Below, piece by piece: positions 1 to 64,000 of a stretch of DNA of 64,000 nucleotides; within the stretch, counting starts at the first letter, position 1; every line of letters starts with the position of its first letter. This stretch comes from Sphingomicrobium aestuariivivum (GTDB taxonomy: Bacteria > Pseudomonadota > Alphaproteobacteria > Sphingomonadales > Sphingomonadaceae). Where the stretch lies: positions 1,932,501 through 1,996,500 of the forward strand of contig NZ_CP102629.1 of assembly GCF_024721585.1 (NCBI RefSeq), written 5' to 3'. The position numbers were made by a program, and so were the translations under genes. Below the pieces are notes generated by a model. It saw only the letters and a program-made list of their open reading frames with translations. It made no database searches and had not been told where the DNA came from.

Positions 1-1
1 G

Positions 2-130
2 ATCGCGCCGCGCCGCGTCGACTGGATGTGGGGGTTGCGCGATCGCTACCGCCGTTTCCTGAAGCAGCCGTGGAAGGATGTCGGCTCCCGTTTTCTCGAC
101 AGTGACCATCGCGGAGCGCGCGGCGCGTGA
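2..130 (+). CDS. 3' end of an unidentified gene (partial)
   Basis: An open frame enters from the left edge and ends at a TGA (128-130) that shares its last base with the ATG of the next gene. The other two plus frames stop earlier (at about 105 and 62), and such start-stop overlap is the rule in this window, so I read this as the last 42 codons of an upstream gene. The visible tail is rich in Arg and Trp (WMWGLRDRYRRFLKQPW). I cannot name the family from so short a piece. It could belong to a glycosyltransferase or RNA-modifying enzyme, but that is a guess. Confidence 0.4.
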   Translation: MAPRRVDWMWGLRDRYRRFLKQPWKDVGSRFLDSDHRGARGA

Positions 131-789
131 TGTTCGATATCCTGTTCGATCTCGACGGCACGCTGGTCGACAGCGCGGGCCAGTGCGAGGCGGTGATCGC
201 CGCGATGCGCGCCGACCGCGGCCACGACCCCGCGCTGCCCCGCGCCCTGTGCGAGGCGCTGGTCGGGCGACCTGCGCCCGAACTGGTGCCGCCCTTGCTC
301 GGCCCCGCGGCGCGCGAGGTCGAGGACGACGTCATCGAGTTCCGCGCCCGCTATACCGCGCTCGAGACGCCCGTGTCGGCGCTCTATCCGGGCGTTGCCA
401 AAGGGCTCGGGCAGCTTGCCGCGGTGCCGGAACTGCGCCTCAGCATCTGTACCGCCAAGCCGCAGCATCTCGCCGAACGGCTCCTCGAGGATACCGGCAT
501 CGGTCGCCATTTTGTCGCCGTGGTAGGCGGCGACCGCGCGCCCGCCTGCAAGCCCCACCGCGCCCATGCCGATGCAACGCTCGCCGCCACGGGGGGCGAT
601 GCCGCGCGCGCCATCCTCGTCGGCGACAGCGCCAGCGACCGCGACCTCGCGCGCAATGCCGGCATCGACTTCCTTTTCGTCACCTGGGGATATGGGGGCG
701 GGCTCGACCGTCTGGGGCTCGAGGCGGTCGACAGTTTCGAGGCCGCGGTCGCATGGCTGCACGACCGGCTCGGGACGGCGATCACCTAG
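130..789 (+). CDS. HAD-superfamily hydrolase, phosphoglycolate phosphatase-like
   Basis: A 219-residue cytosolic phosphatase of HAD subfamily IA. The four HAD motifs are visible: motif I DLDGT (residues 7-11, nucleophile Asp7 and acid Asp9), a Thr in the CTAKP stretch (motif II), a Lys in ACKPHRAH (motif III) and GDSASDRD near residue 167 (motif IV, metal ligands). The helical cap lies between motifs I and II. Length and order fit phosphoglycolate phosphatase/PGP-like enzymes that remove phosphate from small organic phosphates; the true substrate cannot be read. I start at ATG 130, which overlaps the upstream stop; GTG 127 is an alternative. Confidence 0.8.
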   Translation: MFDILFDLDGTLVDSAGQCEAVIAAMRADRGHDPALPRALCEALVGRPAPELVPPLLGPAAREVEDDVIEFRARYTALETPVSALYPGVAKGLGQLAAVPELRLSICTAKPQHLAERLLEDTGIGRHFVAVVGGDRAPACKPHRAHADATLAATGGDAARAILVGDSASDRDLARNAGIDFLFVTWGYGGGLDRLGLEAVDSFEAAVAWLHDRLGTAIT

Positions 790-891
790 GAAAACGACGG
801 GAGGAGCGTCGGTGAGGCGCCCCGCCAGGCTCGGCCGGCCGCCGGATTTCGGGGAATCTCCGGTAAAAATCGGCCTTTCGCGAAAATTTGT

Positions 892-922
892 CCCGCCGCT
901 AACCCCTTGGGCTGGCGGGTTT
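892..922 (+). terminator. Possible terminator after the HAD gene
   Basis: CCCGCC (892-897) pairs with GGCGGG (914-919); inside it a short CCC/GGG stem is possible, and TTTAAT follows. The T run is short, so termination is uncertain. Confidence 0.3.
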
Positions 923-1065
923 AATCGCCCCTTAAATGATATAGAGCCGTAACGAAGCTATGGAACTAATTGAAGTTAGTAACATTAGCGCATAGTCTTG
1001 AGACGTCCAGAACGGGGGTTCCCTCCAGATTGTGGCAGTGATGCAACAGTCATGGGCGAAAAGAA

Positions 1066-1107
1066 TTTGTTGGGAACGACTGCCGTCCGCGGCGGTTTTC
1101 CAACAAA
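1066..1107 (+). promoter_or_regulatory. Stem-loop in the presumed leader of the barrel-protein mRNA
   Basis: TTTGTTGG (1066-1073) pairs with CCAACAAA (1100-1107). Inside, GCCG (1082-1085) pairs with CGGC (1090-1093) around a TCCG loop. The stem ends eight bases before the GAGGGAG ribosome binding site (1116-1122). It could stabilise the mRNA or tune translation. The pairing is seen; any function is inference. Confidence 0.4.
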
Positions 1108-1128
1108 GTTTCAATGAGGGAGTATTTC

Positions 1129-2037
1129 ATGAAGAAGCTGATAATGGCAACGGTAGCCGCCACGGCTCTCGCTGCGCCGGCGATGGCGCAGGACGAGAGC
1201 TATGGCTATGTCGGCGTCGAAGGGGGCGTCCTGTTCCCGGGTGACCTGAACGGTACGATGGTCGCCGATTTCTATGACGACGACGTGTTCCGCGCCGGTC
1301 CGAACGAATTCAACTCGTCCTATGACGTTGGTTACGATCTCGATCTCATCGGGGGTTACGACTTCGGCTTGTTCCGCCTCGAAGGCGAATTTGCCTACAA
1401 GTCGGCCGGCTACGACACGATCGAAGACACCAACTTCTTCAACCGCTACAACCTTCGCGCCGGCGAAGCGGGCTCGGCGACCCTCGGTCCCGACAGCTTC
1501 AGCTTCGACGATGACGAAGATCCGTTCGACGACGATCTCAGCGTCTGGTCGCTGATGCTCAACGCCCTCGTCGACTGGGATGTCGGCGGCGCCGCGCTCT
1601 ATGCCGGTGGTGGTATCGGTTACGCCGAAGCCGACGTCTACAACGTCAGCGATGGTGGCATTGCCTACCAGGCGATTGCCGGTGTGCGCTTCGCGCTCAG
1701 CGACAATCTCGATGCCGGCCTGAAGTATCGCTACTTCCGCACCGAAGAACTCGACTTCTCGGATGCGATCGCGCAGGGCACCGATGCTGCCTTCATCTCG
1801 GGTACGATGGTCGACAATGTGCAGACGCACAGCGTCCTCGCGAGCCTGATCTACAACTTCGGCCAGGCTGCGCCTCCGCCGCCGCCCCCGCCGCCCCCGC
1901 CGCCCCCGCCGCCGCCGCCTCCGCCCGAGACGGTGACCTGCCCGGACGGCACGGTGATCCTGGCGACCGAGCAGTGCCCGCCGCCGCCGCCGCCGCCCCC
2001 GCCGCCGCCGCCGCCGCCCGAACCCGAGCGCGGCTAA
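1129..2037 (+). CDS. Outer-membrane beta-barrel protein with proline-rich tail
   Basis: A 302-residue secreted protein. A signal peptide (MKKLIMATVAATALAAPAMA, cut after residue 20) is followed by about 230 residues of alternating aromatic/hydrophobic segments, typical of an eight-strand OmpA/Omp25-type barrel. The last barrel strand ends in LIYNFG. After it come a long run of prolines and a 33-residue tail (TCPDGTVILATEQC, then prolines, then EPERG). No OmpA peptidoglycan-binding domain follows, unlike in classic OmpA proteins. I chose ATG 1129 because the signal peptide begins there and GAGGGAG lies six bases upstream; the in-frame ATG 1114 overlaps that site. A terminator follows at 2066. 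Possible roles are structural porin or surface antigen; function is not known. Confidence 0.75.
   Translation: MKKLIMATVAATALAAPAMAQDESYGYVGVEGGVLFPGDLNGTMVADFYDDDVFRAGPNEFNSSYDVGYDLDLIGGYDFGLFRLEGEFAYKSAGYDTIEDTNFFNRYNLRAGEAGSATLGPDSFSFDDDEDPFDDDLSVWSLMLNALVDWDVGGAALYAGGGIGYAEADVYNVSDGGIAYQAIAGVRFALSDNLDAGLKYRYFRTEELDFSDAIAQGTDAAFISGTMVDNVQTHSVLASLIYNFGQAAPPPPPPPPPPPPPPPPPPETVTCPDGTVILATEQCPPPPPPPPPPPPPPEPERG
1936..2037 (+). repeat. Tail module, copy 1 (33 codons plus stop)
   Basis: This 102-base stretch encodes TCPDGTVILATEQC, a proline run and EPERG. It is matched in length and almost in sequence by 3605-3706 at the end of the next gene; the proteins differ at one residue (Pro versus Met). 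The rest of the two barrel proteins is not obviously alike, so the tail looks like a copied or conserved module. Confidence 0.8.
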
Positions 2038-2065
2038 GGCCCGGGAGGCTGAAAAGCCCGATAGA

Positions 2066-2094
2066 GGGGTCGGTCGAGAGACCGGCCCCTTTTT
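2066..2094 (+). terminator. Rho-independent terminator
   Basis: GGGGTCGGTC (2066-2075) pairs over its full length, with one G-U wobble, with GACCGGCCCC (2080-2089) around a GAGA tetraloop. Five T residues follow at 2090-2094. This is a textbook terminator for the first barrel gene. Confidence 0.9.
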
Positions 2095-2530
2095 CGTGCC
2101 CGCAAGCCGGCGCTCGTGGTGCGCGATAGGGGCGGCAGGTCGCGCGCCCGCGCGGCCATTGCGCAGGGCAAGGGCGCGCTTCGCTGGAATGTCCCGTTTT
2201 GGGGCGGGGGCATGTGATACTGGACCGCTGCGAACATCCGCTTACGGGAGGGGCACCGCCTCCTCCCGTAGCCCTTCTATGCTAGAAACCCCCGCTTTTC
2301 CGCCAAACCCTTCTCCCAGCCGGAACGCGACCCCGTCGAAGTGAAGCCTGGGCGCAACGCTTTGCCGCTCGCGCGCGACGGGATCGCGGAAACGCTGGAT
2401 TTAACCCGTTTACGAGGTTAATGTAGCGCAAGATTCTGGTGCGGGAGCGGGGCGAGTCCCCCGAGGCTGCGCCGAGTTCGTCATCGCGCTTCGCATCATG
2501 GGCGGGGCGCGCCAGCAAGGGGGACCCAGC
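2095..2530. other. Intergenic region between the two barrel genes
   Basis: No gene is supported here. Two inverted repeats stand out. TACGGGAGG (2243-2251) pairs with CCTCCCGTA (2262-2270) without a T tract. TTAACC (2401-2406) and GGTTAA (2416-2421) form a 6-bp palindrome in the only AT-rich patch, about 110 bases before the next start, where a promoter or operator would be expected. A good ribosome binding site (AAGGGGGA, 2517-2524) precedes the next gene. Confidence 0.45.
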
Positions 2531-3706
2531 ATGAAGACCAGAAGCGCGCAGCTGTTCTGCGCAACCTCGGCGGCAGTGCTTGCCGTCGCATTGCCCTCGC
2601 AGGCCGCCGCGCAAGTGGTCGGTGCGGACGGCGCCGCTTATGCCAGCCACGCCCAGTCGCGGCTCGCCAACGGCATCCATTACAACGACCTGCTCACCGA
2701 CATGTCGGAATGCGAGATCCCGCTGCTCTGCGAAGAGCGCGGCGATGTCACCATCTTCGGCGCCGGCCAGTGGCAGGCAGCCGGACAGGACGGCGATGAC
2801 ATCGCGCCCGACTATGCGATGGACAATTGGACCGGCATGGTCGGCGCCCAGTTCGCCATCGGCGAGGGTGCCTTCGCGGGTCTGGCTTTGTCCTACAATG
2901 TGCAGGAAACCGAGTTCAGCCGCGACGTCACCGACGAACTGTCGAGCGACGGCTTCGCGCTCGGCGCCTATGTCGGCCATGACACCGGCACCGGTTTCTA
3001 CGGCAAGCTGCTCGGCAGCTATGGCTTCTACGACCTCGACGCCGACCGCGGCGTGGCGATCGGCGACACGAGCCTCAACCAGTGGACCCTCGGTGCGCAT
3101 ATGGGCTACCACTGGGCCTTCCACGAAGGCGCCAAGGCGACGCCCTACGTCAACATCGACCACAGCAGCGTCTCGTTCGACGGGCTGACCGAAACCGGCG
3201 ATGCCGGCGAGGTCGTCACCTTCCTCGGCGATGATGCGGGCCGCACCTACAGCACGGTGGGCGGCAAGTTCGGGTCGGAGATCGGCGGTGTCTATACCGA
3301 GATCGACCTCGCCTGGCGCCACATGTTCGGGGACCAGCGCCTCGACCTCGCCGCCACTGACGACATCGTCTTCTCGAGCCTCGAGGAGCGTGACAGCGCG
3401 CTTATCGGCCTGTCGGTTGGCGGCTGGCTGGGCGACCTCGACGTCAAGGCCGGCTACCAGGCGGTCTTCAACGGCGCGCGGGAAAGCCACGCCGGCATGC
3501 TGCGACTGCGCCTGCCGATCGGTGGCCGCCAGCAGGCGCTGCCGCCGCCCCCGCCGCCGCGTCCGGCCGAACGCCCGGTGCCGCCGCCCGCGCCCGCGAC
3601 CATCACCTGCCCCGACGGCACGGTGATCCTCGCGACCGAGCAGTGCCCGCCGCCGCCGCCGCCGCCGCCGCCGCCCCCGCCGATGCCCGAACCCGAGCGC
3701 GGCTAG
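2531..3706 (+). CDS. Autotransporter-type outer-membrane barrel protein with proline-rich tail
   Basis: A 391-residue secreted protein. A signal peptide (residues 1-27, ending QAAA) is followed by a region of about 60 residues with a Cys pair (CEIPLLC), then about 250 residues of amphipathic strands rich in Gly, Tyr and Asp (for example GFYGKLLGSYGFYDLD), resembling the translocator barrel of autotransporters (PF03797). After LRLPIGG come two proline-rich stretches and the same TCPDGTVILATEQC...EPERG tail as in the preceding gene. No passenger domain is present, so it may act as a stand-alone porin-like protein. ATG 2531 has AAGGGGGA seven bases upstream. A terminator follows at 3730. Confidence 0.7.
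   Translation: MKTRSAQLFCATSAAVLAVALPSQAAAQVVGADGAAYASHAQSRLANGIHYNDLLTDMSECEIPLLCEERGDVTIFGAGQWQAAGQDGDDIAPDYAMDNWTGMVGAQFAIGEGAFAGLALSYNVQETEFSRDVTDELSSDGFALGAYVGHDTGTGFYGKLLGSYGFYDLDADRGVAIGDTSLNQWTLGAHMGYHWAFHEGAKATPYVNIDHSSVSFDGLTETGDAGEVVTFLGDDAGRTYSTVGGKFGSEIGGVYTEIDLAWRHMFGDQRLDLAATDDIVFSSLEERDSALIGLSVGGWLGDLDVKAGYQAVFNGARESHAGMLRLRLPIGGRQQALPPPPPPRPAERPVPPPAPATITCPDGTVILATEQCPPPPPPPPPPPPMPEPERG
3605..3706 (+). repeat. Tail module, copy 2 (33 codons plus stop)
   Basis: Partner of 1936-2037. Same length, same codon order and one residue different (Met before PEPERG). Both copies sit at the extreme C-terminus, directly after a beta barrel and a proline run. Confidence 0.8.
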
Positions 3707-3729
3707 GGCCGCAACCCGACCACAAGCGA

Positions 3730-3765
3730 AGGGCCGGTGCGATCAAGAGATCGCGCCGGCCTTTT
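3730..3765 (+). terminator. Rho-independent terminator
   Basis: GGCCGGTGCGATC (3732-3744) pairs with GATCGCGCCGGCC (3749-3761), with one G-U wobble, around an AAGA loop, followed by TTTT. It separates the barrel gene from cysD, which must then have its own promoter in the short space 3766-3847. Confidence 0.9.
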
Positions 3766-3847
3766 GCCTTCGCGCCTTCTCCCTCGCCCTTGTGAGGGCA
3801 GGGCGCTCGGGCTAGGCCTTCGGCATGACCCTCGCGTATCGGCCATC

Positions 3848-4750
3848 ATGCAGGCCCTGACCCACCTCGAGCGGCTCGAAGCCGAGAGCATCCACATCCT
3901 GCGCGAGACGGTTGCCGAGACCGAACGGCCGGTCATGCTCTATTCGATCGGCAAGGACAGCGCGGTGATGCTGCACCTTGCGCGGAAGGCGTTCTTCCCG
4001 GGCCCGCTTCCCTTTCCCCTCCTCCATGTCGACACGAACTGGAAGTTTGCCGACATGTACGCGATGCGCGAGCGCGTGGCGGGTGAGGTCGGGATCGAGC
4101 TCATCGTCCACCGCAACCCCGAGGCCGAGGCGCGCGGCATCAACCCGTTCGACCACGGCCCGCTCCACACCGACCTGTGGAAGACCGAGGGGCTGAAGCA
4201 GGCACTCGATGCCCATGGCTTCGATGCGGCCTTTGGCGGCGCGCGCCGCGACGAGGAGAAGAGCCGCGCCAAGGAGCGCATCTTCTCCTTCCGCACCGCG
4301 AGCCATCGCTGGGACCCCAAGCGCCAGCGGCCCGAACTGTGGAACCTTTACAATGTCCGCCGTGCACCCGGCGAGACGATGCGCATCTTCCCCCTGTCCA
4401 ACTGGACCGAGCTCGACATCTGGCAATATATCCTCGCCGAGAAGATCGACGTCGTGCCGCTCTACCTCGCAAGGCCGCGGCCGGTGGTGGAGCGCGACGG
4501 GCTGCTGCTCATGGTCGATGACGATCGCTTCCGGCTGGCCGAGGGGGAGGCGCCCGCGATGCGCTCGGTCCGCTTCCGCACGCTTGGCTGCTACCCGCTT
4601 TCGGGCGCCATCGAGAGCGAGGCCGACACGCTCGAAAAGGTCGTGCAGGAAATGCTGCTGAGCGCGACCAGCGAACGGCAGGGGCGCCTCATCGACCGCG
4701 ATGGCGGCGGCGCCGCGATGGAGAAGAAGAAGCAGGAGGGCTATTTCTGA
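3848..4750 (+). CDS. cysD: Sulfate adenylyltransferase subunit 2
   Basis: A 300-residue enzyme. CysD is the catalytic ATP pyrophosphatase-fold subunit that with CysN makes adenosine 5'-phosphosulfate from sulfate and ATP. The opening [17 protein letters not shown], the PP-loop-like [13 protein letters not shown] (about residues 38-50), [28 protein letters not shown] and [15 protein letters not shown] are all typical CysD blocks. Length equals the family norm. ATG 3848 is chosen because the family begins there; the same frame is open further upstream but shows no family similarity. The stop overlaps the cysNC start by one base, so the two subunits are probably translated together. Confidence 0.95.
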
Positions 4751-6684
4751 TGGCCCGTCCCGGCGACAGCGACCGCGCGCTGATCGAGCGCGACCTCGGC
4801 GCTTTCCTCGCCCGCCAGCGCGACAAGCAGCTCTTGCGCTTCATCACCTGCGGTAGCGTGGACGACGGCAAGTCGACGCTGATAGGGCGCCTGCTCCACG
4901 ACAGCCGCCAGCTGTTCGAGGACCAGCTGGCCAGCCTCGAGGCGGATTCGAAGGTGCAGGGCACGCGCGGCGATGCGGTGGACTTCGCGCTCCTCGTCGA
5001 CGGCCTCGCCGCCGAGCGCGAGCAGGGCATCACCATCGACGTCGCCTATCGCTATTTCTCGACCGACAGGCGCAAGTTCATCGTCGCCGATACGCCGGGC
5101 CACGAGCAATATACGCGCAACATGGTCACCGGCGCCTCGACCGCCGACCTTGCCGTGCTGCTGGTCGATGCGCGCAAGGGCGTGCTGCGCCAGACCCGCC
5201 GCCACGCCTATCTTGCGCGCCTCGTCGGCATCCGCCACTTTGTCCTCGCCGTGAACAAGATGGATCTTGTCGGCTACGACCACGCGCTGTTTGGAAAGAT
5301 CGCCGACGACTTCGCCGCCTTTGCGCGCGAGATCGGGATCGAGGATGTCGCCGCCATCCCCGTGTCGGGCACCGAAGGCACCAACATCGCCGCGCGCGAT
5401 CGCGCCAACACCCCTTGGTATGAGGGGCCGAGCCTGATCGAGCATCTCGAGACGGTGCCGGTGGCAAGCGCGGAGAAGATGGCCAAGCCGTTCCGCATGC
5501 CGGTGCAATGGGTCAACCGCCCGAGCCAGGACTTCCGAGGCTTTGCGGGACAGGTCGCAGCGGGGACAATCGCGCCGGGCGATGCGGTGCGGGTGCTGCC
5601 CTCGGGCCGGACCAGCCGCATCGCGCGCATCGTCACGATGGACGGCGACCTCGCCCATGCCGTCGCGGGGCAGTCGGTGACCCTGACGCTCGAGGACGAG
5701 GTCGACTGTTCGCGCGGCGATGTGATTGCTGCCGCGGGCGACCCGCCACAGGCCGCCGACCAGTTCGAGGCGCGGATCGTCTGGATGGACGAGGAGAAGC
5801 TGCTGCCGGGACGCGCCTATTGGCTCAAGCTCGGTACGCAGACCGTCTCGGCGACGATCCAGCCGCCCAAATATCGCGTCGACATGGACACGCTGGCGCA
5901 GCTTGCCGCCAAGACACTTGAGCTCAACGACATCGGCGTGGCCGAGATCGCCACCGACCGCGACATCGCCTTCGAGCCTTATGACGATCCCGAAGGCGGG
6001 CGCGCCAATCGCGCGATGGGCGGCTTCATCCTGATCGACAAGCTCACCAATCGCACGGTCGGGGCGGGGATGCTCAATTTCGCGCTGCGCCGCGCCGCGA
6101 ATATCCACCACCAGGCATTGGACGTGACGCCGGAGCGGCGCGCGGGGCTGATGGCCCAGCGCCCCGCGATCCTGTGGTTCACCGGCCTGTCGGGGGCGGG
6201 CAAGTCGACCATCGCCAATCTCGTCGACAAGAAGCTGGCGGCGCGCGGGCGGCACAGCTTCCTCCTCGACGGCGACAATGTGCGCCACGGCCTCAACAAG
6301 GACCTCGGCTTCACGCAGGCCGACCGCATCGAGAATATCCGCCGCATCGGCGAGGTCGCCAAGCTCATGGCCGAGGCGGGGCTGATCGTGCTCACCGCCT
6401 TCATCAGCCCCTTCCGCGCCGAGCGGCAGATGGTCCGCGACATGGTCGGCGATGCCCTGTTCGTCGAGATTTTCGTCGATACCCCGCTCGAGGTCGCCGA
6501 ACAGCGCGATGAGAAGGGGCTCTATGCCAAGGCGCGCGCGGGCAAGATCGCCAATTTCACGGGCATCGACAGTCCCTACGAACCGCCCGAAGCCCCCGAA
6601 CTGCGCATCGACACGACCGCGATGAGCGCCGAGGAAGCCGCCGATGCGGTGCTCGCAGCATTCATCGAACGGCTCGAACGATGA
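4750..6684 (+). CDS. cysNC: Bifunctional sulfate adenylyltransferase subunit 1 / APS kinase
   Basis: A 644-residue fusion. The N-terminal part is an EF-Tu-like GTPase, CysN: P-loop GSVDDGKS (35-42), [12 protein letters not shown] near 114, NKMD near 169, then beta-barrel domains. GTP hydrolysis drives APS synthesis with CysD. The C-terminal part, from about residue 473, is APS kinase (CysC): P-loop [24 protein letters not shown] and the FISPFRAER loop; it makes PAPS. The fused form is common in alphaproteobacteria. No reductase genes (cysH, cysI) follow, so PAPS may be used for sulfation or be reduced by enzymes encoded elsewhere. Confidence 0.95.
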
Positions 6685-6715
6685 ACCCACCGCCCGAAAT
6701 GACGTTGGCTCCCTG

Positions 6716-7450
6716 ATGTACGCGGAAGAAAAGAGCTGGAAGGGCCGGGCGGGGACCGTTGGCGTGGTGGTGGGGGTGCATGCGCTCGCCATCGCCGCGC
6801 TGCTGACCGCCGGCGGGATCGAGGTGCTGGTCGAGGAGCAGCCCGACCTCACCACCTATGATATCGAGCTCGAGCCGCCGCCGCCGATCATCGAGGATAT
6901 TCCCGAACCCAAGCAGGCGACCCCGCGCGAGGAAGGCGAGGCCTCGGCCAAGCAGGTCGAGAGCAAGGCGACCGAGATCGAGCGCCCAGAGGTCACGCCC
7001 CCCATTCCGGTCCCCCCGCCGGTCGTCGCCTCGCCCAAGGCGGGCGAGGGTGACGACGCCACGCAGGGTGCCTCCGACCGCGACGAGGGCGGTTCGGGCG
7101 CGGGCGGGGTCGGCGACGGTACCGGCTCGGGCGGGCAGGGCGACGGATTGGGCGGTGGTGGCGGCACGCGCCCCAGCGTCATTCCGCGCACCACGCTGAC
7201 GCAGCGCGACTATCCGCGCGAACTCCGCCGCCGCTGGCCGCGCGGCGGCGCGGTGCTGGTCGCGGTGCGGGTGCAGACCGACGGGCGCGCCACCGACTGC
7301 AAGGTCAACCGCTCGATCGGCGATCCCGAGATCGACGCCATGACCTGCCAGCTCGTCGAGCAGAAGGTCCGCTTCAACCCCGCGCGCGATGCGCAGGGGC
7401 GGCCCTATGTCGCCTGGTACGGCTACATGCAGCGCTGGGTCGGCGGCTGA
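6716..7450 (+). CDS. TonB-family energy-transducing protein
   Basis: A 244-residue protein with one N-terminal membrane segment (about residues 13-34), a Pro/Glu-rich periplasmic spacer (PPPPIIEDIPEPKQ), a Gly/Asp-rich linker (about 125-160) and a C-terminal TonB domain (from about 165: YPRELRRRWPRGGAVLVAVRVQTDG ends in VGG). It would carry the proton-motive force from ExbBD to outer-membrane receptors, several of which lie in this window. No exbBD is adjacent. I start at ATG 6716, which gives a short cytoplasmic end before the membrane helix; it begins 31 bases after cysNC and may be cotranscribed with it. The gene ends four bases from the convergent transporter gene. Confidence 0.85.
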   Translation: MYAEEKSWKGRAGTVGVVVGVHALAIAALLTAGGIEVLVEEQPDLTTYDIELEPPPPIIEDIPEPKQATPREEGEASAKQVESKATEIERPEVTPPIPVPPPVVASPKAGEGDDATQGASDRDEGGSGAGGVGDGTGSGGQGDGLGGGGGTRPSVIPRTTLTQRDYPRELRRRWPRGGAVLVAVRVQTDGRATDCKVNRSIGDPEIDAMTCQLVEQKVRFNPARDAQGRPYVAWYGYMQRWVGG

Positions 7451-7454
7451 GGCC

Positions 7455-8984
7455 TCAGGCCGCGTCGCCGTTCGCCTCGGCCTCCGAAATCCGCAGCATC
7501 GAAAGCGCCGCCAGCGCCATCACGCCGCCCGCAAACAGCATCGTCCAGATGGGTTGGGTCGGGAAGAAGGCTTTCAGAACACTGCCCATGAGGGTGGCGA
7601 CAATGAGCTGCGGCACGACGATGAAGACGTTGAACAGCCCCATGTAGATGCCGAGCTTTGCCTGCGGCAGCGCGCTGGCGAGGATGGCGTAGGGCATGGC
7701 GAGGATCGAGGCCCAGGCGATGCCGACACCGATCTCGGAGAGATAGAGCATCTCGGCATCCGGCAGGACGAGGAAGGACAGATAGCCCGCCGCACCGCAC
7801 AGGAGGCCGACCATGTGGGTCTTCACCTTGCCGAGGCGCTTCGACAGGAAGGGCAACAGGAGCAGCGCCGCGACCGCTGCCACGCCATTGTAGACCGCGA
7901 ACAGTTCGCCGACGAAATTGCCCGCGTCCTGGAAGGCGGCCGAGCTGCTGTCGGTGGTGCCGTAATAGCGCTGGGCGACCACGGGGGTGGTGTAGATCCA
8001 CATGATGAAGAGCGCCGACCACGAGAAGAATTGTGCCAAAGCGAGTTTCTTCATGAGGCTCGGCATGCCGGAGAAGTCGCCGACGATCTGGCTCAGCATT
8101 CCGGGGCGGTCGCCCTTCCTGGCCATGCCGATGGCGAGCATCGAGGCGAGCCCGTAGCCCGCTAGCAACGCGGCGAGGAGATAGACTTCCTTTTCGAGCC
8201 CGAAGCCCGCGGTGACCAGCGCGACCAGCGCGCCCGCGCCGACCCAGCCGAGCGCGCTGCCCTGCTTGCGTTCGGCGAGCAGGCGGATGGTCGCCGCATC
8301 GTCCGCGGCCTCGTCATGACCATCGAAGGCGGCCATCTCGTCGGGGCTATATTCCTTGGTCGTCAGCACGGTCCACATGACCGCCACGAACAGCGCCGCG
8401 CCGCCGAACCAGAAGCTGTATTTCACCGTGTCGGGGATGCCGCCGTCGGCGGCGACATTGGACACGCCCATGGCGTCCATCATCGAGGGGAAGAGCGAGC
8501 CGACCACCGCGCCCGCGCCGATGAAGGCGGTCTGCACGGCATAGCCCGCGGTATGCTGGTCCTTCCGGAGCATGTCGCCGACGAAGGCGCGGAACGGCTC
8601 CATCGAGATGTTGAGGCTGGCATCCAGCACCCAGAGCAGCACGGCGGCCATCAACAGGACGGGCGCCAGCGGCATGAGGAAGAGCGACAGTGCGGCAAGG
8701 AAGGCGCCTGCGACGAAATAGGGACGGCGGCGTCCGAAGCGGCCGAGCCAGGTGCGGTCGGACATGTAGCCGATGACCGGCTGGACGAGGAGGCCGGTGA
8801 GCGGGGCGGCGACCCACAAAGCGGGCAAATCGTCGAGCGAGCTGCCCAGCGTCTGGAAGATGCGGCTCATGTTCGCATTCTGCAGCGCGAAGCCGATCTG
8901 GATGCCGAAGAAGCCGAAGCTGATATTGGCCAGCCCGAGCCAGTTTTGGCGCGGTTTCTGCGCCATCGTCGCATGTTCGTTCAT
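7455..8984 (-). CDS. MFS sugar transporter (maltose/sucrose type, GPH/SLC45-like)
   Basis: A 509-residue, 12-helix major facilitator. The loop-2 motif MSDRTWLGRFGRRRPY, the FFGIQIGFALQNANMSRIFQTLG opening and the central loop fit the SLC45/MalY-like group that carries maltose or sucrose with protons across the inner membrane. ATG 8984 is preceded by a strong GGGGAGGA six bases away; an in-frame extension upstream lacks hydrophobic character. A palindrome like those in front of the receptor lies about 70 bases upstream (9051-9064), so I infer control by the neighbouring LacI-type protein. It matches the role of MalY in the Caulobacter malA-malY-malI set. Confidence 0.82.
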   Translation of the reverse strand: MNEHATMAQKPRQNWLGLANISFGFFGIQIGFALQNANMSRIFQTLGSSLDDLPALWVAAPLTGLLVQPVIGYMSDRTWLGRFGRRRPYFVAGAFLAALSLFLMPLAPVLLMAAVLLWVLDASLNISMEPFRAFVGDMLRKDQHTAGYAVQTAFIGAGAVVGSLFPSMMDAMGVSNVAADGGIPDTVKYSFWFGGAALFVAVMWTVLTTKEYSPDEMAAFDGHDEAADDAATIRLLAERKQGSALGWVGAGALVALVTAGFGLEKEVYLLAALLAGYGLASMLAIGMARKGDRPGMLSQIVGDFSGMPSLMKKLALAQFFSWSALFIMWIYTTPVVAQRYYGTTDSSSAAFQDAGNFVGELFAVYNGVAAVAALLLLPFLSKRLGKVKTHMVGLLCGAAGYLSFLVLPDAEMLYLSEIGVGIAWASILAMPYAILASALPQAKLGIYMGLFNVFIVVPQLIVATLMGSVLKAFFPTQPIWTMLFAGGVMALAALSMLRISEAEANGDAA

Positions 8985-9050
8985 TGATAATCCTCCCCAG
9001 GATCGGGGGAGACTGGCAGGATGGCCGTGGCGTGACAATCGCCGCCGCGC

Positions 9051-9064
9051 TGTATTCGTATGCA
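9051..9064. promoter_or_regulatory. Putative LacI-type operator before the transporter gene
   Basis: TGTATTCGTATGCA on the plus strand (TGCATACGAATACA on the minus strand). It matches the palindrome at 10179-10192 at 11 of 14 positions and keeps one CATACG half-site intact. It lies 67 bases before the MFS start, a sensible place for an operator. Confidence 0.5.
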
Positions 9065-9086
9065 GAAGTGCCGGCGGGCGCCTCGC

Positions 9087-10100
9087 CTAGCTCGAGCCGC
9101 GGACCTTGAGGTCGACGGGGAGGAGGACGCTGTCGGGCGCCTCGTTGGCGATCTTCTTGAGGAGGGTCGCGATCAGCGTCTCGCCCGCTCGGCGCACATT
9201 TTGCGACACGCTGGTGAGCGGCGGCGAGGTGAGGGCGGCGCCGGGGCTGTCGTCGAAGCCGACCAGCGAGACGTCCTCGGGGATCGACTTGCCGGCCGCC
9301 TTGAGCGCGTTCATCGCGCCGATGGCAATGGGGTCGGCGGCAGCGAAGATGGCGTCGAATTCGACGCCGCTGCGCAACAAATTGGTCGCTGCCTGCTCGC
9401 CCGCCTCGACGGTGGCATTGGCATCATGGCTGGCGACGATCTCGTGGCCCGCCTCGCCAAGCGCGCGGGCAAGGCCGAGATAGCGCTCGAGGAATTCGGG
9501 CGCACTCTCGTCCGACTGTCCGAGAAAGGCGACCTTCTTTCTCGCGCGCGCGAGGAGGTGCCGGCCGACGAGATAGCCGCCCTGGTCGTTGTCCGAGCCC
9601 ACGGTGGTGCCGATCTGCCCCGCCTTGGCGGCTCCCCAGCGGACAAAGTGCGTGCCCTGGCTGACGAGCTGCTCGAGCCGCGGGCGCGCCTTCAGATAAT
9701 CGCCATAGCCGAGGAGCAGGATGCCGTCGGCCTTGTGGCTGTCCTCATAATCGACGTGCCAGTCCTCCGACAGCTGCTGGAAGCTGATGAGGAGGTCATA
9801 GCCCTTGTCCGAGGCGGCGCGCGCGAGGCTGCCCAGCATCGAGAGGTAGAAAGGGTTGATGAGGCTGTTGTCGGGCGTCGGGTCCTCGAAGAAGAGGAGC
9901 GCGAGCGTGTTGGACGAGCGCTTGCGCAGCCCGCTCGCATTCTTGTCGACCGTATAGTTGAGCTGCGTGGCGGCGGCGATGACCTTCTGGCGGGTCTCCT
10001 CCGAAACCGCGGGGCTGCCCGACAGGGCGCGGCTGACGGTTGGCTGGGACACCCCCGCCAGCGCTGCGATATCGAAACTTGTGGGACGCTTGGACCCCAT
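9087..10100 (-). CDS. LacI-family transcriptional regulator of the malto-oligosaccharide locus
   Basis: A 337-residue repressor. The N-terminal helix-turn-helix (SFDIAALAGVSQPTVSRALSG, about residues 8-28) and hinge (NYTVDKNASGLRKRSSNTLALL) are followed by a periplasmic-binding-protein-like sugar domain (GYGDYLKARPRLEQLV, DNDQGGYLVGRHLL, VSLVGFDDSPGAALTSPPLTSV). It is divergent from the TonB receptor gene and next to the sugar transporter, as MalI is in Caulobacter. I start at ATG 10100, which gives the usual short lead before the helix-turn-helix and has GGTGAG upstream; ATG 10124 would add eight residues. Likely inducer: maltose or a related glucoside (inference). Confidence 0.88.
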   Translation of the reverse strand: MGSKRPTSFDIAALAGVSQPTVSRALSGSPAVSEETRQKVIAAATQLNYTVDKNASGLRKRSSNTLALLFFEDPTPDNSLINPFYLSMLGSLARAASDKGYDLLISFQQLSEDWHVDYEDSHKADGILLLGYGDYLKARPRLEQLVSQGTHFVRWGAAKAGQIGTTVGSDNDQGGYLVGRHLLARARKKVAFLGQSDESAPEFLERYLGLARALGEAGHEIVASHDANATVEAGEQAATNLLRSGVEFDAIFAAADPIAIGAMNALKAAGKSIPEDVSLVGFDDSPGAALTSPPLTSVSQNVRRAGETLIATLLKKIANEAPDSVLLPVDLKVRGSS

Positions 10101-10166
10101 TAACTCACCGTTGCAATTCGGCATCAGCCTGACGGAGAACGACCCTAGGGACGGTTGAAGCCAATG

Positions 10167-10192
10167 TGAATACGTATGTGCATACGTATGTA
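10167..10192. promoter_or_regulatory. Tandem LacI-type operators in the divergent promoter region
   Basis: Two copies of the self-complementary ATACGTAT lie at 10170-10177 and 10182-10189, with centres 12 bases apart. The wider second copy, TGCATACGTATGTA (10179-10192), resembles the site before the transporter gene. The pair lies 67 bases before the regulator start and about 100 bases before the receptor start, so one repressor could hold both genes. Confidence 0.6.
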
Positions 10193-10293
10193 GCGCGGCC
10201 CGCCCCCTGTCGCATTTTCGTCACCTTCCATAAGCTCCCGCGTCATCAGGTCGCTGTGTCAGGCGGCGGCCACCTAGGGGAGGATCCTATATA

Positions 10294-13071
10294 ATGAAGA
10301 AGACCACGATGTTCCGTGGTGCGGTCACCGTCAGCGCGCTGGCGATGGGCACCATGCTTGCACAGCCTGCCTTCGCGCAGGACGTTTCCACCGACGAGGA
10401 CGCCAATGCCGTCACCGGCCCGAGCGATGTTGCGCAGGCGGACGAAGAGACCGAGCTTGGCGAACAGATCGTCATCACCGGCATCCGCGCCAGCCTCGAG
10501 AATTCGGTCGCGGCCAAGAAGGCCAACACCTCGATCGTCGAAGTCGTGAGCGCCGAAGACATCGGCAAGCTGCCCGACGTCTCGATCGCCGAAACCCTGT
10601 CGCGCCTGCCGGGTCTTGCCACCCAGCGCCTCGACGGCCGCGCCAACGTCGTGTCGATCCGCGGCCTCGCGCCCGACTTCACCACCACGCTCCTCAACGG
10701 TCGCGAGCAGGTCAGCGCCAACAACAACCGCGGCGTCGAGCTCGACCAGTATCCGGCCGAACTCATCAACGGTGCGGTCGTCTACAAGACCCCCGACGCC
10801 AGCCTGATCGGTCAGGCGCTCGGCGGCACCATCGACATGCGCACCATCCGCCCGCTTAGCCATGGCAAGCAGACCTTCGTGATCGGCGGCCGCCTCGAGC
10901 TCAACGACCTCGGTGAAATCAACCCCGACATCTCGAACAAGGGCTATCGCGCCAATGCGTCGTATGTCGGCCAGTTCGCCGACGGCACCCTCGGCATCGC
11001 CATCGGCGGCTCGCTCATGAGCTCGCCGACCGCCGAAGAGCGCGTCCAGATCTGGGGCTATCCGACCAACGGTAACGGCAACTATGTCATCGGCGGCATC
11101 AAGCCCTACATCAAGTCGAACAAGCTTGATCGTGCGGGCCTCATGGGCGTCGTCGAATATGAGCCCAACGACCAGCTCCACGTCACGCTCGACGGTTACT
11201 GGTCGCAGTTCAAGGATAACCAGCGCCTGCGCGGCCTCGAAGTCCCGCTCGCCTGGTCGGGCGCGAGCCTTCGTGACGACTATGTCGTCGATCCCGAGAC
11301 CAACCTCATCACCGACGGCACCTTCGACGGCGTCGAGGTTGTCGGCCGCAACGACTTCGTCGATCGCGACAGCGAGATCTTCGCTGGCGGCATCAACTTC
11401 CAGTATGAAGTCAGCGACGGCCTGATGATCGAAGCCGACGCCGGCTACTCGACCCTCGACAAGACCGAGCGCAACGCCGAAATCTACTTCGGTACCGGCC
11501 GCGGCAGCGGTGTGGGCGCGGTCGACAGCTTCGCTTTCAGCTTCGACGAAGACTATATCCCGCAGTTCACCACCGGCCTCGACTATGCCGACACTAGCGA
11601 GGTCTTCCTGACCGCGCCGCTCAGCTGGTGTGGCCGCCCGGGCTTCCCCGGCGACTGCCAGGACGGCTTCATCAATGCGCCTGAAGTCGAAGATGACCTG
11701 ATGAGCCTGCGTCTCCAGGCCACCAAGGCCGTCGGCGCCAACGACAGCTTCCGCCTCGGTGCCAATTTCAGCGAGCGCACCAAGAAGCTCGTCGATCAGG
11801 GCTTCGTCCTGACCAACAAGGCCTATCCGGACGACGTCGCAGTGCCGACCGACCTGCTGTTCGAGCCGGTGTCGCTCGGCTTCATCGGCATCGACAGCCT
11901 GCTCGCCTTCGACAGTGTCGCTTATTACGAAGCAGGCAATTACGAGGAAATTTCGGGTAGTCTTTGGGATCCGAGCCGTCTGACCAACAGCTACGAGATC
12001 AACGAGAAAGTGCTGACCGGTTTCGCCCAGTACAATTTCGACTGGGAAATGGGCACCGTCCCGACCGTGGGGAACATCGGCGTCCAGATCGTCCACACCG
12101 ACCAGGAAGGCCGCGGTCTTGCAGCGCGCAACGCTGATGGCGTGGTGGTCACCGCCCCGGTGACCGATGGCGATACCTACACCGAGATCCTGCCCAGCCT
12201 GAACATCAGCTTCGAAGCCGAGGAAGGTACCTTCCTGCGCTTCGGTCTGGCCCGCATCCTGGCCCGTGCCCGCATGGACCAGCTCAACCCGGGTATCGGT
12301 TTCAACTACAACCCGGCCTTTGCCGACAACACCGACATCCAGCTCTCGCCGTGGAGCGGGACCGTCGGCAACTCGGCGCTGCGTCCGCTCATCGCGAACA
12401 CTGTCGACGTCGCCGTCGAGCGCTACTTCGCGCCGCGCGGCTACGTCTCGCTGTCGGGCTTCTACAAGAACCTCGAGACCTACATCTATCGCAGCAACGA
12501 GCTCTACGACTTTACCGGCTTCCCCTACACGGGCGACGAACCGGCGACGTTCGACGGCATCGTGTCGCAGTGGGTCAACGACGGTTCGGGTGATGTCTAC
12601 GGTATCGAATTCTCGGGCGCGCTTCCCTTCGAAGTGATCACCCGCGATCTCGACGGCTTCGGCCTCATCCTGTCGGGCAGCTACACCGACAGCGAAGTCA
12701 AGCAGGCCGACGGCGCCCGCCCGACCGACCTGCCGGGCCTGTCGAAGTGGGTCATCAACTCGACCGCTTACTACGAGAAGGACGGCTTCCAGGCGCGTAT
12801 CTCGGGCCGTTACCGTTCGGAATTCCTCGCCGAAGTCGCGGGCCTCAGCCTCGCGCGTGACCTCGATTTCGCGAAGGGCGAATTCCTCGTCGATGCGCAG
12901 GTCGGCTACGAGTTCCAGGACGGCTCGAGCCTCGAGGGGCTCTCGCTCCTCCTGTCGGCCTCGAACCTCACCAACGAGCCGTTCGTGACCTACCGCAACG
13001 AGGAGTATCTGATCCGCGACTACAACAATTACGGTCGCACCTTCTCGATCGGCGCGAACTACCGCTTCTAG
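10294..13071 (+). CDS. TonB-dependent receptor, malto-oligosaccharide uptake (MalA-like)
   Basis: A 925-residue outer-membrane receptor. Signal peptide (residues 1-28, ending PAFA), a TonB-box-like EQIVITG near 57-63, a plug domain (SIVEVVSAEDIGKLPDVSIAETLSRLPG, RGLAPDFTTTLLNGRE) and a long 22-strand barrel ending in FSIGANYRF, with the usual terminal aromatic. It belongs to the class of sphingomonad/Caulobacter receptors with IRASLENS after the TonB box. A strong GGGGAGGA lies upstream of ATG 10294. Its place beside a LacI regulator, sugar transporter and GH13 enzymes points to maltodextrin import across the outer membrane. An intercistronic stem-loop separates it from the halogenase gene. 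Confidence 0.9.
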   Translation: MKKTTMFRGAVTVSALAMGTMLAQPAFAQDVSTDEDANAVTGPSDVAQADEETELGEQIVITGIRASLENSVAAKKANTSIVEVVSAEDIGKLPDVSIAETLSRLPGLATQRLDGRANVVSIRGLAPDFTTTLLNGREQVSANNNRGVELDQYPAELINGAVVYKTPDASLIGQALGGTIDMRTIRPLSHGKQTFVIGGRLELNDLGEINPDISNKGYRANASYVGQFADGTLGIAIGGSLMSSPTAEERVQIWGYPTNGNGNYVIGGIKPYIKSNKLDRAGLMGVVEYEPNDQLHVTLDGYWSQFKDNQRLRGLEVPLAWSGASLRDDYVVDPETNLITDGTFDGVEVVGRNDFVDRDSEIFAGGINFQYEVSDGLMIEADAGYSTLDKTERNAEIYFGTGRGSGVGAVDSFAFSFDEDYIPQFTTGLDYADTSEVFLTAPLSWCGRPGFPGDCQDGFINAPEVEDDLMSLRLQATKAVGANDSFRLGANFSERTKKLVDQGFVLTNKAYPDDVAVPTDLLFEPVSLGFIGIDSLLAFDSVAYYEAGNYEEISGSLWDPSRLTNSYEINEKVLTGFAQYNFDWEMGTVPTVGNIGVQIVHTDQEGRGLAARNADGVVVTAPVTDGDTYTEILPSLNISFEAEEGTFLRFGLARILARARMDQLNPGIGFNYNPAFADNTDIQLSPWSGTVGNSALRPLIANTVDVAVERYFAPRGYVSLSGFYKNLETYIYRSNELYDFTGFPYTGDEPATFDGIVSQWVNDGSGDVYGIEFSGALPFEVITRDLDGFGLILSGSYTDSEVKQADGARPTDLPGLSKWVINSTAYYEKDGFQARISGRYRSEFLAEVAGLSLARDLDFAKGEFLVDAQVGYEFQDGSSLEGLSLLLSASNLTNEPFVTYRNEEYLIRDYNNYGRTFSIGANYRF

Positions 13072-13088
13072 TTCGCATCGCCAGGATC

Positions 13089-13136
13089 GCCCGTCCCGTC
13101 CACCGCACCCTCCCCGGTGCGGCGGGCGGGGCGGGC
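13089..13136 (+). promoter_or_regulatory. Intercistronic stem-loop after the receptor gene
   Basis: CCGCACC (13103-13109) pairs with GGTGCGG (13116-13122); outer GC-rich arms (13089-13098 with 13127-13136) extend the stem. No T tract follows, so it more likely marks mRNA processing or partial read-through between the strongly expressed receptor gene and the enzymes downstream than full termination (inference). Confidence 0.5.
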
Positions 13137-13156
13137 AACCCTCGCGGAGAACGCAT

Positions 13157-14680
13157 ATGACGAAGCCCAATCGTATCCAGCGACTGACCATCCTCGGCGG
13201 CGGAACTGCCGGATGGATGGCAGCGATCGCCTTTGCCCGCGTGCTCGGGCACCAGGTCAAGGTGACGCTCGTCGAATCGGAAGCGATCGGCACGGTCGGG
13301 GTCGGTGAAGCGACCATTCCCCCGATCAAGATCTTCAACCAGCTGGCCGGCCTCGAGGAGGATGAATTCCTCCGCCAGACCAAGGCGAGCCTCAAGCTGG
13401 GCATCGAATTTTCCGGATGGGGCGGCGCGGACGACCGCTACATCCACCTCTTCGGCAATGTCGGGCAGAGCCTCGGCCTTTCCGAATTCTTCCAATATTG
13501 GCTGCGCGCCCGCGAAGAGGGCATCGCCAAGGACTTCGACCTTTATTCGCTGACCGGTGCCGCGGCGCGGGCCGGCAAGGCCGAGCGCGCCACCGGCATC
13601 CGCGGCTCCAAGCTCGAAGGCATCACCTATGCCTTCCATTTCGACGCCGGGCTCTACGCCCGCTATCTGCGCAGCGAAGCGGAGAAGCTCGGCGTCGACC
13701 GGATCGAGGGCAAGGTGGCAGGTGTCGAGCGCGATGCCGAAACCGGCTTCGTCACGGCCTTGAAGCTCGAGGACGGGCAACAGGTCGGCGGCGAATTCTT
13801 CATCGACTGCTCGGGCTTTCGTGCCCTCCTCATCGGCGAGGAAATGGGCAGTGCCTACAGCGACTGGACGCATTGGCTGCCGTGCAACCGCGCGGTCGCG
13901 GTGCCGTGCGAGAATGGCGCGAAATTGCGCCCCTTTACCCAGTCGATCGCGCACAAGGCGGGCTGGCAGTGGCGCATCCCGCTCCAGCATCGCACCGGCA
14001 ACGGCCATGTCTTTTCTTCCGCGCACATGTCGGAGGACGAGGCGACGCAGATCCTCCTCGACAATCTCGAGGGCGAACCGATCGGCGATCCGCGCGTCAT
14101 TCGCTTCACCACCGGCATGCGGCCCGAGATGTGGAAGGGCAATGTCGCCGCGCTGGGGCTGGCCTCGGGCTTCCTCGAACCGCTGGAATCGACCTCGATC
14201 CACCTCATCCAGGTCGGCATTTCCAAGCTGATGAGCCTGTGGCCCGACACCGCCTGCGACCCCGCGCTCGCCGCCGAATATAATCGCAAGATGGCGTTCG
14301 AATATGAAAGCGTCCGCGACTTCATCATCGCCCATTATCATGTGAACCAGCGGCCCGAGCCCTTCTGGCGGCAGGTCGCGACGATGGACGTGCCCGACAG
14401 CCTCCAGCGCAAGCTCGACGTCTTCAAGTCGAGCGGGAAGATCTACCGCGACCATGACGAGCTCTTCACCGAGATCGGCTGGTTCCAGGTGCTGATGGGG
14501 CAGAATTTCACGCCCGAGCGCTATCACCCGCTCGCCGACCGGCTGAGCCGCGACCAGCTCGCGGGCTTCCTCGGCAACATCGAACAGATCGTGGGCAAGG
14601 CCGCCGACCAGCTGCCCTCCCATGAAGACTTTCTCGCCTCGATCGGGGCGCCCCCCACCTTGAAGGAGACGGCCGCATGA
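13157..14680 (+). CDS. Flavin-dependent (tryptophan-type) halogenase family protein
   Basis: A 507-residue FAD enzyme of the tryptophan-7-halogenase family. GGGTAGW (residues 14-20) binds FAD; GVGEATIPPI follows; the family's WxWxIP signature is present as WQWRIP (from Trp270); Lys80 in ASLKLGIEF aligns with the catalytic lysine (Lys79 of PrnA), and the Glu of EPLEST (about 344) with Glu346. The known halogenation residues therefore seem intact. Such enzymes use FADH2, oxygen and halide. The substrate is unknown; genes of this group often sit beside TonB receptors and sugar regulators. GGAGAA precedes ATG 13157. Its stop overlaps the next start (ATGA), so it is translated with the amylase. 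Confidence 0.88.
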   Translation: MTKPNRIQRLTILGGGTAGWMAAIAFARVLGHQVKVTLVESEAIGTVGVGEATIPPIKIFNQLAGLEEDEFLRQTKASLKLGIEFSGWGGADDRYIHLFGNVGQSLGLSEFFQYWLRAREEGIAKDFDLYSLTGAAARAGKAERATGIRGSKLEGITYAFHFDAGLYARYLRSEAEKLGVDRIEGKVAGVERDAETGFVTALKLEDGQQVGGEFFIDCSGFRALLIGEEMGSAYSDWTHWLPCNRAVAVPCENGAKLRPFTQSIAHKAGWQWRIPLQHRTGNGHVFSSAHMSEDEATQILLDNLEGEPIGDPRVIRFTTGMRPEMWKGNVAALGLASGFLEPLESTSIHLIQVGISKLMSLWPDTACDPALAAEYNRKMAFEYESVRDFIIAHYHVNQRPEPFWRQVATMDVPDSLQRKLDVFKSSGKIYRDHDELFTEIGWFQVLMGQNFTPERYHPLADRLSRDQLAGFLGNIEQIVGKAADQLPSHEDFLASIGAPPTLKETAA

Positions 14681-16503
14681 TGATGACGAGCCTGATTGCC
14701 GCGCTTGCGAGCGCTGCCCAGATCCAGGAAACGCCCACCGCCGAAGCCCCGCTGTTCGGCAGCGCCGAGACCTATCGCGGGCGTCCGCCGCAAGACGAGA
14801 TCGTCTATTTCGTGCTGCCCGACCGCTTCGAGAATGGCGATACGTCGAACGACCGCGGCGGCCTCACGGGCGACCGGCTCGAGACCGGCTATGACCCGAC
14901 CGCCAAGGGCTTCTTCCACGGCGGCGACCTCAAGGGGCTGACCGAGCGCCTGTCCTATCTCGAGGGCCTCGGCGTCACCGCCATCTGGTTCGCCCCCATC
15001 TTCCAGAACAAGGCGGTGCAGGGCCCGCGGGGCGAGGAGAGCGCTGGCTATCACGGCTATTGGGTGACCGACTTCACCCGCCCCGATGCGCATTTCGGTT
15101 CGATGGACGAGTTCAAGGCCTTCGTCGACGCCGCCCACGGGCGCGGCATGAAGGTCTATATGGACATCATCACCAACCACACCGCCGACGTCATCGGCTA
15201 CGAGCAGGGCGACGAGTTTGCCTATCATTATCGCCCGCTCGCCGATTATCCCTATTCGACGCGCGGCGGGATCGACGGCGAGCGGATCAACGAGGGTTTC
15301 CTTGGCGACCATATCCGCACCGAGGAAAATTTCGCCAAGCTCACCAACCCGAACTTTGCCTATGACGTGGTGGTCCCCGAGGCCGAGAAGGACGTCAAAG
15401 TCCCGGCCTGGCTCAACGACCCGATTTACTATCACAATCGCGGCAACTCCTCGTTCCGAAACGAGGACAGCCTCTATGGCGATTTCTCCGGCCTCGATGA
15501 CCTGTTCACCGAGCATCCGCGCGTCGTTGCCGGCATGACCGACATCTTCGCCGACTGGATCACGGGTGTCGGGATCGACGGCTTCCGCATCGACACCGCG
15601 CGCCACGTGAACCCCGAGTTCTGGCAGCAGTTCATCCCGGCGATGGAAGCCACCTCGGAGGCCGAGGGCATCCCGCACTTCCACATGTTCGGCGAAGTCT
15701 ATCGCGACGACAGCGACAATGGCTACATCGCCCAATACACCCGCCGCGACAAACTGCCCGCCGTGCTCGACTTCGCCTTCCAGCAGGCGGTGCGCGAGAC
15801 GGTGGCGATGGACAAGGGCACCGAGGTGCTCGCCTACATGTTCGCGGGCGACGTACTCTACGAAGGCGGCGAGGCGACCGCGATGACACTGCCGACCTTC
15901 CTCGGTAATCATGACATGGGCCGCTTCTCGCAATTCGTGCGCGAGGCCAATCCGGACGCGGACGACGCCGAGATGTTGGCGCGCGTGAAGCTCGGGCATT
16001 CGATGCTGCTCACCCTGCGCGGTTCGCCCGTCATCTATTCGGGCGACGAGCAGGGCTTCGTCTCCGACGGCGGCGACCAGCTGGCGCGCGAGGACATGTT
16101 CGCGAGCATCACGGACGTCTATAACGACAACGATCTCATCGGCACCGACGCCACCACCGCCGACGAGAATTTCGATGTCGCCCATCCGCTCTACCGCTGG
16201 ATCGGCCTCCTCTCGAACATCCGCAAGGAAACGCCCGCGCTGCGCCGCGGACGGCAGGTGACGCGCGCCTATGGCGCCGAGACCGGCCTGTTCGCCGTCT
16301 CGCGCTTCGATCCCGAAACGGATCGCGAATATCTCCTTATGTTCAACACCAGCGAGGAAGCGATTTCGGGGCAGGTGCTGGTCGAGGTGCCCAACGAGGA
16401 ATGGACCACCATCCTCGGCAAGTGCGCCGCCAAGGTGAGCGCACCCGGCAGCCTGTCCTATGAACTCCCCGCCCTCGGCTTTTCGATCTGCGAGGCACGA
16501 TGA
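14677..16503 (+). CDS. GH13 alpha-amylase-family enzyme, exported
   Basis: A 608-residue glycoside hydrolase of family 13. A short signal peptide (MMMTSLIAALASAAQ) sends it to the periplasm. Blocks of the (beta/alpha)8 barrel are clear: DIITNHTADV, nucleophile Asp306 in GFRIDTARHV, acid Glu340 in MFGEVYRD and Asp413 in LGNHDMG. The FHGGDLKGLTERLSYLEGLGVTAIWFAP stretch and loop DQ(L)AREDMFAS fit neopullulanase/cyclomaltodextrinase-like or CGTase-like members. It would cut imported maltodextrins or cyclodextrins. GGAG eight bases upstream supports ATG 14677, which overlaps the halogenase stop by four bases; the stop overlaps the following GH13 gene likewise. Confidence 0.88.
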   Translation: MMMTSLIAALASAAQIQETPTAEAPLFGSAETYRGRPPQDEIVYFVLPDRFENGDTSNDRGGLTGDRLETGYDPTAKGFFHGGDLKGLTERLSYLEGLGVTAIWFAPIFQNKAVQGPRGEESAGYHGYWVTDFTRPDAHFGSMDEFKAFVDAAHGRGMKVYMDIITNHTADVIGYEQGDEFAYHYRPLADYPYSTRGGIDGERINEGFLGDHIRTEENFAKLTNPNFAYDVVVPEAEKDVKVPAWLNDPIYYHNRGNSSFRNEDSLYGDFSGLDDLFTEHPRVVAGMTDIFADWITGVGIDGFRIDTARHVNPEFWQQFIPAMEATSEAEGIPHFHMFGEVYRDDSDNGYIAQYTRRDKLPAVLDFAFQQAVRETVAMDKGTEVLAYMFAGDVLYEGGEATAMTLPTFLGNHDMGRFSQFVREANPDADDAEMLARVKLGHSMLLTLRGSPVIYSGDEQGFVSDGGDQLAREDMFASITDVYNDNDLIGTDATTADENFDVAHPLYRWIGLLSNIRKETPALRRGRQVTRAYGAETGLFAVSRFDPETDREYLLMFNTSEEAISGQVLVEVPNEEWTTILGKCAAKVSAPGSLSYELPALGFSICEAR

Positions 16504-18104
16504 GCAACGCGCGTACCGCCTGTAACGACCTGCCCTGGTGGCAGGGTGCGGTGATCTACCAAGTCTATCCGCGCAGCTTCCGCGATAGCAACGGTGACGG
16601 CATCGGCGATATCGCCGGCATCACCGAGAAGATGGAGCATATCGCGGACCTCGGCTGCGATGGCCTGTGGGTCAGCCCCTTCTTCACCTCGCCGATGGCC
16701 GATTTCGGCTATGACGTCGCCGACTATCGCGGGGTCGATCCGATCTTCGGCACGATCGAGGATTTCGACGCGATGGTCGCGCGGGCGCACGCGCTCGGGC
16801 TCAAGGTCATCATCGACCAGGTCTACAGCCACACCAGCATCGAACATGCATGGTTCGAGGAAAGCCGCCAGAGCCGCGATAACCCGAAGGCCGACTGGTA
16901 TGTCTGGGCCGATCCCAAGCCCGACGGCTCGCCGCCCAACAACTGGCAGTCGGTGTTCGGCGGGGCGAGCTGGACGTGGGATGCGCGCCGCGGCCAATAT
17001 TACCTGCACAATTTCCTGAAGGACCAGCCCGACCTCAACGTCCATAACGCGCAAGTGCAGGACGCGCTGCTCGAGGTCGCGCGCTTCTGGCTCGACCGCG
17101 GGGTCGACGGCTTCCGCCTCGATGCGCTCAATTTCGCGATGCACGATCGCGCGCTGACCGACAATCCGCCGGTCGAGAGCCCGAAGCAGAAGACGCGCAG
17201 CTTCGATTTCCAGCATCATTTCCACAACCAGTCGCAGCCCGAGATCCTCGGTTTCATCGAGCGCATCGCGGGGGTGATGAAGGACTATGGCGCGCGCTTC
17301 ACGCTGGCCGAGGTCGGCGGCGAACAGGCCGCGCGCGAGATGAAGGAATTCACGCACGGCGATCACCGCCTCAACAGCGCTTACGGCTTCGACTATCTCT
17401 ATGCCGATGCGCTGACCCCCGATATCGTTCGCACGGCGATCAGGAGCTGGTCGGGCGAGGAAGGCGAGGGCTGGCCGAGCTGGGCCTTTTCCAACCATGA
17501 CGCGCCGCGATTCGCCTCGCGCTGGTGGGACGAGGCGGATCGCCCGCAGGCCGTGCGCACCGCGCTCACGCTGCTCATGTGCCTCAAGGGCAATGCGATC
17601 CTCTACCAGGGCGAGGAACTCGGCCTGCCGCAGGCCGAGGTGCCCTTCGAGCATCTGCAGGACCCCGAGGCGATCGCCAATTGGCCGCTCACCCTTGGCC
17701 GCGACGGCGCGCGCACGCCGATGGTCTGGAACGACAGCGACTGCGCGGGCTTCGGCTCGACGCAGAGCTGGCTGCCGATCGCCGCGCCGCATCGCGCACA
17801 TCACGTCGCTGCGCAGGAGGCCAACGAGGGCTCGATCCTCAACTGGACAAAGAAGGTGATTTCGCTTCGCAACGCGAACGACGCGCTGCGTTGCGGCGAG
17901 ATCGAGATTGTCGACGAGGGCGGTGACCTGCTCGCCTTCGAACGGTCGAAAGATCACCAGCGCATCCGCTGCTATTTCAACCTTACCGCCGAAGTCGTGG
18001 CGCTGCCCGACGTGGCCGGAACGGTGCTCCTCGCAACCGGCGAGGTCGCCGCAGACCAGAACGAACTACCCCCTTATTCCGCCCTGATCGTGGAGACCCA
18101 ATGA
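16500..18104 (+). CDS. GH13 alpha-glucosidase
   Basis: A 534-residue family 13 enzyme of the alpha-glucosidase/oligo-1,6-glucosidase type. It opens with WWQGAVIYQVYPRSFRDSNGDGIGDI, characteristic of exo-acting alpha-glucosidases. Catalytic residues: Asp208 (GFRLDALN), Glu271 (LAEVGG) and Asp334 (SNHDAPR). No signal peptide is seen, so it is probably cytosolic and releases glucose from maltose and short maltodextrins after the MFS carrier has brought them in. ATG 16500 overlaps the upstream stop (ATGA), and the gene is coupled the same way to GH97 downstream. Confidence 0.9.
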   Translation: MSNARTACNDLPWWQGAVIYQVYPRSFRDSNGDGIGDIAGITEKMEHIADLGCDGLWVSPFFTSPMADFGYDVADYRGVDPIFGTIEDFDAMVARAHALGLKVIIDQVYSHTSIEHAWFEESRQSRDNPKADWYVWADPKPDGSPPNNWQSVFGGASWTWDARRGQYYLHNFLKDQPDLNVHNAQVQDALLEVARFWLDRGVDGFRLDALNFAMHDRALTDNPPVESPKQKTRSFDFQHHFHNQSQPEILGFIERIAGVMKDYGARFTLAEVGGEQAAREMKEFTHGDHRLNSAYGFDYLYADALTPDIVRTAIRSWSGEEGEGWPSWAFSNHDAPRFASRWWDEADRPQAVRTALTLLMCLKGNAILYQGEELGLPQAEVPFEHLQDPEAIANWPLTLGRDGARTPMVWNDSDCAGFGSTQSWLPIAAPHRAHHVAAQEANEGSILNWTKKVISLRNANDALRCGEIEIVDEGGDLLAFERSKDHQRIRCYFNLTAEVVALPDVAGTVLLATGEVAADQNELPPYSALIVETQ

Positions 18105-20128
18105 TCCAACGCCTCGCCCTCGGGCTCACCGCCGCGCTGTTCGCGCTTCCCGCTGCCGCCACCGCCGAAGAGGTCGTGACCTCGCCCGACGGCCGCATCA
18201 GCGTCACGGTGGACGTGAACGGGGAGGGGCGCCCCTTCTACCGCGTCGACCTCGACGGCGAGACCATCGTCAATGACAGCCGCCTCGGCTTCCTCATGGC
18301 CGACCAGGACAAGCTCGAGCGGCGGCTTGCGCTCATCGACGCCGAGACTGGCAGTGCCGACGAGACTTGGGAGCAGCCGTGGGGCGAGAAGCGCTATATC
18401 CGCGACCATCACAACGAGTTGTCGGTCACCTTCCGCGAGGACAGCGAGGCAGCGCGCGAGTTCGGCGTGACTTTCCGCGTCTTCGATAACGGCGTCGGCT
18501 TCCGCTACGACTTCGAGCACGCCTCGCTGGGCGAGACGATCCGCATCGCGGATGAACTCACCGAGTTCAATTTCGCCGAGGACGGCACCGCCTGGTGGAT
18601 CCCCGCGGGCGAGTGGAACCGCTACGAATATCTCTACGAGGAAACGCCGATCTCGGGCGTCTCGATGGTGCATACCCCCTTCACCGTGAAGCTCGAGGGC
18701 GGCACCCATGTCGCCGTGCACGAGGCCGCGTTGGTCGACTTTGCCGGCATGTGGGTCAAGCGCACCACCGGCACCAATTTCCGCGCCACGCTGGCACCGA
18801 CCGGTTCGACCGCCGCGCGTGTCGTGCGCGAGAACGGCTTTTCCACGCCGTGGCGCACGCTGACCATTGCCGATGATGCGGCGGGCCTCGCCAATGCCGA
18901 CATCACCTTGAACCTCAACGAGCCCAACAAGCTTGGCGACATGAGCTGGTTCACCCCGCACAAATATGTCGGCGTCTGGTGGTCGCTCCATCTCGACGAG
19001 GAAAGCTGGGGCTCGGGGCCCAAGCACGGTGCCACCACCGAGAATGTGAAGCGCTACATCGACTTTGCCGCCGAACATGGTTTCGAGGGGGTGCTGGTCG
19101 AGGGCTGGAACATTGGCTGGGACGGCAACTGGTTCTTCAACGGGGCCGAGTTCAGCTTCACCGAGGCCTATCCCGATTACGATTTCGAGGAACTGGCCCG
19201 CTATGCCGCCGAAAAGGGCGTGCCGATCGTCGGCCATCACGAAACCTCGGGCGATGTCGGCAATTACGAGAGCCAGCTCGAAGCCGGCCTCGACCTCATG
19301 AAGGCCCGCGGCGTCTCGGCGATCAAGTCGGGCTATGTCACCGACGCCTGCAACCTGCGCTACGTCCATCCCGACGGGCGCGAGAGCCGCGAATGCACCG
19401 AGAGCCAGGTGATGCAGCGTCACCACCTGAAGGTCGTGATCGAGGCGGCCAAGCGCCAGATCGTCATGAACCCGCACGAGCCGGTGAAGGACACCGGCCT
19501 TCGCCGCACCTATCCCAACTGGGTCACCCGCGAGGGCGCGCGCGGGATGGAGTTCAACGCCTGGGGCGTGCCGGGCAACGGGCCGGCGCATGTGCCGACC
19601 ATGGTCTTCACCCGCCTCCTGTCCTCGCCGATGGATTATACGCCGGGCATCGTCAGCCTTGAGGGACGCGGCCAGCCCTTGGAGATGACGCAGGCGCGCA
19701 ACCTTGCCGAATATGTGCTGGTCTATTCGCCGCTCCAGATGGCGGCCGACCTGCCGGAACATTATGCCGACAATCCCGAGGCCTTCGGCTTCATCAAACA
19801 GGTGCCCGCCGACTGGTCGGACAGCCGCGTGCTGATGGGCGAGGTGGGCGACTATGCCGTCACCGCGCGCAAGGACCGGGGCAGCGAGGACTGGTATGTC
19901 GGCGGCGGCACCGACGAGAAGGCGCGCAATGTCCGCGTCGCGCTCGACTTCCTCGAGGAAGGGCGCGTCTATCGCGCGCATATCTGGCGCGATACGGCGA
20001 CCAGCCACTATGAGGGCGAGGCGCGGTTCGAGATGGAAACCGAGACCCGGACGGTCCGTGCCGGCGACACGATCGACCTCATGATGGCTCCCGGCGGGGG
20101 CTTTGCGATCCGCCTCGAAGCACAGTAA
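18101..20128 (+). CDS. GH97 alpha-glucosidase (SusB-like), exported
   Basis: A 675-residue family 97 glycoside hydrolase. Signal peptide MIQRLALGLTAALFALPAAATA (about 22 residues) places it in the periplasm. The N-terminal beta-sandwich carries RVFDNGVGFRYDF; the central barrel carries GVWWSLHLDEESWGSG, GVLVEGWNIGWDG and VGHHETSGDVGNYE (about residue 380), the last a likely catalytic-Glu region as in calcium-dependent inverting members such as SusB; a C-terminal sandwich follows. It removes glucose from maltodextrin ends. The start overlaps the GH13 stop (ATGA). It ends the glycosidase block; a large inverted repeat and then zwf follow. Confidence 0.88.
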   Translation: MIQRLALGLTAALFALPAAATAEEVVTSPDGRISVTVDVNGEGRPFYRVDLDGETIVNDSRLGFLMADQDKLERRLALIDAETGSADETWEQPWGEKRYIRDHHNELSVTFREDSEAAREFGVTFRVFDNGVGFRYDFEHASLGETIRIADELTEFNFAEDGTAWWIPAGEWNRYEYLYEETPISGVSMVHTPFTVKLEGGTHVAVHEAALVDFAGMWVKRTTGTNFRATLAPTGSTAARVVRENGFSTPWRTLTIADDAAGLANADITLNLNEPNKLGDMSWFTPHKYVGVWWSLHLDEESWGSGPKHGATTENVKRYIDFAAEHGFEGVLVEGWNIGWDGNWFFNGAEFSFTEAYPDYDFEELARYAAEKGVPIVGHHETSGDVGNYESQLEAGLDLMKARGVSAIKSGYVTDACNLRYVHPDGRESRECTESQVMQRHHLKVVIEAAKRQIVMNPHEPVKDTGLRRTYPNWVTREGARGMEFNAWGVPGNGPAHVPTMVFTRLLSSPMDYTPGIVSLEGRGQPLEMTQARNLAEYVLVYSPLQMAADLPEHYADNPEAFGFIKQVPADWSDSRVLMGEVGDYAVTARKDRGSEDWYVGGGTDEKARNVRVALDFLEEGRVYRAHIWRDTATSHYEGEARFEMETETRTVRAGDTIDLMMAPGGGFAIRLEAQ

Positions 20129-20139
20129 AGCCGGGCAAA

Positions 20140-20206
20140 GGGAACGATCAGGGGGTTTCCTGCGCTGCCACGAGGTGGCAGAGAGGCCCCCTGTGTGAAC
20201 GTTCCC
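20140..20206. promoter_or_regulatory. Nested inverted repeat between GH97 and zwf
   Basis: Three nested arms pair: GGGAACG (20140-20146) with CGTTCCC (20200-20206); CAGGGGG (20149-20155) with CCCCCTG (20187-20193), with CCT/AGG inside; and CTGCCAC (20165-20171) with GTGGCAG (20175-20181) around a GAG loop. No T tract follows. It could be a terminator-like or processing hairpin, or contain operator palindromes (GTGAACGTTCCCAC has a central CG, as LacI-family sites do). Pairing is seen; the role is inference. Confidence 0.55.
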
Positions 20207-20244
20207 ACCGGAATGTCACGGGGCTAGAGACAAGGAAATCCCAT

Positions 20245-21691
<1,447 letters not shown>

Positions 21692-21699
<8 letters not shown>

Positions 21700-22393
21700 A
21701 GCCGAATGGTGGGACTATGACGACCGCGACGAAATGGCCGATGCGGTTGCCGGAGACATCGGCTTCATCGTCGAGAGCGCGATCGACGCGCGCGGCGAGG
21801 CGCTACTCGCCTTCCCCGGCGGTTCGACGCCCAAGGCGGTGTGGGAGCGGCTGGCGCAGAAGAAGCTGCCGTGGAAGCGCGTGACGATCATCCCGGGCGA
21901 CGATCGCCTCGTCCCCGTCGATAACGAACTGTCGAACATCCGCGCCATCGCGCAGGCGATGATCTCCACGGGCGCGCGCATCTATCCGATCGTCACCGAT
22001 ACGGATGACTATGTGATGGCGGGGCATGCCGCCAATGCGCGGTTGAAGGACCTGAAATGGCCGCCTGATCTCGTGTGGCTCGGCATGGGGACCGACGGGC
22101 ATACCGCCTCGATCTTCCCCGGACCCGACCTCGACAGCGCACTCGATGCGCCCAAGGCGAACCTCGCCATCGGCGTGCATCCCGACCCCATGCCGCCGGA
22201 AGCGCCGGTCGATCGCGTCACGCTGACCCGTGCGGGCATCCTCCAGGCACGCACGATCATCGTGACGATCACGGGGCAGGAAAAGCGCGACATCCTCGAG
22301 CAGGGCCTCGCCGACGGGCAGTCGTCCAAGCTGCCGATCGTTCGCGTGCTCGCCGAGAGCGAATTCCCCATCGACATTCACTGGGCACCCTAA
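21692..22393 (+). CDS. pgl: 6-phosphogluconolactonase
   Basis: A 233-residue cytosolic hydrolase of the DevB/NagB-like type that opens 6-phosphogluconolactone to 6-phosphogluconate. FPGGSTPKAVWERL (about 34-47), VTIIPGDDRLVP and LGMGTDGHTASIFPG (about 130-144) are the family motifs. The gene starts inside the end of zwf (8-base overlap) and lies nine bases before edd, so expression of the steps is tied together. Confidence 0.93.
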
Positions 22394-22402
22394 GGAGCCA
22401 CC

Positions 22403-24207
<1,805 letters not shown>

Positions 24208-24211
<4 letters not shown>

Positions 24212-25182
24212 GCCGCACCATCGCCGTCGCCGACATTGGCGGCACCCACGCCCGTTTCGCGATTGCCGAGCTCGACGGGACACATGTGACGTCGCTCAGC
24301 GACCCGGTCACGCTTGGCACCAACGATCATGCCAGCTTCCAGACCGCCTGGCGGCATTTCTGCGAATTGAACCCGGGACCCGAGCCCAAGGACCTGTCGA
24401 TCGCTTTCGCAGGGCCCGTCGATGGCGAGGTGCTCAAGCTCACCAACAACCCGTGGGTGATCCGGCCGGCGCTGGCGCAGGAGAAGCTGGGCGTCGACAA
24501 TTTCACCATCGTCAACGATTTTGCCGCCATCGGCCATGCGGTGGGCGAGCTCGGCGACGAGGACTTCCTCCACGTCACCGGCCCCGAAGGCCCGTTCCCG
24601 CGGCATGGCGTGACCAGCATCGTCGGCCCCGGCACGGGGCTTGGCGTCGCGCAGGTGCTTAAGACGCCCGACGGGCATAACCATGTCATCGCCACCGAGG
24701 GCGGGCACATCGACTGGGCCCCGCTCGACAGCCTCGAGGACCGCATCCTCCAGCGCCTCCGCAAGCGCTACGTCCGCGTCTCGATCGAGCGGATCGCCTG
24801 CGGTTCGGGGCTGGTGAACATCTACGAAGCGCTGGGCGCGATCGAAGGCAAGGCGGTGCGCGAGGTCGACGACATCGAATTGTGGACGATGGCGATGGAA
24901 GGCACGGATGCGCTTGCCGCAGCCGCGCTCGACCGCTTCTTCCTGTCACTGGGTGCCGTCGCGGGTGATCTCGCGCTGGCGCATGGCGCCAATGCGGTCG
25001 TGCTCGCGGGCGGGCTCGGCTATCGCCTGCGTGAACGTTTCGAACGCTCGGGTTTTGCCGGCCGCTTCATCGCCAAGGGCCGCTTCGAGCGGCGCATGCA
25101 GAACATTCCCGTCAAGCTCGTCACCCACCCGCAGCCCGGTCTCTATGGCGCCGCGGTGGCTTTCGCGAAGGAACATCCATGA
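24208..25182 (+). CDS. glk: Glucokinase
   Basis: A 324-residue hexokinase-fold kinase (proteobacterial Glk type) that phosphorylates glucose with ATP. VADIGGTHARFAIAEL (phosphate-1 loop), LTNNPWVI, IVNDFAAIGHAV with the catalytic Asp, GPGTGLGVAQV and ATEGGHIDWAP are family blocks. GTG 24208 overlaps the edd stop (GTGA), and the stop overlaps eda (ATGA). Its place here closes the chain: glucose released by the glycosidases is phosphorylated and enters zwf. Confidence 0.94.
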
Positions 25183-25793
25183 CCATCGACGACATCATGG
25201 GGCTCGCCCCCGTCATTCCTGTGCTCGTGCTCGAGGAGGACGGGCCCGACCCCGTCGCGCTCGCCGAGACTTTGGTCGAGAACGGCCTGCCCGTGATCGA
25301 GGTGACGCTGCGCACCGAGGGCGCGCTCGAGGCGATGGAGAAGATGGCGAGCGTCGAGGGCGCGATCGTCGGGGCGGGCACGGTGCTCAACCCCGTCATG
25401 CTCTATGAAGCCGTGGATTATGGCGCGCAGTTCATCGTCTCGCCGGGGCTGACCGACTGGGTCGTGCGCGCGGCGCAGGACAAGCGCGTGCCGATCCTTC
25501 CCGGTGTCGCCACCGCGAGCGAAGTGATGCGCGGGCTCGACATGGGGCTCGAGCGGTTCAAATTCTTCCCCGCCGAGGCCAATGGCGGGCTGCCCGCGCT
25601 CAAGGCCATCTCGGCGCCGCTGTCGATGGCCAAATTCTGCCCCACCGGCGGGATTAAGGAAGAGACGGCGGCCGACTGGCTCGCGCATGACGCGGTGATG
25701 TGCGTCGGCGGTAGCTGGATCCTGCCCAAGGGCGAAAGCGATCTCGACAAGGTCGCCCAAAAAGCCAAGGCTGCAGCCGCACTCAGGAGCTAG
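25179..25793 (+). CDS. eda: KDPG aldolase (2-dehydro-3-deoxy-phosphogluconate aldolase)
   Basis: A 204-residue class I aldolase that splits KDPG to pyruvate and glyceraldehyde-3-phosphate. The catalytic Glu is in PVIEVTLRT (about residues 31-39) and the Schiff-base Lys in ERFKFFPAEANGG (near residue 128); GAGTVLNP, SPGLTDWVV and FCPTGGI are further family blocks. The gene overlaps glk by four bases and is followed after eight bases by a third GH13 gene with AGGAG. Confidence 0.94.
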   Translation: MTIDDIMGLAPVIPVLVLEEDGPDPVALAETLVENGLPVIEVTLRTEGALEAMEKMASVEGAIVGAGTVLNPVMLYEAVDYGAQFIVSPGLTDWVVRAAQDKRVPILPGVATASEVMRGLDMGLERFKFFPAEANGGLPALKAISAPLSMAKFCPTGGIKEETAADWLAHDAVMCVGGSWILPKGESDLDKVAQKAKAAAALRS

Positions 25794-25801
25794 GAGCAGA
25801 T

Positions 25802-27247
25802 ATGCGTCGTCGCTTTTCCCTTCTGGTCGCGGCGGCGCTTCTGCCGACCACGGCCTGCGCTACCACCGAGGCCGGTACCGTCGAGCCTGCGGTGAGCGAG
25901 GTCGCGCCGCCCTATATGGGCCGCGACCATGTCGACTGGTCGCGCGATGCGGTCATCTACCAGATCAACACCCGCCAGTTCACGCCCGAGGGCACGCTGG
26001 CGGCGGCCACGCGCGAGCTCGACCGGCTCGATGCCATGGGCGTCGACATCCTCTGGCTGATGCCGGTGCAGCCGATCGGCGAGCAGAACCGGAAGGGCAC
26101 GCTCGGATCGCCCTATTCGATCACCGACTATACCGCCGTGCGGGGCGAGCTTGGCGACATGGACGACTTCAAGGGCTTCGTCGATGCCGCCCATGCGCGG
26201 GGCATGAAGGTCATTCTCGACTGGGTCGGCAACCACACCGCCTGGGACCATCCGTGGGCGAGCCGGCATCCCGACTGGTACGAGAAGAACTGGAAGGGCG
26301 AGTTCGTCTCCACCCCTTATTGGGATTGGACCGACATTATCGACTTGGATTATTCGAACGTCGCGATGCGCCGCGCCATGACCGACGCGATGAAATTCTG
26401 GGTGCGCGAGACCGACATCGACGGCTTCCGCGCCGATGTCGCGGGTTACATGCCGCCCGATTTCTGGGAGCAGACGCGGGCCGAGCTCGAAGCGATCAAG
26501 CCGGTGTGGATGCTCGGCGAATTCGGCCAGCGCGACCTGCATGATTACAGCTTCGATGCGAGCTATGCGTGGGACTGGGAAAAGGGCCTCAGGAATATCG
26601 CGCAGGGCAAGTCGGACGCGACGGGGCTTTACGGTTTCTATTCGGAACATGCCTCGCTCTGGCCAAAGGGCGCGCAGCGGATGATCTTCACCTCGAACCA
26701 TGACGAGAATGCATGGGCGGGGACGGCCTATGAGCGGCTCGGTGAGGCGTTGCCCAATGCCTTCGTGCTGATGTTCACGAGCGAGGGTATCCCGCTCATC
26801 TACAACGGGCAGGAAGCGGGTCTCGATAGGCGGCTCGAATTTTTCGAGAAGGACCCGATCGACTGGCGCGAGCATCATAACGCCGCCAACTTGCAGAGCC
26901 TGATCGCCTTTCGCGATGCGCACCCGGCGTTGCACAATGCGCCGTGGGGCGGCGAAATGGTGTATGTGAAGAACTCGGACGAGGCGAAGGTCTTCAGCTT
27001 CGTGCGGGCGAAGGACGGCGATGCCGTTTTCGTGGCGCAGAATTACTCGGGCGAGGCGGTCACCGTCACGCTCGACGGGCTGCCGTATGAGGGCGCGTGG
27101 CAATATGTGGGGACAGGCTGGATGGAAGGCGATGATTCCGACGGCCCCGTCCGTGTGCCTGCAGCGAACCGAATGATGGATCTTGGTGCGGGAAGCGAGA
27201 TCAGCATCCCCGCCTGGCGCAGCGCGATCTTCATTCGCCGCTACTAA
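25802..27247 (+). CDS. GH13 alpha-amylase-family enzyme, exported (possible lipoprotein)
   Basis: A 481-residue family 13 enzyme. The N-terminus (MRRRFSLLVAAALLPTTACA) is a signal peptide; a Cys after PTTA could be lipidated, although the lipobox is imperfect. Catalytic blocks: DWVGNHTAWDHPW, Asp212 (GFRADVAGYMP), Glu240 (LGEFGQRD) and Asp301 (SNHDENAW). The IYQINTRQFTPEGT opening resembles small periplasmic amylases of Bacteroidetes and alphaproteobacteria. AGGAG lies just before ATG 25802. As the last gene of the series, followed by a hairpin terminator, it is likely part of the same transcription unit. Confidence 0.87.
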   Translation: MRRRFSLLVAAALLPTTACATTEAGTVEPAVSEVAPPYMGRDHVDWSRDAVIYQINTRQFTPEGTLAAATRELDRLDAMGVDILWLMPVQPIGEQNRKGTLGSPYSITDYTAVRGELGDMDDFKGFVDAAHARGMKVILDWVGNHTAWDHPWASRHPDWYEKNWKGEFVSTPYWDWTDIIDLDYSNVAMRRAMTDAMKFWVRETDIDGFRADVAGYMPPDFWEQTRAELEAIKPVWMLGEFGQRDLHDYSFDASYAWDWEKGLRNIAQGKSDATGLYGFYSEHASLWPKGAQRMIFTSNHDENAWAGTAYERLGEALPNAFVLMFTSEGIPLIYNGQEAGLDRRLEFFEKDPIDWREHHNAANLQSLIAFRDAHPALHNAPWGGEMVYVKNSDEAKVFSFVRAKDGDAVFVAQNYSGEAVTVTLDGLPYEGAWQYVGTGWMEGDDSDGPVRVPAANRMMDLGAGSEISIPAWRSAIFIRRY

Positions 27248-27253
27248 GGAGAA

Positions 27254-27301
27254 GGGCCGGTCGCCAACTTGGCAACCGGCCCCAATTTCATCGGGTTTTT
27301 T
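27254..27301 (+). terminator. Terminator at the end of the maltodextrin/Entner-Doudoroff series
   Basis: GGGCCGGT (27254-27261) pairs with ACCGGCCC (27275-27282); an inner GCC/GGC extends the stem. A TTTTTT run (27296-27301) follows, though separated by 13 bases. It closes the plus-strand series and lies between convergent genes. Confidence 0.6.
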
Positions 27302-27309
27302 CGCCACTC

Positions 27310-28896
27310 CTAATGGAGCGGCTGCCCGTGCCTTTCCTTCCAGAACAGGAGCGCGCAGATGATGCTGAGCGCGATGAAGAAGATCGGGTACCACAGGCCT
27401 GCGTAGATGTTGCCGGTCGCCGCCACGATGGCGAAGGCGGTGACGGGCAGGAAGCCGCCGACCCAGCCGGTGCCGATGTGGTAGGGCAGGCTCATCGCGG
27501 TGTAGCGCGTGCGCGTCGGGAACATCTCCACCAGCGCGGCGGCCTGCGGGCCGTAGAGCGCGGTTGCCGCGACGGTGAAGACGATCAGCCAGAAGTAGAG
27601 CGTGGCATGGTCGATCTCGGCCGGGTCGGCGCTCAGCGGATAGCCGGCGGCCTCGAGCGCGGGGGCGATGGCATCGCCATTGTCGGTGACGACCACGCGC
27701 TCCTCGCCGAGACGCACGGCGGTCGAGCCGTCATCGCTGGCGACCTTGGTATAGCCGATGCCCTTGGCCGACAGCGTCTTCGAGGCGATGTCGCAGGGGC
27801 TGGTGAACTCGGCCTTGCCGATGAGGTCGAACTGCACCGAGCAGGTGGCAAGGTCGGTTTCGATGACCGCCGGGGTGGCTTCCTGCGCGGCGGCGAGGCG
27901 CGGGTTCACCGCCTCGGTGATGGCGTGGAAGCCGGGCCAGAAAGCGACGAGGCCGAGGACCATGCCGCCGACCATGACGGGCTTGCGCCCGACCTTGTCC
28001 GACAGCCAGCCGAAGAAGACATAAAGCGGCGCCGAGACGACGGTGACGGTGAGGATGATCCAGTTCACCTCCGCGCCCGGGACACCGAGGTTCCGCTCGA
28101 GGAAGACCTGCACGTAGAAGAAGGCGCAATACCAGAGCGCGCCCTGCGCGGCCATGAAGCCGAAGAAGGCGGTGAGCACCTGCTTGAGGCTTTCCTTCTC
28201 GGCGAAGGCTTCGCGCAGCGGGGTCTTGGTGACCTCACCCGCTTCCTGCAACTGCCGGAAGGCGGGGCTTTCCGACAGCTTGAGGCGCATCCAGACGCTG
28301 ATCAGGAGCAGCAGTACCGAGACGAGGAAGGGCACGCGCCAGCCCCAGTCGAGGAAGGCTTCCTCGCCGATGGCGGTGCGGGTGAAATAGATGACGAGCA
28401 GCGCCGCGATGAGGCCGAAGGCGGCCGACGACTGGATCCAGCCGGTCGCCGCACCGCGCTTGTCGTCATCGGCATGCTCGGCGACATAGATGGCCGCGCC
28501 GCCATATTCGCCGCCCAGCGCAGTGCCCTGGCAGATACGCAGGATGATGAGAAGGATGGGGGCGATGATGCCCGCGGTCGCATAGGTCGGCAGCAGGCCG
28601 ATGGCGAAGGTCGCGCCGCCCATCAGCGAGACGGTAGTGAGGAAGGTCGCCTTGCGGCCCACCCGGTCGCCCATCGCGCCGAAGATGATCGCGCCCAGCG
28701 GCCGGAAGGCGAAGCCCGCCGCGAACAGGCCCAAGGCGGCAATGACCCCCGCGGTCTCGCCGAGACCGGCGAAAAAGACCTGCCCGATGGTGCTGGCGAG
28801 CGCACCGAAGATGAAGAAGTCGTACCATTCGAACGCCGTGCCCGCCGACGAGGCGGTCACGACCTTGGCCATCGACCAAGGCTTAGCTTCAGACAT
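27310..28896 (-). CDS. MHS-family (MFS) transporter with an extracytoplasmic insert
   Basis: A 528-residue major facilitator of the metabolite:H+ symporter group (ProP, KgtP, ShiA type). SSAGTAFEWYDFFIFG (first helix), MGDRVGRKATFL (loop 2 motif), RICQGTALGGEYGGA and WLSDKVGRKPVMVGG are typical. Between about residues 305 and 410 lies a hydrophilic stretch with two Cys (ATCSVQFDL, TSPCDIASK) that is not part of the common 430-residue core; by topology it should face the periplasm. The substrate is unknown; neighbours suggest an organic acid. A GGGGGGA ribosome site precedes ATG 28896. Confidence 0.82.
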   Translation of the reverse strand: MSEAKPWSMAKVVTASSAGTAFEWYDFFIFGALASTIGQVFFAGLGETAGVIAALGLFAAGFAFRPLGAIIFGAMGDRVGRKATFLTTVSLMGGATFAIGLLPTYATAGIIAPILLIILRICQGTALGGEYGGAAIYVAEHADDDKRGAATGWIQSSAAFGLIAALLVIYFTRTAIGEEAFLDWGWRVPFLVSVLLLLISVWMRLKLSESPAFRQLQEAGEVTKTPLREAFAEKESLKQVLTAFFGFMAAQGALWYCAFFYVQVFLERNLGVPGAEVNWIILTVTVVSAPLYVFFGWLSDKVGRKPVMVGGMVLGLVAFWPGFHAITEAVNPRLAAAQEATPAVIETDLATCSVQFDLIGKAEFTSPCDIASKTLSAKGIGYTKVASDDGSTAVRLGEERVVVTDNGDAIAPALEAAGYPLSADPAEIDHATLYFWLIVFTVAATALYGPQAAALVEMFPTRTRYTAMSLPYHIGTGWVGGFLPVTAFAIVAATGNIYAGLWYPIFFIALSIICALLFWKERHGQPLH

Positions 28897-28910
28897 GTAA
28901 TCCCCCCTGA

Positions 28911-28942
28911 AAACAATCGGCTGACAGGCTTAGCGCGTCAGC
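28911..28942 (-). terminator. Possible terminator between the lyase and transporter genes
   Basis: On the minus strand GCTGAC (28942-28937) pairs with GTCAGC (28925-28920), followed by GATTGTTTTC with four T residues. Weak, but placed between two genes read in the same direction, so the transporter may be read partly from its own promoter. Confidence 0.35.
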
Positions 28943-28957
28943 GGGGAGGTTCAAGTC

Positions 28958-29800
28958 CTAGCGTTTGGAACGGGCGAGGAGCGCCTTGGCCTGCGTGAGG
29001 TGGGGGCGGTCGACCATGCGTCCGCCGACATCTAGCACGCCCGCATCGGGGTGGGCGGCGAAGGCATCGACGATGGCTTTCGCGCGCGCCACTTCGGTGT
29101 CGCTCGGCGTGAAGGCGGCGTTGATGATCGGCACCTGCGCGGGGTGGATGGCGAGCTTGCCGGTAAAGCCCTCGGAGGCCGCGGCGCGGGCTTCCTCCTT
29201 GAGGCCGTCCTCGTTGCGGAAGTCGGTATAGACGCCGTCGACCGGCTGCGCGCCGGCGGCGACCGCGCCTGCGAGGCAGAGCGAACGGGCGAGCTGGTAG
29301 GTAAAGGCGAGCTTGCCGTCGCGGTCATATTTGGACCGCGCACCGAGCGCGGCCGACAGGTCCTCGGCGCCCCAGCTCATCGCGGCGAGCGGGGCCTGCG
29401 TGCCCTTGTAGCTGCCGAGGTTGAACAGGCTGGCGGGCGTCTCGGTGACGATGGCGTGGATCGGGATCGAGCCGGTCGAGTGGGCGAGGTGGACGAGGTC
29501 ATCCTCGCTCTCGGCCTTGGGCAGGACAATGCCTTCGAATTCGGCCTTGGAGAAGAGCTTCAAATCCTCGCGATGCTCGGGCGCGAACATCGGGTTGATG
29601 CGCACCCACCAGCGCGGGCCGCCGTCGCGGGGGCCGAGCTCCTTGAGGAGGTCGCGGGCATAGGCCTTGGCGGCGGGCGCGACACTGTCCTCGAGATCGA
29701 AGATGATCGCGTCGGCTTCGGAGGCGAGCGCCTTGTGGATCTTCTTTTCGCTATCGGCGGGGACGAACAGCCAGCTACGCGGCGGGGGCAGGTCGGACAT
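28958..29800 (-). CDS. HpcH/HpaI-CitE family CoA-ester lyase
   Basis: A 280-residue member of the citrate-lyase-beta/malyl-CoA lyase family. PRSWLFVPADSEKKIHKALASEADAIIFDLEDSVAP (start), WVRINPM, GIVLPKAES, IVTETPASLFNL and MSWGAEDLSAALGA are the family's substrate and Mg-binding blocks. It cleaves or forms 3-hydroxyacyl-CoA esters such as malyl-, methylmalyl- or citramalyl-CoA. ATG 29800 gives the standard N-terminus and overlaps the stop of the MaoC gene (ATGA), so the hydratase and lyase are coupled and probably act in succession. Exact substrate unknown. Confidence 0.85.
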   Translation of the reverse strand: MSDLPPPRSWLFVPADSEKKIHKALASEADAIIFDLEDSVAPAAKAYARDLLKELGPRDGGPRWWVRINPMFAPEHREDLKLFSKAEFEGIVLPKAESEDDLVHLAHSTGSIPIHAIVTETPASLFNLGSYKGTQAPLAAMSWGAEDLSAALGARSKYDRDGKLAFTYQLARSLCLAGAVAAGAQPVDGVYTDFRNEDGLKEEARAAASEGFTGKLAIHPAQVPIINAAFTPSDTEVARAKAIVDAFAAHPDAGVLDVGGRMVDRPHLTQAKALLARSKR

Positions 29801-30246
29801 CAGGACTTCCGGAGGAGCGCGGAGCGCTTGAAGGACAGGACGAGTTCGTCGCGCTGGTTGAAGGCGCGATGTTCCCAGGTGACGATGCCCGCATCGGGGC
29901 GCGACTTGCTCTCGCGGACGGCGAGGCATTCGCTTTCGATCTGCAGCGTGTCGCCGACGAAGACGGGGCGCGGGAACTTCAGCTCGTCATAGCCGAGATT
30001 GGCGACCAGCGTGCCGAGCGTGGTCTCGCCCACCGAGATGCCGACCGCGAGGCTGAAGGTGAAGCAGCTGTTGACAAGCGGCTTGCCGAATTCGGTCTTG
30101 GCCGCGACCTCGTGATCGAGGTGCAGCGGCTGCGGATTGTGGGTGAGGGTGGTGATGAGGAGATTGTCGGTCTCGGTCACCGTGCGCGTGATGGGGTGGC
30201 GCACGATATCGCCCACCGACCACTGATCGAAATAACGTCCGGACAT
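29800..30246 (-). CDS. MaoC-family acyl-CoA hydratase
   Basis: A 148-residue hotdog-fold protein. [34 protein letters not shown] carries the hydratase motif region (NPQPLH), and [15 protein letters not shown] and [12 protein letters not shown] follow as in MaoC/mesaconyl-CoA hydratase-like proteins. With the CitE-like lyase directly downstream it could hydrate an enoyl-CoA such as mesaconyl- or itaconyl-CoA to the hydroxyacyl-CoA that the lyase cleaves; this pairing is known from C5-dicarboxylate and methylmalyl-CoA pathways, but here it is inference. Confidence 0.8.
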
Positions 30247-30264
30247 GGGCTAAGGGCCTAGGGG

Positions 30265-30564
30265 CTAGGCGGCTTGCCCGCAAGACGCCTTGCGCGTCGC
30301 GTCGATTGCGGCGGGCAGGAGCTTCATCTTGAGGTCGTGCATGCCGATGCCCTCGACCGTCTCGCGGCGGTCGTCCGAGCGCACGACATTGGCGATATGG
30401 CCGAGGATCTGCATGACGATGTCGATCGTCTGCAGGCTCGTGCAATGCTTGGTAATGGTGTCGATATCGGCGGCCAGCTCGTCACCCATGATCTCGAGGA
30501 GCTTGCGCGCTTCCTCCAGTTCGTGGGCGAGGCTCTGGTCGAGCATGTCGGGCGAACGTGTCAT
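30265..30564 (-). CDS. Small helical protein of unknown function
   Basis: A 99-residue, mostly alpha-helical cytosolic protein between the ThDP enzyme and the MaoC gene, ending 18 bases before the latter. I see heptad-like hydrophobic spacing and the stretch LQTIDIVMQILGHIANVV. Its D-x-x-x-Q spacing recalls the phosphatase motif of CheZ-type proteins, but the rest does not let me assign it. ATG 30564 has no strong ribosome site; ATG 30546 is an alternative. Its reading frame has normal codon use for the region, so I take it as real. Confidence 0.55.
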   Translation of the reverse strand: MTRSPDMLDQSLAHELEEARKLLEIMGDELAADIDTITKHCTSLQTIDIVMQILGHIANVVRSDDRRETVEGIGMHDLKMKLLPAAIDATRKASCGQAA

Positions 30565-30595
30565 GAGAATCGCAAGTAAGCCGAGAGGGTTAAGA

Positions 30596-32911
30596 TCAGG
30601 TGAGGAGAATCTCGGCCATCGCTTCGGTAATCGCCGCCGGATCAAGGCGGTAGGTGGCGTAGAGGTCGGCGAGGTTGCCGGTCTGGCCGAAGCGCTCGAC
30701 GCCGAGCGGCGCGACGCGCTGGCCGAGCACGCCGCCGAGCCATGACAGCGAGGCGGGTGCGGCGTCGCACAGGGTGACGAGGCCGGCGCGCGGACTGAGA
30801 CGCGACAGAAGCGTCTCGGCGTGGCTCGGCTGGCGCTGGCCGTCCCAGCGGGCTGCCTGCGCGGCGGTCCAGCCGCGGTGGAGGAGGTCGGGCGAAGTGA
30901 CGGCGAGCAGGCCGAGACCCGGGATGTCGGCGGACAGCTCCTCATGCGCCGCGAGCGCTTCGGGCATGAGCGCGCCCATGGCGACGATGGCGGCTTCGGC
31001 GCCCTCGGCGGGTTGCTTCAGCCAGTAGCCGCCCTCGAGCGCGCCAGCCTTCCAGTCGTCATTGTCGCGCGCGACCTGCTGCACGGGGCGGGTCGACAGG
31101 CGCAGGTAGGTGCTCTCGCCATCGGGATCGTCGATCAGCGCGAAGGCGTGGCTCATCATCGCGGCCAGTTCGTCGGCGAAGGCGGGTTCGTAGTGGCGGA
31201 GCCCCGGCTGGCCCATGGCAATGAGCGGCGGGTTGATCGACTGGTGCGCGCCGCCTTCCGGCCCGAGCGTCACGCCCGAAGGGGTGGCGACGAGGAGGAA
31301 GCGGGCGTCCTGGTAGCAGCCGTAGTTGAGGCTATCGAGGCCGCGCGCGATGAAGGGATCGTAGAGCGTGCCGATGGGGAAGAGCCGCTCGTTCCAGTGA
31401 TCGCCCGCCAGCCCTGCGGCGGCGAGCATGAGGAAGAGGTTGGATTCGGCAATGCCGAGCTCGATGTGCTGGCCGCTGTCGTTGCCCGCCCACTTCTGGG
31501 CGCTGGGGATCTTGGCCTTGGCGAAGACGTCCTCCATCGCGCGGCGCTTGAACAGGCCGCGGCTGTTCACCCAGGCACCAAGGTTGGTCGAGACGGTAAC
31601 ATCGGGCGAGGTGGTGAGGATGCGGTCGGCGAGCTCGCCGCCCGCCTTTGACAGGTCCATGAGGATGCGGCCGAAGGCGGCCTGCGTCGACTGCTCCTCG
31701 CCCTCGGGGGCGGGGAGCTCGGGAATGGGGACCGAGCCGAAGCTTCGCGGGCGCTTCTCGCGCTTGATGCGGGTCTCGTCGAGGACCGCCTCGACCTTGG
31801 GGACCATGTTGTCGGAGAGGCCGGCAAACTTGTCCCATTCTGCGCCCTCGGCGATGCCGAGATCGTCGCGCCAGGCGGCGATCTGCTTGGGGTTCATGAG
31901 GCCGGCGTGATTGTCCTTGTGACCTGCGAAGGGGAGGCCGAAGCCCTTCACTGTCCAGGCGATGAAGAAGGTCGGCGTGTCGTCCTTTTTCGCTTCCTCG
32001 AAGGCCTCGACGAGCGTTTCCATGCAATGGCCGCCGAGGTCGGTCATCAGGCTGCCGAGCTGCTCGTCATCCTTGTGCGCCGACAGGAAGGCATCGGCCT
32101 TCTTCCCGAGATCGTCGGACAGGCGCTGCCGCCATGCCGCGCCGCCCTGGTAATGGAGCGCGGCAAAGTCGGCGTTGGGGAGTGTCTCGAGCCAATCGCG
32201 GACCGCCTTGCCGCCCTTGCCCGAAAGGGCCTTCTCGAGGCGCTTGCCGAAGCGGAGCTCGACCGAGCGCCATCCGCAGGCGGAAAAGATTTCGTCGAAG
32301 CGCTCGAACATGCGGTCGGCGCTGGTCGCATCGAGGCTCTGGCGGTTGTAGTCGACGATCCACCACAGGTTGCGCACGTCATGCTTGGCGCCCTCGATGA
32401 TGGCTTCGTAGATATTGCCCTCGTCGAGTTCGGCATCGCCGATGAGCGCGACGAAGCGGCCGCGCTCTTCCTCGGCGATCTTTCCTTGCGCGGTGAGCAG
32501 GTCCTGCACGAGGCTGGAGAAAAGGGTGATGGCCACGCCGAGGCCGACGCTGCCGGTCGAGAAATCAACGGGGATCGTGTCTTTCGTGCGGCTGGGATAG
32601 CTTTGCGCGCCGCCGAGGCCGCGGAAATTCTCGAGCTTTTCGAGGCTCTGCGAGCCCAAGAGATAGTGGATCGCGTGAAGGATCGGGCCGGCGTGCGGCT
32701 TTACCGCCACGCGGTCATTGGGCCCCAATGCGTGAAAATAGAGCGCGGTCATGATCGCGCTGATCGACGCCGAGCTCGCCTGGTGCCCGCCGACCTTCAC
32801 CCCGTCCGATTTCTCGCGCAGGTGATTGGCGTTGTGGATGGTCCAGCTGGCGAGCCAGCGCAGGCGTTCGTCGAGGGCGGCGAGGGCTTCGGTGTCGGGC
32901 GAGGAAGTCAT
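30596..32911 (-). CDS. AceE/transketolase-like thiamine-diphosphate enzyme
   Basis: A 771-residue ThDP enzyme. The N-terminal domain has VGGHQASSASISAIMTAL and the cofactor motif LIGDAELDEGNIYEA...VDYNRQSLD (about 155-190), which matches homodimeric pyruvate dehydrogenase E1 (GDGEMDE type) better than true transketolase. The second domain has WAGNDSGQHIELGIAESNLF (ThDP-activating Glu) and a GPEGGAHQSI stretch; a third domain ends the protein. It is shorter than AceE (about 890). No E2 or E3 partner is adjacent. It lies upstream of MaoC and CitE-like genes on the same strand, so a 2-keto acid or ketose substrate in that pathway is possible. Confidence 0.75.
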   Translation of the reverse strand: MTSSPDTEALAALDERLRWLASWTIHNANHLREKSDGVKVGGHQASSASISAIMTALYFHALGPNDRVAVKPHAGPILHAIHYLLGSQSLEKLENFRGLGGAQSYPSRTKDTIPVDFSTGSVGLGVAITLFSSLVQDLLTAQGKIAEEERGRFVALIGDAELDEGNIYEAIIEGAKHDVRNLWWIVDYNRQSLDATSADRMFERFDEIFSACGWRSVELRFGKRLEKALSGKGGKAVRDWLETLPNADFAALHYQGGAAWRQRLSDDLGKKADAFLSAHKDDEQLGSLMTDLGGHCMETLVEAFEEAKKDDTPTFFIAWTVKGFGLPFAGHKDNHAGLMNPKQIAAWRDDLGIAEGAEWDKFAGLSDNMVPKVEAVLDETRIKREKRPRSFGSVPIPELPAPEGEEQSTQAAFGRILMDLSKAGGELADRILTTSPDVTVSTNLGAWVNSRGLFKRRAMEDVFAKAKIPSAQKWAGNDSGQHIELGIAESNLFLMLAAAGLAGDHWNERLFPIGTLYDPFIARGLDSLNYGCYQDARFLLVATPSGVTLGPEGGAHQSINPPLIAMGQPGLRHYEPAFADELAAMMSHAFALIDDPDGESTYLRLSTRPVQQVARDNDDWKAGALEGGYWLKQPAEGAEAAIVAMGALMPEALAAHEELSADIPGLGLLAVTSPDLLHRGWTAAQAARWDGQRQPSHAETLLSRLSPRAGLVTLCDAAPASLSWLGGVLGQRVAPLGVERFGQTGNLADLYATYRLDPAAITEAMAEILLT

Positions 32912-32960
32912 GTCTTCGCCCTAGCCGAGCGCGAGCGTTCCGCCAATGTCGCTTGTCGTC

Positions 32961-33146
32961 CTAGCGGCCGCAGCTATTGATCCCGAGGAGGCTGTAGGCC
33001 GGGCAGGTGCCGACGAGACCCGTCACCAGCGGGACGAGGCCGAGCCAACCCCAGCTGGTCTTCGGTCCGACAAAAACCATCGCGACGAGGATCAATCCGA
33101 TCACGACACGGGCGACGCGATCAATCTTTCCGACATTGTGAAGCAT
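32961..33146 (-). CDS. Small membrane protein, DUF2892/YgaP-like
   Basis: A 61-residue protein with two hydrophobic helices (RVVIGLILVAMVFVG and LVPLVTGLVGTCPAYSLLG). The opening MLHNVGKIDRVARV and the CPAYSLLGI end are the signature of DUF2892 inner-membrane proteins, often linked to sulfur or rhodanese functions. AAGGAGA lies seven bases before ATG 33146, which decides the start over an upstream in-frame ATG. Confidence 0.85.
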   Translation of the reverse strand: MLHNVGKIDRVARVVIGLILVAMVFVGPKTSWGWLGLVPLVTGLVGTCPAYSLLGINSCGR

Positions 33147-33212
33147 GAGGGGGTCTCCTTCTTGAGCTCCCTCATCCATGACAGCGCCCGCGGCGGGACG
33201 CCTTGACCGGCG

Positions 33213-34160
33213 TCAAGACAGTCCGACGAGATAGGCCATGTAGGCAGCATAGCCCGCCAGCAGCACGGCTCCCTCCCAGCGGTGGATGGTCCAACCGGTG
33301 CGCAGGAACATGAGCAGCAGGCCCACGGTGGCGAGCAGGATCCAGATGTCGAGCCCCGCGATCTCGGGGGGCACGCCCAAGGGATGGACGATCGCGGTCA
33401 GGCCGAGGATGCCGAAGATGTTATAGATGCAGCTGCCGACCACATTGCCGAGCGCAACGTCGGGCTCGCGCTTCCACGCGGCGGCGAGACAGGCGACCAG
33501 TTCGGGCAGGCTGGTGCCGAGCGCCACGACCGACAGGCCGATCACCGCCTCGGAGACACCCATCGCGGTGGCGAGCTCGATCGCGCCGCCGACGAGGAAC
33601 CGCGCGCCGAAGATGACGCCTGCGATGCCGGCGAAGGTGAAGAAGACGAGCGCGAGCGTGTTCGAGGGCGCCGCGGTTGCCTCGTCGACATGCTCCGTGG
33701 TGCTGTCGGTTGCGGCGTTCTTCTCGGAGAAATAGGCGTAGAGAATGTAGCCGATCAGGCCCGCAAAGAGCGCGGCGCCGATGGCGCGGCTGACCCCGCC
33801 CGCGAGCACGGCACCGAGGGCCGCAAGCCCCGACAGCCCCAGCGCCAGCCCGTCGCGACGAAAGGCCTTGCGGCTGATGGGGATGGCGATCACCAGCGCC
33901 GAGGCGCCGAGGATGAGCAGGATATTGGCGATGTTCGAGCCGATGACATTGCCGATGGCGATGTCGGGCGAACCCGCGAAGGCGGCCTGGATGCTGGTGA
34001 CCAGTTCGGGTGCCGAGGTGCCGAAGCCGACGATGGTGAGGCCGGCAAGGAGCGGCGAGATGCCGAGCTTGCGGGCAAGACCGACGGTGCCGCGAACGAG
34101 GAACTCGCCGCCGGCGGCGAGCAGGACGAGACCGAGGAGAAGCGCGAGCCAGCTGGGCAT
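33213..34160 (-). CDS. Calcium/sodium antiporter (CaCA family, YrbG-like)
   Basis: A 315-residue membrane protein with about ten helices arranged as two inverted repeats. The two alpha-repeat signatures GFGTSAPELVTS (about 46-57) and ALGTSLPELVAC (about 214-225) are clear, each followed by an N-rich segment (GNVIGSNIANILLILG; GNVVGSCIYNIFGILG). A charged loop with Glu/Asp (about 145-165) separates the halves. It exchanges Ca2+ or another cation for Na+ or H+ across the inner membrane. It stands alone, with 66 bases before the DUF2892 gene. Confidence 0.9.
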   Translation of the reverse strand: MPSWLALLLGLVLLAAGGEFLVRGTVGLARKLGISPLLAGLTIVGFGTSAPELVTSIQAAFAGSPDIAIGNVIGSNIANILLILGASALVIAIPISRKAFRRDGLALGLSGLAALGAVLAGGVSRAIGAALFAGLIGYILYAYFSEKNAATDSTTEHVDEATAAPSNTLALVFFTFAGIAGVIFGARFLVGGAIELATAMGVSEAVIGLSVVALGTSLPELVACLAAAWKREPDVALGNVVGSCIYNIFGILGLTAIVHPLGVPPEIAGLDIWILLATVGLLLMFLRTGWTIHRWEGAVLLAGYAAYMAYLVGLS

Positions 34161-34222
34161 GGGAATGCGCTAACGGCTGGGGCGGCGACGGCAAGCGAAA
34201 TCTTGCCGATGGGCCAAGGTCA

Positions 34223-35374
34223 TCAAGCGGTCAGGCGGTGCAAGTGGAGGCGTTCTTCCTCGTCGGTGCCGTAGATCGCCACCGCATTGCGGCCGGCATC
34301 CTTGGCCCGGTAAAGCGCCTGGTCGGCCGCCGCATAGGTCTGGCCCAGCGGGCGGCGATGGACGTAGGACGCGACGCCGAAACTGGCGCTCAATCGTGTC
34401 TTTTCGGAGAAGGCCTCGTGGCGATAGGCGGCGAAGTCGGCGCGTAGCTGTTCGGCAAGCTCGGCGGCACGCGCGAGCGAATAGCCGGGCAGCGCAATGG
34501 CGAATTCCTCGCCCCCGAAGCGCCCGGCGCAAGGCGCTGCCTGTTCGAGCAGGGTGGCGAAGTGGCGGATCACGTCATCGCCCACGCCATGGCCGTAGCG
34601 ATCGTTGATCGACTTGAAATGATCGATGTCTGCAAGGACGATCGCGCCAAACCGCGGGCTCTGGGCGCGCACCGCATCGCCGAAGGCACGGCGGTTGAGC
34701 AGGTCGGTCATGCCGTCATGCTCGGACTGGCGACGATAGTGGCGCAATTCGCTCTGCACGATGGCGGCGATGGTCAGCAACACGACGGCCGGCACCGCAA
34801 AGGCGCTGCTGACGAGCAGGACGCCCGGCAGCCATTCGGCACCGAATTCGGGATAGGCGCTCCCAGCATCGAGCAGCGAGGGGAAGAAAGGCAGGCGCAT
34901 GGCATCGCCGATCGCCATCGCTCCCATCGCGACCAGCATGGCCGTGCGGATGCCGCCATGGTCTCGCCGCCACAGGAACAGCAGGATATTGGCGTAGACG
35001 ACCAGCCCCGCGGCCATGGCCGGCAAATGCTCGACCCGGATCGGTGCCCCCATGGCAACGAGCGCGACCGACGTCGCCGCCCCGGCAGCCCACAGCTTGA
35101 ACAGCCAAGGCGCCGACAGCTTCCCGCCCATGGCGAGCCGGATCGACTGGCCCACCAGCCAGACGGTGAGCGGGTCCATGGCGTAGAGGAAGGCGCGGGT
35201 CAGCGGGCCGTGGCCGCCATCGACATAAAGGAAGGTGTTGAACCCCCCGATCAGGAGGCCGGCGGCGAGATAGGAGGTCGCCTCGTGACGCGTCGGCCCG
35301 ATGCGCACGAACAGGACCACGCCCGCAAGGACGCTGACGAGGATCAGGAGGAGGGTGTACAGATCGACACTCAC
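34223..35374 (-). CDS. Membrane-anchored diguanylate cyclase (GGDEF)
   Basis: A 383-residue protein. About six hydrophobic helices fill residues 1-210, followed by a short linker and a GGDEF domain (about 222-370) with DGMTDLLNRRAF, ADIDHFKSINDRYGHGVGDDV and the active-site motif GGEEF. The residues before GGEEF (EQAAPCAGRF) lack the RxxD inhibitory site, so product feedback by that site is not expected. It should make c-di-GMP at the inner membrane in response to an unknown signal. The start is GTG 35374 without a convincing ribosome site, so the exact start is uncertain. Confidence 0.85.
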   Translation of the reverse strand: MSVDLYTLLLILVSVLAGVVLFVRIGPTRHEATSYLAAGLLIGGFNTFLYVDGGHGPLTRAFLYAMDPLTVWLVGQSIRLAMGGKLSAPWLFKLWAAGAATSVALVAMGAPIRVEHLPAMAAGLVVYANILLFLWRRDHGGIRTAMLVAMGAMAIGDAMRLPFFPSLLDAGSAYPEFGAEWLPGVLLVSSAFAVPAVVLLTIAAIVQSELRHYRRQSEHDGMTDLLNRRAFGDAVRAQSPRFGAIVLADIDHFKSINDRYGHGVGDDVIRHFATLLEQAAPCAGRFGGEEFAIALPGYSLARAAELAEQLRADFAAYRHEAFSEKTRLSASFGVASYVHRRPLGQTYAAADQALYRAKDAGRNAVAIYGTDEEERLHLHRLTA

Positions 35375-35449
35375 GCGGGGAGCTTAACCGCGAGTTTAAT
35401 CACGTAAAAGGGCTAAAATTCACCCGAGTTGGTTAATAATCCGCAAGGC

Positions 35450-35857
35450 TCAAACTGTGTCTTCGCGGTCGTCGTAGCGCGCCTGGGCGGCGCGGATGCA
35501 GTCGATATGCTCGATCGCCCAGTCGCCCAGCGCCTTGACGGGGCCGGTAAGCGACCGGCCGAGTTCGGTCAGCTCGTAATCGACCCGCGGCGGGATGGTC
35601 GGGGTGACCGTGCGATCGACGAGGCCGTCGCGCTCCAGACCGCGCAGGCTGCGGGTGAGCATGCGCTGCGAGATGCCGTCCACCTCGCGCTTCAGCTCGT
35701 TGAAGCGGCGGCTGCCGGTGGCCAGCACCATGACGATGAGCATCGACCATTTGTCGCCGACACGGTTGAGGACGGGGGCGACATTCTTGCAGCCGGCGAG
35801 GTGGAGATGTTCGAGCTCGGGCTCGTCAGTCTCGGCTCGCCGCGTGGTTACATCCAT
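35450..35857 (-). CDS. HxlR-family transcriptional regulator
   Basis: A 135-residue winged-helix regulator. GCKNVAPVLNRVGDKWSMLIVMVL, RRFNELKREVDGISQRMLTRSLRGLERDGLV and VDYELTELGRSL are the HxlR signatures. A Cys near the N-terminus (LAGCKNV) is where thiol-sensing members such as YodB keep their reactive Cys. It is divergent from an azoreductase gene, the same arrangement as YodB with AzoR1 in Bacillus, which suggests quinone or electrophile sensing. I start at ATG 35857 (GAGG upstream); ATG 35866 and TTG 35872 are alternatives. Confidence 0.82.
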   Translation of the reverse strand: MDVTTRRAETDEPELEHLHLAGCKNVAPVLNRVGDKWSMLIVMVLATGSRRFNELKREVDGISQRMLTRSLRGLERDGLVDRTVTPTIPPRVDYELTELGRSLTGPVKALGDWAIEHIDCIRAAQARYDDREDTV

Positions 35858-35916
35858 GTGCCTCATCCCCAAAAATGTGCCGTCTTGCGGGCGGAACCCA
35901 TAGGCACGATATGCGT

Positions 35917-35939
35917 CTAGGTATCAAACAGTGACTTAG
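35917..35939. promoter_or_regulatory. Putative HxlR operator before the azoreductase gene
   Basis: CTAGGT (35917-35922) and ACTTAG (35934-35939) form an inverted repeat with an 11-base spacer and one mismatched pair, ending 14 bases before the azoreductase ATG. Size and place suit a dimeric winged-helix repressor. Confidence 0.45.
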
Positions 35940-35953
35940 AAAGCGAGTCCCCG

Positions 35954-36496
35954 ATGACCATTCTCCATATCGACAGTTCGACGCAGGGCGATGCCAGCGT
36001 CACGCGTGACCTCACCGCTTATGCGGTCGGCAAGATGACAGGCGAGAAGGTGGAGCGCCTCGACCTGGTTGCCGACCCGATCCCGCACCTCGTCGGTCGG
36101 CCGGAGGCCAATGCCTATGTCGAGCAGCTGAAGGCCGCCGACACCATCGTCATCGGCGCCCCGACCTACAACTTCACCGTGTCGACCCAGCTCAAGGCCT
36201 GGATCGACCGCGTCGCGGTGGCGGGCGAAACCTTCCGCTACACCGAGAACGGCCCCGAGGGGCTGCTGCGCGACAAGCGGGTGATCGTCATGATCGCGTC
36301 CGGCGGTGTGTATGAGGAAGGCCACAGCTTCGAGCATAACCAGAGCTACCTGCGCGCCTTCTTCCAGTTCCTCGGGCTCGAAGCGGAATTCGTGATCGCC
36401 AACGGCGTGGCGATGGGCGAGGAAGCGCGTGCCAAGGCCATCACGGAAGCGAAAGCGAAGATCGACAAGATCGCCGCAAGCCGCGAATTCGCCTGA
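35954..36496 (+). CDS. azoR: FMN-dependent NADH-azoreductase / quinone reductase
   Basis: A 180-residue flavodoxin-fold oxidoreductase. ILHIDSSTQGDASVTRDLT is the FMN phosphate loop region, and IGAPTYNFTVSTQLKAWIDRV and IASGGVYEEG complete the AzoR pattern. Such enzymes reduce quinones and azo compounds by two electrons and protect against electrophiles. It is shorter than E. coli AzoR by about 20 residues. It is divergent from the HxlR gene and followed by a strong hairpin terminator. Confidence 0.88.
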   Translation: MTILHIDSSTQGDASVTRDLTAYAVGKMTGEKVERLDLVADPIPHLVGRPEANAYVEQLKAADTIVIGAPTYNFTVSTQLKAWIDRVAVAGETFRYTENGPEGLLRDKRVIVMIASGGVYEEGHSFEHNQSYLRAFFQFLGLEAEFVIANGVAMGEEARAKAITEAKAKIDKIAASREFA

Positions 36497-36521
36497 TCGG
36501 AGAGACTGAATAGGAGAAGGA

Positions 36522-36548
36522 GGGCGTCGCCGACGGGCGGCGCCCTTT
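36522..36548 (+). terminator. Rho-independent terminator after azoR
   Basis: GGGCGTCGCC (36522-36531) pairs with GGCGGCGCCC (36536-36545), with one wobble, around a GACG loop; TTTCTATTT follows. It also separates azoR from the convergent gene that ends at 36549. Confidence 0.85.
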
Positions 36549-37328
36549 CTATTTGCGCGATCGGATGGGGAGCGAGAGGAAGAGGCCGAGCATGCAGCTT
36601 GCGGACAGGCCGATGAGCGGGGTCGGGTAGGGCCCGACGAGCGAGGCGACGAGCGCCCCGGTCCAGAAGGCTGCGATCGCCTGGCCATCGCGGTGCGCAA
36701 GGAGCGCCCACGCGCCAAAGCCCATCGACAGCAGGCAGGCGATGAGGGCCGGCAGCGGCATGGCCGGCAGCGATTGCACCATGTTTTCGACGAAGGCCAC
36801 CGTCTGTCCCTCGCCCCGCGCGAAGAGGATGGCGACGGCGACGAGGCTGAGATGGGCAAGGTTGAGGTTCAGGCGGCGCTGCTGGCGCTCGCGATGCAGG
36901 CCGACCCCCGCGACGAGGGCGAGAAAGGTGCCCGGATCGGGCTGCACGACGAGCAGGACGGCCGACAGCAGCATGGCCGCGACCCAATATCCGTCCGTTG
37001 GCGCGCGGAGCAGGAGCGGGAGGAGGATGAGTGCGGGCTGGAGCGTGACGGGGCCGAGCGCGAGCCAGCGCCGCGCACCATCGAATTCCGGGCCGACGAC
37101 CAGCGGCGCCGCCAGAAGCAGCGGGACGAGCAAGACCGCCCATCGCGGCAGGCGCGGCGCGAACCGCCGGAGCGCGAGGTGCAACGCCAGACCGAGCACG
37201 AGCGCGGCTCCATAAGCTGCCATCAGTCCGCGGGGCGCACCGGCAAGAGCCGCACCGCCTAGCGCGCAGAGCCCCGCGAGAAACATGAGCGCGCCCGGTC
37301 GCAGCGGCGCCGGGCGCGTCATGACCAT
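36549..37328 (-). CDS. Short SEDS-like (FtsW/RodA-related) membrane protein
   Basis: A 259-residue protein of about eight hydrophobic helices. The stretch PEFDGARRWLALGPVTLQPALI resembles the NGARRWI..G...QPSE block of FtsW/RodA, and VQPDPGTFLALVAG resembles QPDLGTALV. It lacks the remaining 100 or more residues of a normal 370-residue SEDS polymerase, and the usual QPSE reads QPAL, so peptidoglycan polymerase activity is doubtful. ATG 37328 overlaps the stop of the E2 gene (ATGA), making it the last gene of the keto-acid dehydrogenase operon. Relationship by motif only. Confidence 0.55.
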   Translation of the reverse strand: MVMTRPAPLRPGALMFLAGLCALGGAALAGAPRGLMAAYGAALVLGLALHLALRRFAPRLPRWAVLLVPLLLAAPLVVGPEFDGARRWLALGPVTLQPALILLPLLLRAPTDGYWVAAMLLSAVLLVVQPDPGTFLALVAGVGLHRERQQRRLNLNLAHLSLVAVAILFARGEGQTVAFVENMVQSLPAMPLPALIACLLSMGFGAWALLAHRDGQAIAAFWTGALVASLVGPYPTPLIGLSASCMLGLFLSLPIRSRK

Positions 37329-38599
37329 CAGGCGCTGAGCAGCCGGATCGGGTTTTCGATGAAGCTGCGCAGGTGCTGGAGGAAGCTGGCCGCGTCCCAA
37401 CCGTCGACGACACGGTGGTCGCAGGACAGCGAGAGGTTCATCTTCTTCTTCGCGACGATCTCGCCATCCTCGATGACGGGCAGTTCCTGCATCTTGTTGA
37501 CCGCGATGATCGCCACCTGCGGCGGGCTGATCACGGGGGTCGAGACGAGGCCGCCCATCGGGCCGAGCGACGACAGCGAGATGGTCGCGCCCTGGAGGTC
37601 GGCGCGGTCGATCTTGCCGCTGCGCGCTTCTTCCGCGAGGCGGTTGATCTCGCTGGCAAGCTGCCACACCGACTTGGCTTCGGCATTCTTGATGACGGGG
37701 ACCATCAGCCCCGCGTCGGTCTGGGCCGCCATGCCGAGATGCATCGCACCCGAACGGGTGATGATGTTGGCCTCGTCGTCATAGGTGGCGTTGAGCATCG
37801 GATAGTCGGGCAGCGCTTTCGCCATCGCGGTGATGAGGAAGGGCAGGACGGTCAGCTTGGGCTGGCCCCCGCGGTCCTTGTTCATCATGGCGCGCGTTTC
37901 CTCGAGCGCGGTCATGTCGAATTCGTCGACCAGCGTGAAATGCGGGATCTTGCGCTTGGCCGCCTGCATGTTCTCGGCGATCTTGCGGCGCATGCCGACG
38001 ACCTTGATGGTCTCGTCGCGGCGCGGGGCCGAGCCGCCGTGGCTGACGCTGCCGCCATTGTAGAGGAGGTAGGCGTCGAGGTCGGCGTGACGGACGCGGT
38101 CCGAGGTGGTCTTCACCTGCGCAAGGTCGATGCCGAGATCGCGGGCGCGCTGGCGAACGGTGGGCGAGGCGAGGACCTTGTCGCCCTTGCTTTCGGCGTG
38201 GGTTTCGGGCTCGGGCGCCGGGGCAGGCGCCGTCTCGGCCTGGTCGACGACGGGAATTTCCTCTTCCTGCGCGCTGGTCGGCTCTTCGGCGCCGTCGCCG
38301 AGCGGCATTTCCTCTTCGGCGGCGGGGGCGGGCGCTTCCTCGGCGGGGGCGGCGTCGCCCGCGGTCTCGATCTCGACCAGCACCGAGCCGATGGCGATCA
38401 TGTCGCCGACCTCGCCCGCGAGCTTCACGACCTTGCCGGCGACGGGGCTTTCCATCTCCACCGTAGCCTTGTCGGTCATCATGTCGGCGAGATGGGCGTC
38501 TTCCTCGATCATGTCGCCGACTGCGACATGCCATTCAACGATCTCGGCCTCGGCGATGCCTTCGCCAATGTCGGGGAGCTTGAAGTTGTACGTACCCAT
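37328..38599 (-). CDS. bkdB: Dihydrolipoyl acyltransferase (E2) of branched-chain keto-acid dehydrogenase
   Basis: A 423-residue E2. One lipoyl domain (residues 1-78) with the lipoylated Lys44 in MTDKATVEME; an Ala/Pro/Glu-rich linker; a peripheral-subunit-binding domain (about 143-180, VLASPTVRQRARDLGIDL); then the catalytic domain with MRRKIAENMQAAKRKIPHFTL and the active-site SLSCDHRVVDGWDAA near residue 393. The KIPHFT stretch and gene order favour the branched-chain keto-acid complex over pyruvate dehydrogenase. ATG 38599 overlaps the E1 beta stop. E3 (dihydrolipoyl dehydrogenase) is not in this window. Confidence 0.9.
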   Translation of the reverse strand: MGTYNFKLPDIGEGIAEAEIVEWHVAVGDMIEEDAHLADMMTDKATVEMESPVAGKVVKLAGEVGDMIAIGSVLVEIETAGDAAPAEEAPAPAAEEEMPLGDGAEEPTSAQEEEIPVVDQAETAPAPAPEPETHAESKGDKVLASPTVRQRARDLGIDLAQVKTTSDRVRHADLDAYLLYNGGSVSHGGSAPRRDETIKVVGMRRKIAENMQAAKRKIPHFTLVDEFDMTALEETRAMMNKDRGGQPKLTVLPFLITAMAKALPDYPMLNATYDDEANIITRSGAMHLGMAAQTDAGLMVPVIKNAEAKSVWQLASEINRLAEEARSGKIDRADLQGATISLSSLGPMGGLVSTPVISPPQVAIIAVNKMQELPVIEDGEIVAKKKMNLSLSCDHRVVDGWDAASFLQHLRSFIENPIRLLSA

Positions 38600-39612
38600 C
38601 AGTCGGCCATCACTTTCTTGAGTGCAGTCTTGATGCGGGCGGGGCCCGGGAAATAGGTCCATTCATAGGCGTGGGGATAGGGGGTGTCCCAACCCGTCAC
38701 GCGCTCGACCGGCGCTTCGAGGTGATAGAAGCAGCGTTCGGTGACCAGCGCCGAGAGTTCGGCGCCGAAGCCCGAAGTGCGCGGCGCTTCATGGACGATG
38801 AGGCAGCGGCCGGTTTTCTTCACGCTCGCCTCGATGGTCTCGATGTCGAGCGGCACGAGGGTGCGCAGGTCGACGATCTCGGCATCGACATCGGCCTCTT
38901 CCATCGCCGCGGCGGTCACATGGACCATGGTGCCATAGGTGAGGACGGTGAGCGCCTCGCCCTCGCGGACCACGTTCGCCTTGCCGAGCGGCACGGTATA
39001 GTGGCCCTCGGGCACCTCGCTGTTTTCCGCCTTCGACCAGGGCACGACCGGCTGGTCGTGGTGACCCGAGAAGGGGCCGTTGTAGATGCGCTTGGGCTCG
39101 AAGAAGATGACAGGGTCGGGGTCGGCGACCGCGGCCAGCAGGAGCCCCTTGGCGTCATAGGGATTGGACGGCACGACGACCTTTAGCCCCGCGATGTGGG
39201 TGAAGAGCGATTCCGGCGACTGGCTGTGCGTCTGGCCGCCGTAAATGCCGCCGCCATAGGGCGAGCGGATGACCATCGGCATCGTCCATTCACCCGCGGT
39301 GCGATAGCGCATCTTGGCGACTTCGCTGACGATCTGGTCGTAGGCGGGGTAGATGTAATCGGCGAACTGGATCTCGATCAGCGGCTTCAGGCCATAAGCG
39401 GCCATGCCGACGGCGGTGGCGGCGATGCCGTTTTCGCTGATCGGCGCGTCGAAGGCGCGGGTCTTGCCGAATTCCTTCTGGAGCCCCTCGGTGACGCGGA
39501 AGACGCCGCCGAAATAGCCAGCATCCTCGCCGAAGACGACGACGTCATCATCGGCGCGCATGGCGACCTTGTGCGCGTCATTGAGCGCCTGGATCATGTT
39601 CATGACGGCCAT
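38599..39612 (-). CDS. bkdA2: Branched-chain keto-acid dehydrogenase E1 beta subunit
   Basis: A 337-residue transketolase C-domain protein. MNMIQALNDAHKVAMRADDDVVVFGEDAGYFGGVFRVTEGLQ, APISENGIAATAVGMAAYGLKP, MPMVIRSPYGGGIYGGQTHSQSPE and LTYGTMVH match branched-chain E1 beta subunits. With E1 alpha it decarboxylates keto acids from Val, Leu and Ile. The start overlaps the E1 alpha stop by one base (TAATG), with GAGGG upstream. Confidence 0.92.
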   Translation of the reverse strand: MAVMNMIQALNDAHKVAMRADDDVVVFGEDAGYFGGVFRVTEGLQKEFGKTRAFDAPISENGIAATAVGMAAYGLKPLIEIQFADYIYPAYDQIVSEVAKMRYRTAGEWTMPMVIRSPYGGGIYGGQTHSQSPESLFTHIAGLKVVVPSNPYDAKGLLLAAVADPDPVIFFEPKRIYNGPFSGHHDQPVVPWSKAENSEVPEGHYTVPLGKANVVREGEALTVLTYGTMVHVTAAAMEEADVDAEIVDLRTLVPLDIETIEASVKKTGRCLIVHEAPRTSGFGAELSALVTERCFYHLEAPVERVTGWDTPYPHAYEWTYFPGPARIKTALKKVMAD

Positions 39613-40871
39613 TATTCGCCCTCCTTCAGCGCCGCATCGCGCTGTTCGGCGATATGCCAGGGCATGTCGGCATAGACGTCCTCGAACATGCTTTCCTTGC
39701 CCTCGTCACCCTGTTCGGAGAGGACGCCGAGCTTTTCGGCTTCCTTCTGCGCGGCGCGGACGGTGGCGGAGAGTTCTTCCTCGAGCGCCTTGTCCTGTTC
39801 GTCATCCCACGCGCCGAGGCCGACGAGATGCTGCTTCAGGCGGAGGATGGGATCGCCGAGCGGCCAAGCCTCGCTCTCTTCCTTGGGGCGGTAGCCGGTG
39901 GGATCGTCCGAGGTCGAGTGGCCCTCGGCACGATAAGTGAAGAATTCGATGAAGGTCGGGCCGTTGTTCGAGCGCGCACGCTCGGCCGCCCAGCGCACGG
40001 CGGCATAGACGGCAAGCACGTCATTGCCGTCGACGCGGAGCCCCGCGATGCCATAGCCGACGGCGCGGGCCGCGAAGGTCGCCTGTTCGGCGCCCGCGAT
40101 GCCGCTGAACGAGCTGATCGCCCACTGGTTGTTGACGCAAGCGAGGATGACGGGGGCCTGGTAGACGCTTGCGAAGGTCATGGCGGCGTGGAAGTCGCCC
40201 TCGGCCGTCGCGCCGTCGCCGATCCAGCCCATCGCGATGCGGCTGTCGCCCTTGATCGCCGAGGCCATCGCCCAGCCGACCGCCTGCGGGAACTGCGTGG
40301 CAAGGTTGCCCGAGATGGAGAAGAAGCCCTTCTCCTTGTCCGAATACATGATCGGCAGCTGGCGGCCCTTCATATGGTCGCCCGCGTTCGAATAGATCTG
40401 GCACATCATCTTCACGAGCGGATAGCCGCGGCTGACGAGCAGGCCCTGCTGGCGATAGGTCGGGAAGTGGATGTCCTCGGCGTCCATCGCGGCGGCGGCG
40501 GACGTGGCGATCGCTTCTTCGCCGGTGCACTTCATGTAGAAGCTGGTCTTGCCCTGCCGCTGGGCGCGATACATGCGGTCATCGAAGATGCGGACCGTGA
40601 CCATGTCGCGGTAGATCTTCTTCAAGACCTCGACATCGAGCTTGGGGTCCCACGGGCCGACCGCCTTGCCCTCGTCATCGAGGACGCGGACGAGGTGGGT
40701 CGTCAGCGGGATCGTTTCCTTGTCGTCGCAGGCGCTGTCGGGACGCGGCGCCTCGCCGGCGGCGGGCACGGTGACGTGACTGTAATCGGGCGTGTCGCCG
40801 GGGCGATAGGCCGGTTCGGGAACGTGCAGTTTCAGCGCAGGCCGGTTGGTCCGCGTTTCGCTTGAAGACAT
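39612..40871 (-). CDS. bkdA1: Branched-chain keto-acid dehydrogenase E1 alpha subunit
   Basis: A 419-residue ThDP-binding subunit. An N-terminal extension (about 60 residues, Pro-rich) as in bacterial BkdA1; RIFDDRMYRAQRQGKTSFYMKCTGEEA; HFPTYRQQGLLVSRGYPLVKMMCQIYSN; the ThDP motif IGDGATAEGDFHAA...CVNNQWAIS; and the phosphorylation-loop-like YRAEGHSTSDDPTGYRP. ATG 40871 is preceded by AGGAGAGG. First gene of the operon bkdA1-bkdA2-bkdB plus the SEDS-like gene. Confidence 0.92.
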   Translation of the reverse strand: MSSSETRTNRPALKLHVPEPAYRPGDTPDYSHVTVPAAGEAPRPDSACDDKETIPLTTHLVRVLDDEGKAVGPWDPKLDVEVLKKIYRDMVTVRIFDDRMYRAQRQGKTSFYMKCTGEEAIATSAAAAMDAEDIHFPTYRQQGLLVSRGYPLVKMMCQIYSNAGDHMKGRQLPIMYSDKEKGFFSISGNLATQFPQAVGWAMASAIKGDSRIAMGWIGDGATAEGDFHAAMTFASVYQAPVILACVNNQWAISSFSGIAGAEQATFAARAVGYGIAGLRVDGNDVLAVYAAVRWAAERARSNNGPTFIEFFTYRAEGHSTSDDPTGYRPKEESEAWPLGDPILRLKQHLVGLGAWDDEQDKALEEELSATVRAAQKEAEKLGVLSEQGDEGKESMFEDVYADMPWHIAEQRDAALKEGE

Positions 40872-40944
40872 TCTTGTACCTCTCCTGGCGCCAACGCGGG
40901 GACCCGCGCCGACGATCCTCTCGCGGCGCGCCTTAACCGCTAAC

Positions 40945-40976
40945 GGCCCCGGCCTCAAGGGAGGGCGGGGCCGTAG
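40945..40976 (-). terminator. Stem-loop between the DJ-1-like and bkd genes
   Basis: ACGGCCCCG (40945-40953) pairs with CGGGGCCGT (40968-40976), and CCTC/GAGG extends the stem inside. There is no T tract, so it may work as a weak or Rho-assisted terminator for the gene that ends at 40995. Confidence 0.4.
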
Positions 40977-40994
40977 GGTAAAGGAAGCGGCTTG

Positions 40995-42050
40995 TCAGGA
41001 GGCGGGGCACGCGCTCGTCGCACAGAGCGCGGCGCGCTCTTCGCGCAACATGTGGATGACCTGCCCGAGCTGGGGTTCGTCCATGTGCGGGCGGGCGAGC
41101 TCGAGCAATTCGATCGAAAGCGACAGGGCCTGCGGGTCGTCTTTCACCATCAGGCCGCGATAATAGGCCCAGGCCGCGACGATCGGGATGTCGAGCGAGG
41201 CGGGCTCGTTCGCGATGGCGCGCGCCAGCGGCGCCTTGTCGCCCGCGGCCGCCTGCGCGACGAGCATCATGCTGCGCTCGTCCTTCCACATCGCGCGCGG
41301 TGCGGGGCGATGGCCGTCGGCGCGGATCGCGGCTTCGGTGGCACCGACCACCGAGAAGGGGTTCTGGCCGGTCACGAGATTAGCGTCGACCGAGACGTGC
41401 GGGAGCATGATGTCGGATTCCTCGAACGTGGCGCCCAGCTCGCGAAGGCGCGTCTCGATGAGGAAGGGAAAATCTCCCACCCACTTCTCGCCGAACGCGG
41501 CTTCCTCCTCGTCGGTGAAGGCGCTCAGGCGGCGACCGGTCACCAGCCGGGTCCCGTCCTCGCGCTCGACCCGCGCCAGCACGGCGGGGCCGTGGCAGAC
41601 GGCGACGACGACGGCGCCACGATCATGCTGCTCGAGGAGGATCGATTGAAGTATCTGGCTGAAGGGCAGGTCGAACATCGCGCCCTTGCCGCCGATCACC
41701 ATGACGATGTCGTAGCCCGTGCCCATGGCCGGATCGAGCCGTAGCGTTGAGGCGAGCCGCGAGGCGGCAAGGGGATCGCCGAGGAAGGCGGCATTATAGG
41801 CCTTGGAGGCATCATATTTGTCGGCCACGACCAAGCCGCCCTCGGGGCTGGCGATGCGGACGTCATAGCCATTGGAGGCGAGCACCAGCCAGGCCTGCGC
41901 CAGTTCGTCCATCTCGAAGCCGGGCTGGGCCTCGCCGCCGTCGCGACCATGACTGCTGACGACCAGCAGCGCCTCGCGGCTGTCCTGCGCCGCAAGCGGC
42001 GTCGGCCAGGCCATCAGGGTGATGAAGCAAGCGAGCAATATCCTGAGCAT
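40995..42050 (-). CDS. Periplasmic DJ-1/PfpI (type 1 glutamine amidotransferase-like) protein
   Basis: A 351-residue protein. A signal peptide (MLRILLACFITLMAWPTPLAAQ) precedes a DJ-1/PfpI domain: LLVVSSHG, GFEMDELAQAWLVLASNGYDVRIASPEGG, VIGGKGAMFDL and the nucleophile elbow VAVCHGPAVL with Cys near residue 150. The C-terminal 100 residues (after MLPHVSVDANLVTGQNPFS) carry extra helices. Relatives include glyoxalase III/Hsp31-like proteins, but export is unusual for those. ATG 42050 has AAGGAGA seven bases upstream. Function unassigned; perhaps stress or protein-quality related. Confidence 0.75.
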   Translation of the reverse strand: MLRILLACFITLMAWPTPLAAQDSREALLVVSSHGRDGGEAQPGFEMDELAQAWLVLASNGYDVRIASPEGGLVVADKYDASKAYNAAFLGDPLAASRLASTLRLDPAMGTGYDIVMVIGGKGAMFDLPFSQILQSILLEQHDRGAVVVAVCHGPAVLARVEREDGTRLVTGRRLSAFTDEEEAAFGEKWVGDFPFLIETRLRELGATFEESDIMLPHVSVDANLVTGQNPFSVVGATEAAIRADGHRPAPRAMWKDERSMMLVAQAAAGDKAPLARAIANEPASLDIPIVAAWAYYRGLMVKDDPQALSLSIELLELARPHMDEPQLGQVIHMLREERAALCATSACPAS

Positions 42051-42139
42051 GTCATTTTCTCCTTGGCATTCGGGCAAGCCGCTCCCGTCGACCGCCCCGG
42101 TTGGGAGGCGGTCCGAGCGCTGCGTTGCGTGACAAGTGG

Positions 42140-42346
42140 TTAGTCTTCGGTGCGGCCCAGCAGATCGCCGGGCTGGCAATCCAGTTCGCGGCAGATGGCA
42201 TCGAGGGTCGAGAAGCGCACCGCCTTGGCCTTGCCGGTCTTGAGGATCGACAGGTTGGCCAGCGTGATGCCGATGCGATCGGCCAGTTCGGTGAGCGTCA
42301 TGCGCTTTTGATGGAGGAGCTCGTCCAGCTTCACTTCGATGCTCAT
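42140..42346 (-). CDS. XRE-family regulator (YozG-like)
   Basis: A 68-residue Cro/CI-type DNA-binding protein that is all helix-turn-helix: MTLTELADRIGITLANLSILKTGKAKAVRFSTLDAICRELDCQPGDLLG. This short form regularly follows a DUF2975 gene. The start ATG 42346 overlaps the stop of that gene (ATGA). It probably binds the repeated 15-mers upstream of the pair and controls its own operon. Confidence 0.88.
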   Translation of the reverse strand: MSIEVKLDELLHQKRMTLTELADRIGITLANLSILKTGKAKAVRFSTLDAICRELDCQPGDLLGRTED

Positions 42347-42873
42347 CAGACGGTCCCCTCGAGGTCGGCGCGCATCTGGGTGCCAAGGCGGAAGACGCGG
42401 GCGAGAATGAAGAGGACGAGCGGCAGGAGAAACCCTGCGCCATTGATGCCGAGATCACCGTAACGCTCAAGGTCGCTAAGGAAGCTGCCGAGCCAGCGCG
42501 CAGAAGCGGTAGCGCCAATCACCAAGAGTTGGATGAGGAGGCTGGTCCAGCCCATCGCGCGCAGCCGGTCAGCGTTTTCCTCGGTGAAAGGATCGCCGCG
42601 CTCGACCGAGCGGACGAGGTGCCAAGTCAAGCGGATGAACCAGGCGGCGAACGCCAGCGCGGCGACGATCAGCGTGATCATGAGGAAAGTGACCCCGAGA
42701 GCGCTCGCGGGCGCGTCTGCGGCGGCAAGGTCAGCGAGCAGCTTGGCGCGCTCGGTGGTGAGCACGGCACCCGCACTGCCAGCGAGGACAAGTGCGGTGA
42801 AGAGGATCATAACGCCCATGAGCAGCATCACACCTTTGGCGGTCAGCAGCAGCGGATCGACACGGGATTGCAT
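42346..42873 (-). CDS. DUF2975 membrane protein
   Basis: A 175-residue inner-membrane protein with four hydrophobic helices (about 15-37, 58-82, 105-125, 145-165) and the conserved LVRSVERGDPFTEENADRLRAMGW segment between helices two and three, diagnostic of DUF2975. Function is unknown; it is nearly always paired with a small XRE regulator as here, suggesting a membrane protein that modulates the regulator. I start at ATG 42873, which has GGAGA nine bases upstream and gives a clean N-terminus. Confidence 0.85.
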   Translation of the reverse strand: MQSRVDPLLLTAKGVMLLMGVMILFTALVLAGSAGAVLTTERAKLLADLAAADAPASALGVTFLMITLIVAALAFAAWFIRLTWHLVRSVERGDPFTEENADRLRAMGWTSLLIQLLVIGATASARWLGSFLSDLERYGDLGINGAGFLLPLVLFILARVFRLGTQMRADLEGTV

Positions 42874-42874
42874 T

Positions 42875-42958
42875 TCTCGTTCTCCGATATTGAACTTATC
42901 GGAAATCGATATGACGCCAGTTCGCCTTATTGTCAAACGATAATATTGAAAAACGATA
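42875..42958. promoter_or_regulatory. Four operator-like 15-mers before the DUF2975/XRE pair
   Basis: Read on the plus strand the motif is TATYG-N5-CGATA. Copies: 42875-42889 (TCTCG arm, one mismatch), 42897-42911 (perfect palindrome TATCG/CGATA), 42928-42942 and 42944-42958 (TATTG arm). The last two start 16 bases apart, and the second and third 31 bases apart. They overlap the promoter at 42908-42936 and the ribosome site region. A palindrome of this size suits an XRE dimer. Confidence 0.65.
42908..42936 (-). promoter_or_regulatory. Promoter of the DUF2975/XRE operon
   Basis: On the minus strand TTGACA (42936-42931) is followed after 17 bases by CATATC (42913-42908), a good -35 box and a fair -10 box with ideal spacing. 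The start of transcription would be near 42901, about 28 bases before ATG 42873. Two operator copies overlap the boxes. Confidence 0.6.
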
Positions 42959-42985
42959 TGCCGGGTGGAGACCTCTCCACCCGGC
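42949..42985 (-). terminator. Terminator of the amidohydrolase gene
   Basis: GCCGGGTGGAG (42960-42970) is perfectly complementary to CTCCACCCGGC (42975-42985) around a four-base loop. Read on the minus strand, TTTTT follows after six bases (42953-42949). It directly follows the stop at 42994. Confidence 0.75.
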
Positions 42986-42993
42986 AGGTTCGA

Positions 42994-45900
42994 TCAGTGC
43001 TGGTGGACGCCTTCGGCTTGGGCCTCGCTCATCGTGTAGCTGCCGCCCGATTCCGACTGGAACCAGAAGGGCTCGAGTCCCCCGGTCCCCCCGGCGATGA
43101 CCTGCAGGTTCTGGTCATAGAGCTTGCCGTCCTGCATCACCATCGAGACGCTCGCGGAGTTGCGGATATTCTCGAGGGGGTCGCCGTCGAGGATGACCAT
43201 GTCGGCCAGCTTGCCCGGCTCGATCGAGCCGAGGTCGGTGTCGAGGCCGAGGGTGCGGGCGGGATAGATGGTGGCGGTGCGCAGCGCGTCATGGTTGGTC
43301 ATGCCGCCCAGCGCATAACTCCAGATTTCCCAATGCGCGCCCAATCCTTCGCGCTGGCCGTGCGCGCCGATGTTGGTGAGGACGCCCAGCTCCTCGAGCT
43401 CGGCGGCCGCCTCGGCGACCTGCTTGAGGTTGTTCTCCTCCTCGGGGAAGAAGGTGCCGCGACGGCTGCCCGCGTCGAGCAGGCCGCGCGGCACGAAGCG
43501 GTTGAGCACCGGATCGGCCCAGACATTGGTGGTCTGGTACCACCACATCTCGCCCCACGGCCCGCCGTAGGAGACGTTCAAGGTAGGGGTGTAGGCGGTC
43601 TTTGGCGCGTCCTTGCCGCCCCAGAACTGCTTCACATCGTCATAGATGACCTGCACCGGCAGCGCATGTTCGATGGTGGTGTGCCCGTCGGCGACCATCG
43701 TCATGTTGTGCTGGTAGAGGCTGCCACCTTCGGGAACGACGTCCATGCCGATTTCGCGCGCGGCCTCGATGACCATCTGGCGCTGGTCGCGGCGCGGCTG
43801 GTTGTAGCTCTTCACGCTCCACGCCCCGATCGACTGGAGGCGGCGAAGGTGGCTTATCGCATCCTCTTTCGTATCGATCGAGGCAGTGAAGCCCGTCGTC
43901 GCGCCGTAGAGAATGGTGCCGGTCGAGGTGATGCGCGGGGCGATGATGCGACCCGCACGCTGATATTCGCCCGCCGCGAAGACGGTGTAGCTGTTGTTGG
44001 AAGGGTCGTGGACGGTGGTTACGCCATGCGCGAGGCTGGCGGCGTGGTTCCAATTCTGCTGTGGGATGACGAGGCCCGCGCCCATCGGCCCGTGCCAATG
44101 CGCATCGATGAGGCCCGGGATGATGGTCTTGCCGCTGACATCGACCACTTCGGTGCCCTGCGGCCAGCTCATCGCGGCGAGCGGGCCGACCGCGCTGATG
44201 CGACCGTTGGAGACCATCACCGCGCCATTCTCGATGACCTCATCACCGTTCATGGTGACGATCTTCGCGCCCGAGAGGACATAGGTGTCGCCCGACAGGT
44301 CGGCATCGACGGTCATGGCGAGATCGGCGATGCGGGTCGGTTCGACCTTGTCGGCCTCGTCCTCGGGGGCTTCGAGATCGGCGATGCCGGCCAGCGCGCG
44401 GCTGTAGAGGGTGGGGCCTTCGGACCAGTAGAGCGTGCGCCCGTCCGAGGACCAGTGGACCCAGTCGCCGACATCCTTGGTGACTCGCATCTGCGGCAGT
44501 GCCTTGCCGTCGGGCGACAGGTCGAGCGTGCGGCCCGATAGGGGGAGCGGCATCACATAGGTCTGGAAGCGCTCGGTCCAGGCCACGAAGGTGCCGTCGG
44601 GTGAAAGCTGGTAGTCGGCGGCGAACCTTGAGCTGAAATGATCCTGACGCTCGCGGCTGTCGAGGCGGACCGACTGGAGGAAGCTCTTGTCGTCGCGGCT
44701 GGTCATGTAGAACAGCCGGTTGGGATCCTTGCCGAACTGCGGACGCGTACCGCCGGGCGCGATCTTCTCGGGCTCGCCACCGTCGAGGCTGGCGAGGTAG
44801 ATGCCGGGGTCGCGGCTGTAGAGGGGGCTGGTGAGATAGCCGCCGCCGGTGCGGCGATAGGCGATCGACTTGCCGTCGGGGCTGAAGGTCGGCTCGACAT
44901 AATGGCCGGGCGGCAGGTCGAGGGCACGCGCGCGGCTGCCGTTGGCGCGCGCGACCATGATGCGCGAGAGGTCCTGGTCGTCCCATTCGACCCAGGCGAG
45001 CTGGCGCCCGTCGCGGCTGAAGGTCGGGTAGGACTGGAAGGCGTCGGTGGCGCGCGTGAGCGGTTCGGTTTCGCCCGAACGAAGGTCGCGCAGATAAAGG
45101 CGGCCGAGCGCCTCGAACACCACCTTGTCGCCCGCGGGGCTCATGGTGGTGAAACGCAGCGCCTTGGTGTCGAAGGTCGGCATGCCGATGCGCTTGTCAT
45201 GGCGCACCGCATCGGCGACCCAGCGCTGGCCCTGCACGCGGAAGGGGATCTCGCTGACCGCGCGGCTATTGGTGTCCACGCGATGGATGCCGCCTTTGGC
45301 CCAGAAAATGATGTACTTGCTGTCAGGCGTCCAGGCGATGTGCGGATAGACGCCGTGCACCGCCCAGGTCTCCTGCATGTCGCGGTCGAGCATGTCGGTC
45401 AGCGGCGTGACGCGGCCGCTGTCCAGTTCCATCTGCATCAGCACGGTCTTGCCGCGGATGCGACGGACGAAGGCGAGCTTGTTGCCGTCGGGCGAGGGGG
45501 TGGGGCGCACCGCGCCGCCCGCGCCCGAGACGAACTGCTCGATCTCGCCCGTCTCGCGGTCGAGGCGGCGGATGACGTAGATCTGGCCGTTGACGTCCTT
45601 GCTATACTGGAAGGTTTCGCCGGTCGTCGCATCGTCAGAATAATAGAGGTAGCGGCCATCGGGGCTGAAGGCAGGTTCGCCCGTGTCCTTCTGGTCGGTG
45701 CGCTTCTCGGTCATCTGGACGCCGCCGCCGGTGCCCGACTTGTGATAGAGCCACATCTCGCCAGCACCCAGCGAGCGGTCCGAGGTGAAATGCTTGCGCC
45801 CGACGATGAATTCGCCGTCGGGGGTCCATTCGGGCTGGTTGAGGAGGCGGAAGCTTTCGTCCGAAACCTGCCGCGGCTCGGTGCCGTCGCGCTTCATCAC

Positions 45901-46302
45901 CCAGAGGTTGTCGCCCCCGCCGCGGTCCGAGGTGAAGGCGATCTCGCTGCCGTCGGGGGAGAAGACGGGCTGCATGTCCCACTGGTGACCGGTCGCCAGC
46001 GGGACGGCGTCGCCGCCGGTGATGGGGAGGAGGTAGAGGTCGCCCAGGAGGTCGAAGACGATCTGGTTTCCATCGGGCGAGACGTCGAGGCTGATCCACG
46101 TTCCCTCGGTCGTGTCGAGCGGCACCATGTCACCGGGGCCGCGCAGTTCGGCGACGTCCCAGTCGCTGGTTTCGCTCTCGGGCGCTTCGGCCTGCTCCTC
46201 GGGCACGACCACCGCGGCATGTTCATGGCCGTGTTCGTCCTGCGCGGCGGCAGGCGCGGCGACGAGCGCGGAGGTGGCGAGAAGCGAGAGCAACATCTTC
46301 AT
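42994..46302 (-). CDS. Secreted propeller-amidohydrolase fusion protein
   Basis: A 1102-residue exported protein. Signal peptide (residues 1-20, ending PAAA), a short His/Glu-rich segment (DEHGHEH), then TolB/PD40-type beta-propeller repeats (about 60-640) with many SPDG turns (SPDGNQIVF, SPDGSEIAF, SPDGRYLYY, SPDGKSIAY). A metal-dependent amidohydrolase domain follows (about 690-1060) with PGLIDAHWHGP, TVHDPSNN, HTTIEHALP and GSIEPGKLADMVILDGDP. A His-rich end (EGVHQH) closes it. Such fusions are thought to act on peptides or cyclic amides in the periplasm; the substrate is unknown. ATG 46302 is chosen for the signal peptide. A hairpin terminator follows the stop. Confidence 0.85.
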   Translation of the reverse strand: MKMLLSLLATSALVAAPAAAQDEHGHEHAAVVVPEEQAEAPESETSDWDVAELRGPGDMVPLDTTEGTWISLDVSPDGNQIVFDLLGDLYLLPITGGDAVPLATGHQWDMQPVFSPDGSEIAFTSDRGGGDNLWVMKRDGTEPRQVSDESFRLLNQPEWTPDGEFIVGRKHFTSDRSLGAGEMWLYHKSGTGGGVQMTEKRTDQKDTGEPAFSPDGRYLYYSDDATTGETFQYSKDVNGQIYVIRRLDRETGEIEQFVSGAGGAVRPTPSPDGNKLAFVRRIRGKTVLMQMELDSGRVTPLTDMLDRDMQETWAVHGVYPHIAWTPDSKYIIFWAKGGIHRVDTNSRAVSEIPFRVQGQRWVADAVRHDKRIGMPTFDTKALRFTTMSPAGDKVVFEALGRLYLRDLRSGETEPLTRATDAFQSYPTFSRDGRQLAWVEWDDQDLSRIMVARANGSRARALDLPPGHYVEPTFSPDGKSIAYRRTGGGYLTSPLYSRDPGIYLASLDGGEPEKIAPGGTRPQFGKDPNRLFYMTSRDDKSFLQSVRLDSRERQDHFSSRFAADYQLSPDGTFVAWTERFQTYVMPLPLSGRTLDLSPDGKALPQMRVTKDVGDWVHWSSDGRTLYWSEGPTLYSRALAGIADLEAPEDEADKVEPTRIADLAMTVDADLSGDTYVLSGAKIVTMNGDEVIENGAVMVSNGRISAVGPLAAMSWPQGTEVVDVSGKTIIPGLIDAHWHGPMGAGLVIPQQNWNHAASLAHGVTTVHDPSNNSYTVFAAGEYQRAGRIIAPRITSTGTILYGATTGFTASIDTKEDAISHLRRLQSIGAWSVKSYNQPRRDQRQMVIEAAREIGMDVVPEGGSLYQHNMTMVADGHTTIEHALPVQVIYDDVKQFWGGKDAPKTAYTPTLNVSYGGPWGEMWWYQTTNVWADPVLNRFVPRGLLDAGSRRGTFFPEEENNLKQVAEAAAELEELGVLTNIGAHGQREGLGAHWEIWSYALGGMTNHDALRTATIYPARTLGLDTDLGSIEPGKLADMVILDGDPLENIRNSASVSMVMQDGKLYDQNLQVIAGGTGGLEPFWFQSESGGSYTMSEAQAEGVHQH

Positions 46303-46424
46303 GGCGGGGTCCCCTGGTATCCGGATTTTGGCGGGGACTATGGGGAGGGCACTGGGCCTTGGCAATCGGCGTCTCGACCAGCGACCGATTGACGGCGCGC
46401 GGGCGAGGGGGCTAAGCGCGCGCC

Positions 46425-46694
46425 ATGAGCGAGAATGAAAAAACCCAGCTGCCCGACCGTCTGTCGATGGACCCCAAGAGCCCCTATTTCGACGGCGAAC
46501 TGCTCGCCAAGGGGATCGGGATCCGCTTCAACGGCCAGGAAAAGGTCAATGTCGAGGAATATTGCCTGTCGGAGGGCTGGATCCGCATCGCCGCGGGCAA
46601 GAGCCGCGACCGTCACGGTAACCCGATGACGATCAAGCTCAAGGGCAAGGTCGAACCCTATGTCGAGGGCGAGGACGAACAGCCCGAGGGCTGA
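46425..46694 (+). CDS. DUF3297 family protein
   Basis: An 89-residue cytosolic protein. PDRLSMDPKSPYFDGELLAKGIGIRFNG, VNVEEYCLSEGWIRIAAGK and GNPMTIKLKGKVEPY match the DUF3297 family, widespread in proteobacteria and without known function. It stands alone between divergent and convergent neighbours, 122 bases from the amidohydrolase start, so it has its own promoter. Confidence 0.88.
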   Translation: MSENEKTQLPDRLSMDPKSPYFDGELLAKGIGIRFNGQEKVNVEEYCLSEGWIRIAAGKSRDRHGNPMTIKLKGKVEPYVEGEDEQPEG

Positions 46695-46713
46695 TCGCCT
46701 CCTCCTTCCTGCC

Positions 46714-48312
46714 TCAGGCGGCGCGTAGCTGGATCACGAAGTCGCGCGTCGCCGATTGCAGCGTCTCGGCGCTGTCGGCGAGCCGCGCGGCGGCCTCGCG
46801 CACTTCTTCGGACAGTCGCGACGAATTCTGCGCTTCGCCCGCCAGCGCGGTGCAGAAGCGCGCCATCGAATCCACCGACAGCGCATTTTCCTCGGCGGTC
46901 TGCTGGATGACGTCGGAGACGGCGCGCTGTTGCTCGAGCTCGGCCTGGACCTCCGAGACATGGGCGAGCAGTCGGTCGACCGTCGAGGCGACCTCGCCAA
47001 AGGCATCATCGGCCCCGCGCGCGCCTTCGCCGATGGTGGCGATGAGGGTGGTGACCTCGTCGGTCGCCTTGCCCGCCTGGCCCGCGAGCCCCTTCACTTC
47101 GCCCGCGACGACGGCAAAGCCGCGTCCCGCCTCGCCCGCGCGCGCCGCCTCGATGGTGGCATTGAGCGCGAGCATGTTGGTCTTTTTCGCCACGCCGCGA
47201 ATGAGATCGATGAAATGCTCCACGTTGGCGGTGCGCGCGGTGAGCGTGCGCACGGTGCGCTCGCCCATGTCGGTCGACTGGCGGGCGTCTTCGGAGAGCG
47301 CCTGCTGCTCGCGGCTGGCATCGGCAATGTTGCTGACCGAGCGCGACAGGTCGACGACGCGCTGGGTGACCTGTTCGGCGCTCTCGGCGGCGAGGCGCGC
47401 CTGCGTCATGGCTTCATTGGCCTGGTCGCCGGTCGAGCGGGCGATGCCGTTCATGGCCTCGGCGGAGGCTTCGAGCTGGTTGGCGGCGGCGCCGACGGCG
47501 GCGGCGATACCCGAGATCGAGGCTTCGAACTGGTCGGCGAGGTCGTGGACCGCGTCGCGGCGCGCTTCCATCGCTTCGCGTTCGGCCTCGAGGCGCAATT
47601 CGCGCTCTTCCTCCACATCGCGCTCGGCATCGGCCTGCGCGGCGAGCGCGGCTTCGGCGGCAACGCGGGCAGCTTCGGCTTCGGCGGCGGCGGCGCGCTG
47701 CGCCTCGGCATCCTCGCTCTGGCGGTTCAAAAGGTTGCTCGCGGTGATGGAGACATTGGCGGTGATGCCGGCGAGGATGACCACCGCGACGGCATGGACG
47801 ATGACGCGCACGAGGCTCCAGCCCCCCATGAACACCCAGTCGGGCAGGAGATAGCCCAGGACGAGGTGGTGCAGGGCGACGAAGACGGCGCCGAGGACGA
47901 TCGGGCGCCAGTCGAACAGCAGGACCAGCGCGGCAAGCGCGGGGAAGAAATAAAGATGTCCCTCCATCTGCCACATCGAGCCCTGGTAGGTGTAGACCAG
48001 GAGCGCCGGCTGGATCGCGCACATCAGCGCGGCGGGCAGGTAGGTGGCGAAACGGTAGCTCCTGGCGTGGGCGGCGAGCGAGCAGGACAGGCTGAGGAGC
48101 GCGCTCACCCCGATGACGGGCAGCGGGTCGCGCGTCGGCGTCATGAGCGCGAGGACGAGCAGGCCGAGCGTGCAGCCCCAGCCGAAGCGCGCCACGCCGC
48201 GCAGCCCCGAGAGCCGGAAGGCGGCAAGCTCGGGGGTGGCGACGGCGCTGTCGCGAAGGAAGCGCGTGAAAGTGCCGAAACGGGACGAGCGGACATAGTG
48301 ATTCTCAACCAT
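46714..48312 (-). CDS. Methyl-accepting chemotaxis protein with a polytopic membrane domain
   Basis: A 532-residue chemoreceptor. The N-terminal 190 residues hold about six hydrophobic helices instead of the common two-helix periplasmic sensor. An Ala/Glu-rich coiled coil (about 195-255, [22 protein letters not shown]) leads to the cytoplasmic signalling domain, whose hairpin tip [35 protein letters not shown] is textbook. No HAMP domain is obvious. No che genes lie nearby. It would report membrane-linked signals to CheA. ATG 48312 is the natural start. Confidence 0.88.
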
Positions 48313-48397
48313 GACACGGGATGTGCCGCGAACAGGGTTAAGACATCGTAAGCCGCGTTAGTCCTTGTTTCGAAACACTTTAATCCGCATCAATGCC

Positions 48398-48658
48398 CTA
48401 GGCTGCGGGGGCGGCGACGGGGGGCGTCACGGGTGCGGCCTTGTCGGGATAGACCTGCCGCTCGAGACGACGGCGACGCACATAGTCGAGGCCCTGCTTG
48501 GCGACCCAGCCCGCGCTCAGCGCCAGCCCGAGGGGGCCGAGGCCCTTGCGCGCGACGAAGGGAAGGGCGGCCGCGGCGATGGTGCCGAGCGTGCCCCCGC
48601 CGAGGGTCTTGGAAACCTGGCGACCGGCAAGCCCGGTGGCGACGTTGCGAAACAGCAT
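48398..48658 (-). CDS. Small protein divergent from the psp operon
   Basis: An 86-residue basic protein with one hydrophobic stretch (GGGTLGTIAAAALPFVARKGLGPLGLALSAGWVAKQGLDYV), a basic RRRRLERQ segment and a Pro/Ala tail. AAGGAG lies eight bases before ATG 48658. I do not recognise the family. Its place, head to head with the phage-shock operon and sharing its control region, suggests a role in envelope stress, but that is inference. Confidence 0.65.
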   Translation of the reverse strand: MLFRNVATGLAGRQVSKTLGGGTLGTIAAAALPFVARKGLGPLGLALSAGWVAKQGLDYVRRRRLERQVYPDKAAPVTPPVAAPAA

Positions 48659-48725
48659 GCGAAACTCCTTATAAGCGGTGCGATGTTGGCCAATGAACGC
48701 ACCAGCGGGGCCGCGAGGTCCGATT

Positions 48726-48766
48726 TGGGAAAGTGTCCCATTGGGTGGTGGCAAATCCCACCACCA
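48726..48766 (+). promoter_or_regulatory. Paired inverted repeats upstream of the sigma-54 promoter
   Basis: TGGGA/TCCCA (48726-48730 and 48736-48740, 5-base spacer) and GGGTGGTGG/CCACCACCC (48743-48751 and 48758-48766, 6-base spacer) are perfect inverted repeats. They lie 47-87 bases upstream of the -24 element, where a PspF-type enhancer-binding protein would bind. No pspF gene is in the window. Confidence 0.6.
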
Positions 48767-48812
48767 CCCGAAATGCCGCGAACAAATCCACGGAAATCCG
48801 CCAAAAACCAAA

Positions 48813-48829
48813 TTGGCACGGCTGATGCA
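48813..48829 (+). promoter_or_regulatory. Sigma-54 (-24/-12) promoter of the psp operon
   Basis: TTGGCACGGCTGATGCA has the invariant GG (48815-48816) and GC (48827-48828) with exactly ten bases between them, and TTGGCACG is the consensus -24 box. It lies about 60 bases before the first ORF of the operon. Confidence 0.85.
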
Positions 48830-48889
48830 TAGTATGGGTCAGCCGGTCCAACGCGATGGTCCGGCCGGAAAAAAGGGAGTTTGAAAATC

Positions 48890-49024
48890 ATGTTCGGAAA
48901 GAATGTCCAACGCCACCTTGCCGCAGCGGTCGCCTCGATCCTGATGAGTTCGATCGCCATCGGCGCCGCCGTCGCCCCGAGCGACCTGTCCGCCAGCCCC
49001 ATCGAGATGCCTGCCCATGCCTGA
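48890..49024 (+). CDS. 44-residue leader/membrane micro-protein of the psp operon
   Basis: ATG 48890 opens a 44-codon frame that ends at 49024, eight bases inside the pspA frame. GGGAG lies ten bases upstream. The product has a basic start (MFGKNVQRH) and a hydrophobic core (LAAAVASILMSSIAIGAAVAP), then SDLSASPIEMPAHA; it could be a single membrane helix or a signal peptide-like leader. As the first ORF after the sigma-54 promoter, overlapping pspA, it may couple translation or be a functional micro-protein. I do not recognise a family. Confidence 0.6.
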   Translation: MFGKNVQRHLAAAVASILMSSIAIGAAVAPSDLSASPIEMPAHA

Positions 49025-49832
49025 CCTGACCCCGATCCATGCCCAGCCTAAAAAGCGCGTGCGCAACCTCGAGCCGCTGGGGCGGACCGAGAGCGCGGGT
49101 GCCGGAGAAGGCGCCGGCCTGCCTCCGCTGAAGGCGATGCTGTCGGGACCTATCTTTACCCGGGCCCGCGACATCATCGCGGCCAATGTGAACGAACTGA
49201 TCGAGAAGAGCGCCGACCCCGCCAAGATGATCCGCATGATCATCATGGAAATGGAGGACGTGCTCGCCGAGACCCGCGCCACCGCGGCCCGCGCCATCGC
49301 GGACCTCAAGGAAATGCGCGCTGCCCACGGCCGCCTCGAGCAGCTTGCCCATGACTGGCAGGACCGCGCCGAACTGGCGCTCTCGAAGGACCGCGAGGAT
49401 CTCGCCAAGCAGGCGCTGATCGAACGCGGCAAGGTAACCGAAATGCTCGGCAGCCTTGCCAGCGAGATGAACGGTATCGAGGATGTGCTGAAGGGCTATG
49501 AAGCCGACATCCAGCGCCTCCAGGCCAAGTTGAACGAGGCCCGTGCGCGCCAGGCGTCGATCGCCAGCCGCATCGAGAGCGCGATGAGCCGTGCCCGTGC
49601 CCGCGAACTGCTCTATGGTGAGCGGACCGAGGAAGCCTTCGCCCGCTTCGACCAGCTCGAGCGCCGCGCCGACCTTGCCGAGGGGCATGCCGACGCGATG
49701 GGGATGGGGGCCAAGAGCCTCGAAGAGGAATTCGCCGAACTGAAGGCGGAAGAGCGCGCGCTGGAAGCGCTCGAAGAGATGAAGAAAGCCCGCGCGATGA
49801 GAGAGGCGGGCGACAAAGGGGAAGTGAAATGA
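49017..49832 (+). CDS. pspA: Phage shock protein A (PspA/IM30 family)
   Basis: A 271-residue coiled-coil protein. From about residue 46 it follows PspA: IFTRARDIIAANVNELIEKSADPAKMIRMIIMEMEDVL, then long heptad helices to the end. PspA protects and repairs the inner membrane and holds PspF inactive. The first 40 residues (rich in Pro, Gly and Arg) are not part of typical PspA. They may be a true extension, since the third codon positions are as GC-rich as elsewhere, or translation may begin at ATG 49137, which gives a 231-residue, normal-sized PspA. The stop overlaps pspC (ATGA). Confidence 0.9.
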   Translation: MPDLTPIHAQPKKRVRNLEPLGRTESAGAGEGAGLPPLKAMLSGPIFTRARDIIAANVNELIEKSADPAKMIRMIIMEMEDVLAETRATAARAIADLKEMRAAHGRLEQLAHDWQDRAELALSKDREDLAKQALIERGKVTEMLGSLASEMNGIEDVLKGYEADIQRLQAKLNEARARQASIASRIESAMSRARARELLYGERTEEAFARFDQLERRADLAEGHADAMGMGAKSLEEEFAELKAEERALEALEEMKKARAMREAGDKGEVK

Positions 49833-50284
49833 GCAAGCAGTATCGCTACAGCCTGGCGAGCGAAGACAAGAAAGTGGCAGGCGTCTGCGCTGCCGGCGGT
49901 CGCCGCTTCGGGATCGACCCCACCTTCCTGCGCATCGCCTTCCTCTTCGTCTTCCTGTTCGTCGAATGGGAGTTGGCGGTCGGCGGCTACATCGCGGCCG
50001 GTCTCGCGCTCACCTTCATGCGGGCCAAGGAACTCGGCCACGGCGGCAGCCATGAACGGCTGCCCCGCGAAAAGAAGGCGCCGCGTGGCTCGATCCACGA
50101 TGTGCGCACCAAGCTCGATGCCCGCGACCGCCGCATGATGGCGATCGATCATCACCTCAACAGCCACGACAGCGACGAGCTTGCTCGCGAGATCGAGCAG
50201 CTGCGCGCCAAGGTCGAGGCCAAGAAGGCCGCCGCCAAGTCCGATGACGCCGGCGCCGCCGCAGAGAAGGGAGAAGCCCAGTGA
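49829..50284 (+). CDS. pspC: PspC-domain membrane protein
   Basis: A 151-residue protein. The PspC domain fills the first 70 residues: YRYSLASEDKKVAGVCAAGGRRFGIDPTFLRIAFLFVFLF followed by a second hydrophobic stretch (LAVGGYIAAGLALTFM). A charged, helical C-terminal part (about 95-151, with EIEQLRAKVEAKKAAA) could contact PspA. It is an inner-membrane sensor of the phage-shock response. It overlaps pspA and the next gene by four bases each. Confidence 0.88.
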   Translation: MSKQYRYSLASEDKKVAGVCAAGGRRFGIDPTFLRIAFLFVFLFVEWELAVGGYIAAGLALTFMRAKELGHGGSHERLPREKKAPRGSIHDVRTKLDARDRRMMAIDHHLNSHDSDELAREIEQLRAKVEAKKAAAKSDDAGAAAEKGEAQ

Positions 50285-50511
50285 CCGACCCCATCAGCAT
50301 CGCGCTCATCGGCCTGTCCGTGCTGGCCGTTGCTGCCCTCGCCGCTTTCGCAGGGCTCCGCGCCTTCACCGGCTGGCTCGACCTGAAGCGCGCCGAACTC
50401 GACGGCCAGATGGATGCCGACCTTGCCCCGGCGGGCGGCATGATCGAGATCGCCGACCTTCGCGAACGGGTCCGCAAGCTCGAGGCCATCGCCGCAGGGA
50501 TCGACCCCTAG
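50281..50511 (+). CDS. PspB-like small membrane protein
   Basis: A 76-residue protein with an N-terminal membrane helix (ISIALIGLSVLAVAALAAFAGLRA) and a charged end, IADLRERVRKLEAIAAGIDP, which resembles the RMRERIQALE end of PspB. Start GTG 50281 overlaps the pspC stop (GTGA). The order pspA-pspC-pspB differs from E. coli pspA-pspB-pspC, so the identity rests on topology, the C-terminal pattern and context. A strong terminator follows. Confidence 0.65.
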   Translation: MTDPISIALIGLSVLAVAALAAFAGLRAFTGWLDLKRAELDGQMDADLAPAGGMIEIADLRERVRKLEAIAAGIDP

Positions 50512-50542
50512 GGCAGCGACGCCGGGATTTTCGAACTTCTCC

Positions 50543-50573
50543 AAGGGCCTTGCAGCGATGCAGGGCCCTTTTT
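50543..50573 (+). terminator. Rho-independent terminator of the psp operon
   Basis: GGGCCTTGCA (50545-50554) pairs with TGCAGGGCCC (50559-50568), with one wobble, around a GCGA tetraloop, followed by TTTTT. Confidence 0.9.
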
Positions 50574-50686
50574 CCATTCATCGCGTCCAGCAGGGCGTTG
50601 GTCGAAGGACTGTCTTGTAAGGATATACTGTCACCTCTATCCCTCCGGTACCGACGTTATTCATCGACACCTCGATAAAGGGTCCC

Positions 50687-52768
50687 ATGCTCGAAATCCT
50701 GCTTGCCTCGACCGCGCTCCAGAGCGCGCCTGTCACCCAGAACGACACCGCGCCCGAGGAAGAGCGCATCGTCATCACCGGTCATATCATCGAGGGGCTC
50801 GACCTGCTCGCCGGTGCATCGGTCGTCGAGGGCGAGGAAATCACCCGCACCATCGAGACGCAGGTCGGTGACATGCTGACCAGCCTTCCCGGTGTCAGCG
50901 CGACCAGCTTTACCCCCGGTGCCTCGCGCCCGATCCTGCGCGGCTTCTCGGGCGAGCGCGTGCGCGTCCTCAACGACGGCATCGGCTCGATCGACGTCGC
51001 CAACACCTCCGCCGACCATGCGGTCACCATCGACCCGCTCACCGCCGAGCGGATCGAGGTGCTGCGTGGGCCTGCCGTGCTGATCTTCGGCGGGCAGGCG
51101 ATCGGCGGCGCGGTCAATGTCATCGACCGCCGCATCCCGCGCACCGACACCAACGAGCCCTTCCACTTCGACGGCCTCGCGCAATATCGCACTGCCGATG
51201 ACGGCACCGCGCTCGGCGGCGCGGTCGACGTCGAGGTGGTCGAGGACCTCTATGTCCACCTCGACGGCAACTGGAGCCGCGGCGAGGATGTCGAGGTCGG
51301 CGGCTATGTCCTGTCCGACGAGCTGCGCGCCGAAGCACTCGAGGAGGCTGCCGAGGAATTCGAGGAAGGCAATCTCGAGGAAGCGGCGGAATTCGCCGAG
51401 CTCGCCGAACTGCGCGATGTCCTGCCCAACAGCGCGTTCGAACAATGGTCGGCCGCCGCCGGTATCGGCTATGTCGGCGAGGATATCGAGATCGGCGCCT
51501 CCTACAGCATCTTCGACACCGACTATGGCGTCCCCACGCGTCCCGGTGCCCACCATGCCCATGAGGGCGAGGAAGGCGCCGAGGAAGAGGAAGAAGGCGA
51601 GGAAATGGTGTCGATCGGGATGCGCCAGGAGCGTTTCGACGCGCGTGCCCGCTTCTACGTGCAGGGCTTCTTCGAGAGCGCGACGCTGCGCTTTGCGACC
51701 GCCGATTACACTCACACCGAATTCGAGGGCGACGAGGTCGGAACCGTGTTCGACAGCTCGGGCTTCGAGGGTCGCCTCGAGATGAAGCAGGCCGACCGCG
51801 ACGGCCTGCATGGCGCCTTCGGCATCCAATATTATGAACGTGAATTCGACGCTGTCGGTGCCGAGGCCTTCCTGCGCGACAACGAGACCGCCACCTTTAG
51901 CGTGTTCGGTATCGAGGAATATCAGCCGGGCGCGCTCGGCATCGAGGGCGCGGCGCGCTTCGACTTCACCAGCCAGGAAAGCGATTTCCTCGGCATCGAG
52001 CGCGACTATTCGACCTTCTCGGGCGCGATCGGCGCCAATTACGAGGTGGCGAGCGACATGACGCTCGGTGCCAACCTGTCCTATACCGAACGCGCTCCGA
52101 GCGCCGAGGAGCTCTTCTCCGAAGGCCCCCATATCGCGACGCAGGCCTTCGAGGTCGGCGATCCCGATCTTGAGGTCGAAAGCAGCGTCGGCGGCGAACT
52201 GTTTGCCCGCTACGAGGGTGAAAATGTCGCTGCACGCGCGACGCTCTGGGCCAACTGGTTCGACGATTTCATCTACCAGCAGGACACGGGGCTCGAGGAA
52301 GACGAGCTGCCGCTGTTCCTCTACCAGCAGCAGGGCGCCGATTTCTGGGGTATCGAGCTCGAGGCCAGCGCGCCCTTGTGGCGTGACGGCCTGTGGAGCG
52401 TGGAGGGCGATGTCGTCGCCGACTATATCCGTGCCACGCTCGAGGATGGCTCGCCTGTGCCGCGTATCCCGCCCTTCCGCATCGGGACGGGCCTGACGCT
52501 CAGCCGCGACACGCTGTCGCTGCGCGGGGAGGTCGAATATGTCGGCGAGCAGGACCGCACCGCGGCCTTCGAGACCGCGACCGACGATTTCACGATGGTC
52601 AACGCCTCGCTCAGCTGGAAGCCGCTCGGCAAGGACAATGAGACCACGCTGATCCTGCAGGCCAACAACATCTTCGACGTGACCGCGCGGCGCCATGCCA
52701 GCTTCACCAAGGATTTCGTGCCGCTCGCTGGCCGCGATATCCGCCTGACGGCGCGCTTCAGCCTGTAG
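50687..52768 (+). CDS. TonB-dependent receptor, ZnuD-like
   Basis: A 693-residue outer-membrane receptor. A short leader (MLEILLASTALQSAP) precedes a TonB-box-like ERIVITG (about 26-32), the plug (TQVGDMLTSLPGVSATSFTPGASRPILRGFSGERVRVLNDGI, RIEVLRGPAVLIFGGQAIGGAVNV) and a barrel ending in RLTARFSL. Two loops are strongly acidic: near residues 210-245 (EALEEAAEEFEEG) and near 285-305 (GAHHAHEGEEGAEEEEE), the latter with His. His/Asp/Glu-rich loops are the mark of zinc receptors such as ZnuD, so metal uptake is likely. No Zur box is certain upstream. Confidence 0.8.
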   Translation: MLEILLASTALQSAPVTQNDTAPEEERIVITGHIIEGLDLLAGASVVEGEEITRTIETQVGDMLTSLPGVSATSFTPGASRPILRGFSGERVRVLNDGIGSIDVANTSADHAVTIDPLTAERIEVLRGPAVLIFGGQAIGGAVNVIDRRIPRTDTNEPFHFDGLAQYRTADDGTALGGAVDVEVVEDLYVHLDGNWSRGEDVEVGGYVLSDELRAEALEEAAEEFEEGNLEEAAEFAELAELRDVLPNSAFEQWSAAAGIGYVGEDIEIGASYSIFDTDYGVPTRPGAHHAHEGEEGAEEEEEGEEMVSIGMRQERFDARARFYVQGFFESATLRFATADYTHTEFEGDEVGTVFDSSGFEGRLEMKQADRDGLHGAFGIQYYEREFDAVGAEAFLRDNETATFSVFGIEEYQPGALGIEGAARFDFTSQESDFLGIERDYSTFSGAIGANYEVASDMTLGANLSYTERAPSAEELFSEGPHIATQAFEVGDPDLEVESSVGGELFARYEGENVAARATLWANWFDDFIYQQDTGLEEDELPLFLYQQQGADFWGIELEASAPLWRDGLWSVEGDVVADYIRATLEDGSPVPRIPPFRIGTGLTLSRDTLSLRGEVEYVGEQDRTAAFETATDDFTMVNASLSWKPLGKDNETTLILQANNIFDVTARRHASFTKDFVPLAGRDIRLTARFSL

Positions 52769-52836
52769 TGGCATTTGCCGCGGACCTGCGCTTATCCTCC
52801 GGACGTGAGGCCTTGAGTCGCAGTTAGGGGACGGGC

Positions 52837-53850
52837 GTGCAGGACACGGGGGCAGGAGTTGCCGGCAAGGGCGTGACGGGTCGGTGGCGCGTCGGCCCCG
52901 ACCTTCCCTTCGTGCCGGCGCTCGTCGCGATGGTGCTGGTGACGCTGGGGCCGGGCCTGCTGGCGGTGCGGGAGGCCGGGCTGAGGGGTATGCCCGACCC
53001 TCATGTGTTCGGCAGCTTCATCTTCTTCCTGCAGATTTTCGTCATCATTCTCGGGGCGATGGCGCTGGCGCAGCTTGTCGTGTTGATGAGGGCGAGGGAG
53101 GCCTCGCCCATCGATGCGCTGCGTCGACGCTTCGGGCGGGCCGAGCTGGCCTCGCTCGTGGCGTGGATGCTCCTGTTGTGCCTCAATCTCGCGCTGTTCG
53201 GCGTGGTCAAGCCGGTGCTCGGACAGGTCGTGCCCTTCGACATGGATGTCGCCTTCGCGCAGGCCGATGCGGCGATTTTCGGCACCGATCCGTGGCGCCT
53301 GTTCACCGTCTTCAACCATCCCGGAATGCCTTTGCTCTACCATCAGGGCTGGTTCGCGGTGCTGTTCGCCACGCTGATCGCGCTTGCGTTGCAGGGCAGG
53401 CACCGGGCGCTGCTCGCCTATGCGCTGATCTGGACGCTGGTCGCGCCGCTGGTTCATCTCCTGTGGCCCGCGGCGGGGCCCCTGTTCTGGGACGAACTCG
53501 GCCTTGGCCAACGCTTCGCAGCCATCCCGATGACGGCCGAGACTGCCATGACGGAAGCCTATCTCTGGCAGGGATTTGTCGATGGCGAGTTCAATACGGC
53601 GGGGGGCATCAGCGCGATGCCATCGGTCCATATCGCGACCAGTTTCTGGCTCGTGATGGTGGCCTGGGAGAGCCCCCGCTGGCGACTGCCCGCGATCGCC
53701 TTCTTCCTCTACATGTGGGGAGCGAGCGTGGCGATCGGTTGGCACTATTGGGTGGACGGGCTGGCCGGCGTGGGCGTCGCACTGATCGCCTATGCGCTTG
53801 CCGAGGGGCTCGCGCGGCTCGTCAACGGAGCGGGGCGTTCGGCGGGATGA
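52837..53850 (+). CDS. PAP2-family membrane phosphotransferase/phosphatase
   Basis: A 337-residue protein with about eight membrane helices. The C-terminal half carries the PAP2 signature: GGISAMPSVHIATSFW (first active-site His) and GWHYWVDGLAG (second His and Asp), in the arrangement of the inositolphosphotransferase/Aur1-like group (PAP2_3). It would act on a lipid phosphate at the periplasmic face of the membrane. Sphingomonads make sphingolipids, so a head-group transferase role is conceivable but unproven. The start is GTG 52837 with AGGGGA upstream. Confidence 0.8.
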   Translation: MQDTGAGVAGKGVTGRWRVGPDLPFVPALVAMVLVTLGPGLLAVREAGLRGMPDPHVFGSFIFFLQIFVIILGAMALAQLVVLMRAREASPIDALRRRFGRAELASLVAWMLLLCLNLALFGVVKPVLGQVVPFDMDVAFAQADAAIFGTDPWRLFTVFNHPGMPLLYHQGWFAVLFATLIALALQGRHRALLAYALIWTLVAPLVHLLWPAAGPLFWDELGLGQRFAAIPMTAETAMTEAYLWQGFVDGEFNTAGGISAMPSVHIATSFWLVMVAWESPRWRLPAIAFFLYMWGASVAIGWHYWVDGLAGVGVALIAYALAEGLARLVNGAGRSAG

Positions 53851-53856
53851 GGGCGG

Positions 53857-53929
53857 TGCCGGTTGCAGGAGTCGAACCCGCGACCTTCGGTTTACAAAAC
53901 CGCTGCTCTACCAGCTGAGCTAAACCGGC
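53857..53929 (-). tRNA. tRNA-Thr (anticodon UGU)
   Basis: Read on the minus strand: acceptor arm GCCGGTT (from 53929) pairs fully with AACCGGC (ending 53858); the D arm has AGCTCAGCTGGTAGAGC; the anticodon loop TTTGTAA carries TGT; the T arm GCGGGTTCGACTCCTGC has the GTTCGA loop. The discriminator is A at 53857. CCA is not encoded (CCG follows), so it is added after transcription. It sits just behind the PAP2 gene; no integrase or direct repeat marks it as an attachment site. Confidence 0.95.
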
Positions 53930-53950
53930 GACCGCGAAGCGGCCTTAAGC

Positions 53951-54808
53951 TCAAAAGACGCCGAAGGTCCAGCCCTCGGTGCGTGCGATCTCGGGGGTGA
54001 GGGCTTCGGGCGCGAAGGGTTCGGCTTCGGTTGCCAGCACGTGCATCATGCCCGCCGCCGTGACGAGCGCGTCGCTCTCATGGTCGCTCGGATCGCGGCC
54101 GAGCCTTGCGGGCGGACTGCCGAGCGCCTTCAAAGCGGCGTCGAGCATGTCGGCGTCGCGCACCTTGGTACCGCGCCCGCCAGCACGCTGGAGATAGAGG
54201 CGGCCGTAGATCTCGACCACCGCGCTGCCCTTTGCGGGCAGGGGGTCGAAGGGCCAGACAGGCAGCTGGCCGTCGAGCCGGTGGAGAAGCCGCATGCCGG
54301 CGAAGCTGGCCTTGGCGACCTGCGCCGCGCCGATCGCGTCATAGACCGTCGCCGCCTTGCCGCCACCCTGCGCATTGAGGCGCTTCTCGGTCTCGCGGAA
54401 CCACATGTAGGCGGCCTTCTCGCCATCCTCCTTGCCGAAATAGAAATGACGGCGATGCTTTTCCTCGAGGAAGGAGGCGGCGCCAAGGTCGGCGTCCTCG
54501 ACCAGCCGGTCGACATAGGCCCAGAAGGCCTTCGCGCCTGCCGGGACATTCTCGCCCGGCAGGTAACTGCCGCGCTCGACGAGCGGCGGGGCGAAGGAGA
54601 AATCGAAGCCGAACAGGGTGGGCGCACGGCACGCCTCTCGCCGCAGCCAGTCGAGCACCTCGCTGCGCGACCAGACGTGGCGGGGCCGGACGAGGGCGGG
54701 GGCGTGGCCGCGCTCCATGCGCGCGACCGCGATCCCCTTGTGCCGACTTCCCTTGGCGCCCGACCAGTCGATCGCGACCGTCTGGTCGAAGCGCTTGCGC
54801 GCGCTCAC
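53951..54808 (-). CDS. RNase H-fold protein of unknown function (DUF429-like)
   Basis: A 285-residue cytosolic protein. The opening QTVAIDWSGAKGSRHKGIAVA is an acidic beta-hairpin typical of RNase H-like/DUF429 proteins. Further acidic points are FGFDFSFAPP (about 66-75) and DPSDHESDALVTAAGM (about 240-255), consistent with a metal-binding Asp/Glu cluster of that fold. The function is unknown; nuclease activity is possible from the fold only. It overlaps the preceding channel-like gene by four bases. Confidence 0.65.
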   Translation of the reverse strand: MSARKRFDQTVAIDWSGAKGSRHKGIAVARMERGHAPALVRPRHVWSRSEVLDWLRREACRAPTLFGFDFSFAPPLVERGSYLPGENVPAGAKAFWAYVDRLVEDADLGAASFLEEKHRRHFYFGKEDGEKAAYMWFRETEKRLNAQGGGKAATVYDAIGAAQVAKASFAGMRLLHRLDGQLPVWPFDPLPAKGSAVVEIYGRLYLQRAGGRGTKVRDADMLDAALKALGSPPARLGRDPSDHESDALVTAAGMMHVLATEAEPFAPEALTPEIARTEGWTFGVF

Positions 54809-56115
54809 ACCAGTGGCGGCTGGCTGTCGTCGTCGGCAGGCTTTGCCTTGGGCAGTTTCTTGGGACGCGGGGCGCGTCCCGCCGCGCTGCCCGGCATTTC
54901 TTCCTGCCAGCGCTCGAGGGTGCGCGCCGCCGCCTCGCGCCCGCCCAGCCCGAAGGCCAGCGCGGTGGCCACCGCGGCCGAGCCGAGGATGAGGCCGAAG
55001 GCGAGGATGACGATCTCGTTGGCCAGCCCCATGAAGGTGAGGCCGATCGCCGTGAACAGCGCGATGATCGAATAGCGCACGATGGTCTGGGCATAGCCGC
55101 CTTCGCCCGTGCCCTCGCCGATGATGCGCGCAAGGAGGCGCGAGAGGAACAGGCCGACGGTGATGATCACCGTGCCGAAGATGACCTTGCCGCCCAGCGC
55201 CGTGACCTGGAAGAGGAGCGCGGCGACGCTGTCACCCCCGATCGAGTGCATCGCCTCGATGGCAGCGGTCAGCATGACCGCGATGAAGGCCACCGCACCG
55301 ACGATGCGGCTCGGCTGGGCGCCCTCGTTCATGACCCCGACCGAGCGGATCGCATTGTCGAAGCCGAGGCTCGGGAGGATCGTCTCGATCAGCGACTTGA
55401 CCCAGCGGGCGATCACGAAGGCGATGGCGAGCCAGAGGACGGCGGCGATGACCTTGGGGATCGCCAGCGCGATGACTTCGAGCATGTCGGTCGCAGGACC
55501 CGAGATCGCCTCGATCTGGAGCGCCTGCAACGCGGCGATGCTGGCCGAGACGATGATGATCGCGCTGACCGTCATGCCGGCGGCCTTGGCGATCGAGTGG
55601 CGCGCGGGGGCGACGCCCTCGGACGCTTCGCCCTCGGCGCTGACGGCGACCGGCTTGTCGCCCAGCGGCAGGCCCGCACGAGTCGCCCAGTCCTCGATGT
55701 TGAGCGCTTTCAGCGCCGCCTCGACGATGTGGCGCGCGACCTTGGCGACGATCAGCCCGACGACGAAGATGATCACTGCACCGATGAGGTTGGGCAGGTA
55801 GCTGAAGACCTCGTTGGTCATGCGGGTGACGGGGGTCAGCACGCTCGACAGGCCGAGCGGTTCGAGCGCGGCGACGAGGCCGACCAGCCAGACCAGCCAG
55901 TAGCCGAGGCGGCCGAGCTCGGTGCCGATGGACGAGCCGTCCATGTCGGGGTCCTTCTGGAGCGCGGGCACCTTCTCGACGAGCCGCTTGATCGCCCATT
56001 GCACCGCCTTGGCGATGAAGTGGGTGGCGACGAGGATGAGAAGCGCGAAGAGGACGCGCGGCCCCCATTCGGCAAGCTGGCCCTGCCAGTAGGCAGGCAT
56101 GTCGTTGCGATACAT
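54805..56115 (-). CDS. Mechanosensitive-channel-related protein (conserved TM-helix type)
   Basis: A 436-residue membrane protein with about ten helices. Three similar helix units recur: GAVIIFVVGLIVAKVARHIVEAAL, VIAAVLWLAIAFVIARWVKSLIE and KVIFGTVIITVGLFLSRLLARII. This repeat (PF05552) is found in CmpX/MscS-related proteins. The soluble beta domain of MscS is not visible, and a Lys/Pro-rich cytoplasmic tail ends the protein. It may be an osmotic or envelope-stress channel or a membrane organiser. GGGGGA precedes ATG 56115. The stop overlaps the RNase H-fold gene (ATGA). Confidence 0.75.
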   Translation of the reverse strand: MYRNDMPAYWQGQLAEWGPRVLFALLILVATHFIAKAVQWAIKRLVEKVPALQKDPDMDGSSIGTELGRLGYWLVWLVGLVAALEPLGLSSVLTPVTRMTNEVFSYLPNLIGAVIIFVVGLIVAKVARHIVEAALKALNIEDWATRAGLPLGDKPVAVSAEGEASEGVAPARHSIAKAAGMTVSAIIIVSASIAALQALQIEAISGPATDMLEVIALAIPKVIAAVLWLAIAFVIARWVKSLIETILPSLGFDNAIRSVGVMNEGAQPSRIVGAVAFIAVMLTAAIEAMHSIGGDSVAALLFQVTALGGKVIFGTVIITVGLFLSRLLARIIGEGTGEGGYAQTIVRYSIIALFTAIGLTFMGLANEIVILAFGLILGSAAVATALAFGLGGREAAARTLERWQEEMPGSAAGRAPRPKKLPKAKPADDDSQPPLV

Positions 56116-56251
56116 TCGAAGTCCCCCTGTTGGACGTTACGGCTCGAAACTACGCCGAAACGATTTGCTTGGCAAAGCGCGAATGTTGCACGTGGGAACC
56201 AGTGGCATGCCGCTGCCGTCTGGTCCTCTGGAGACAGTCACGGAGAAAGTG

Positions 56252-56788
56252 ATGACGATCCCTGCGCTCATGCTTGCCCTGTTGGAGCCGTCCGGGGCGG
56301 TGCATGCGATGACTGATGGTGTTGCCCGCATCGAGGCCGAAGACGCGGCACTCGTGGGGGAATGGAGACGGGTCGTGGATGCGGATGCCTCGGGCGGTGC
56401 AGCGATCCATTATGACGGACCCAACCGCTATCCGCTCGATGCCAGCGAGGTGGGCGAGGGGCTGCGCTATTGCGTCGCGCTCGGGGAAGCGGGCGACTAT
56501 CATTTGCGCATCCGCATGAAGCGCTCGCGCATCGGCGAGCCGGACATCCGCGACGACGAGCGCAACGACCTTTGGCTAAGGCACGAGGGGCGCTTCTGGA
56601 TGAAGCTGTTCGCCAACCCGCCGTGGGAAGAATATGGCTGGGACGGCGGCCTCGATTTCCATCACCTGACGGGGCGTCGGCCGGCCGCGATGTTGACCTT
56701 CGACGAGGCCGGCGTGCAATGTTTCGAAATCGCTGGGCGCTCCGAAGAAGTGCGGCTCGACGCGCTGGTGCTGACGAAGGCGCCCTAG
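56252..56788 (+). CDS. Secreted protein with a carbohydrate-binding-module-like fold
   Basis: A 178-residue exported protein. Signal peptide (MTIPALMLALLEPSGAVHA), then ARIEAEDAALVGEWRRVVDADASGGAAIHYDGPN, GDYHLRIRMKRSR and a WDGGLDFHH stretch, ending with VRLDALVLTKAP. EAED...ASGG...Y at the start and the LDALVLT end strand resemble CBM6/CBM35-type beta sandwiches. No catalytic domain is attached. GGAGA five bases before ATG 56252 supports this start over longer in-frame ATGs. The stop overlaps the convergent rarA stop. Ligand unknown. Confidence 0.6.
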   Translation: MTIPALMLALLEPSGAVHAMTDGVARIEAEDAALVGEWRRVVDADASGGAAIHYDGPNRYPLDASEVGEGLRYCVALGEAGDYHLRIRMKRSRIGEPDIRDDERNDLWLRHEGRFWMKLFANPPWEEYGWDGGLDFHHLTGRRPAAMLTFDEAGVQCFEIAGRSEEVRLDALVLTKAP

Positions 56789-58104
56789 CCGCCGCCTTTT
56801 TCGGCGCGCCGCGCGTCCCACCAGTCGAGGCGTTCCTTCAGGCGTTTTTCGAAACCGCGCTCGACCGGCTCGTAAAAGCGCTGCGGCCCGAGGTCATCGG
56901 GCCAGTAATTGTCGCCCGAAAAGCCGTCCTCGGCGTCATGGTCGTAGGTGTAGCCCTTGCCGTAGCCGACCTCCTTCATGAGCTTGGTCGGCGCGTTGAG
57001 GATGTTCTGCGGCGGCATCAGGCTGCCGGTTTCCTTCGCGGTGCGGATAGCGGCCTTCTGCGCCTTGTAGGCGGCGTTCGATTTGGGCGCGGAGGCGAGG
57101 TAGAGCACCGCCTGCACCAGCGCCAGTTCGCCCTCGGGGCTACCTAGGAAGTCATAGGCATCCTTGGCGGCGAGACACTGGACCAGCGCATTGGGGTCGG
57201 CGAGGCCGATATCCTCCGAGGCCATCCGGACAAGGCGGCGGCACAGGTAGAGCGGATCCTCGCCCGCGGTCAGCATGCGCGCGAGATAATAGAGCGCGGC
57301 CTGCGGGTCCGAACCGCGCACCGATTTGTGAAGCGCGCTGATGAGGTTGTAATGGCCCTCGCGGTCCTTGTCGTAGACCGCGACGCGGCGCTGGAGGAGG
57401 TCGGCGAGTCCCTTGGGATCGAGCGGCTCGGTCAGGCCGAGGTCGAACAGGGTCTCGGCCTGGTTGAGGAGGAAGCGCCCGTCGCCGTCGGCGCTGGCGA
57501 TCAGCGCGGCGCGGGCATCGTCGTCGAGCGGCAGGGCGGTGCCGGTGAGGGCCTCGGCCTTGTCGAGGAGCTTCGACAGCGCCGCCTCGTCGAGACGGTG
57601 GAGGATGAGCACCTGCGCGCGGCTCAAGAGTGCGGCGTTGAGTTCAAAGCTGGGGTTCTCGGTGGTCGCGCCGACGAGCGTGACGGTGCCGTCTTCGACA
57701 AAGGGCAGGAAGCCGTCCTGCTGGGCGCGATTGAAGCGGTGGATCTCGTCGACGAAGAGCAGGGTGCGCTTGCCCGTCGCCGCCATCTTCCTGGCATCGG
57801 CGAACGCTTTCTTGAGGTCCGCGACCCCCGAGAAGACCGCACTCAGCATCTGGAAGCGCAATCCGACCGCATCGGCGAGCAGCTTGGCGATGCTCGTCTT
57901 GCCGGTGCCGGGCGGCCCCCACAGGATCATCGAGGACAATTTGCCCGCCGCGACCATGCGGCCGATCGCGCCCTCGGGACCGGTGAGATGCTCCTGCCCG
58001 ACGACCTCGTCCAGCGCGCGCGGGCGCAGCCGGTCGGCCAGCGGCGCGCCCTCGGCGGGTGTGTCGGAGGGCTGTTCGGGCTCGGCGCCGAACAGGTCAG
58101 CCAT
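56785..58104 (-). CDS. rarA: Replication-associated recombination protein A
   Basis: A 439-residue AAA+ ATPase of the clamp-loader clade. LADRLRPRALDEVVGQEHLTG, Walker A WGPPGTGKTS, Walker B LLFVDEIHRFN, sensor 1 GATTENPSFELN and the helical C-domain ending KRLKERLDWWDARR are typical of RarA/MgsA. It acts at stalled replication forks. The start lies eight bases inside the end of the upstream glycosyltransferase gene. Confidence 0.95.
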   Translation of the reverse strand: MADLFGAEPEQPSDTPAEGAPLADRLRPRALDEVVGQEHLTGPEGAIGRMVAAGKLSSMILWGPPGTGKTSIAKLLADAVGLRFQMLSAVFSGVADLKKAFADARKMAATGKRTLLFVDEIHRFNRAQQDGFLPFVEDGTVTLVGATTENPSFELNAALLSRAQVLILHRLDEAALSKLLDKAEALTGTALPLDDDARAALIASADGDGRFLLNQAETLFDLGLTEPLDPKGLADLLQRRVAVYDKDREGHYNLISALHKSVRGSDPQAALYYLARMLTAGEDPLYLCRRLVRMASEDIGLADPNALVQCLAAKDAYDFLGSPEGELALVQAVLYLASAPKSNAAYKAQKAAIRTAKETGSLMPPQNILNAPTKLMKEVGYGKGYTYDHDAEDGFSGDNYWPDDLGPQRFYEPVERGFEKRLKERLDWWDARRAEKGGG

Positions 58105-59248
58105 GATGCTCGGCGATCACCCTTTTGTAGGTGTCGACCACCACGCTGTTGATCGAATCCCAGTCCATCGTCCTGGCCTTGGCGAGACCCGCCTCGCCAT
58201 GTGCGGCGCGAAGGGCAGGGTCGGCCTGATAGTCGGCAAGGTTCTGCGCCAGCCCCTCGATGTCGCCCGGCGGCGAGACGAGGCCGGTGACGCCCGGCGT
58301 GACGAGGCTGTTGGTGCCGGTCGCGGCAATGGCGACGACGGGTAGCTGGCAGGCCATCGCTTCGAGCGTCACGTTACCAAAGGTCTCGGTGATCGAGGGG
58401 TTGAGGAAGACGTCCGAGGAGGCCAGCGCGCGGGCGAGGTCGGGGCCTTCCTGATGGCCGACGAAGACGGCATTGTCGGGGAGGTGTTCCTCGAACCAGC
58501 CGCGCGCGGGACCATCGCCGATGACGAGGACGCGGTGCGGCAGGCCCTTCTTCTCGAGCACCTCGATGGTCTCGGCGAACACGTCGAGGCCCTTTTCCAT
58601 GACGATGCGGCCGAGGAAGGCGATCGCCATCTCGTCATCGCCGATGCCGAGACCGCGACGCCAGTCCATGTCGCGCCGTTCGGGATTGAACTGGTCGCGG
58701 TCGACCCCGCGCGCCCAGATGGTGATCGCCTCGTTCATGCGCTGCTCTTTCAGCACATCGGCGGTCGACTGGGCGGGGACGAGCAGCGCGTCGCACTTGC
58801 CGTAAAGGCTCCGGAGCCAGCTCTGCAGCACCGGCTCGAGGAAGCCCAGGTGATAATATTGGAGATAGGTCTCGAAGCGCGTGTGGACCGAGGCGACCGC
58901 AGGGATGCCGCGCTCGTTGGCCCAGTTGACCGCCTTCACCGCGACGAGGTCGGGCGAGGAGACGTGGACGACATCGGGCTTAAAGGCGGCGAGGTCCTCG
59001 CGCACCTGTTTGGACAGGTTGAAGGCGAAGCGATATTCGCCGCGGCCCGGGATGGCGAAGCTCGGCACCGAGACGAGGTCACCTGTCGGCTCGAAGGCGG
59101 GTTCGTCCACCGTTGGCGAATAGACCCTGAGATGCACCCCCTGCCGCAGCAGGTAGCCGGCAAGGCGATTGAGGGCCTGGTTCGCGCCGTCGCGAACATA
59201 ATTATAGTTGCCCGAGAAAAGGGCGACGCGAATTTCTTCGGGCTTCAT
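58097..59248 (-). CDS. GT4-family glycosyltransferase
   Basis: A 383-residue GT-B glycosyltransferase. The N-domain has FSGNYNYVRDGANQALNRLAGYL and PDVVHVSSPDLVAVKAV; the C-domain has FLGRIVMEKGLDVFAETIEVL, VIGDGPARGWFEE and the E-x7-E motif in ETFGNVTLE. The closest pattern I know is the alpha-mannosyl/glucosyltransferase group (MgtA-like) that glycosylates membrane lipids. It is cytosolic or membrane-associated. The overlap with rarA is probably only compact packing. Confidence 0.85.
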   Translation of the reverse strand: MKPEEIRVALFSGNYNYVRDGANQALNRLAGYLLRQGVHLRVYSPTVDEPAFEPTGDLVSVPSFAIPGRGEYRFAFNLSKQVREDLAAFKPDVVHVSSPDLVAVKAVNWANERGIPAVASVHTRFETYLQYYHLGFLEPVLQSWLRSLYGKCDALLVPAQSTADVLKEQRMNEAITIWARGVDRDQFNPERRDMDWRRGLGIGDDEMAIAFLGRIVMEKGLDVFAETIEVLEKKGLPHRVLVIGDGPARGWFEEHLPDNAVFVGHQEGPDLARALASSDVFLNPSITETFGNVTLEAMACQLPVVAIAATGTNSLVTPGVTGLVSPPGDIEGLAQNLADYQADPALRAAHGEAGLAKARTMDWDSINSVVVDTYKRVIAEHHG

Positions 59249-59328
59249 GGGGCAAGGCTCTAGCGAAGGACGGGGCCGCCGCCAAGTTGGGCGTTGCTTT
59301 TGCCGCCCGCAAGCGCATGCTGTGGGGC

Positions 59329-59661
59329 ATGAGCGATGAAGAACTGGGCGAGGCCCCCGAAGCCGAAGGCGAGGATGGCGAGAGCAAGGACCAGCGGCTG
59401 AGCATGGTCGACGAGGCGCTGGTCGCCTCTTCCATCGCCAATACCAACGGCCTGCTCGTGATCCTGGCGCGGCTGGTCGCGCGCGGGGTGTTCGACCAGG
59501 AAGACCTGCAGGCCTTTTCGGAAAGCTATTCCAAGCCGCTCGACCATGAGGGCATGCGCGAGAACGAGCTGATCACGCAGATGCAGGACCAGATGGAAAA
59601 TACGCTGGCGCAATTGAACGCCTATCTCGGACAGGGCGAGAAGGGCGGCAGCGAGGGCTAG
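59329..59661 (+). CDS. Small acidic protein of unknown function
   Basis: A 110-residue acidic protein. A Glu/Asp-rich start (MSDEELGEAPEAEGEDGE) is followed by helices: VDEALVASSIANTNGLLVILARLVARGVFDQEDLQAFSESYSKPL and a Gln/Asn-rich segment. I do not recognise it, though similar short helical proteins occur in sphingomonads. ATG 59329 is favoured; ATG 59317 would add four residues. Its stop overlaps the convergent crtB stop by four bases. Confidence 0.6.
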   Translation: MSDEELGEAPEAEGEDGESKDQRLSMVDEALVASSIANTNGLLVILARLVARGVFDQEDLQAFSESYSKPLDHEGMRENELITQMQDQMENTLAQLNAYLGQGEKGGSEG

Positions 59662-60587
59662 CCCAGCGCGGGGCGCGTCCACAGGTTCCGGCGGTCCATC
59701 TCGGGCGGTGCCGAGAAGCAATCGACGAGCGCGCGCGCGACATGCCACAGCTTCTCGCGCTTGGAGACGGTGATGCGCCGGTCCCATGCGGTAGCGCCGA
59801 AATCGCGCGCCTTTTCCGCGATCGCCCCGTAGATGCGTGCTGCCGACAGCACCGCCCAGCGGCTGCGCATCGGCAGCCGCGCCGCGCCGACTCGCGCGCT
59901 CATGCGATAAAGATCGGCGTGGGTAGCGAGCCGCCTCGCGAGGCGGGCGAGTTTCTCGCGCTGCGCCTCGTCATCGGGGTCGATCCGGTCGATCCCCTCT
60001 TCGGTGAGCCATTGCCGAGGCAGGTAGCAGCGTCCGACACGCGCGTCCTCGACCACGTCGCGGGCGATATTGGCGAGCTGGAAGGCGAGGCCGAGGTCGG
60101 AGGCGCGGTCGAGCGTGTCACTGTCCTGCGCGGGCACGCCCATGACCTGAGCCATCATCACGCCGACCGCGCCCGCGACCTGGTAGCAATAGCTGAGGAG
60201 GTCTTCCTCACTCTCGGGCTGCCAGCCCGCGGCATCGCGCGCGAAACCGGCGAGATGGTGGGCGGGAAGGTCGGGATGGATCGCGCATTCGGCGGCGACC
60301 ATGCCGAGGGCATCGAAGGGGACTAGGCCGGTCTTCTCTCCCGCCAGCGCGGTCGCGGTCTTCTCGCGCACGAAATCGAGCCGCTCCCCGGGATTGGCAG
60401 GGGTGGTGGCGTCATGGCCGAGCGTCTGGCCGTCGGTGATGTCGTCGCAGGCGCGGCACCAGCTGTAGAGCAGCCACGATCGCTCGCGCGTCGGCTCGTC
60501 GAACAGCTGGCTGGCGAAGCGGAAGCTCTTCGAGCCGATGGCGATGCTGTCGCCCGCGGCCGCCACGAGGTCGGCGCGCTGCATCAT
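59658..60587 (-). CDS. crtB: Phytoene synthase
   Basis: A 309-residue prenyltransferase that joins two geranylgeranyl diphosphates to phytoene. The two Asp-rich Mg-binding motifs are seen: DDITD (residues 48-52) and NIARDVVEDA (about 172-181), with LAFQLANI between them and RCYLPRQWL after. ATG 60587 overlaps the crtI stop (ATGA). Last gene of crtY-crtI-crtB. Confidence 0.95.
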   Translation of the reverse strand: MMQRADLVAAAGDSIAIGSKSFRFASQLFDEPTRERSWLLYSWCRACDDITDGQTLGHDATTPANPGERLDFVREKTATALAGEKTGLVPFDALGMVAAECAIHPDLPAHHLAGFARDAAGWQPESEEDLLSYCYQVAGAVGVMMAQVMGVPAQDSDTLDRASDLGLAFQLANIARDVVEDARVGRCYLPRQWLTEEGIDRIDPDDEAQREKLARLARRLATHADLYRMSARVGAARLPMRSRWAVLSAARIYGAIAEKARDFGATAWDRRITVSKREKLWHVARALVDCFSAPPEMDRRNLWTRPALG

Positions 60588-62047
60588 CCGATCATCAGCT
60601 CCGCGGTCGCTTGCGCCGAGCCGACGACGCCCGGGATGCCCGCACCCGGATGGGTGCCCGCGCCGACGAAATAGAGGTTGGACAATTTGTCGTCACGGTT
60701 GTGCACGCGCATCCATGCCGACTGGGTGAGGATCGGCTCGAGGCTGAAGGCGCTGCCGAGATGGGCGAACAGGTCGCTCTCGAAATCGGCGGGCGAGTAG
60801 CAGAAGCGGGTGCGGATGCGGCTGCGGATGTCGGGAATGAGCCGCTCTTCCAGCGTGTCGAGGATGACCTCGGCATAATGGTCGGCATTCTCGCGCCAGT
60901 CGACATCGGCCTTGCCCATGTGCGGCACGGGGGCGAGCGCATAGAATGTCGAGCAGCCCTCGGGCGCCATGCTCGGGTCGGTCTTCGTCGGATGATGCAA
61001 ATAGAGCGAGGGGTCGGAGGCGAGCGTGCCGCGCTTGTAGATGTCCCCGAGCAGCCCCTCGTAGCGCGGGCCGAACAGGATCATGTGGTGCGGGATGTCG
61101 GAGAAGGTCCCCTCGAGCCCGAAATGCAGGACGAAGAGCGAGGGGCTGAAGCGCTTGCGCTTGAGCGCCTTGTGGCGCTTGGCGCCGCGCGGATGGTCGA
61201 GGAGGCCATAGGTCGCGACCACATCGCCGTTGGAGGCGACCGCATCGGCGTTCGCATGCCATCCGCTGGCGGTGGTGACACCGGTGACCTTGTCGCCTTC
61301 GGCGTGTATCTCCGTCACCGGATCACCGAGGCGGATGGTGCCGCCAATCCGCTCGAATAGCGCGACCATGCCCGCGATCAGCCGGTTGGTGCCGCCCATC
61401 GCAAACCACACGCCGCCATCGCGCTCGAGCTTGTGGATGAGCGCGTAGATGGACGAGCAGGTCATCGGGTTGCCGCCGACGAGGAGGGTGTGGAAGGAGA
61501 GCGCCTGCCGGAGATGCTCTTCCTCGACATATTCGGACACGATCGAATAGACGCTGCGCCACGCCTGGTATTTGGCGAGCGCGGGCGCGGCTTTCAGCAT
61601 GTCGCTGAGCTTGAGGAAGGCCTTGGTCCCGAGCTTCTCATAGCCTTCGTGGAAGACGCCTTCGGAATAAGCGAGAAAGCGCTTGTAGCCCTCGACATCG
61701 GCCGGATTGAGCTTCTCGATCTCGGCGAACAGCTTCTCGTCGTCGTTGCTGTAGTCGAAGCGCGTGCCGTCGGGCCAGTCGAGCGCGTAGAAGGGGGTGA
61801 CGGGGACAAGGTCGACGTCCTGCGCGATATCCTGCCCCGACAGTTCCCACAAAGCCTTCAGGCAGTCGGGATCGGTGATGACGGTCGGGCCGCCATCGAA
61901 GACATGGCCGTCGCGTTCCCAAAAATAGGCGCGTCCGCCGGGTTTGTCGCGCGCCTCGACGATGGTGGTCTGGATGCCGGCGGACTGGAGCCGGATGGCC
62001 AGCGCGAGGCCGCCGAACCCCGAACCGATGACGATGGCTGACTTCAC
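60584..62047 (-). CDS. crtI: Phytoene desaturase
   Basis: A 487-residue FAD enzyme that introduces double bases-by-pair into phytoene, giving lycopene. The N-terminal dinucleotide fold IGSGFGGLALAIRLQSAG (about 7-24), EARDKPGGRAYFWERDG, DGGPTVITDP and the C-terminal FVGAGTHPGAGIPGVVGSA are the CrtI signatures. The start is GTG 62047, overlapping the crtY stop (GTGA). Wording note: the reaction is stepwise desaturation of C-C bonds. Confidence 0.95.
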   Translation of the reverse strand: MKSAIVIGSGFGGLALAIRLQSAGIQTTIVEARDKPGGRAYFWERDGHVFDGGPTVITDPDCLKALWELSGQDIAQDVDLVPVTPFYALDWPDGTRFDYSNDDEKLFAEIEKLNPADVEGYKRFLAYSEGVFHEGYEKLGTKAFLKLSDMLKAAPALAKYQAWRSVYSIVSEYVEEEHLRQALSFHTLLVGGNPMTCSSIYALIHKLERDGGVWFAMGGTNRLIAGMVALFERIGGTIRLGDPVTEIHAEGDKVTGVTTASGWHANADAVASNGDVVATYGLLDHPRGAKRHKALKRKRFSPSLFVLHFGLEGTFSDIPHHMILFGPRYEGLLGDIYKRGTLASDPSLYLHHPTKTDPSMAPEGCSTFYALAPVPHMGKADVDWRENADHYAEVILDTLEERLIPDIRSRIRTRFCYSPADFESDLFAHLGSAFSLEPILTQSAWMRVHNRDDKLSNLYFVGAGTHPGAGIPGVVGSAQATAELMIG

Positions 62048-63195
62048 GCGCGCACTCCGATCAGGGCTTTCAATGCGCGGGAAATGCGCACCGGGGGCTT
62101 GCCGGCGAGGATGCGAACCTTGTCGGCGAACATCGTGTTGCCCGCATAGAAACGTTCGATCAACCCGTCGGGAAGGCGGTAGAAGCGCTGGAGGATGCGA
62201 TATCGTTCCGCAGGCTCCGCCGCATGGAACAGCATGCGCGCCAAGAGCCGGTCGTAGCGCGCGGCCTTCCAGTGGCGGGTGGCGCGCGCTCGGGTGGCGC
62301 GGGCGAGCGCCTCGCCGTCCATCGGCATGGCCTTTGCAAGCCAGCTGGCGAAGCGCACCGCATCGGGCAGCGAGTAGCTGGTGAGATGGTGGAACAGCCC
62401 TGCGCGAACGCCGGCGCGGGCAACAGGGTCGTCCTTGGGCCAGAGCCTGTTCCAGTCGCCGCCGGTGACCACCGGCAGCACGCCCTGTTCTTCGTGGACG
62501 ACGCGATGGTCAGCCCAGCCGCGCTCGGCGGCGTAGGCGCCGATGCGCTGCGACAGGATGCGCCGGTCGAGCTCGGGACCGGTCTGGTAATAGGTGTCCT
62601 CGACGAACAGATGCGTCTCGTCGAAGGGCAAGAGGTAGACGAAGCGGTAGCCGTCCGCCTGGTCGACGGCGGCGTCCATGATCACCGGCTCCGCGATGCC
62701 GTGGCCGCCCTCGACCTCGAGCATCTGGCCGACGAATTTCTGGTAGCCGCATTGGAGCGCCTGCGGACGGCAGCCGAAGCCGCGGGCATCGAGGGTGGCG
62801 CGCGCCTCGATCCGGCGGCCGTTGTTGATGCGCACATGGGTGGGGCCGAGCTCGCTCACCTCGCCGTGGAGGATGCGCTCGCCGAGTGTCTTGCGCAGCA
62901 CGGTATCGAGCCGCTCGGAGGTGATGCTGTTGTAGCGCTGGTCGAGCTGGCGCTCGTGCGCGGGGAAGCGGACGCGGTTGCGCGGCCACGACTGGACGAC
63001 GAGCGGCTCGATGATCCAGCGGTCGCCTTGCGCCACGTCGCTGTCGAAGAAGGACCAGACATGGTTGCCGCCGAGCGCGGCATCGCGTTCGACGAGAAGG
63101 ATGTTCAAGTCCGGTCGGCGCCGGCCGAGCGCCAATGCGCAAAGGCCCCCCGCCAGTCCCCCGCCGACGATGATGAGATCCAAAGGCTCTTCCAT
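62044..63195 (-). CDS. crtY: Lycopene beta-cyclase
   Basis: A 383-residue membrane-associated flavoprotein that closes the beta-ionone rings of lycopene to make beta-carotene. LDLIIVGGGLAGGLCALAL (nucleotide fold), HVWSFFD, FLLPFDET-like region (YLLPFDETHLFVEDTYY) and LPVVTGGDW are CrtY blocks. ATG 63195 is chosen because the family begins just before the nucleotide fold. It is the first gene of the operon; crtE and a hydroxylase (crtZ) are not in the window. Confidence 0.93.
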   Translation of the reverse strand: MEEPLDLIIVGGGLAGGLCALALGRRRPDLNILLVERDAALGGNHVWSFFDSDVAQGDRWIIEPLVVQSWPRNRVRFPAHERQLDQRYNSITSERLDTVLRKTLGERILHGEVSELGPTHVRINNGRRIEARATLDARGFGCRPQALQCGYQKFVGQMLEVEGGHGIAEPVIMDAAVDQADGYRFVYLLPFDETHLFVEDTYYQTGPELDRRILSQRIGAYAAERGWADHRVVHEEQGVLPVVTGGDWNRLWPKDDPVARAGVRAGLFHHLTSYSLPDAVRFASWLAKAMPMDGEALARATRARATRHWKAARYDRLLARMLFHAAEPAERYRILQRFYRLPDGLIERFYAGNTMFADKVRILAGKPPVRISRALKALIGVRA

Positions 63196-63252
63196 CCGCC
63201 TGCGACTATCGGGGCAGGGGCGGGGCGGCACAAGGTGAAATCGGAAGCGGGC

Positions 63253-64000
63253 CTAGCTTCCGGCGCCCAGTCGCACGCGCACGGTGCGCCGCATGTCGCC
63301 GCGCATGACCGTCAGCTCCACGCTGTCGCCGATCGCATAATCGTCGAGGCGGGCGAGATAGTCGCCGACGCGCGCGACGGGCGCGCCGTCGATCGCGGTG
63401 ATGATGTCGCCCGCCGCGATGCCGCGCCGCGTGCGCCGTGCGGGCTCGAGCCCCGCCTCGGCGGCAGGCGAGCCCGGCTCGACGCGCAGGACGAAGACGC
63501 CGTCGACGCCCGAGGCACGCTTGAGGCGGTCGTTATAGTCCTCGTCGCCCTCCGCGCCGAGGGTGGGGCGGACATATCGCCCCTCGGCGATGAGCTGGGG
63601 TACGACCCGCATGACCGTGTCGACGGGCACCGCAAAGCCGATGCCCGCACTCGCGCCCGAGGGCGAATAGATGGCGGTGTTGATGCCGATGAGGCGGCCC
63701 GCGCTGTCGAGCAGGGGCCCGCCCGAATTGCCCGGATTGATCGCCGCGTCGGTCTGGATGAGGCGGCGGATGTCGGGCCCGTCCTGCCGCGGCAGCGAGC
63801 GGCCGAGCGCCGAGACGATGCCGGTGGTCAGCGTCCAGTCGAGCCCGAACGGGTTGCCGATGGCGAAGACCTTCTGGCCGACCTGCAGGTCCTCGCTCGT
63901 GCCGACGGGAACGCTGCGCGGCGCATCGAAGCCGACCCCGCCGACCTTGAGGACGGCAAGGTCGTGCTCGGGGCTCGCGCCGACCAGCCGCGCTTCATAG
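63253..64000 (-). CDS. HtrA/DegP-type periplasmic serine protease (5' end outside the window)
   Basis: The visible 248 codons are the C-terminal part of an S1C trypsin-like protease. The catalytic Asp is in SPEHDLAVLKV and the catalytic Ser in NPGNSGGPLLD, followed by SGASAGIGFAVPVD; the His lies beyond the right edge. One PDZ domain follows (GVFVLRVEPGSPAAEAGL, GDIITAIDGAPV). DegP/DegS-like proteases act in envelope quality control. A single PDZ at the end suggests a DegS- or HhoA-like form rather than two-PDZ DegP. Confidence 0.88.
   Translation of the reverse strand, partial: YEARLVGASPEHDLAVLKVGGVGFDAPRSVPVGTSEDLQVGQKVFAIGNPFGLDWTLTTGIVSALGRSLPRQDGPDIRRLIQTDAAINPGNSGGPLLDSAGRLIGINTAIYSPSGASAGIGFAVPVDTVMRVVPQLIAEGRYVRPTLGAEGDEDYNDRLKRASGVDGVFVLRVEPGSPAAEAGLEPARRTRRGIAAGDIITAIDGAPVARVGDYLARLDDYAIGDSVELTVMRGDMRRTVRVRLGAGS

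Follow-up and report, generated by a model that had tools for sequence, protein, structure and literature searches.

Why does a flavin-dependent halogenase gene sit among genes for sugar utilisation, and on what does its product act? The gene lies in a stretch of 64,000 nt of the Sphingomicrobium aestuariivivum genome (the window; NZ_CP102629.1, positions 1,932,501 to 1,996,500), and all coordinates below are those of the window unless another record is named. The original prediction placed an intact halogenase in a sugar-utilisation operon and had it act either on an aromatic signal or glycoside linked to a glucan diet, or in a different redox role. Its reading of the gene itself was right. 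The link to the glucan diet, however, is replaced by a link to TonB-dependent receptors: relatives of the gene stand beside varied glycan genes, and the halogenase varies with the receptor.

The operon is a maltodextrin-type (mal-type) locus. On the minus strand are a sugar-type MFS transporter (7455–9038) and a LacI-family regulator (9087–10124), both assigned by family profiles. On the plus strand follow a TonB-dependent receptor (10294–13071; TIGR01782 at 534.8 bits, curated cut-off 310), the halogenase (13157–14680), a GH13 alpha-amylase-family enzyme (14677–16503, Pfam profile), a GH13 alpha-glucosidase-like enzyme (16500–18104, family profiles) and a GH97 enzyme (18101–20128, Pfam profile). 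The receptor gene, absent from the original prediction, is directly upstream of the halogenase gene, 85 bases away. The overlap with an amylase gene noted there was confirmed: the last 4 bases of the halogenase gene (14677–14680) are shared with the start of the GH13 gene, and such 4-base overlaps run through to GH97. Downstream of GH97 are genes that by eye resemble an Entner-Doudoroff set (zwf, pgl, edd, glk, eda). The available text of PMC10086023 describes a glucoamylase of the GH97 type from Qipengyuania seohaensis. The same order of MFS, LacI, TonB receptor, halogenase, GH13, GH13 and GH97 genes was found on the Qipengyuania citrea plasmid NZ_CP098495.1, whose receptor-side halogenase is 50.4% identical to that of the window. 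The plasmid differs at both ends: it has an additional GH13 gene past the MFS gene, and its operon closes with a second halogenase and is followed by gyrB, where the window has zwf. Fourteen mal-type loci (L030, L034, L037, L040, L045, L047, L049, L050, L052–L056 and L063) carry a second halogenase that belongs to a separate clade and follows GH97 or an esterase; the window operon has no such gene.

The LacI and receptor genes are divergent, and in the gap between them lies a perfect 20-bp palindrome, ATACGTATGTGCATACGTAT (10170–10189), present as a single copy in the window. It likely serves the LacI regulator as operator. A degenerate pattern for LacI-type operators was also tried, and was set aside on giving one match, which is chance level.

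The halogenase frame has an ATG start and encodes 507 aa. Pfam PF04820 (Trp_halogenase) covers aa 10–463 with 601 bits (2e-180; cut-off 21). The FAD-binding motif GGGTAGW (aa 14–20, 13196–13216) and the motif WQWRIP (aa 270–275, 13964–13981) are in place, as are two residues catalytic by alignment, Lys80 in ASLKLGIEF (codon 13394–13396) and Glu344 in LEST (codon 14186–14188), all on the plus strand. We take this pair to be the catalytic Lys and Glu of PrnA and RebH, in agreement with our alignments. Membership in the PF04820 family thus comes with a full-length profile match and with GxGxxG, WxWxIP, Lys and Glu all present. As read from its sequence, the protein is a full-length FADH2-dependent halogenase with its catalytic residues intact, and very probably an active one. 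In an NCBIfam search with the window halogenase no model passed its cut-off; the weak matches include CmlS, QhpG and the maturase GoxB, the QhpG (peptidyl-Trp monooxygenase) profile reaching 31.2 bits under a cut-off of 240. No flavin reductase of the family searched, PF01613, is near the halogenase; the sole such place in the genome is 0.28 Mb distant. A phage origin was considered and rejected: among the 30 phage records listed, of 66 matching, 28 were merely 27.0–32.3% identical, and the remaining two were unverified faecal scaffolds without annotation.

Among solved sequences, the nearest was PDB 9LUQ ('Tryptophan halogenase'), with 534 bits over aa 7–494. Xcc4156 (PDB 6Y1W, 503 bits) and BrvH (PDB 6FRL, 440 bits) align with the window protein nearly end to end, have the same catalytic motifs and align without gaps in the C-terminal loop. 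The free-tryptophan halogenases PrnA, RebH, Thal and PyrH are in the same Pfam family, and Lys, Glu and WxWxIP of PrnA align as in the window protein. By contrast with Xcc4156 and BrvH, however, the named tryptophan 5-, 6- and 7-halogenases listed reach at most 279 bits, with PrnA, RebH, Thal and PyrH at 275 or below, and the best alignments to the PrnA, RebH and Thal entries 4z43, 2e4g and 6h43 stop at aa 426–429. The available text of PMC7336383 describes a substrate-closing loop (region 2) that is long in the RebH group and short in Xcc4156 and BrvH. The RebH-type long loop is absent from the window protein, a call made from ungapped alignment with BrvH and Xcc4156 only, and the protein appears in this respect to resemble the short-loop enzymes, not the RebH group. 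Region 1 of the same paper, which holds a long loop in the PyrH type, is in the window protein ungapped relative to BrvH and 6 residues longer than in Xcc4156. By eye, the window motifs ATIPPI and HLFGN fit the group C rows in the available part of PMC8269204, yet PrnA has ATIPSL and HLFGN; because PrnA carries nearly the same motifs, the Trp1/Trp2 motifs of group C cannot decide membership. Overall, bit scores put the window enzyme nearer the BrvH/Xcc4156-like non-tryptophan halogenases than the Trp halogenases. Within the BrvH-like group it is nothing unusual; what makes it interesting is its partnership with a receptor.

For this group the original prediction described the substrate as open, and the literature agrees: the available texts of PMC5945002 and PMC7336383 call the native substrates of BrvH and Xcc4156, respectively, unknown. 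In vitro, according to the same texts, the BrvH and Xcc enzymes use free indole and indole derivatives, not tryptophan. On indole BrvH shows low activity, and the authors of that work doubt that indole is its natural substrate (PMC5945002, available text), and Xcc4156 has an open active site, with peptides proposed as substrates (PMC7336383, available text).

Where, then, are such genes found? The window's own genome (2.35 Mb, one contig) has 2 PF04820 genes, 16 Plug-domain matches and 2 TIGR01782 receptors, and both of these receptors have a halogenase less than 400 bases away. In 12 related halogenase-bearing genomes, a halogenase was less than 1 kb from 22 of 30 TIGR01782 receptors, whereas random halogenase placement reached a mean of 0.19 receptors and a maximum of 2 in 2000 trials. 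(The 30 receptors come from 32 listed places, after the two halves of one G125 receptor were merged and a sub-cut-off G177 match was dropped.) Counted from the halogenase side, a TIGR01782 receptor was within 1 kb of 22 of 33 halogenases and within 12 kb of 31. The close pairs were co-directional with the receptor first in 12 cases, divergent in nine and convergent in one. Receptors also occur by themselves: eight of the 30 had no halogenase within 1 kb, and 17 of 24 halogenase-free genomes of the family contain at least one TIGR01782 receptor over cut-off.

The survey was extended to 101 halogenase regions, the window excluded: 40 closest matches, 21 other family members and 40 from other families (phylum regions). 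The closest regions and 20 of the other family members were hand-picked from the upper match lists, which favours the mal layout, and the phylum regions were likewise hand-picked; genes in all fetched regions were called with our own codon-usage script, not a standard gene finder. The receptor profile was positive in 88 of the 101 regions but in just 1 of the 20 controls, which had been taken at round coordinates rather than drawn randomly; four of the controls were not retrained (coverage 0.21–0.76), and receptors may be undercounted there. Among the 152 halogenases in these regions, 80 directly adjoin a receptor and 137 have one within six genes; the other 15 have none by this profile in their stretch. 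Six of the 13 profile-negative regions nonetheless hold a TonB-type receptor, recognised by Pfam in L061, L099, L101 and L134, by clustering with the L061 receptor in L073, and cut by the contig end in L023. In the remaining seven (L062, L066, L067 and L125–L128) no receptor was found by profile, Pfam or clustering.

Within the genus, 16 genomes were chosen, eight with and eight without a halogenase. Four have a mal-type receptor, two of these receptors being merely 38–41% identical to that of the window, and all four have a halogenase match 106–298 bases away plus a GH97 match. At that threshold the other 12 have neither the mal-type receptor nor GH97, and four of the 12 have a halogenase elsewhere. 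Across the order, 217 of 297 genomes searched had a halogenase match. A single-protein scan of genome contigs brought up one distant relative only, and the named loci that we describe are plasmids. We took six of them from 91 plasmid records with a match, and in all six an annotated TonB receptor gene precedes the match, either directly or with one gene in between. The glycan genes beside them are of six kinds: GH13/GH97, GH43, GH32/amylosucrase, a TIM-barrel enzyme, GH95 and a beta-glucosidase. On a Pseudoalteromonas plasmid, the match was in two pieces without an annotated gene, behind an annotated halogenase. The constant partner of the halogenase is the receptor, not the sugar, and the glucan context does not define the gene. 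Given the association observed, we consider it highly probable that the receptor encoded upstream is the functional partner of the halogenase.

Co-variation of the halogenase with its neighbours gave a similar picture. Distance matrices of halogenase and receptor in 79 adjacent pairs had a Spearman correlation of 0.649, the best of 999 permutations being 0.221. In 25 mal-type loci having all six genes, the halogenase went more closely with the receptor than with any of its four other partners (rho 0.456, partial 0.428). The halogenase correlated with the second GH13 type (GH13b) at 0.309 (partial 0.222), with LacI at 0.210 (partial -0.003), with the adjacent amylase (GH13a) at 0.096 and with GH97 at 0.075. 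The receptor's remaining correlations were 0.158–0.196. LacI, by comparison, reached 0.665 with GH13b, 0.497 with GH97 and 0.445 with GH13a, while GH97 reached 0.568 with GH13a and 0.388 with GH13b; GH13a and GH13b gave just 0.273. An earlier run on 26 loci with the GH13 types mixed looked the same. From these correlations the locus looks like two modules, receptor with halogenase and regulator with hydrolases. Co-variation here means shared history rather than contact, because joint transfer would yield the same signal. In the tree, halogenase clades largely follow neighbourhood type.

Loss of the catalytic residues in most homologues in the same context, named in the original prediction as a refutation, was not seen. 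Both Lys and Glu are kept in 144 of 153 aligned halogenases, so that halogenation chemistry looks possible, as originally predicted. One of the other nine is a fragment at a contig end. The remaining eight (L058:10597-11703, L059:10676-12043, L065:8888-10021, L067:10155-11621, L069:10541-12028, L070:6242-7714, L098:7786-9246 and L103:7861-9270) lack both residues and form one tree split with support 0.999, on a long branch where attraction is possible. They sit beside intact halogenases, in halogenase arrays, in three bacterial families by genome tables. Their open frames, taken from the longest possible start, are 368–577 aa, two being merely 368 and 377 aa. They appear old rather than freshly wrecked, because they are 16–45% identical to one another. 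This clade is possibly a conserved pseudo-halogenase partner. The different redox role originally offered as an alternative is not needed for the window copy; it may fit these eight.

An operon made up of genes for a TonB receptor, SapC, Cupin_8 and a halogenase recurs in other families, and some copies have an extra halogenase gene behind the receptor. We saw the four-gene arrangement in L109, L112, L114, L116–L119 and L121–L124. SapC was at most three genes from the halogenase in 14 of the 40 phylum regions, Cupin_8 in 12 and both together in 11; Pfam bore out the assignment for three SapC and two Cupin_8 genes. DUF6445 (PF20043) is near halogenases in 10 of the 101 regions (L043, L045, L052, L057, L058, L103, L112, L119, L122 and L136). 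In all ten DUF6445 sequences an H-x-D, a later H and a later R are kept, presumably the pattern of 2-oxoglutarate (2OG) oxygenases, and for this reason DUF6445 resembles an undescribed family of 2OG Fe(II) oxygenases associated with such loci. Counted together, the 2OG families Cupin_8, DUF6445 and 2OG-FeII_Oxy_5 were at most three genes from a halogenase in 23 of the 101 regions, only three of which are among the 40 closest; near the receptor they were found in none of 20 halogenase-free receptor regions, and in none of 20 controls. The window locus has none of the three. In Pelagibacter phage HTVC008M (NC_020484.1, 63778–64956) the match spans an annotated tryptophan halogenase and a 2OG-Fe(II) oxygenase, echoing the bacterial pairing. 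For such enzymes the available text of PMC11337851 guesses at a redox role in virus-receptor contact.

Between the receptor and halogenase genes of the window is a very stable RNA hairpin without a T-run (13089–13136, plus strand); the fold of the surrounding 96 nt (13065–13160) has -58.9 kcal/mol and z -5.4. Strong folds (z < -2) were found in 55 of 62 receptor-halogenase gaps versus 13 of 60 other gaps sampled, some of the folded gaps containing coding sequence where the halogenase start was called late. A halogenase-specific device was ruled out, however. Strong hairpins also follow receptor genes that precede other co-directional genes, 16 of 22 such receptor genes in halogenase regions and 8 of 12 in halogenase-free ones, and they occur at 26 of 45 convergent gene ends sampled in control regions. 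The hairpin is a feature of receptor genes in general. Mostly lacking a T-run, the hairpins after receptor genes are not ordinary intrinsic terminators, and that of the window might make the receptor mRNA outlive the rest of the transcript.

What the enzyme acts on is best approached through the receptor. Because relatives usually adjoin outer-membrane nutrient receptors, a link between target and receptor is more likely than one between target and the starch sugars that this operon serves; the target most probably belongs to the receptor system. Our leading explanation, tentative and held at a little under an even chance, is a working BrvH/Xcc4156-like halogenase that modifies something of its receptor, perhaps a receptor Trp or Tyr before export. 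A general flavin reductase would supply FADH2, the flavin hydroperoxide would oxidise halide to HOX, and Lys80 and Glu344 would steer HOX, within an open active site, to an electron-rich ring. The leading guess is that this ring belongs to a receptor Trp or Tyr and is altered while the receptor is still in the cytoplasm, ahead of export, and the hairpin after the receptor gene could permit much receptor and little enzyme. As to the parts of this explanation, a polypeptide target is plausible without being favoured, and the receptor itself as the target is somewhat unlikely. The 2OG oxygenase genes near halogenases count in favour of the explanation; their absence from the window locus, the many TIGR01782 receptors that stand alone and the weaker link of the halogenase to GH13b and LacI count against it. 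The strongest positive analogy for a protein target is QhpG, a peptidyl-tryptophan dihydroxylase and a flavoenzyme that, like the proposed window enzyme, acts on protein Trp, but as a monooxygenase and not a halogenase. According to the available text of PMC7876137, QhpG hydroxylates Trp of a protein later moved to the periplasm, and its channel is matched to the halogenase tunnel. QhpG may serve as a model for a way of working, not for the family membership of the window halogenase.

The nearest homologues would instead suggest a small-molecule halogenase, its product made from a free indole or phenol (a signal, a defence compound or a catabolite) wanted when the receptor is expressed. The nearly end-to-end alignment with BrvH and Xcc4156, which act on such indoles in vitro, speaks for it; the low activity and the doubts of the BrvH authors do not. 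Nor would a free metabolite alone explain why the halogenase co-varies with the receptor more than with the enzymes, or why halogenase clades track neighbourhood type, and we regard this as unlikely. Were the substrate a nutrient-linked aromatic such as a phenolic glycoside, imported by the receptor and then altered by the halogenase, as in the original prediction, the position of the gene among glycan genes, here and in the named relatives, would be accounted for. That the glycans of the six named loci are unrelated, and that co-variation with GH97 or the adjacent GH13 is scant in mal-type loci, makes this idea distinctly improbable.

Two further explanations do without a halogenated product that matters. 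The protein could serve the receptor as a sensor that binds flavin, as a chaperone or as a monooxygenase, with in vitro halogenation as a side reaction, and the persistence of the eight copies without Lys and Glu as open frames implies that the fold may serve without halogenation; a scaffold would need neither residue, though, and the retention of both in nearly all copies leaves such a role highly improbable. Alternatively, receptor and halogenase could travel as a cassette with no joint function. The patchy distribution in the order and the two-module structure of mal-type loci fit cassette exchange, but the two genes stay associated in different bacterial families and in divergent as well as co-directional layouts, and a mere passenger gene seems to us a very long shot.

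If the receptor is modified, a shared site might be visible in its sequence. We sought an aromatic residue common to 92 halogenase-linked receptors and missing from 21 unlinked ones in the receptor alignment, and found none. The largest contrast was at Tyr923 of the window receptor, present in 67% of linked and 5% of unlinked receptors. Trp445, in a stretch with two cysteines, is present in 64% of linked and 10% of unlinked receptors, and is absent from GH3-type and SapC-type receptors. The missing shared residue lowers the idea of the receptor as target without ending it, because the modified site could differ from one receptor class to the next. No halogenated receptor was found in the literature searched, a weak absence as this comprised open-licence papers only, and the same kind of papers gave none tying a tryptophan halogenase to a TonB receptor together with maltose, polysaccharide utilization, Caulobacter or cupin. 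In a Sphingomonas colony-morphology screen, according to the available text of PMC11340318, one insertion was in a tryptophan halogenase gene (RS06730), possibly an envelope phenotype for the halogenase family.

A broader form of the receptor-modification reading is that BrvH-type halogenases are protein modifiers dedicated to TonB-dependent receptors that form, with the 2OG oxygenases, an oxidative tailoring system; we think this unlikely. Receptor side chains would be halogenated or hydroxylated before export, with a conserved, catalytically dead sister halogenase taking part in some loci, and the change would tune ligand binding or hide the receptor from phages or bacteriocins.

Anyone looking for what BrvH and the Xanthomonas halogenases act on in the cell has, in the partner receptor, a named protein to start from, and those who engineer such enzymes have a first set of peptides to test. 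Halogenation of receptors, if it occurs, would to our knowledge be a protein modification of a kind new to nutrient uptake.
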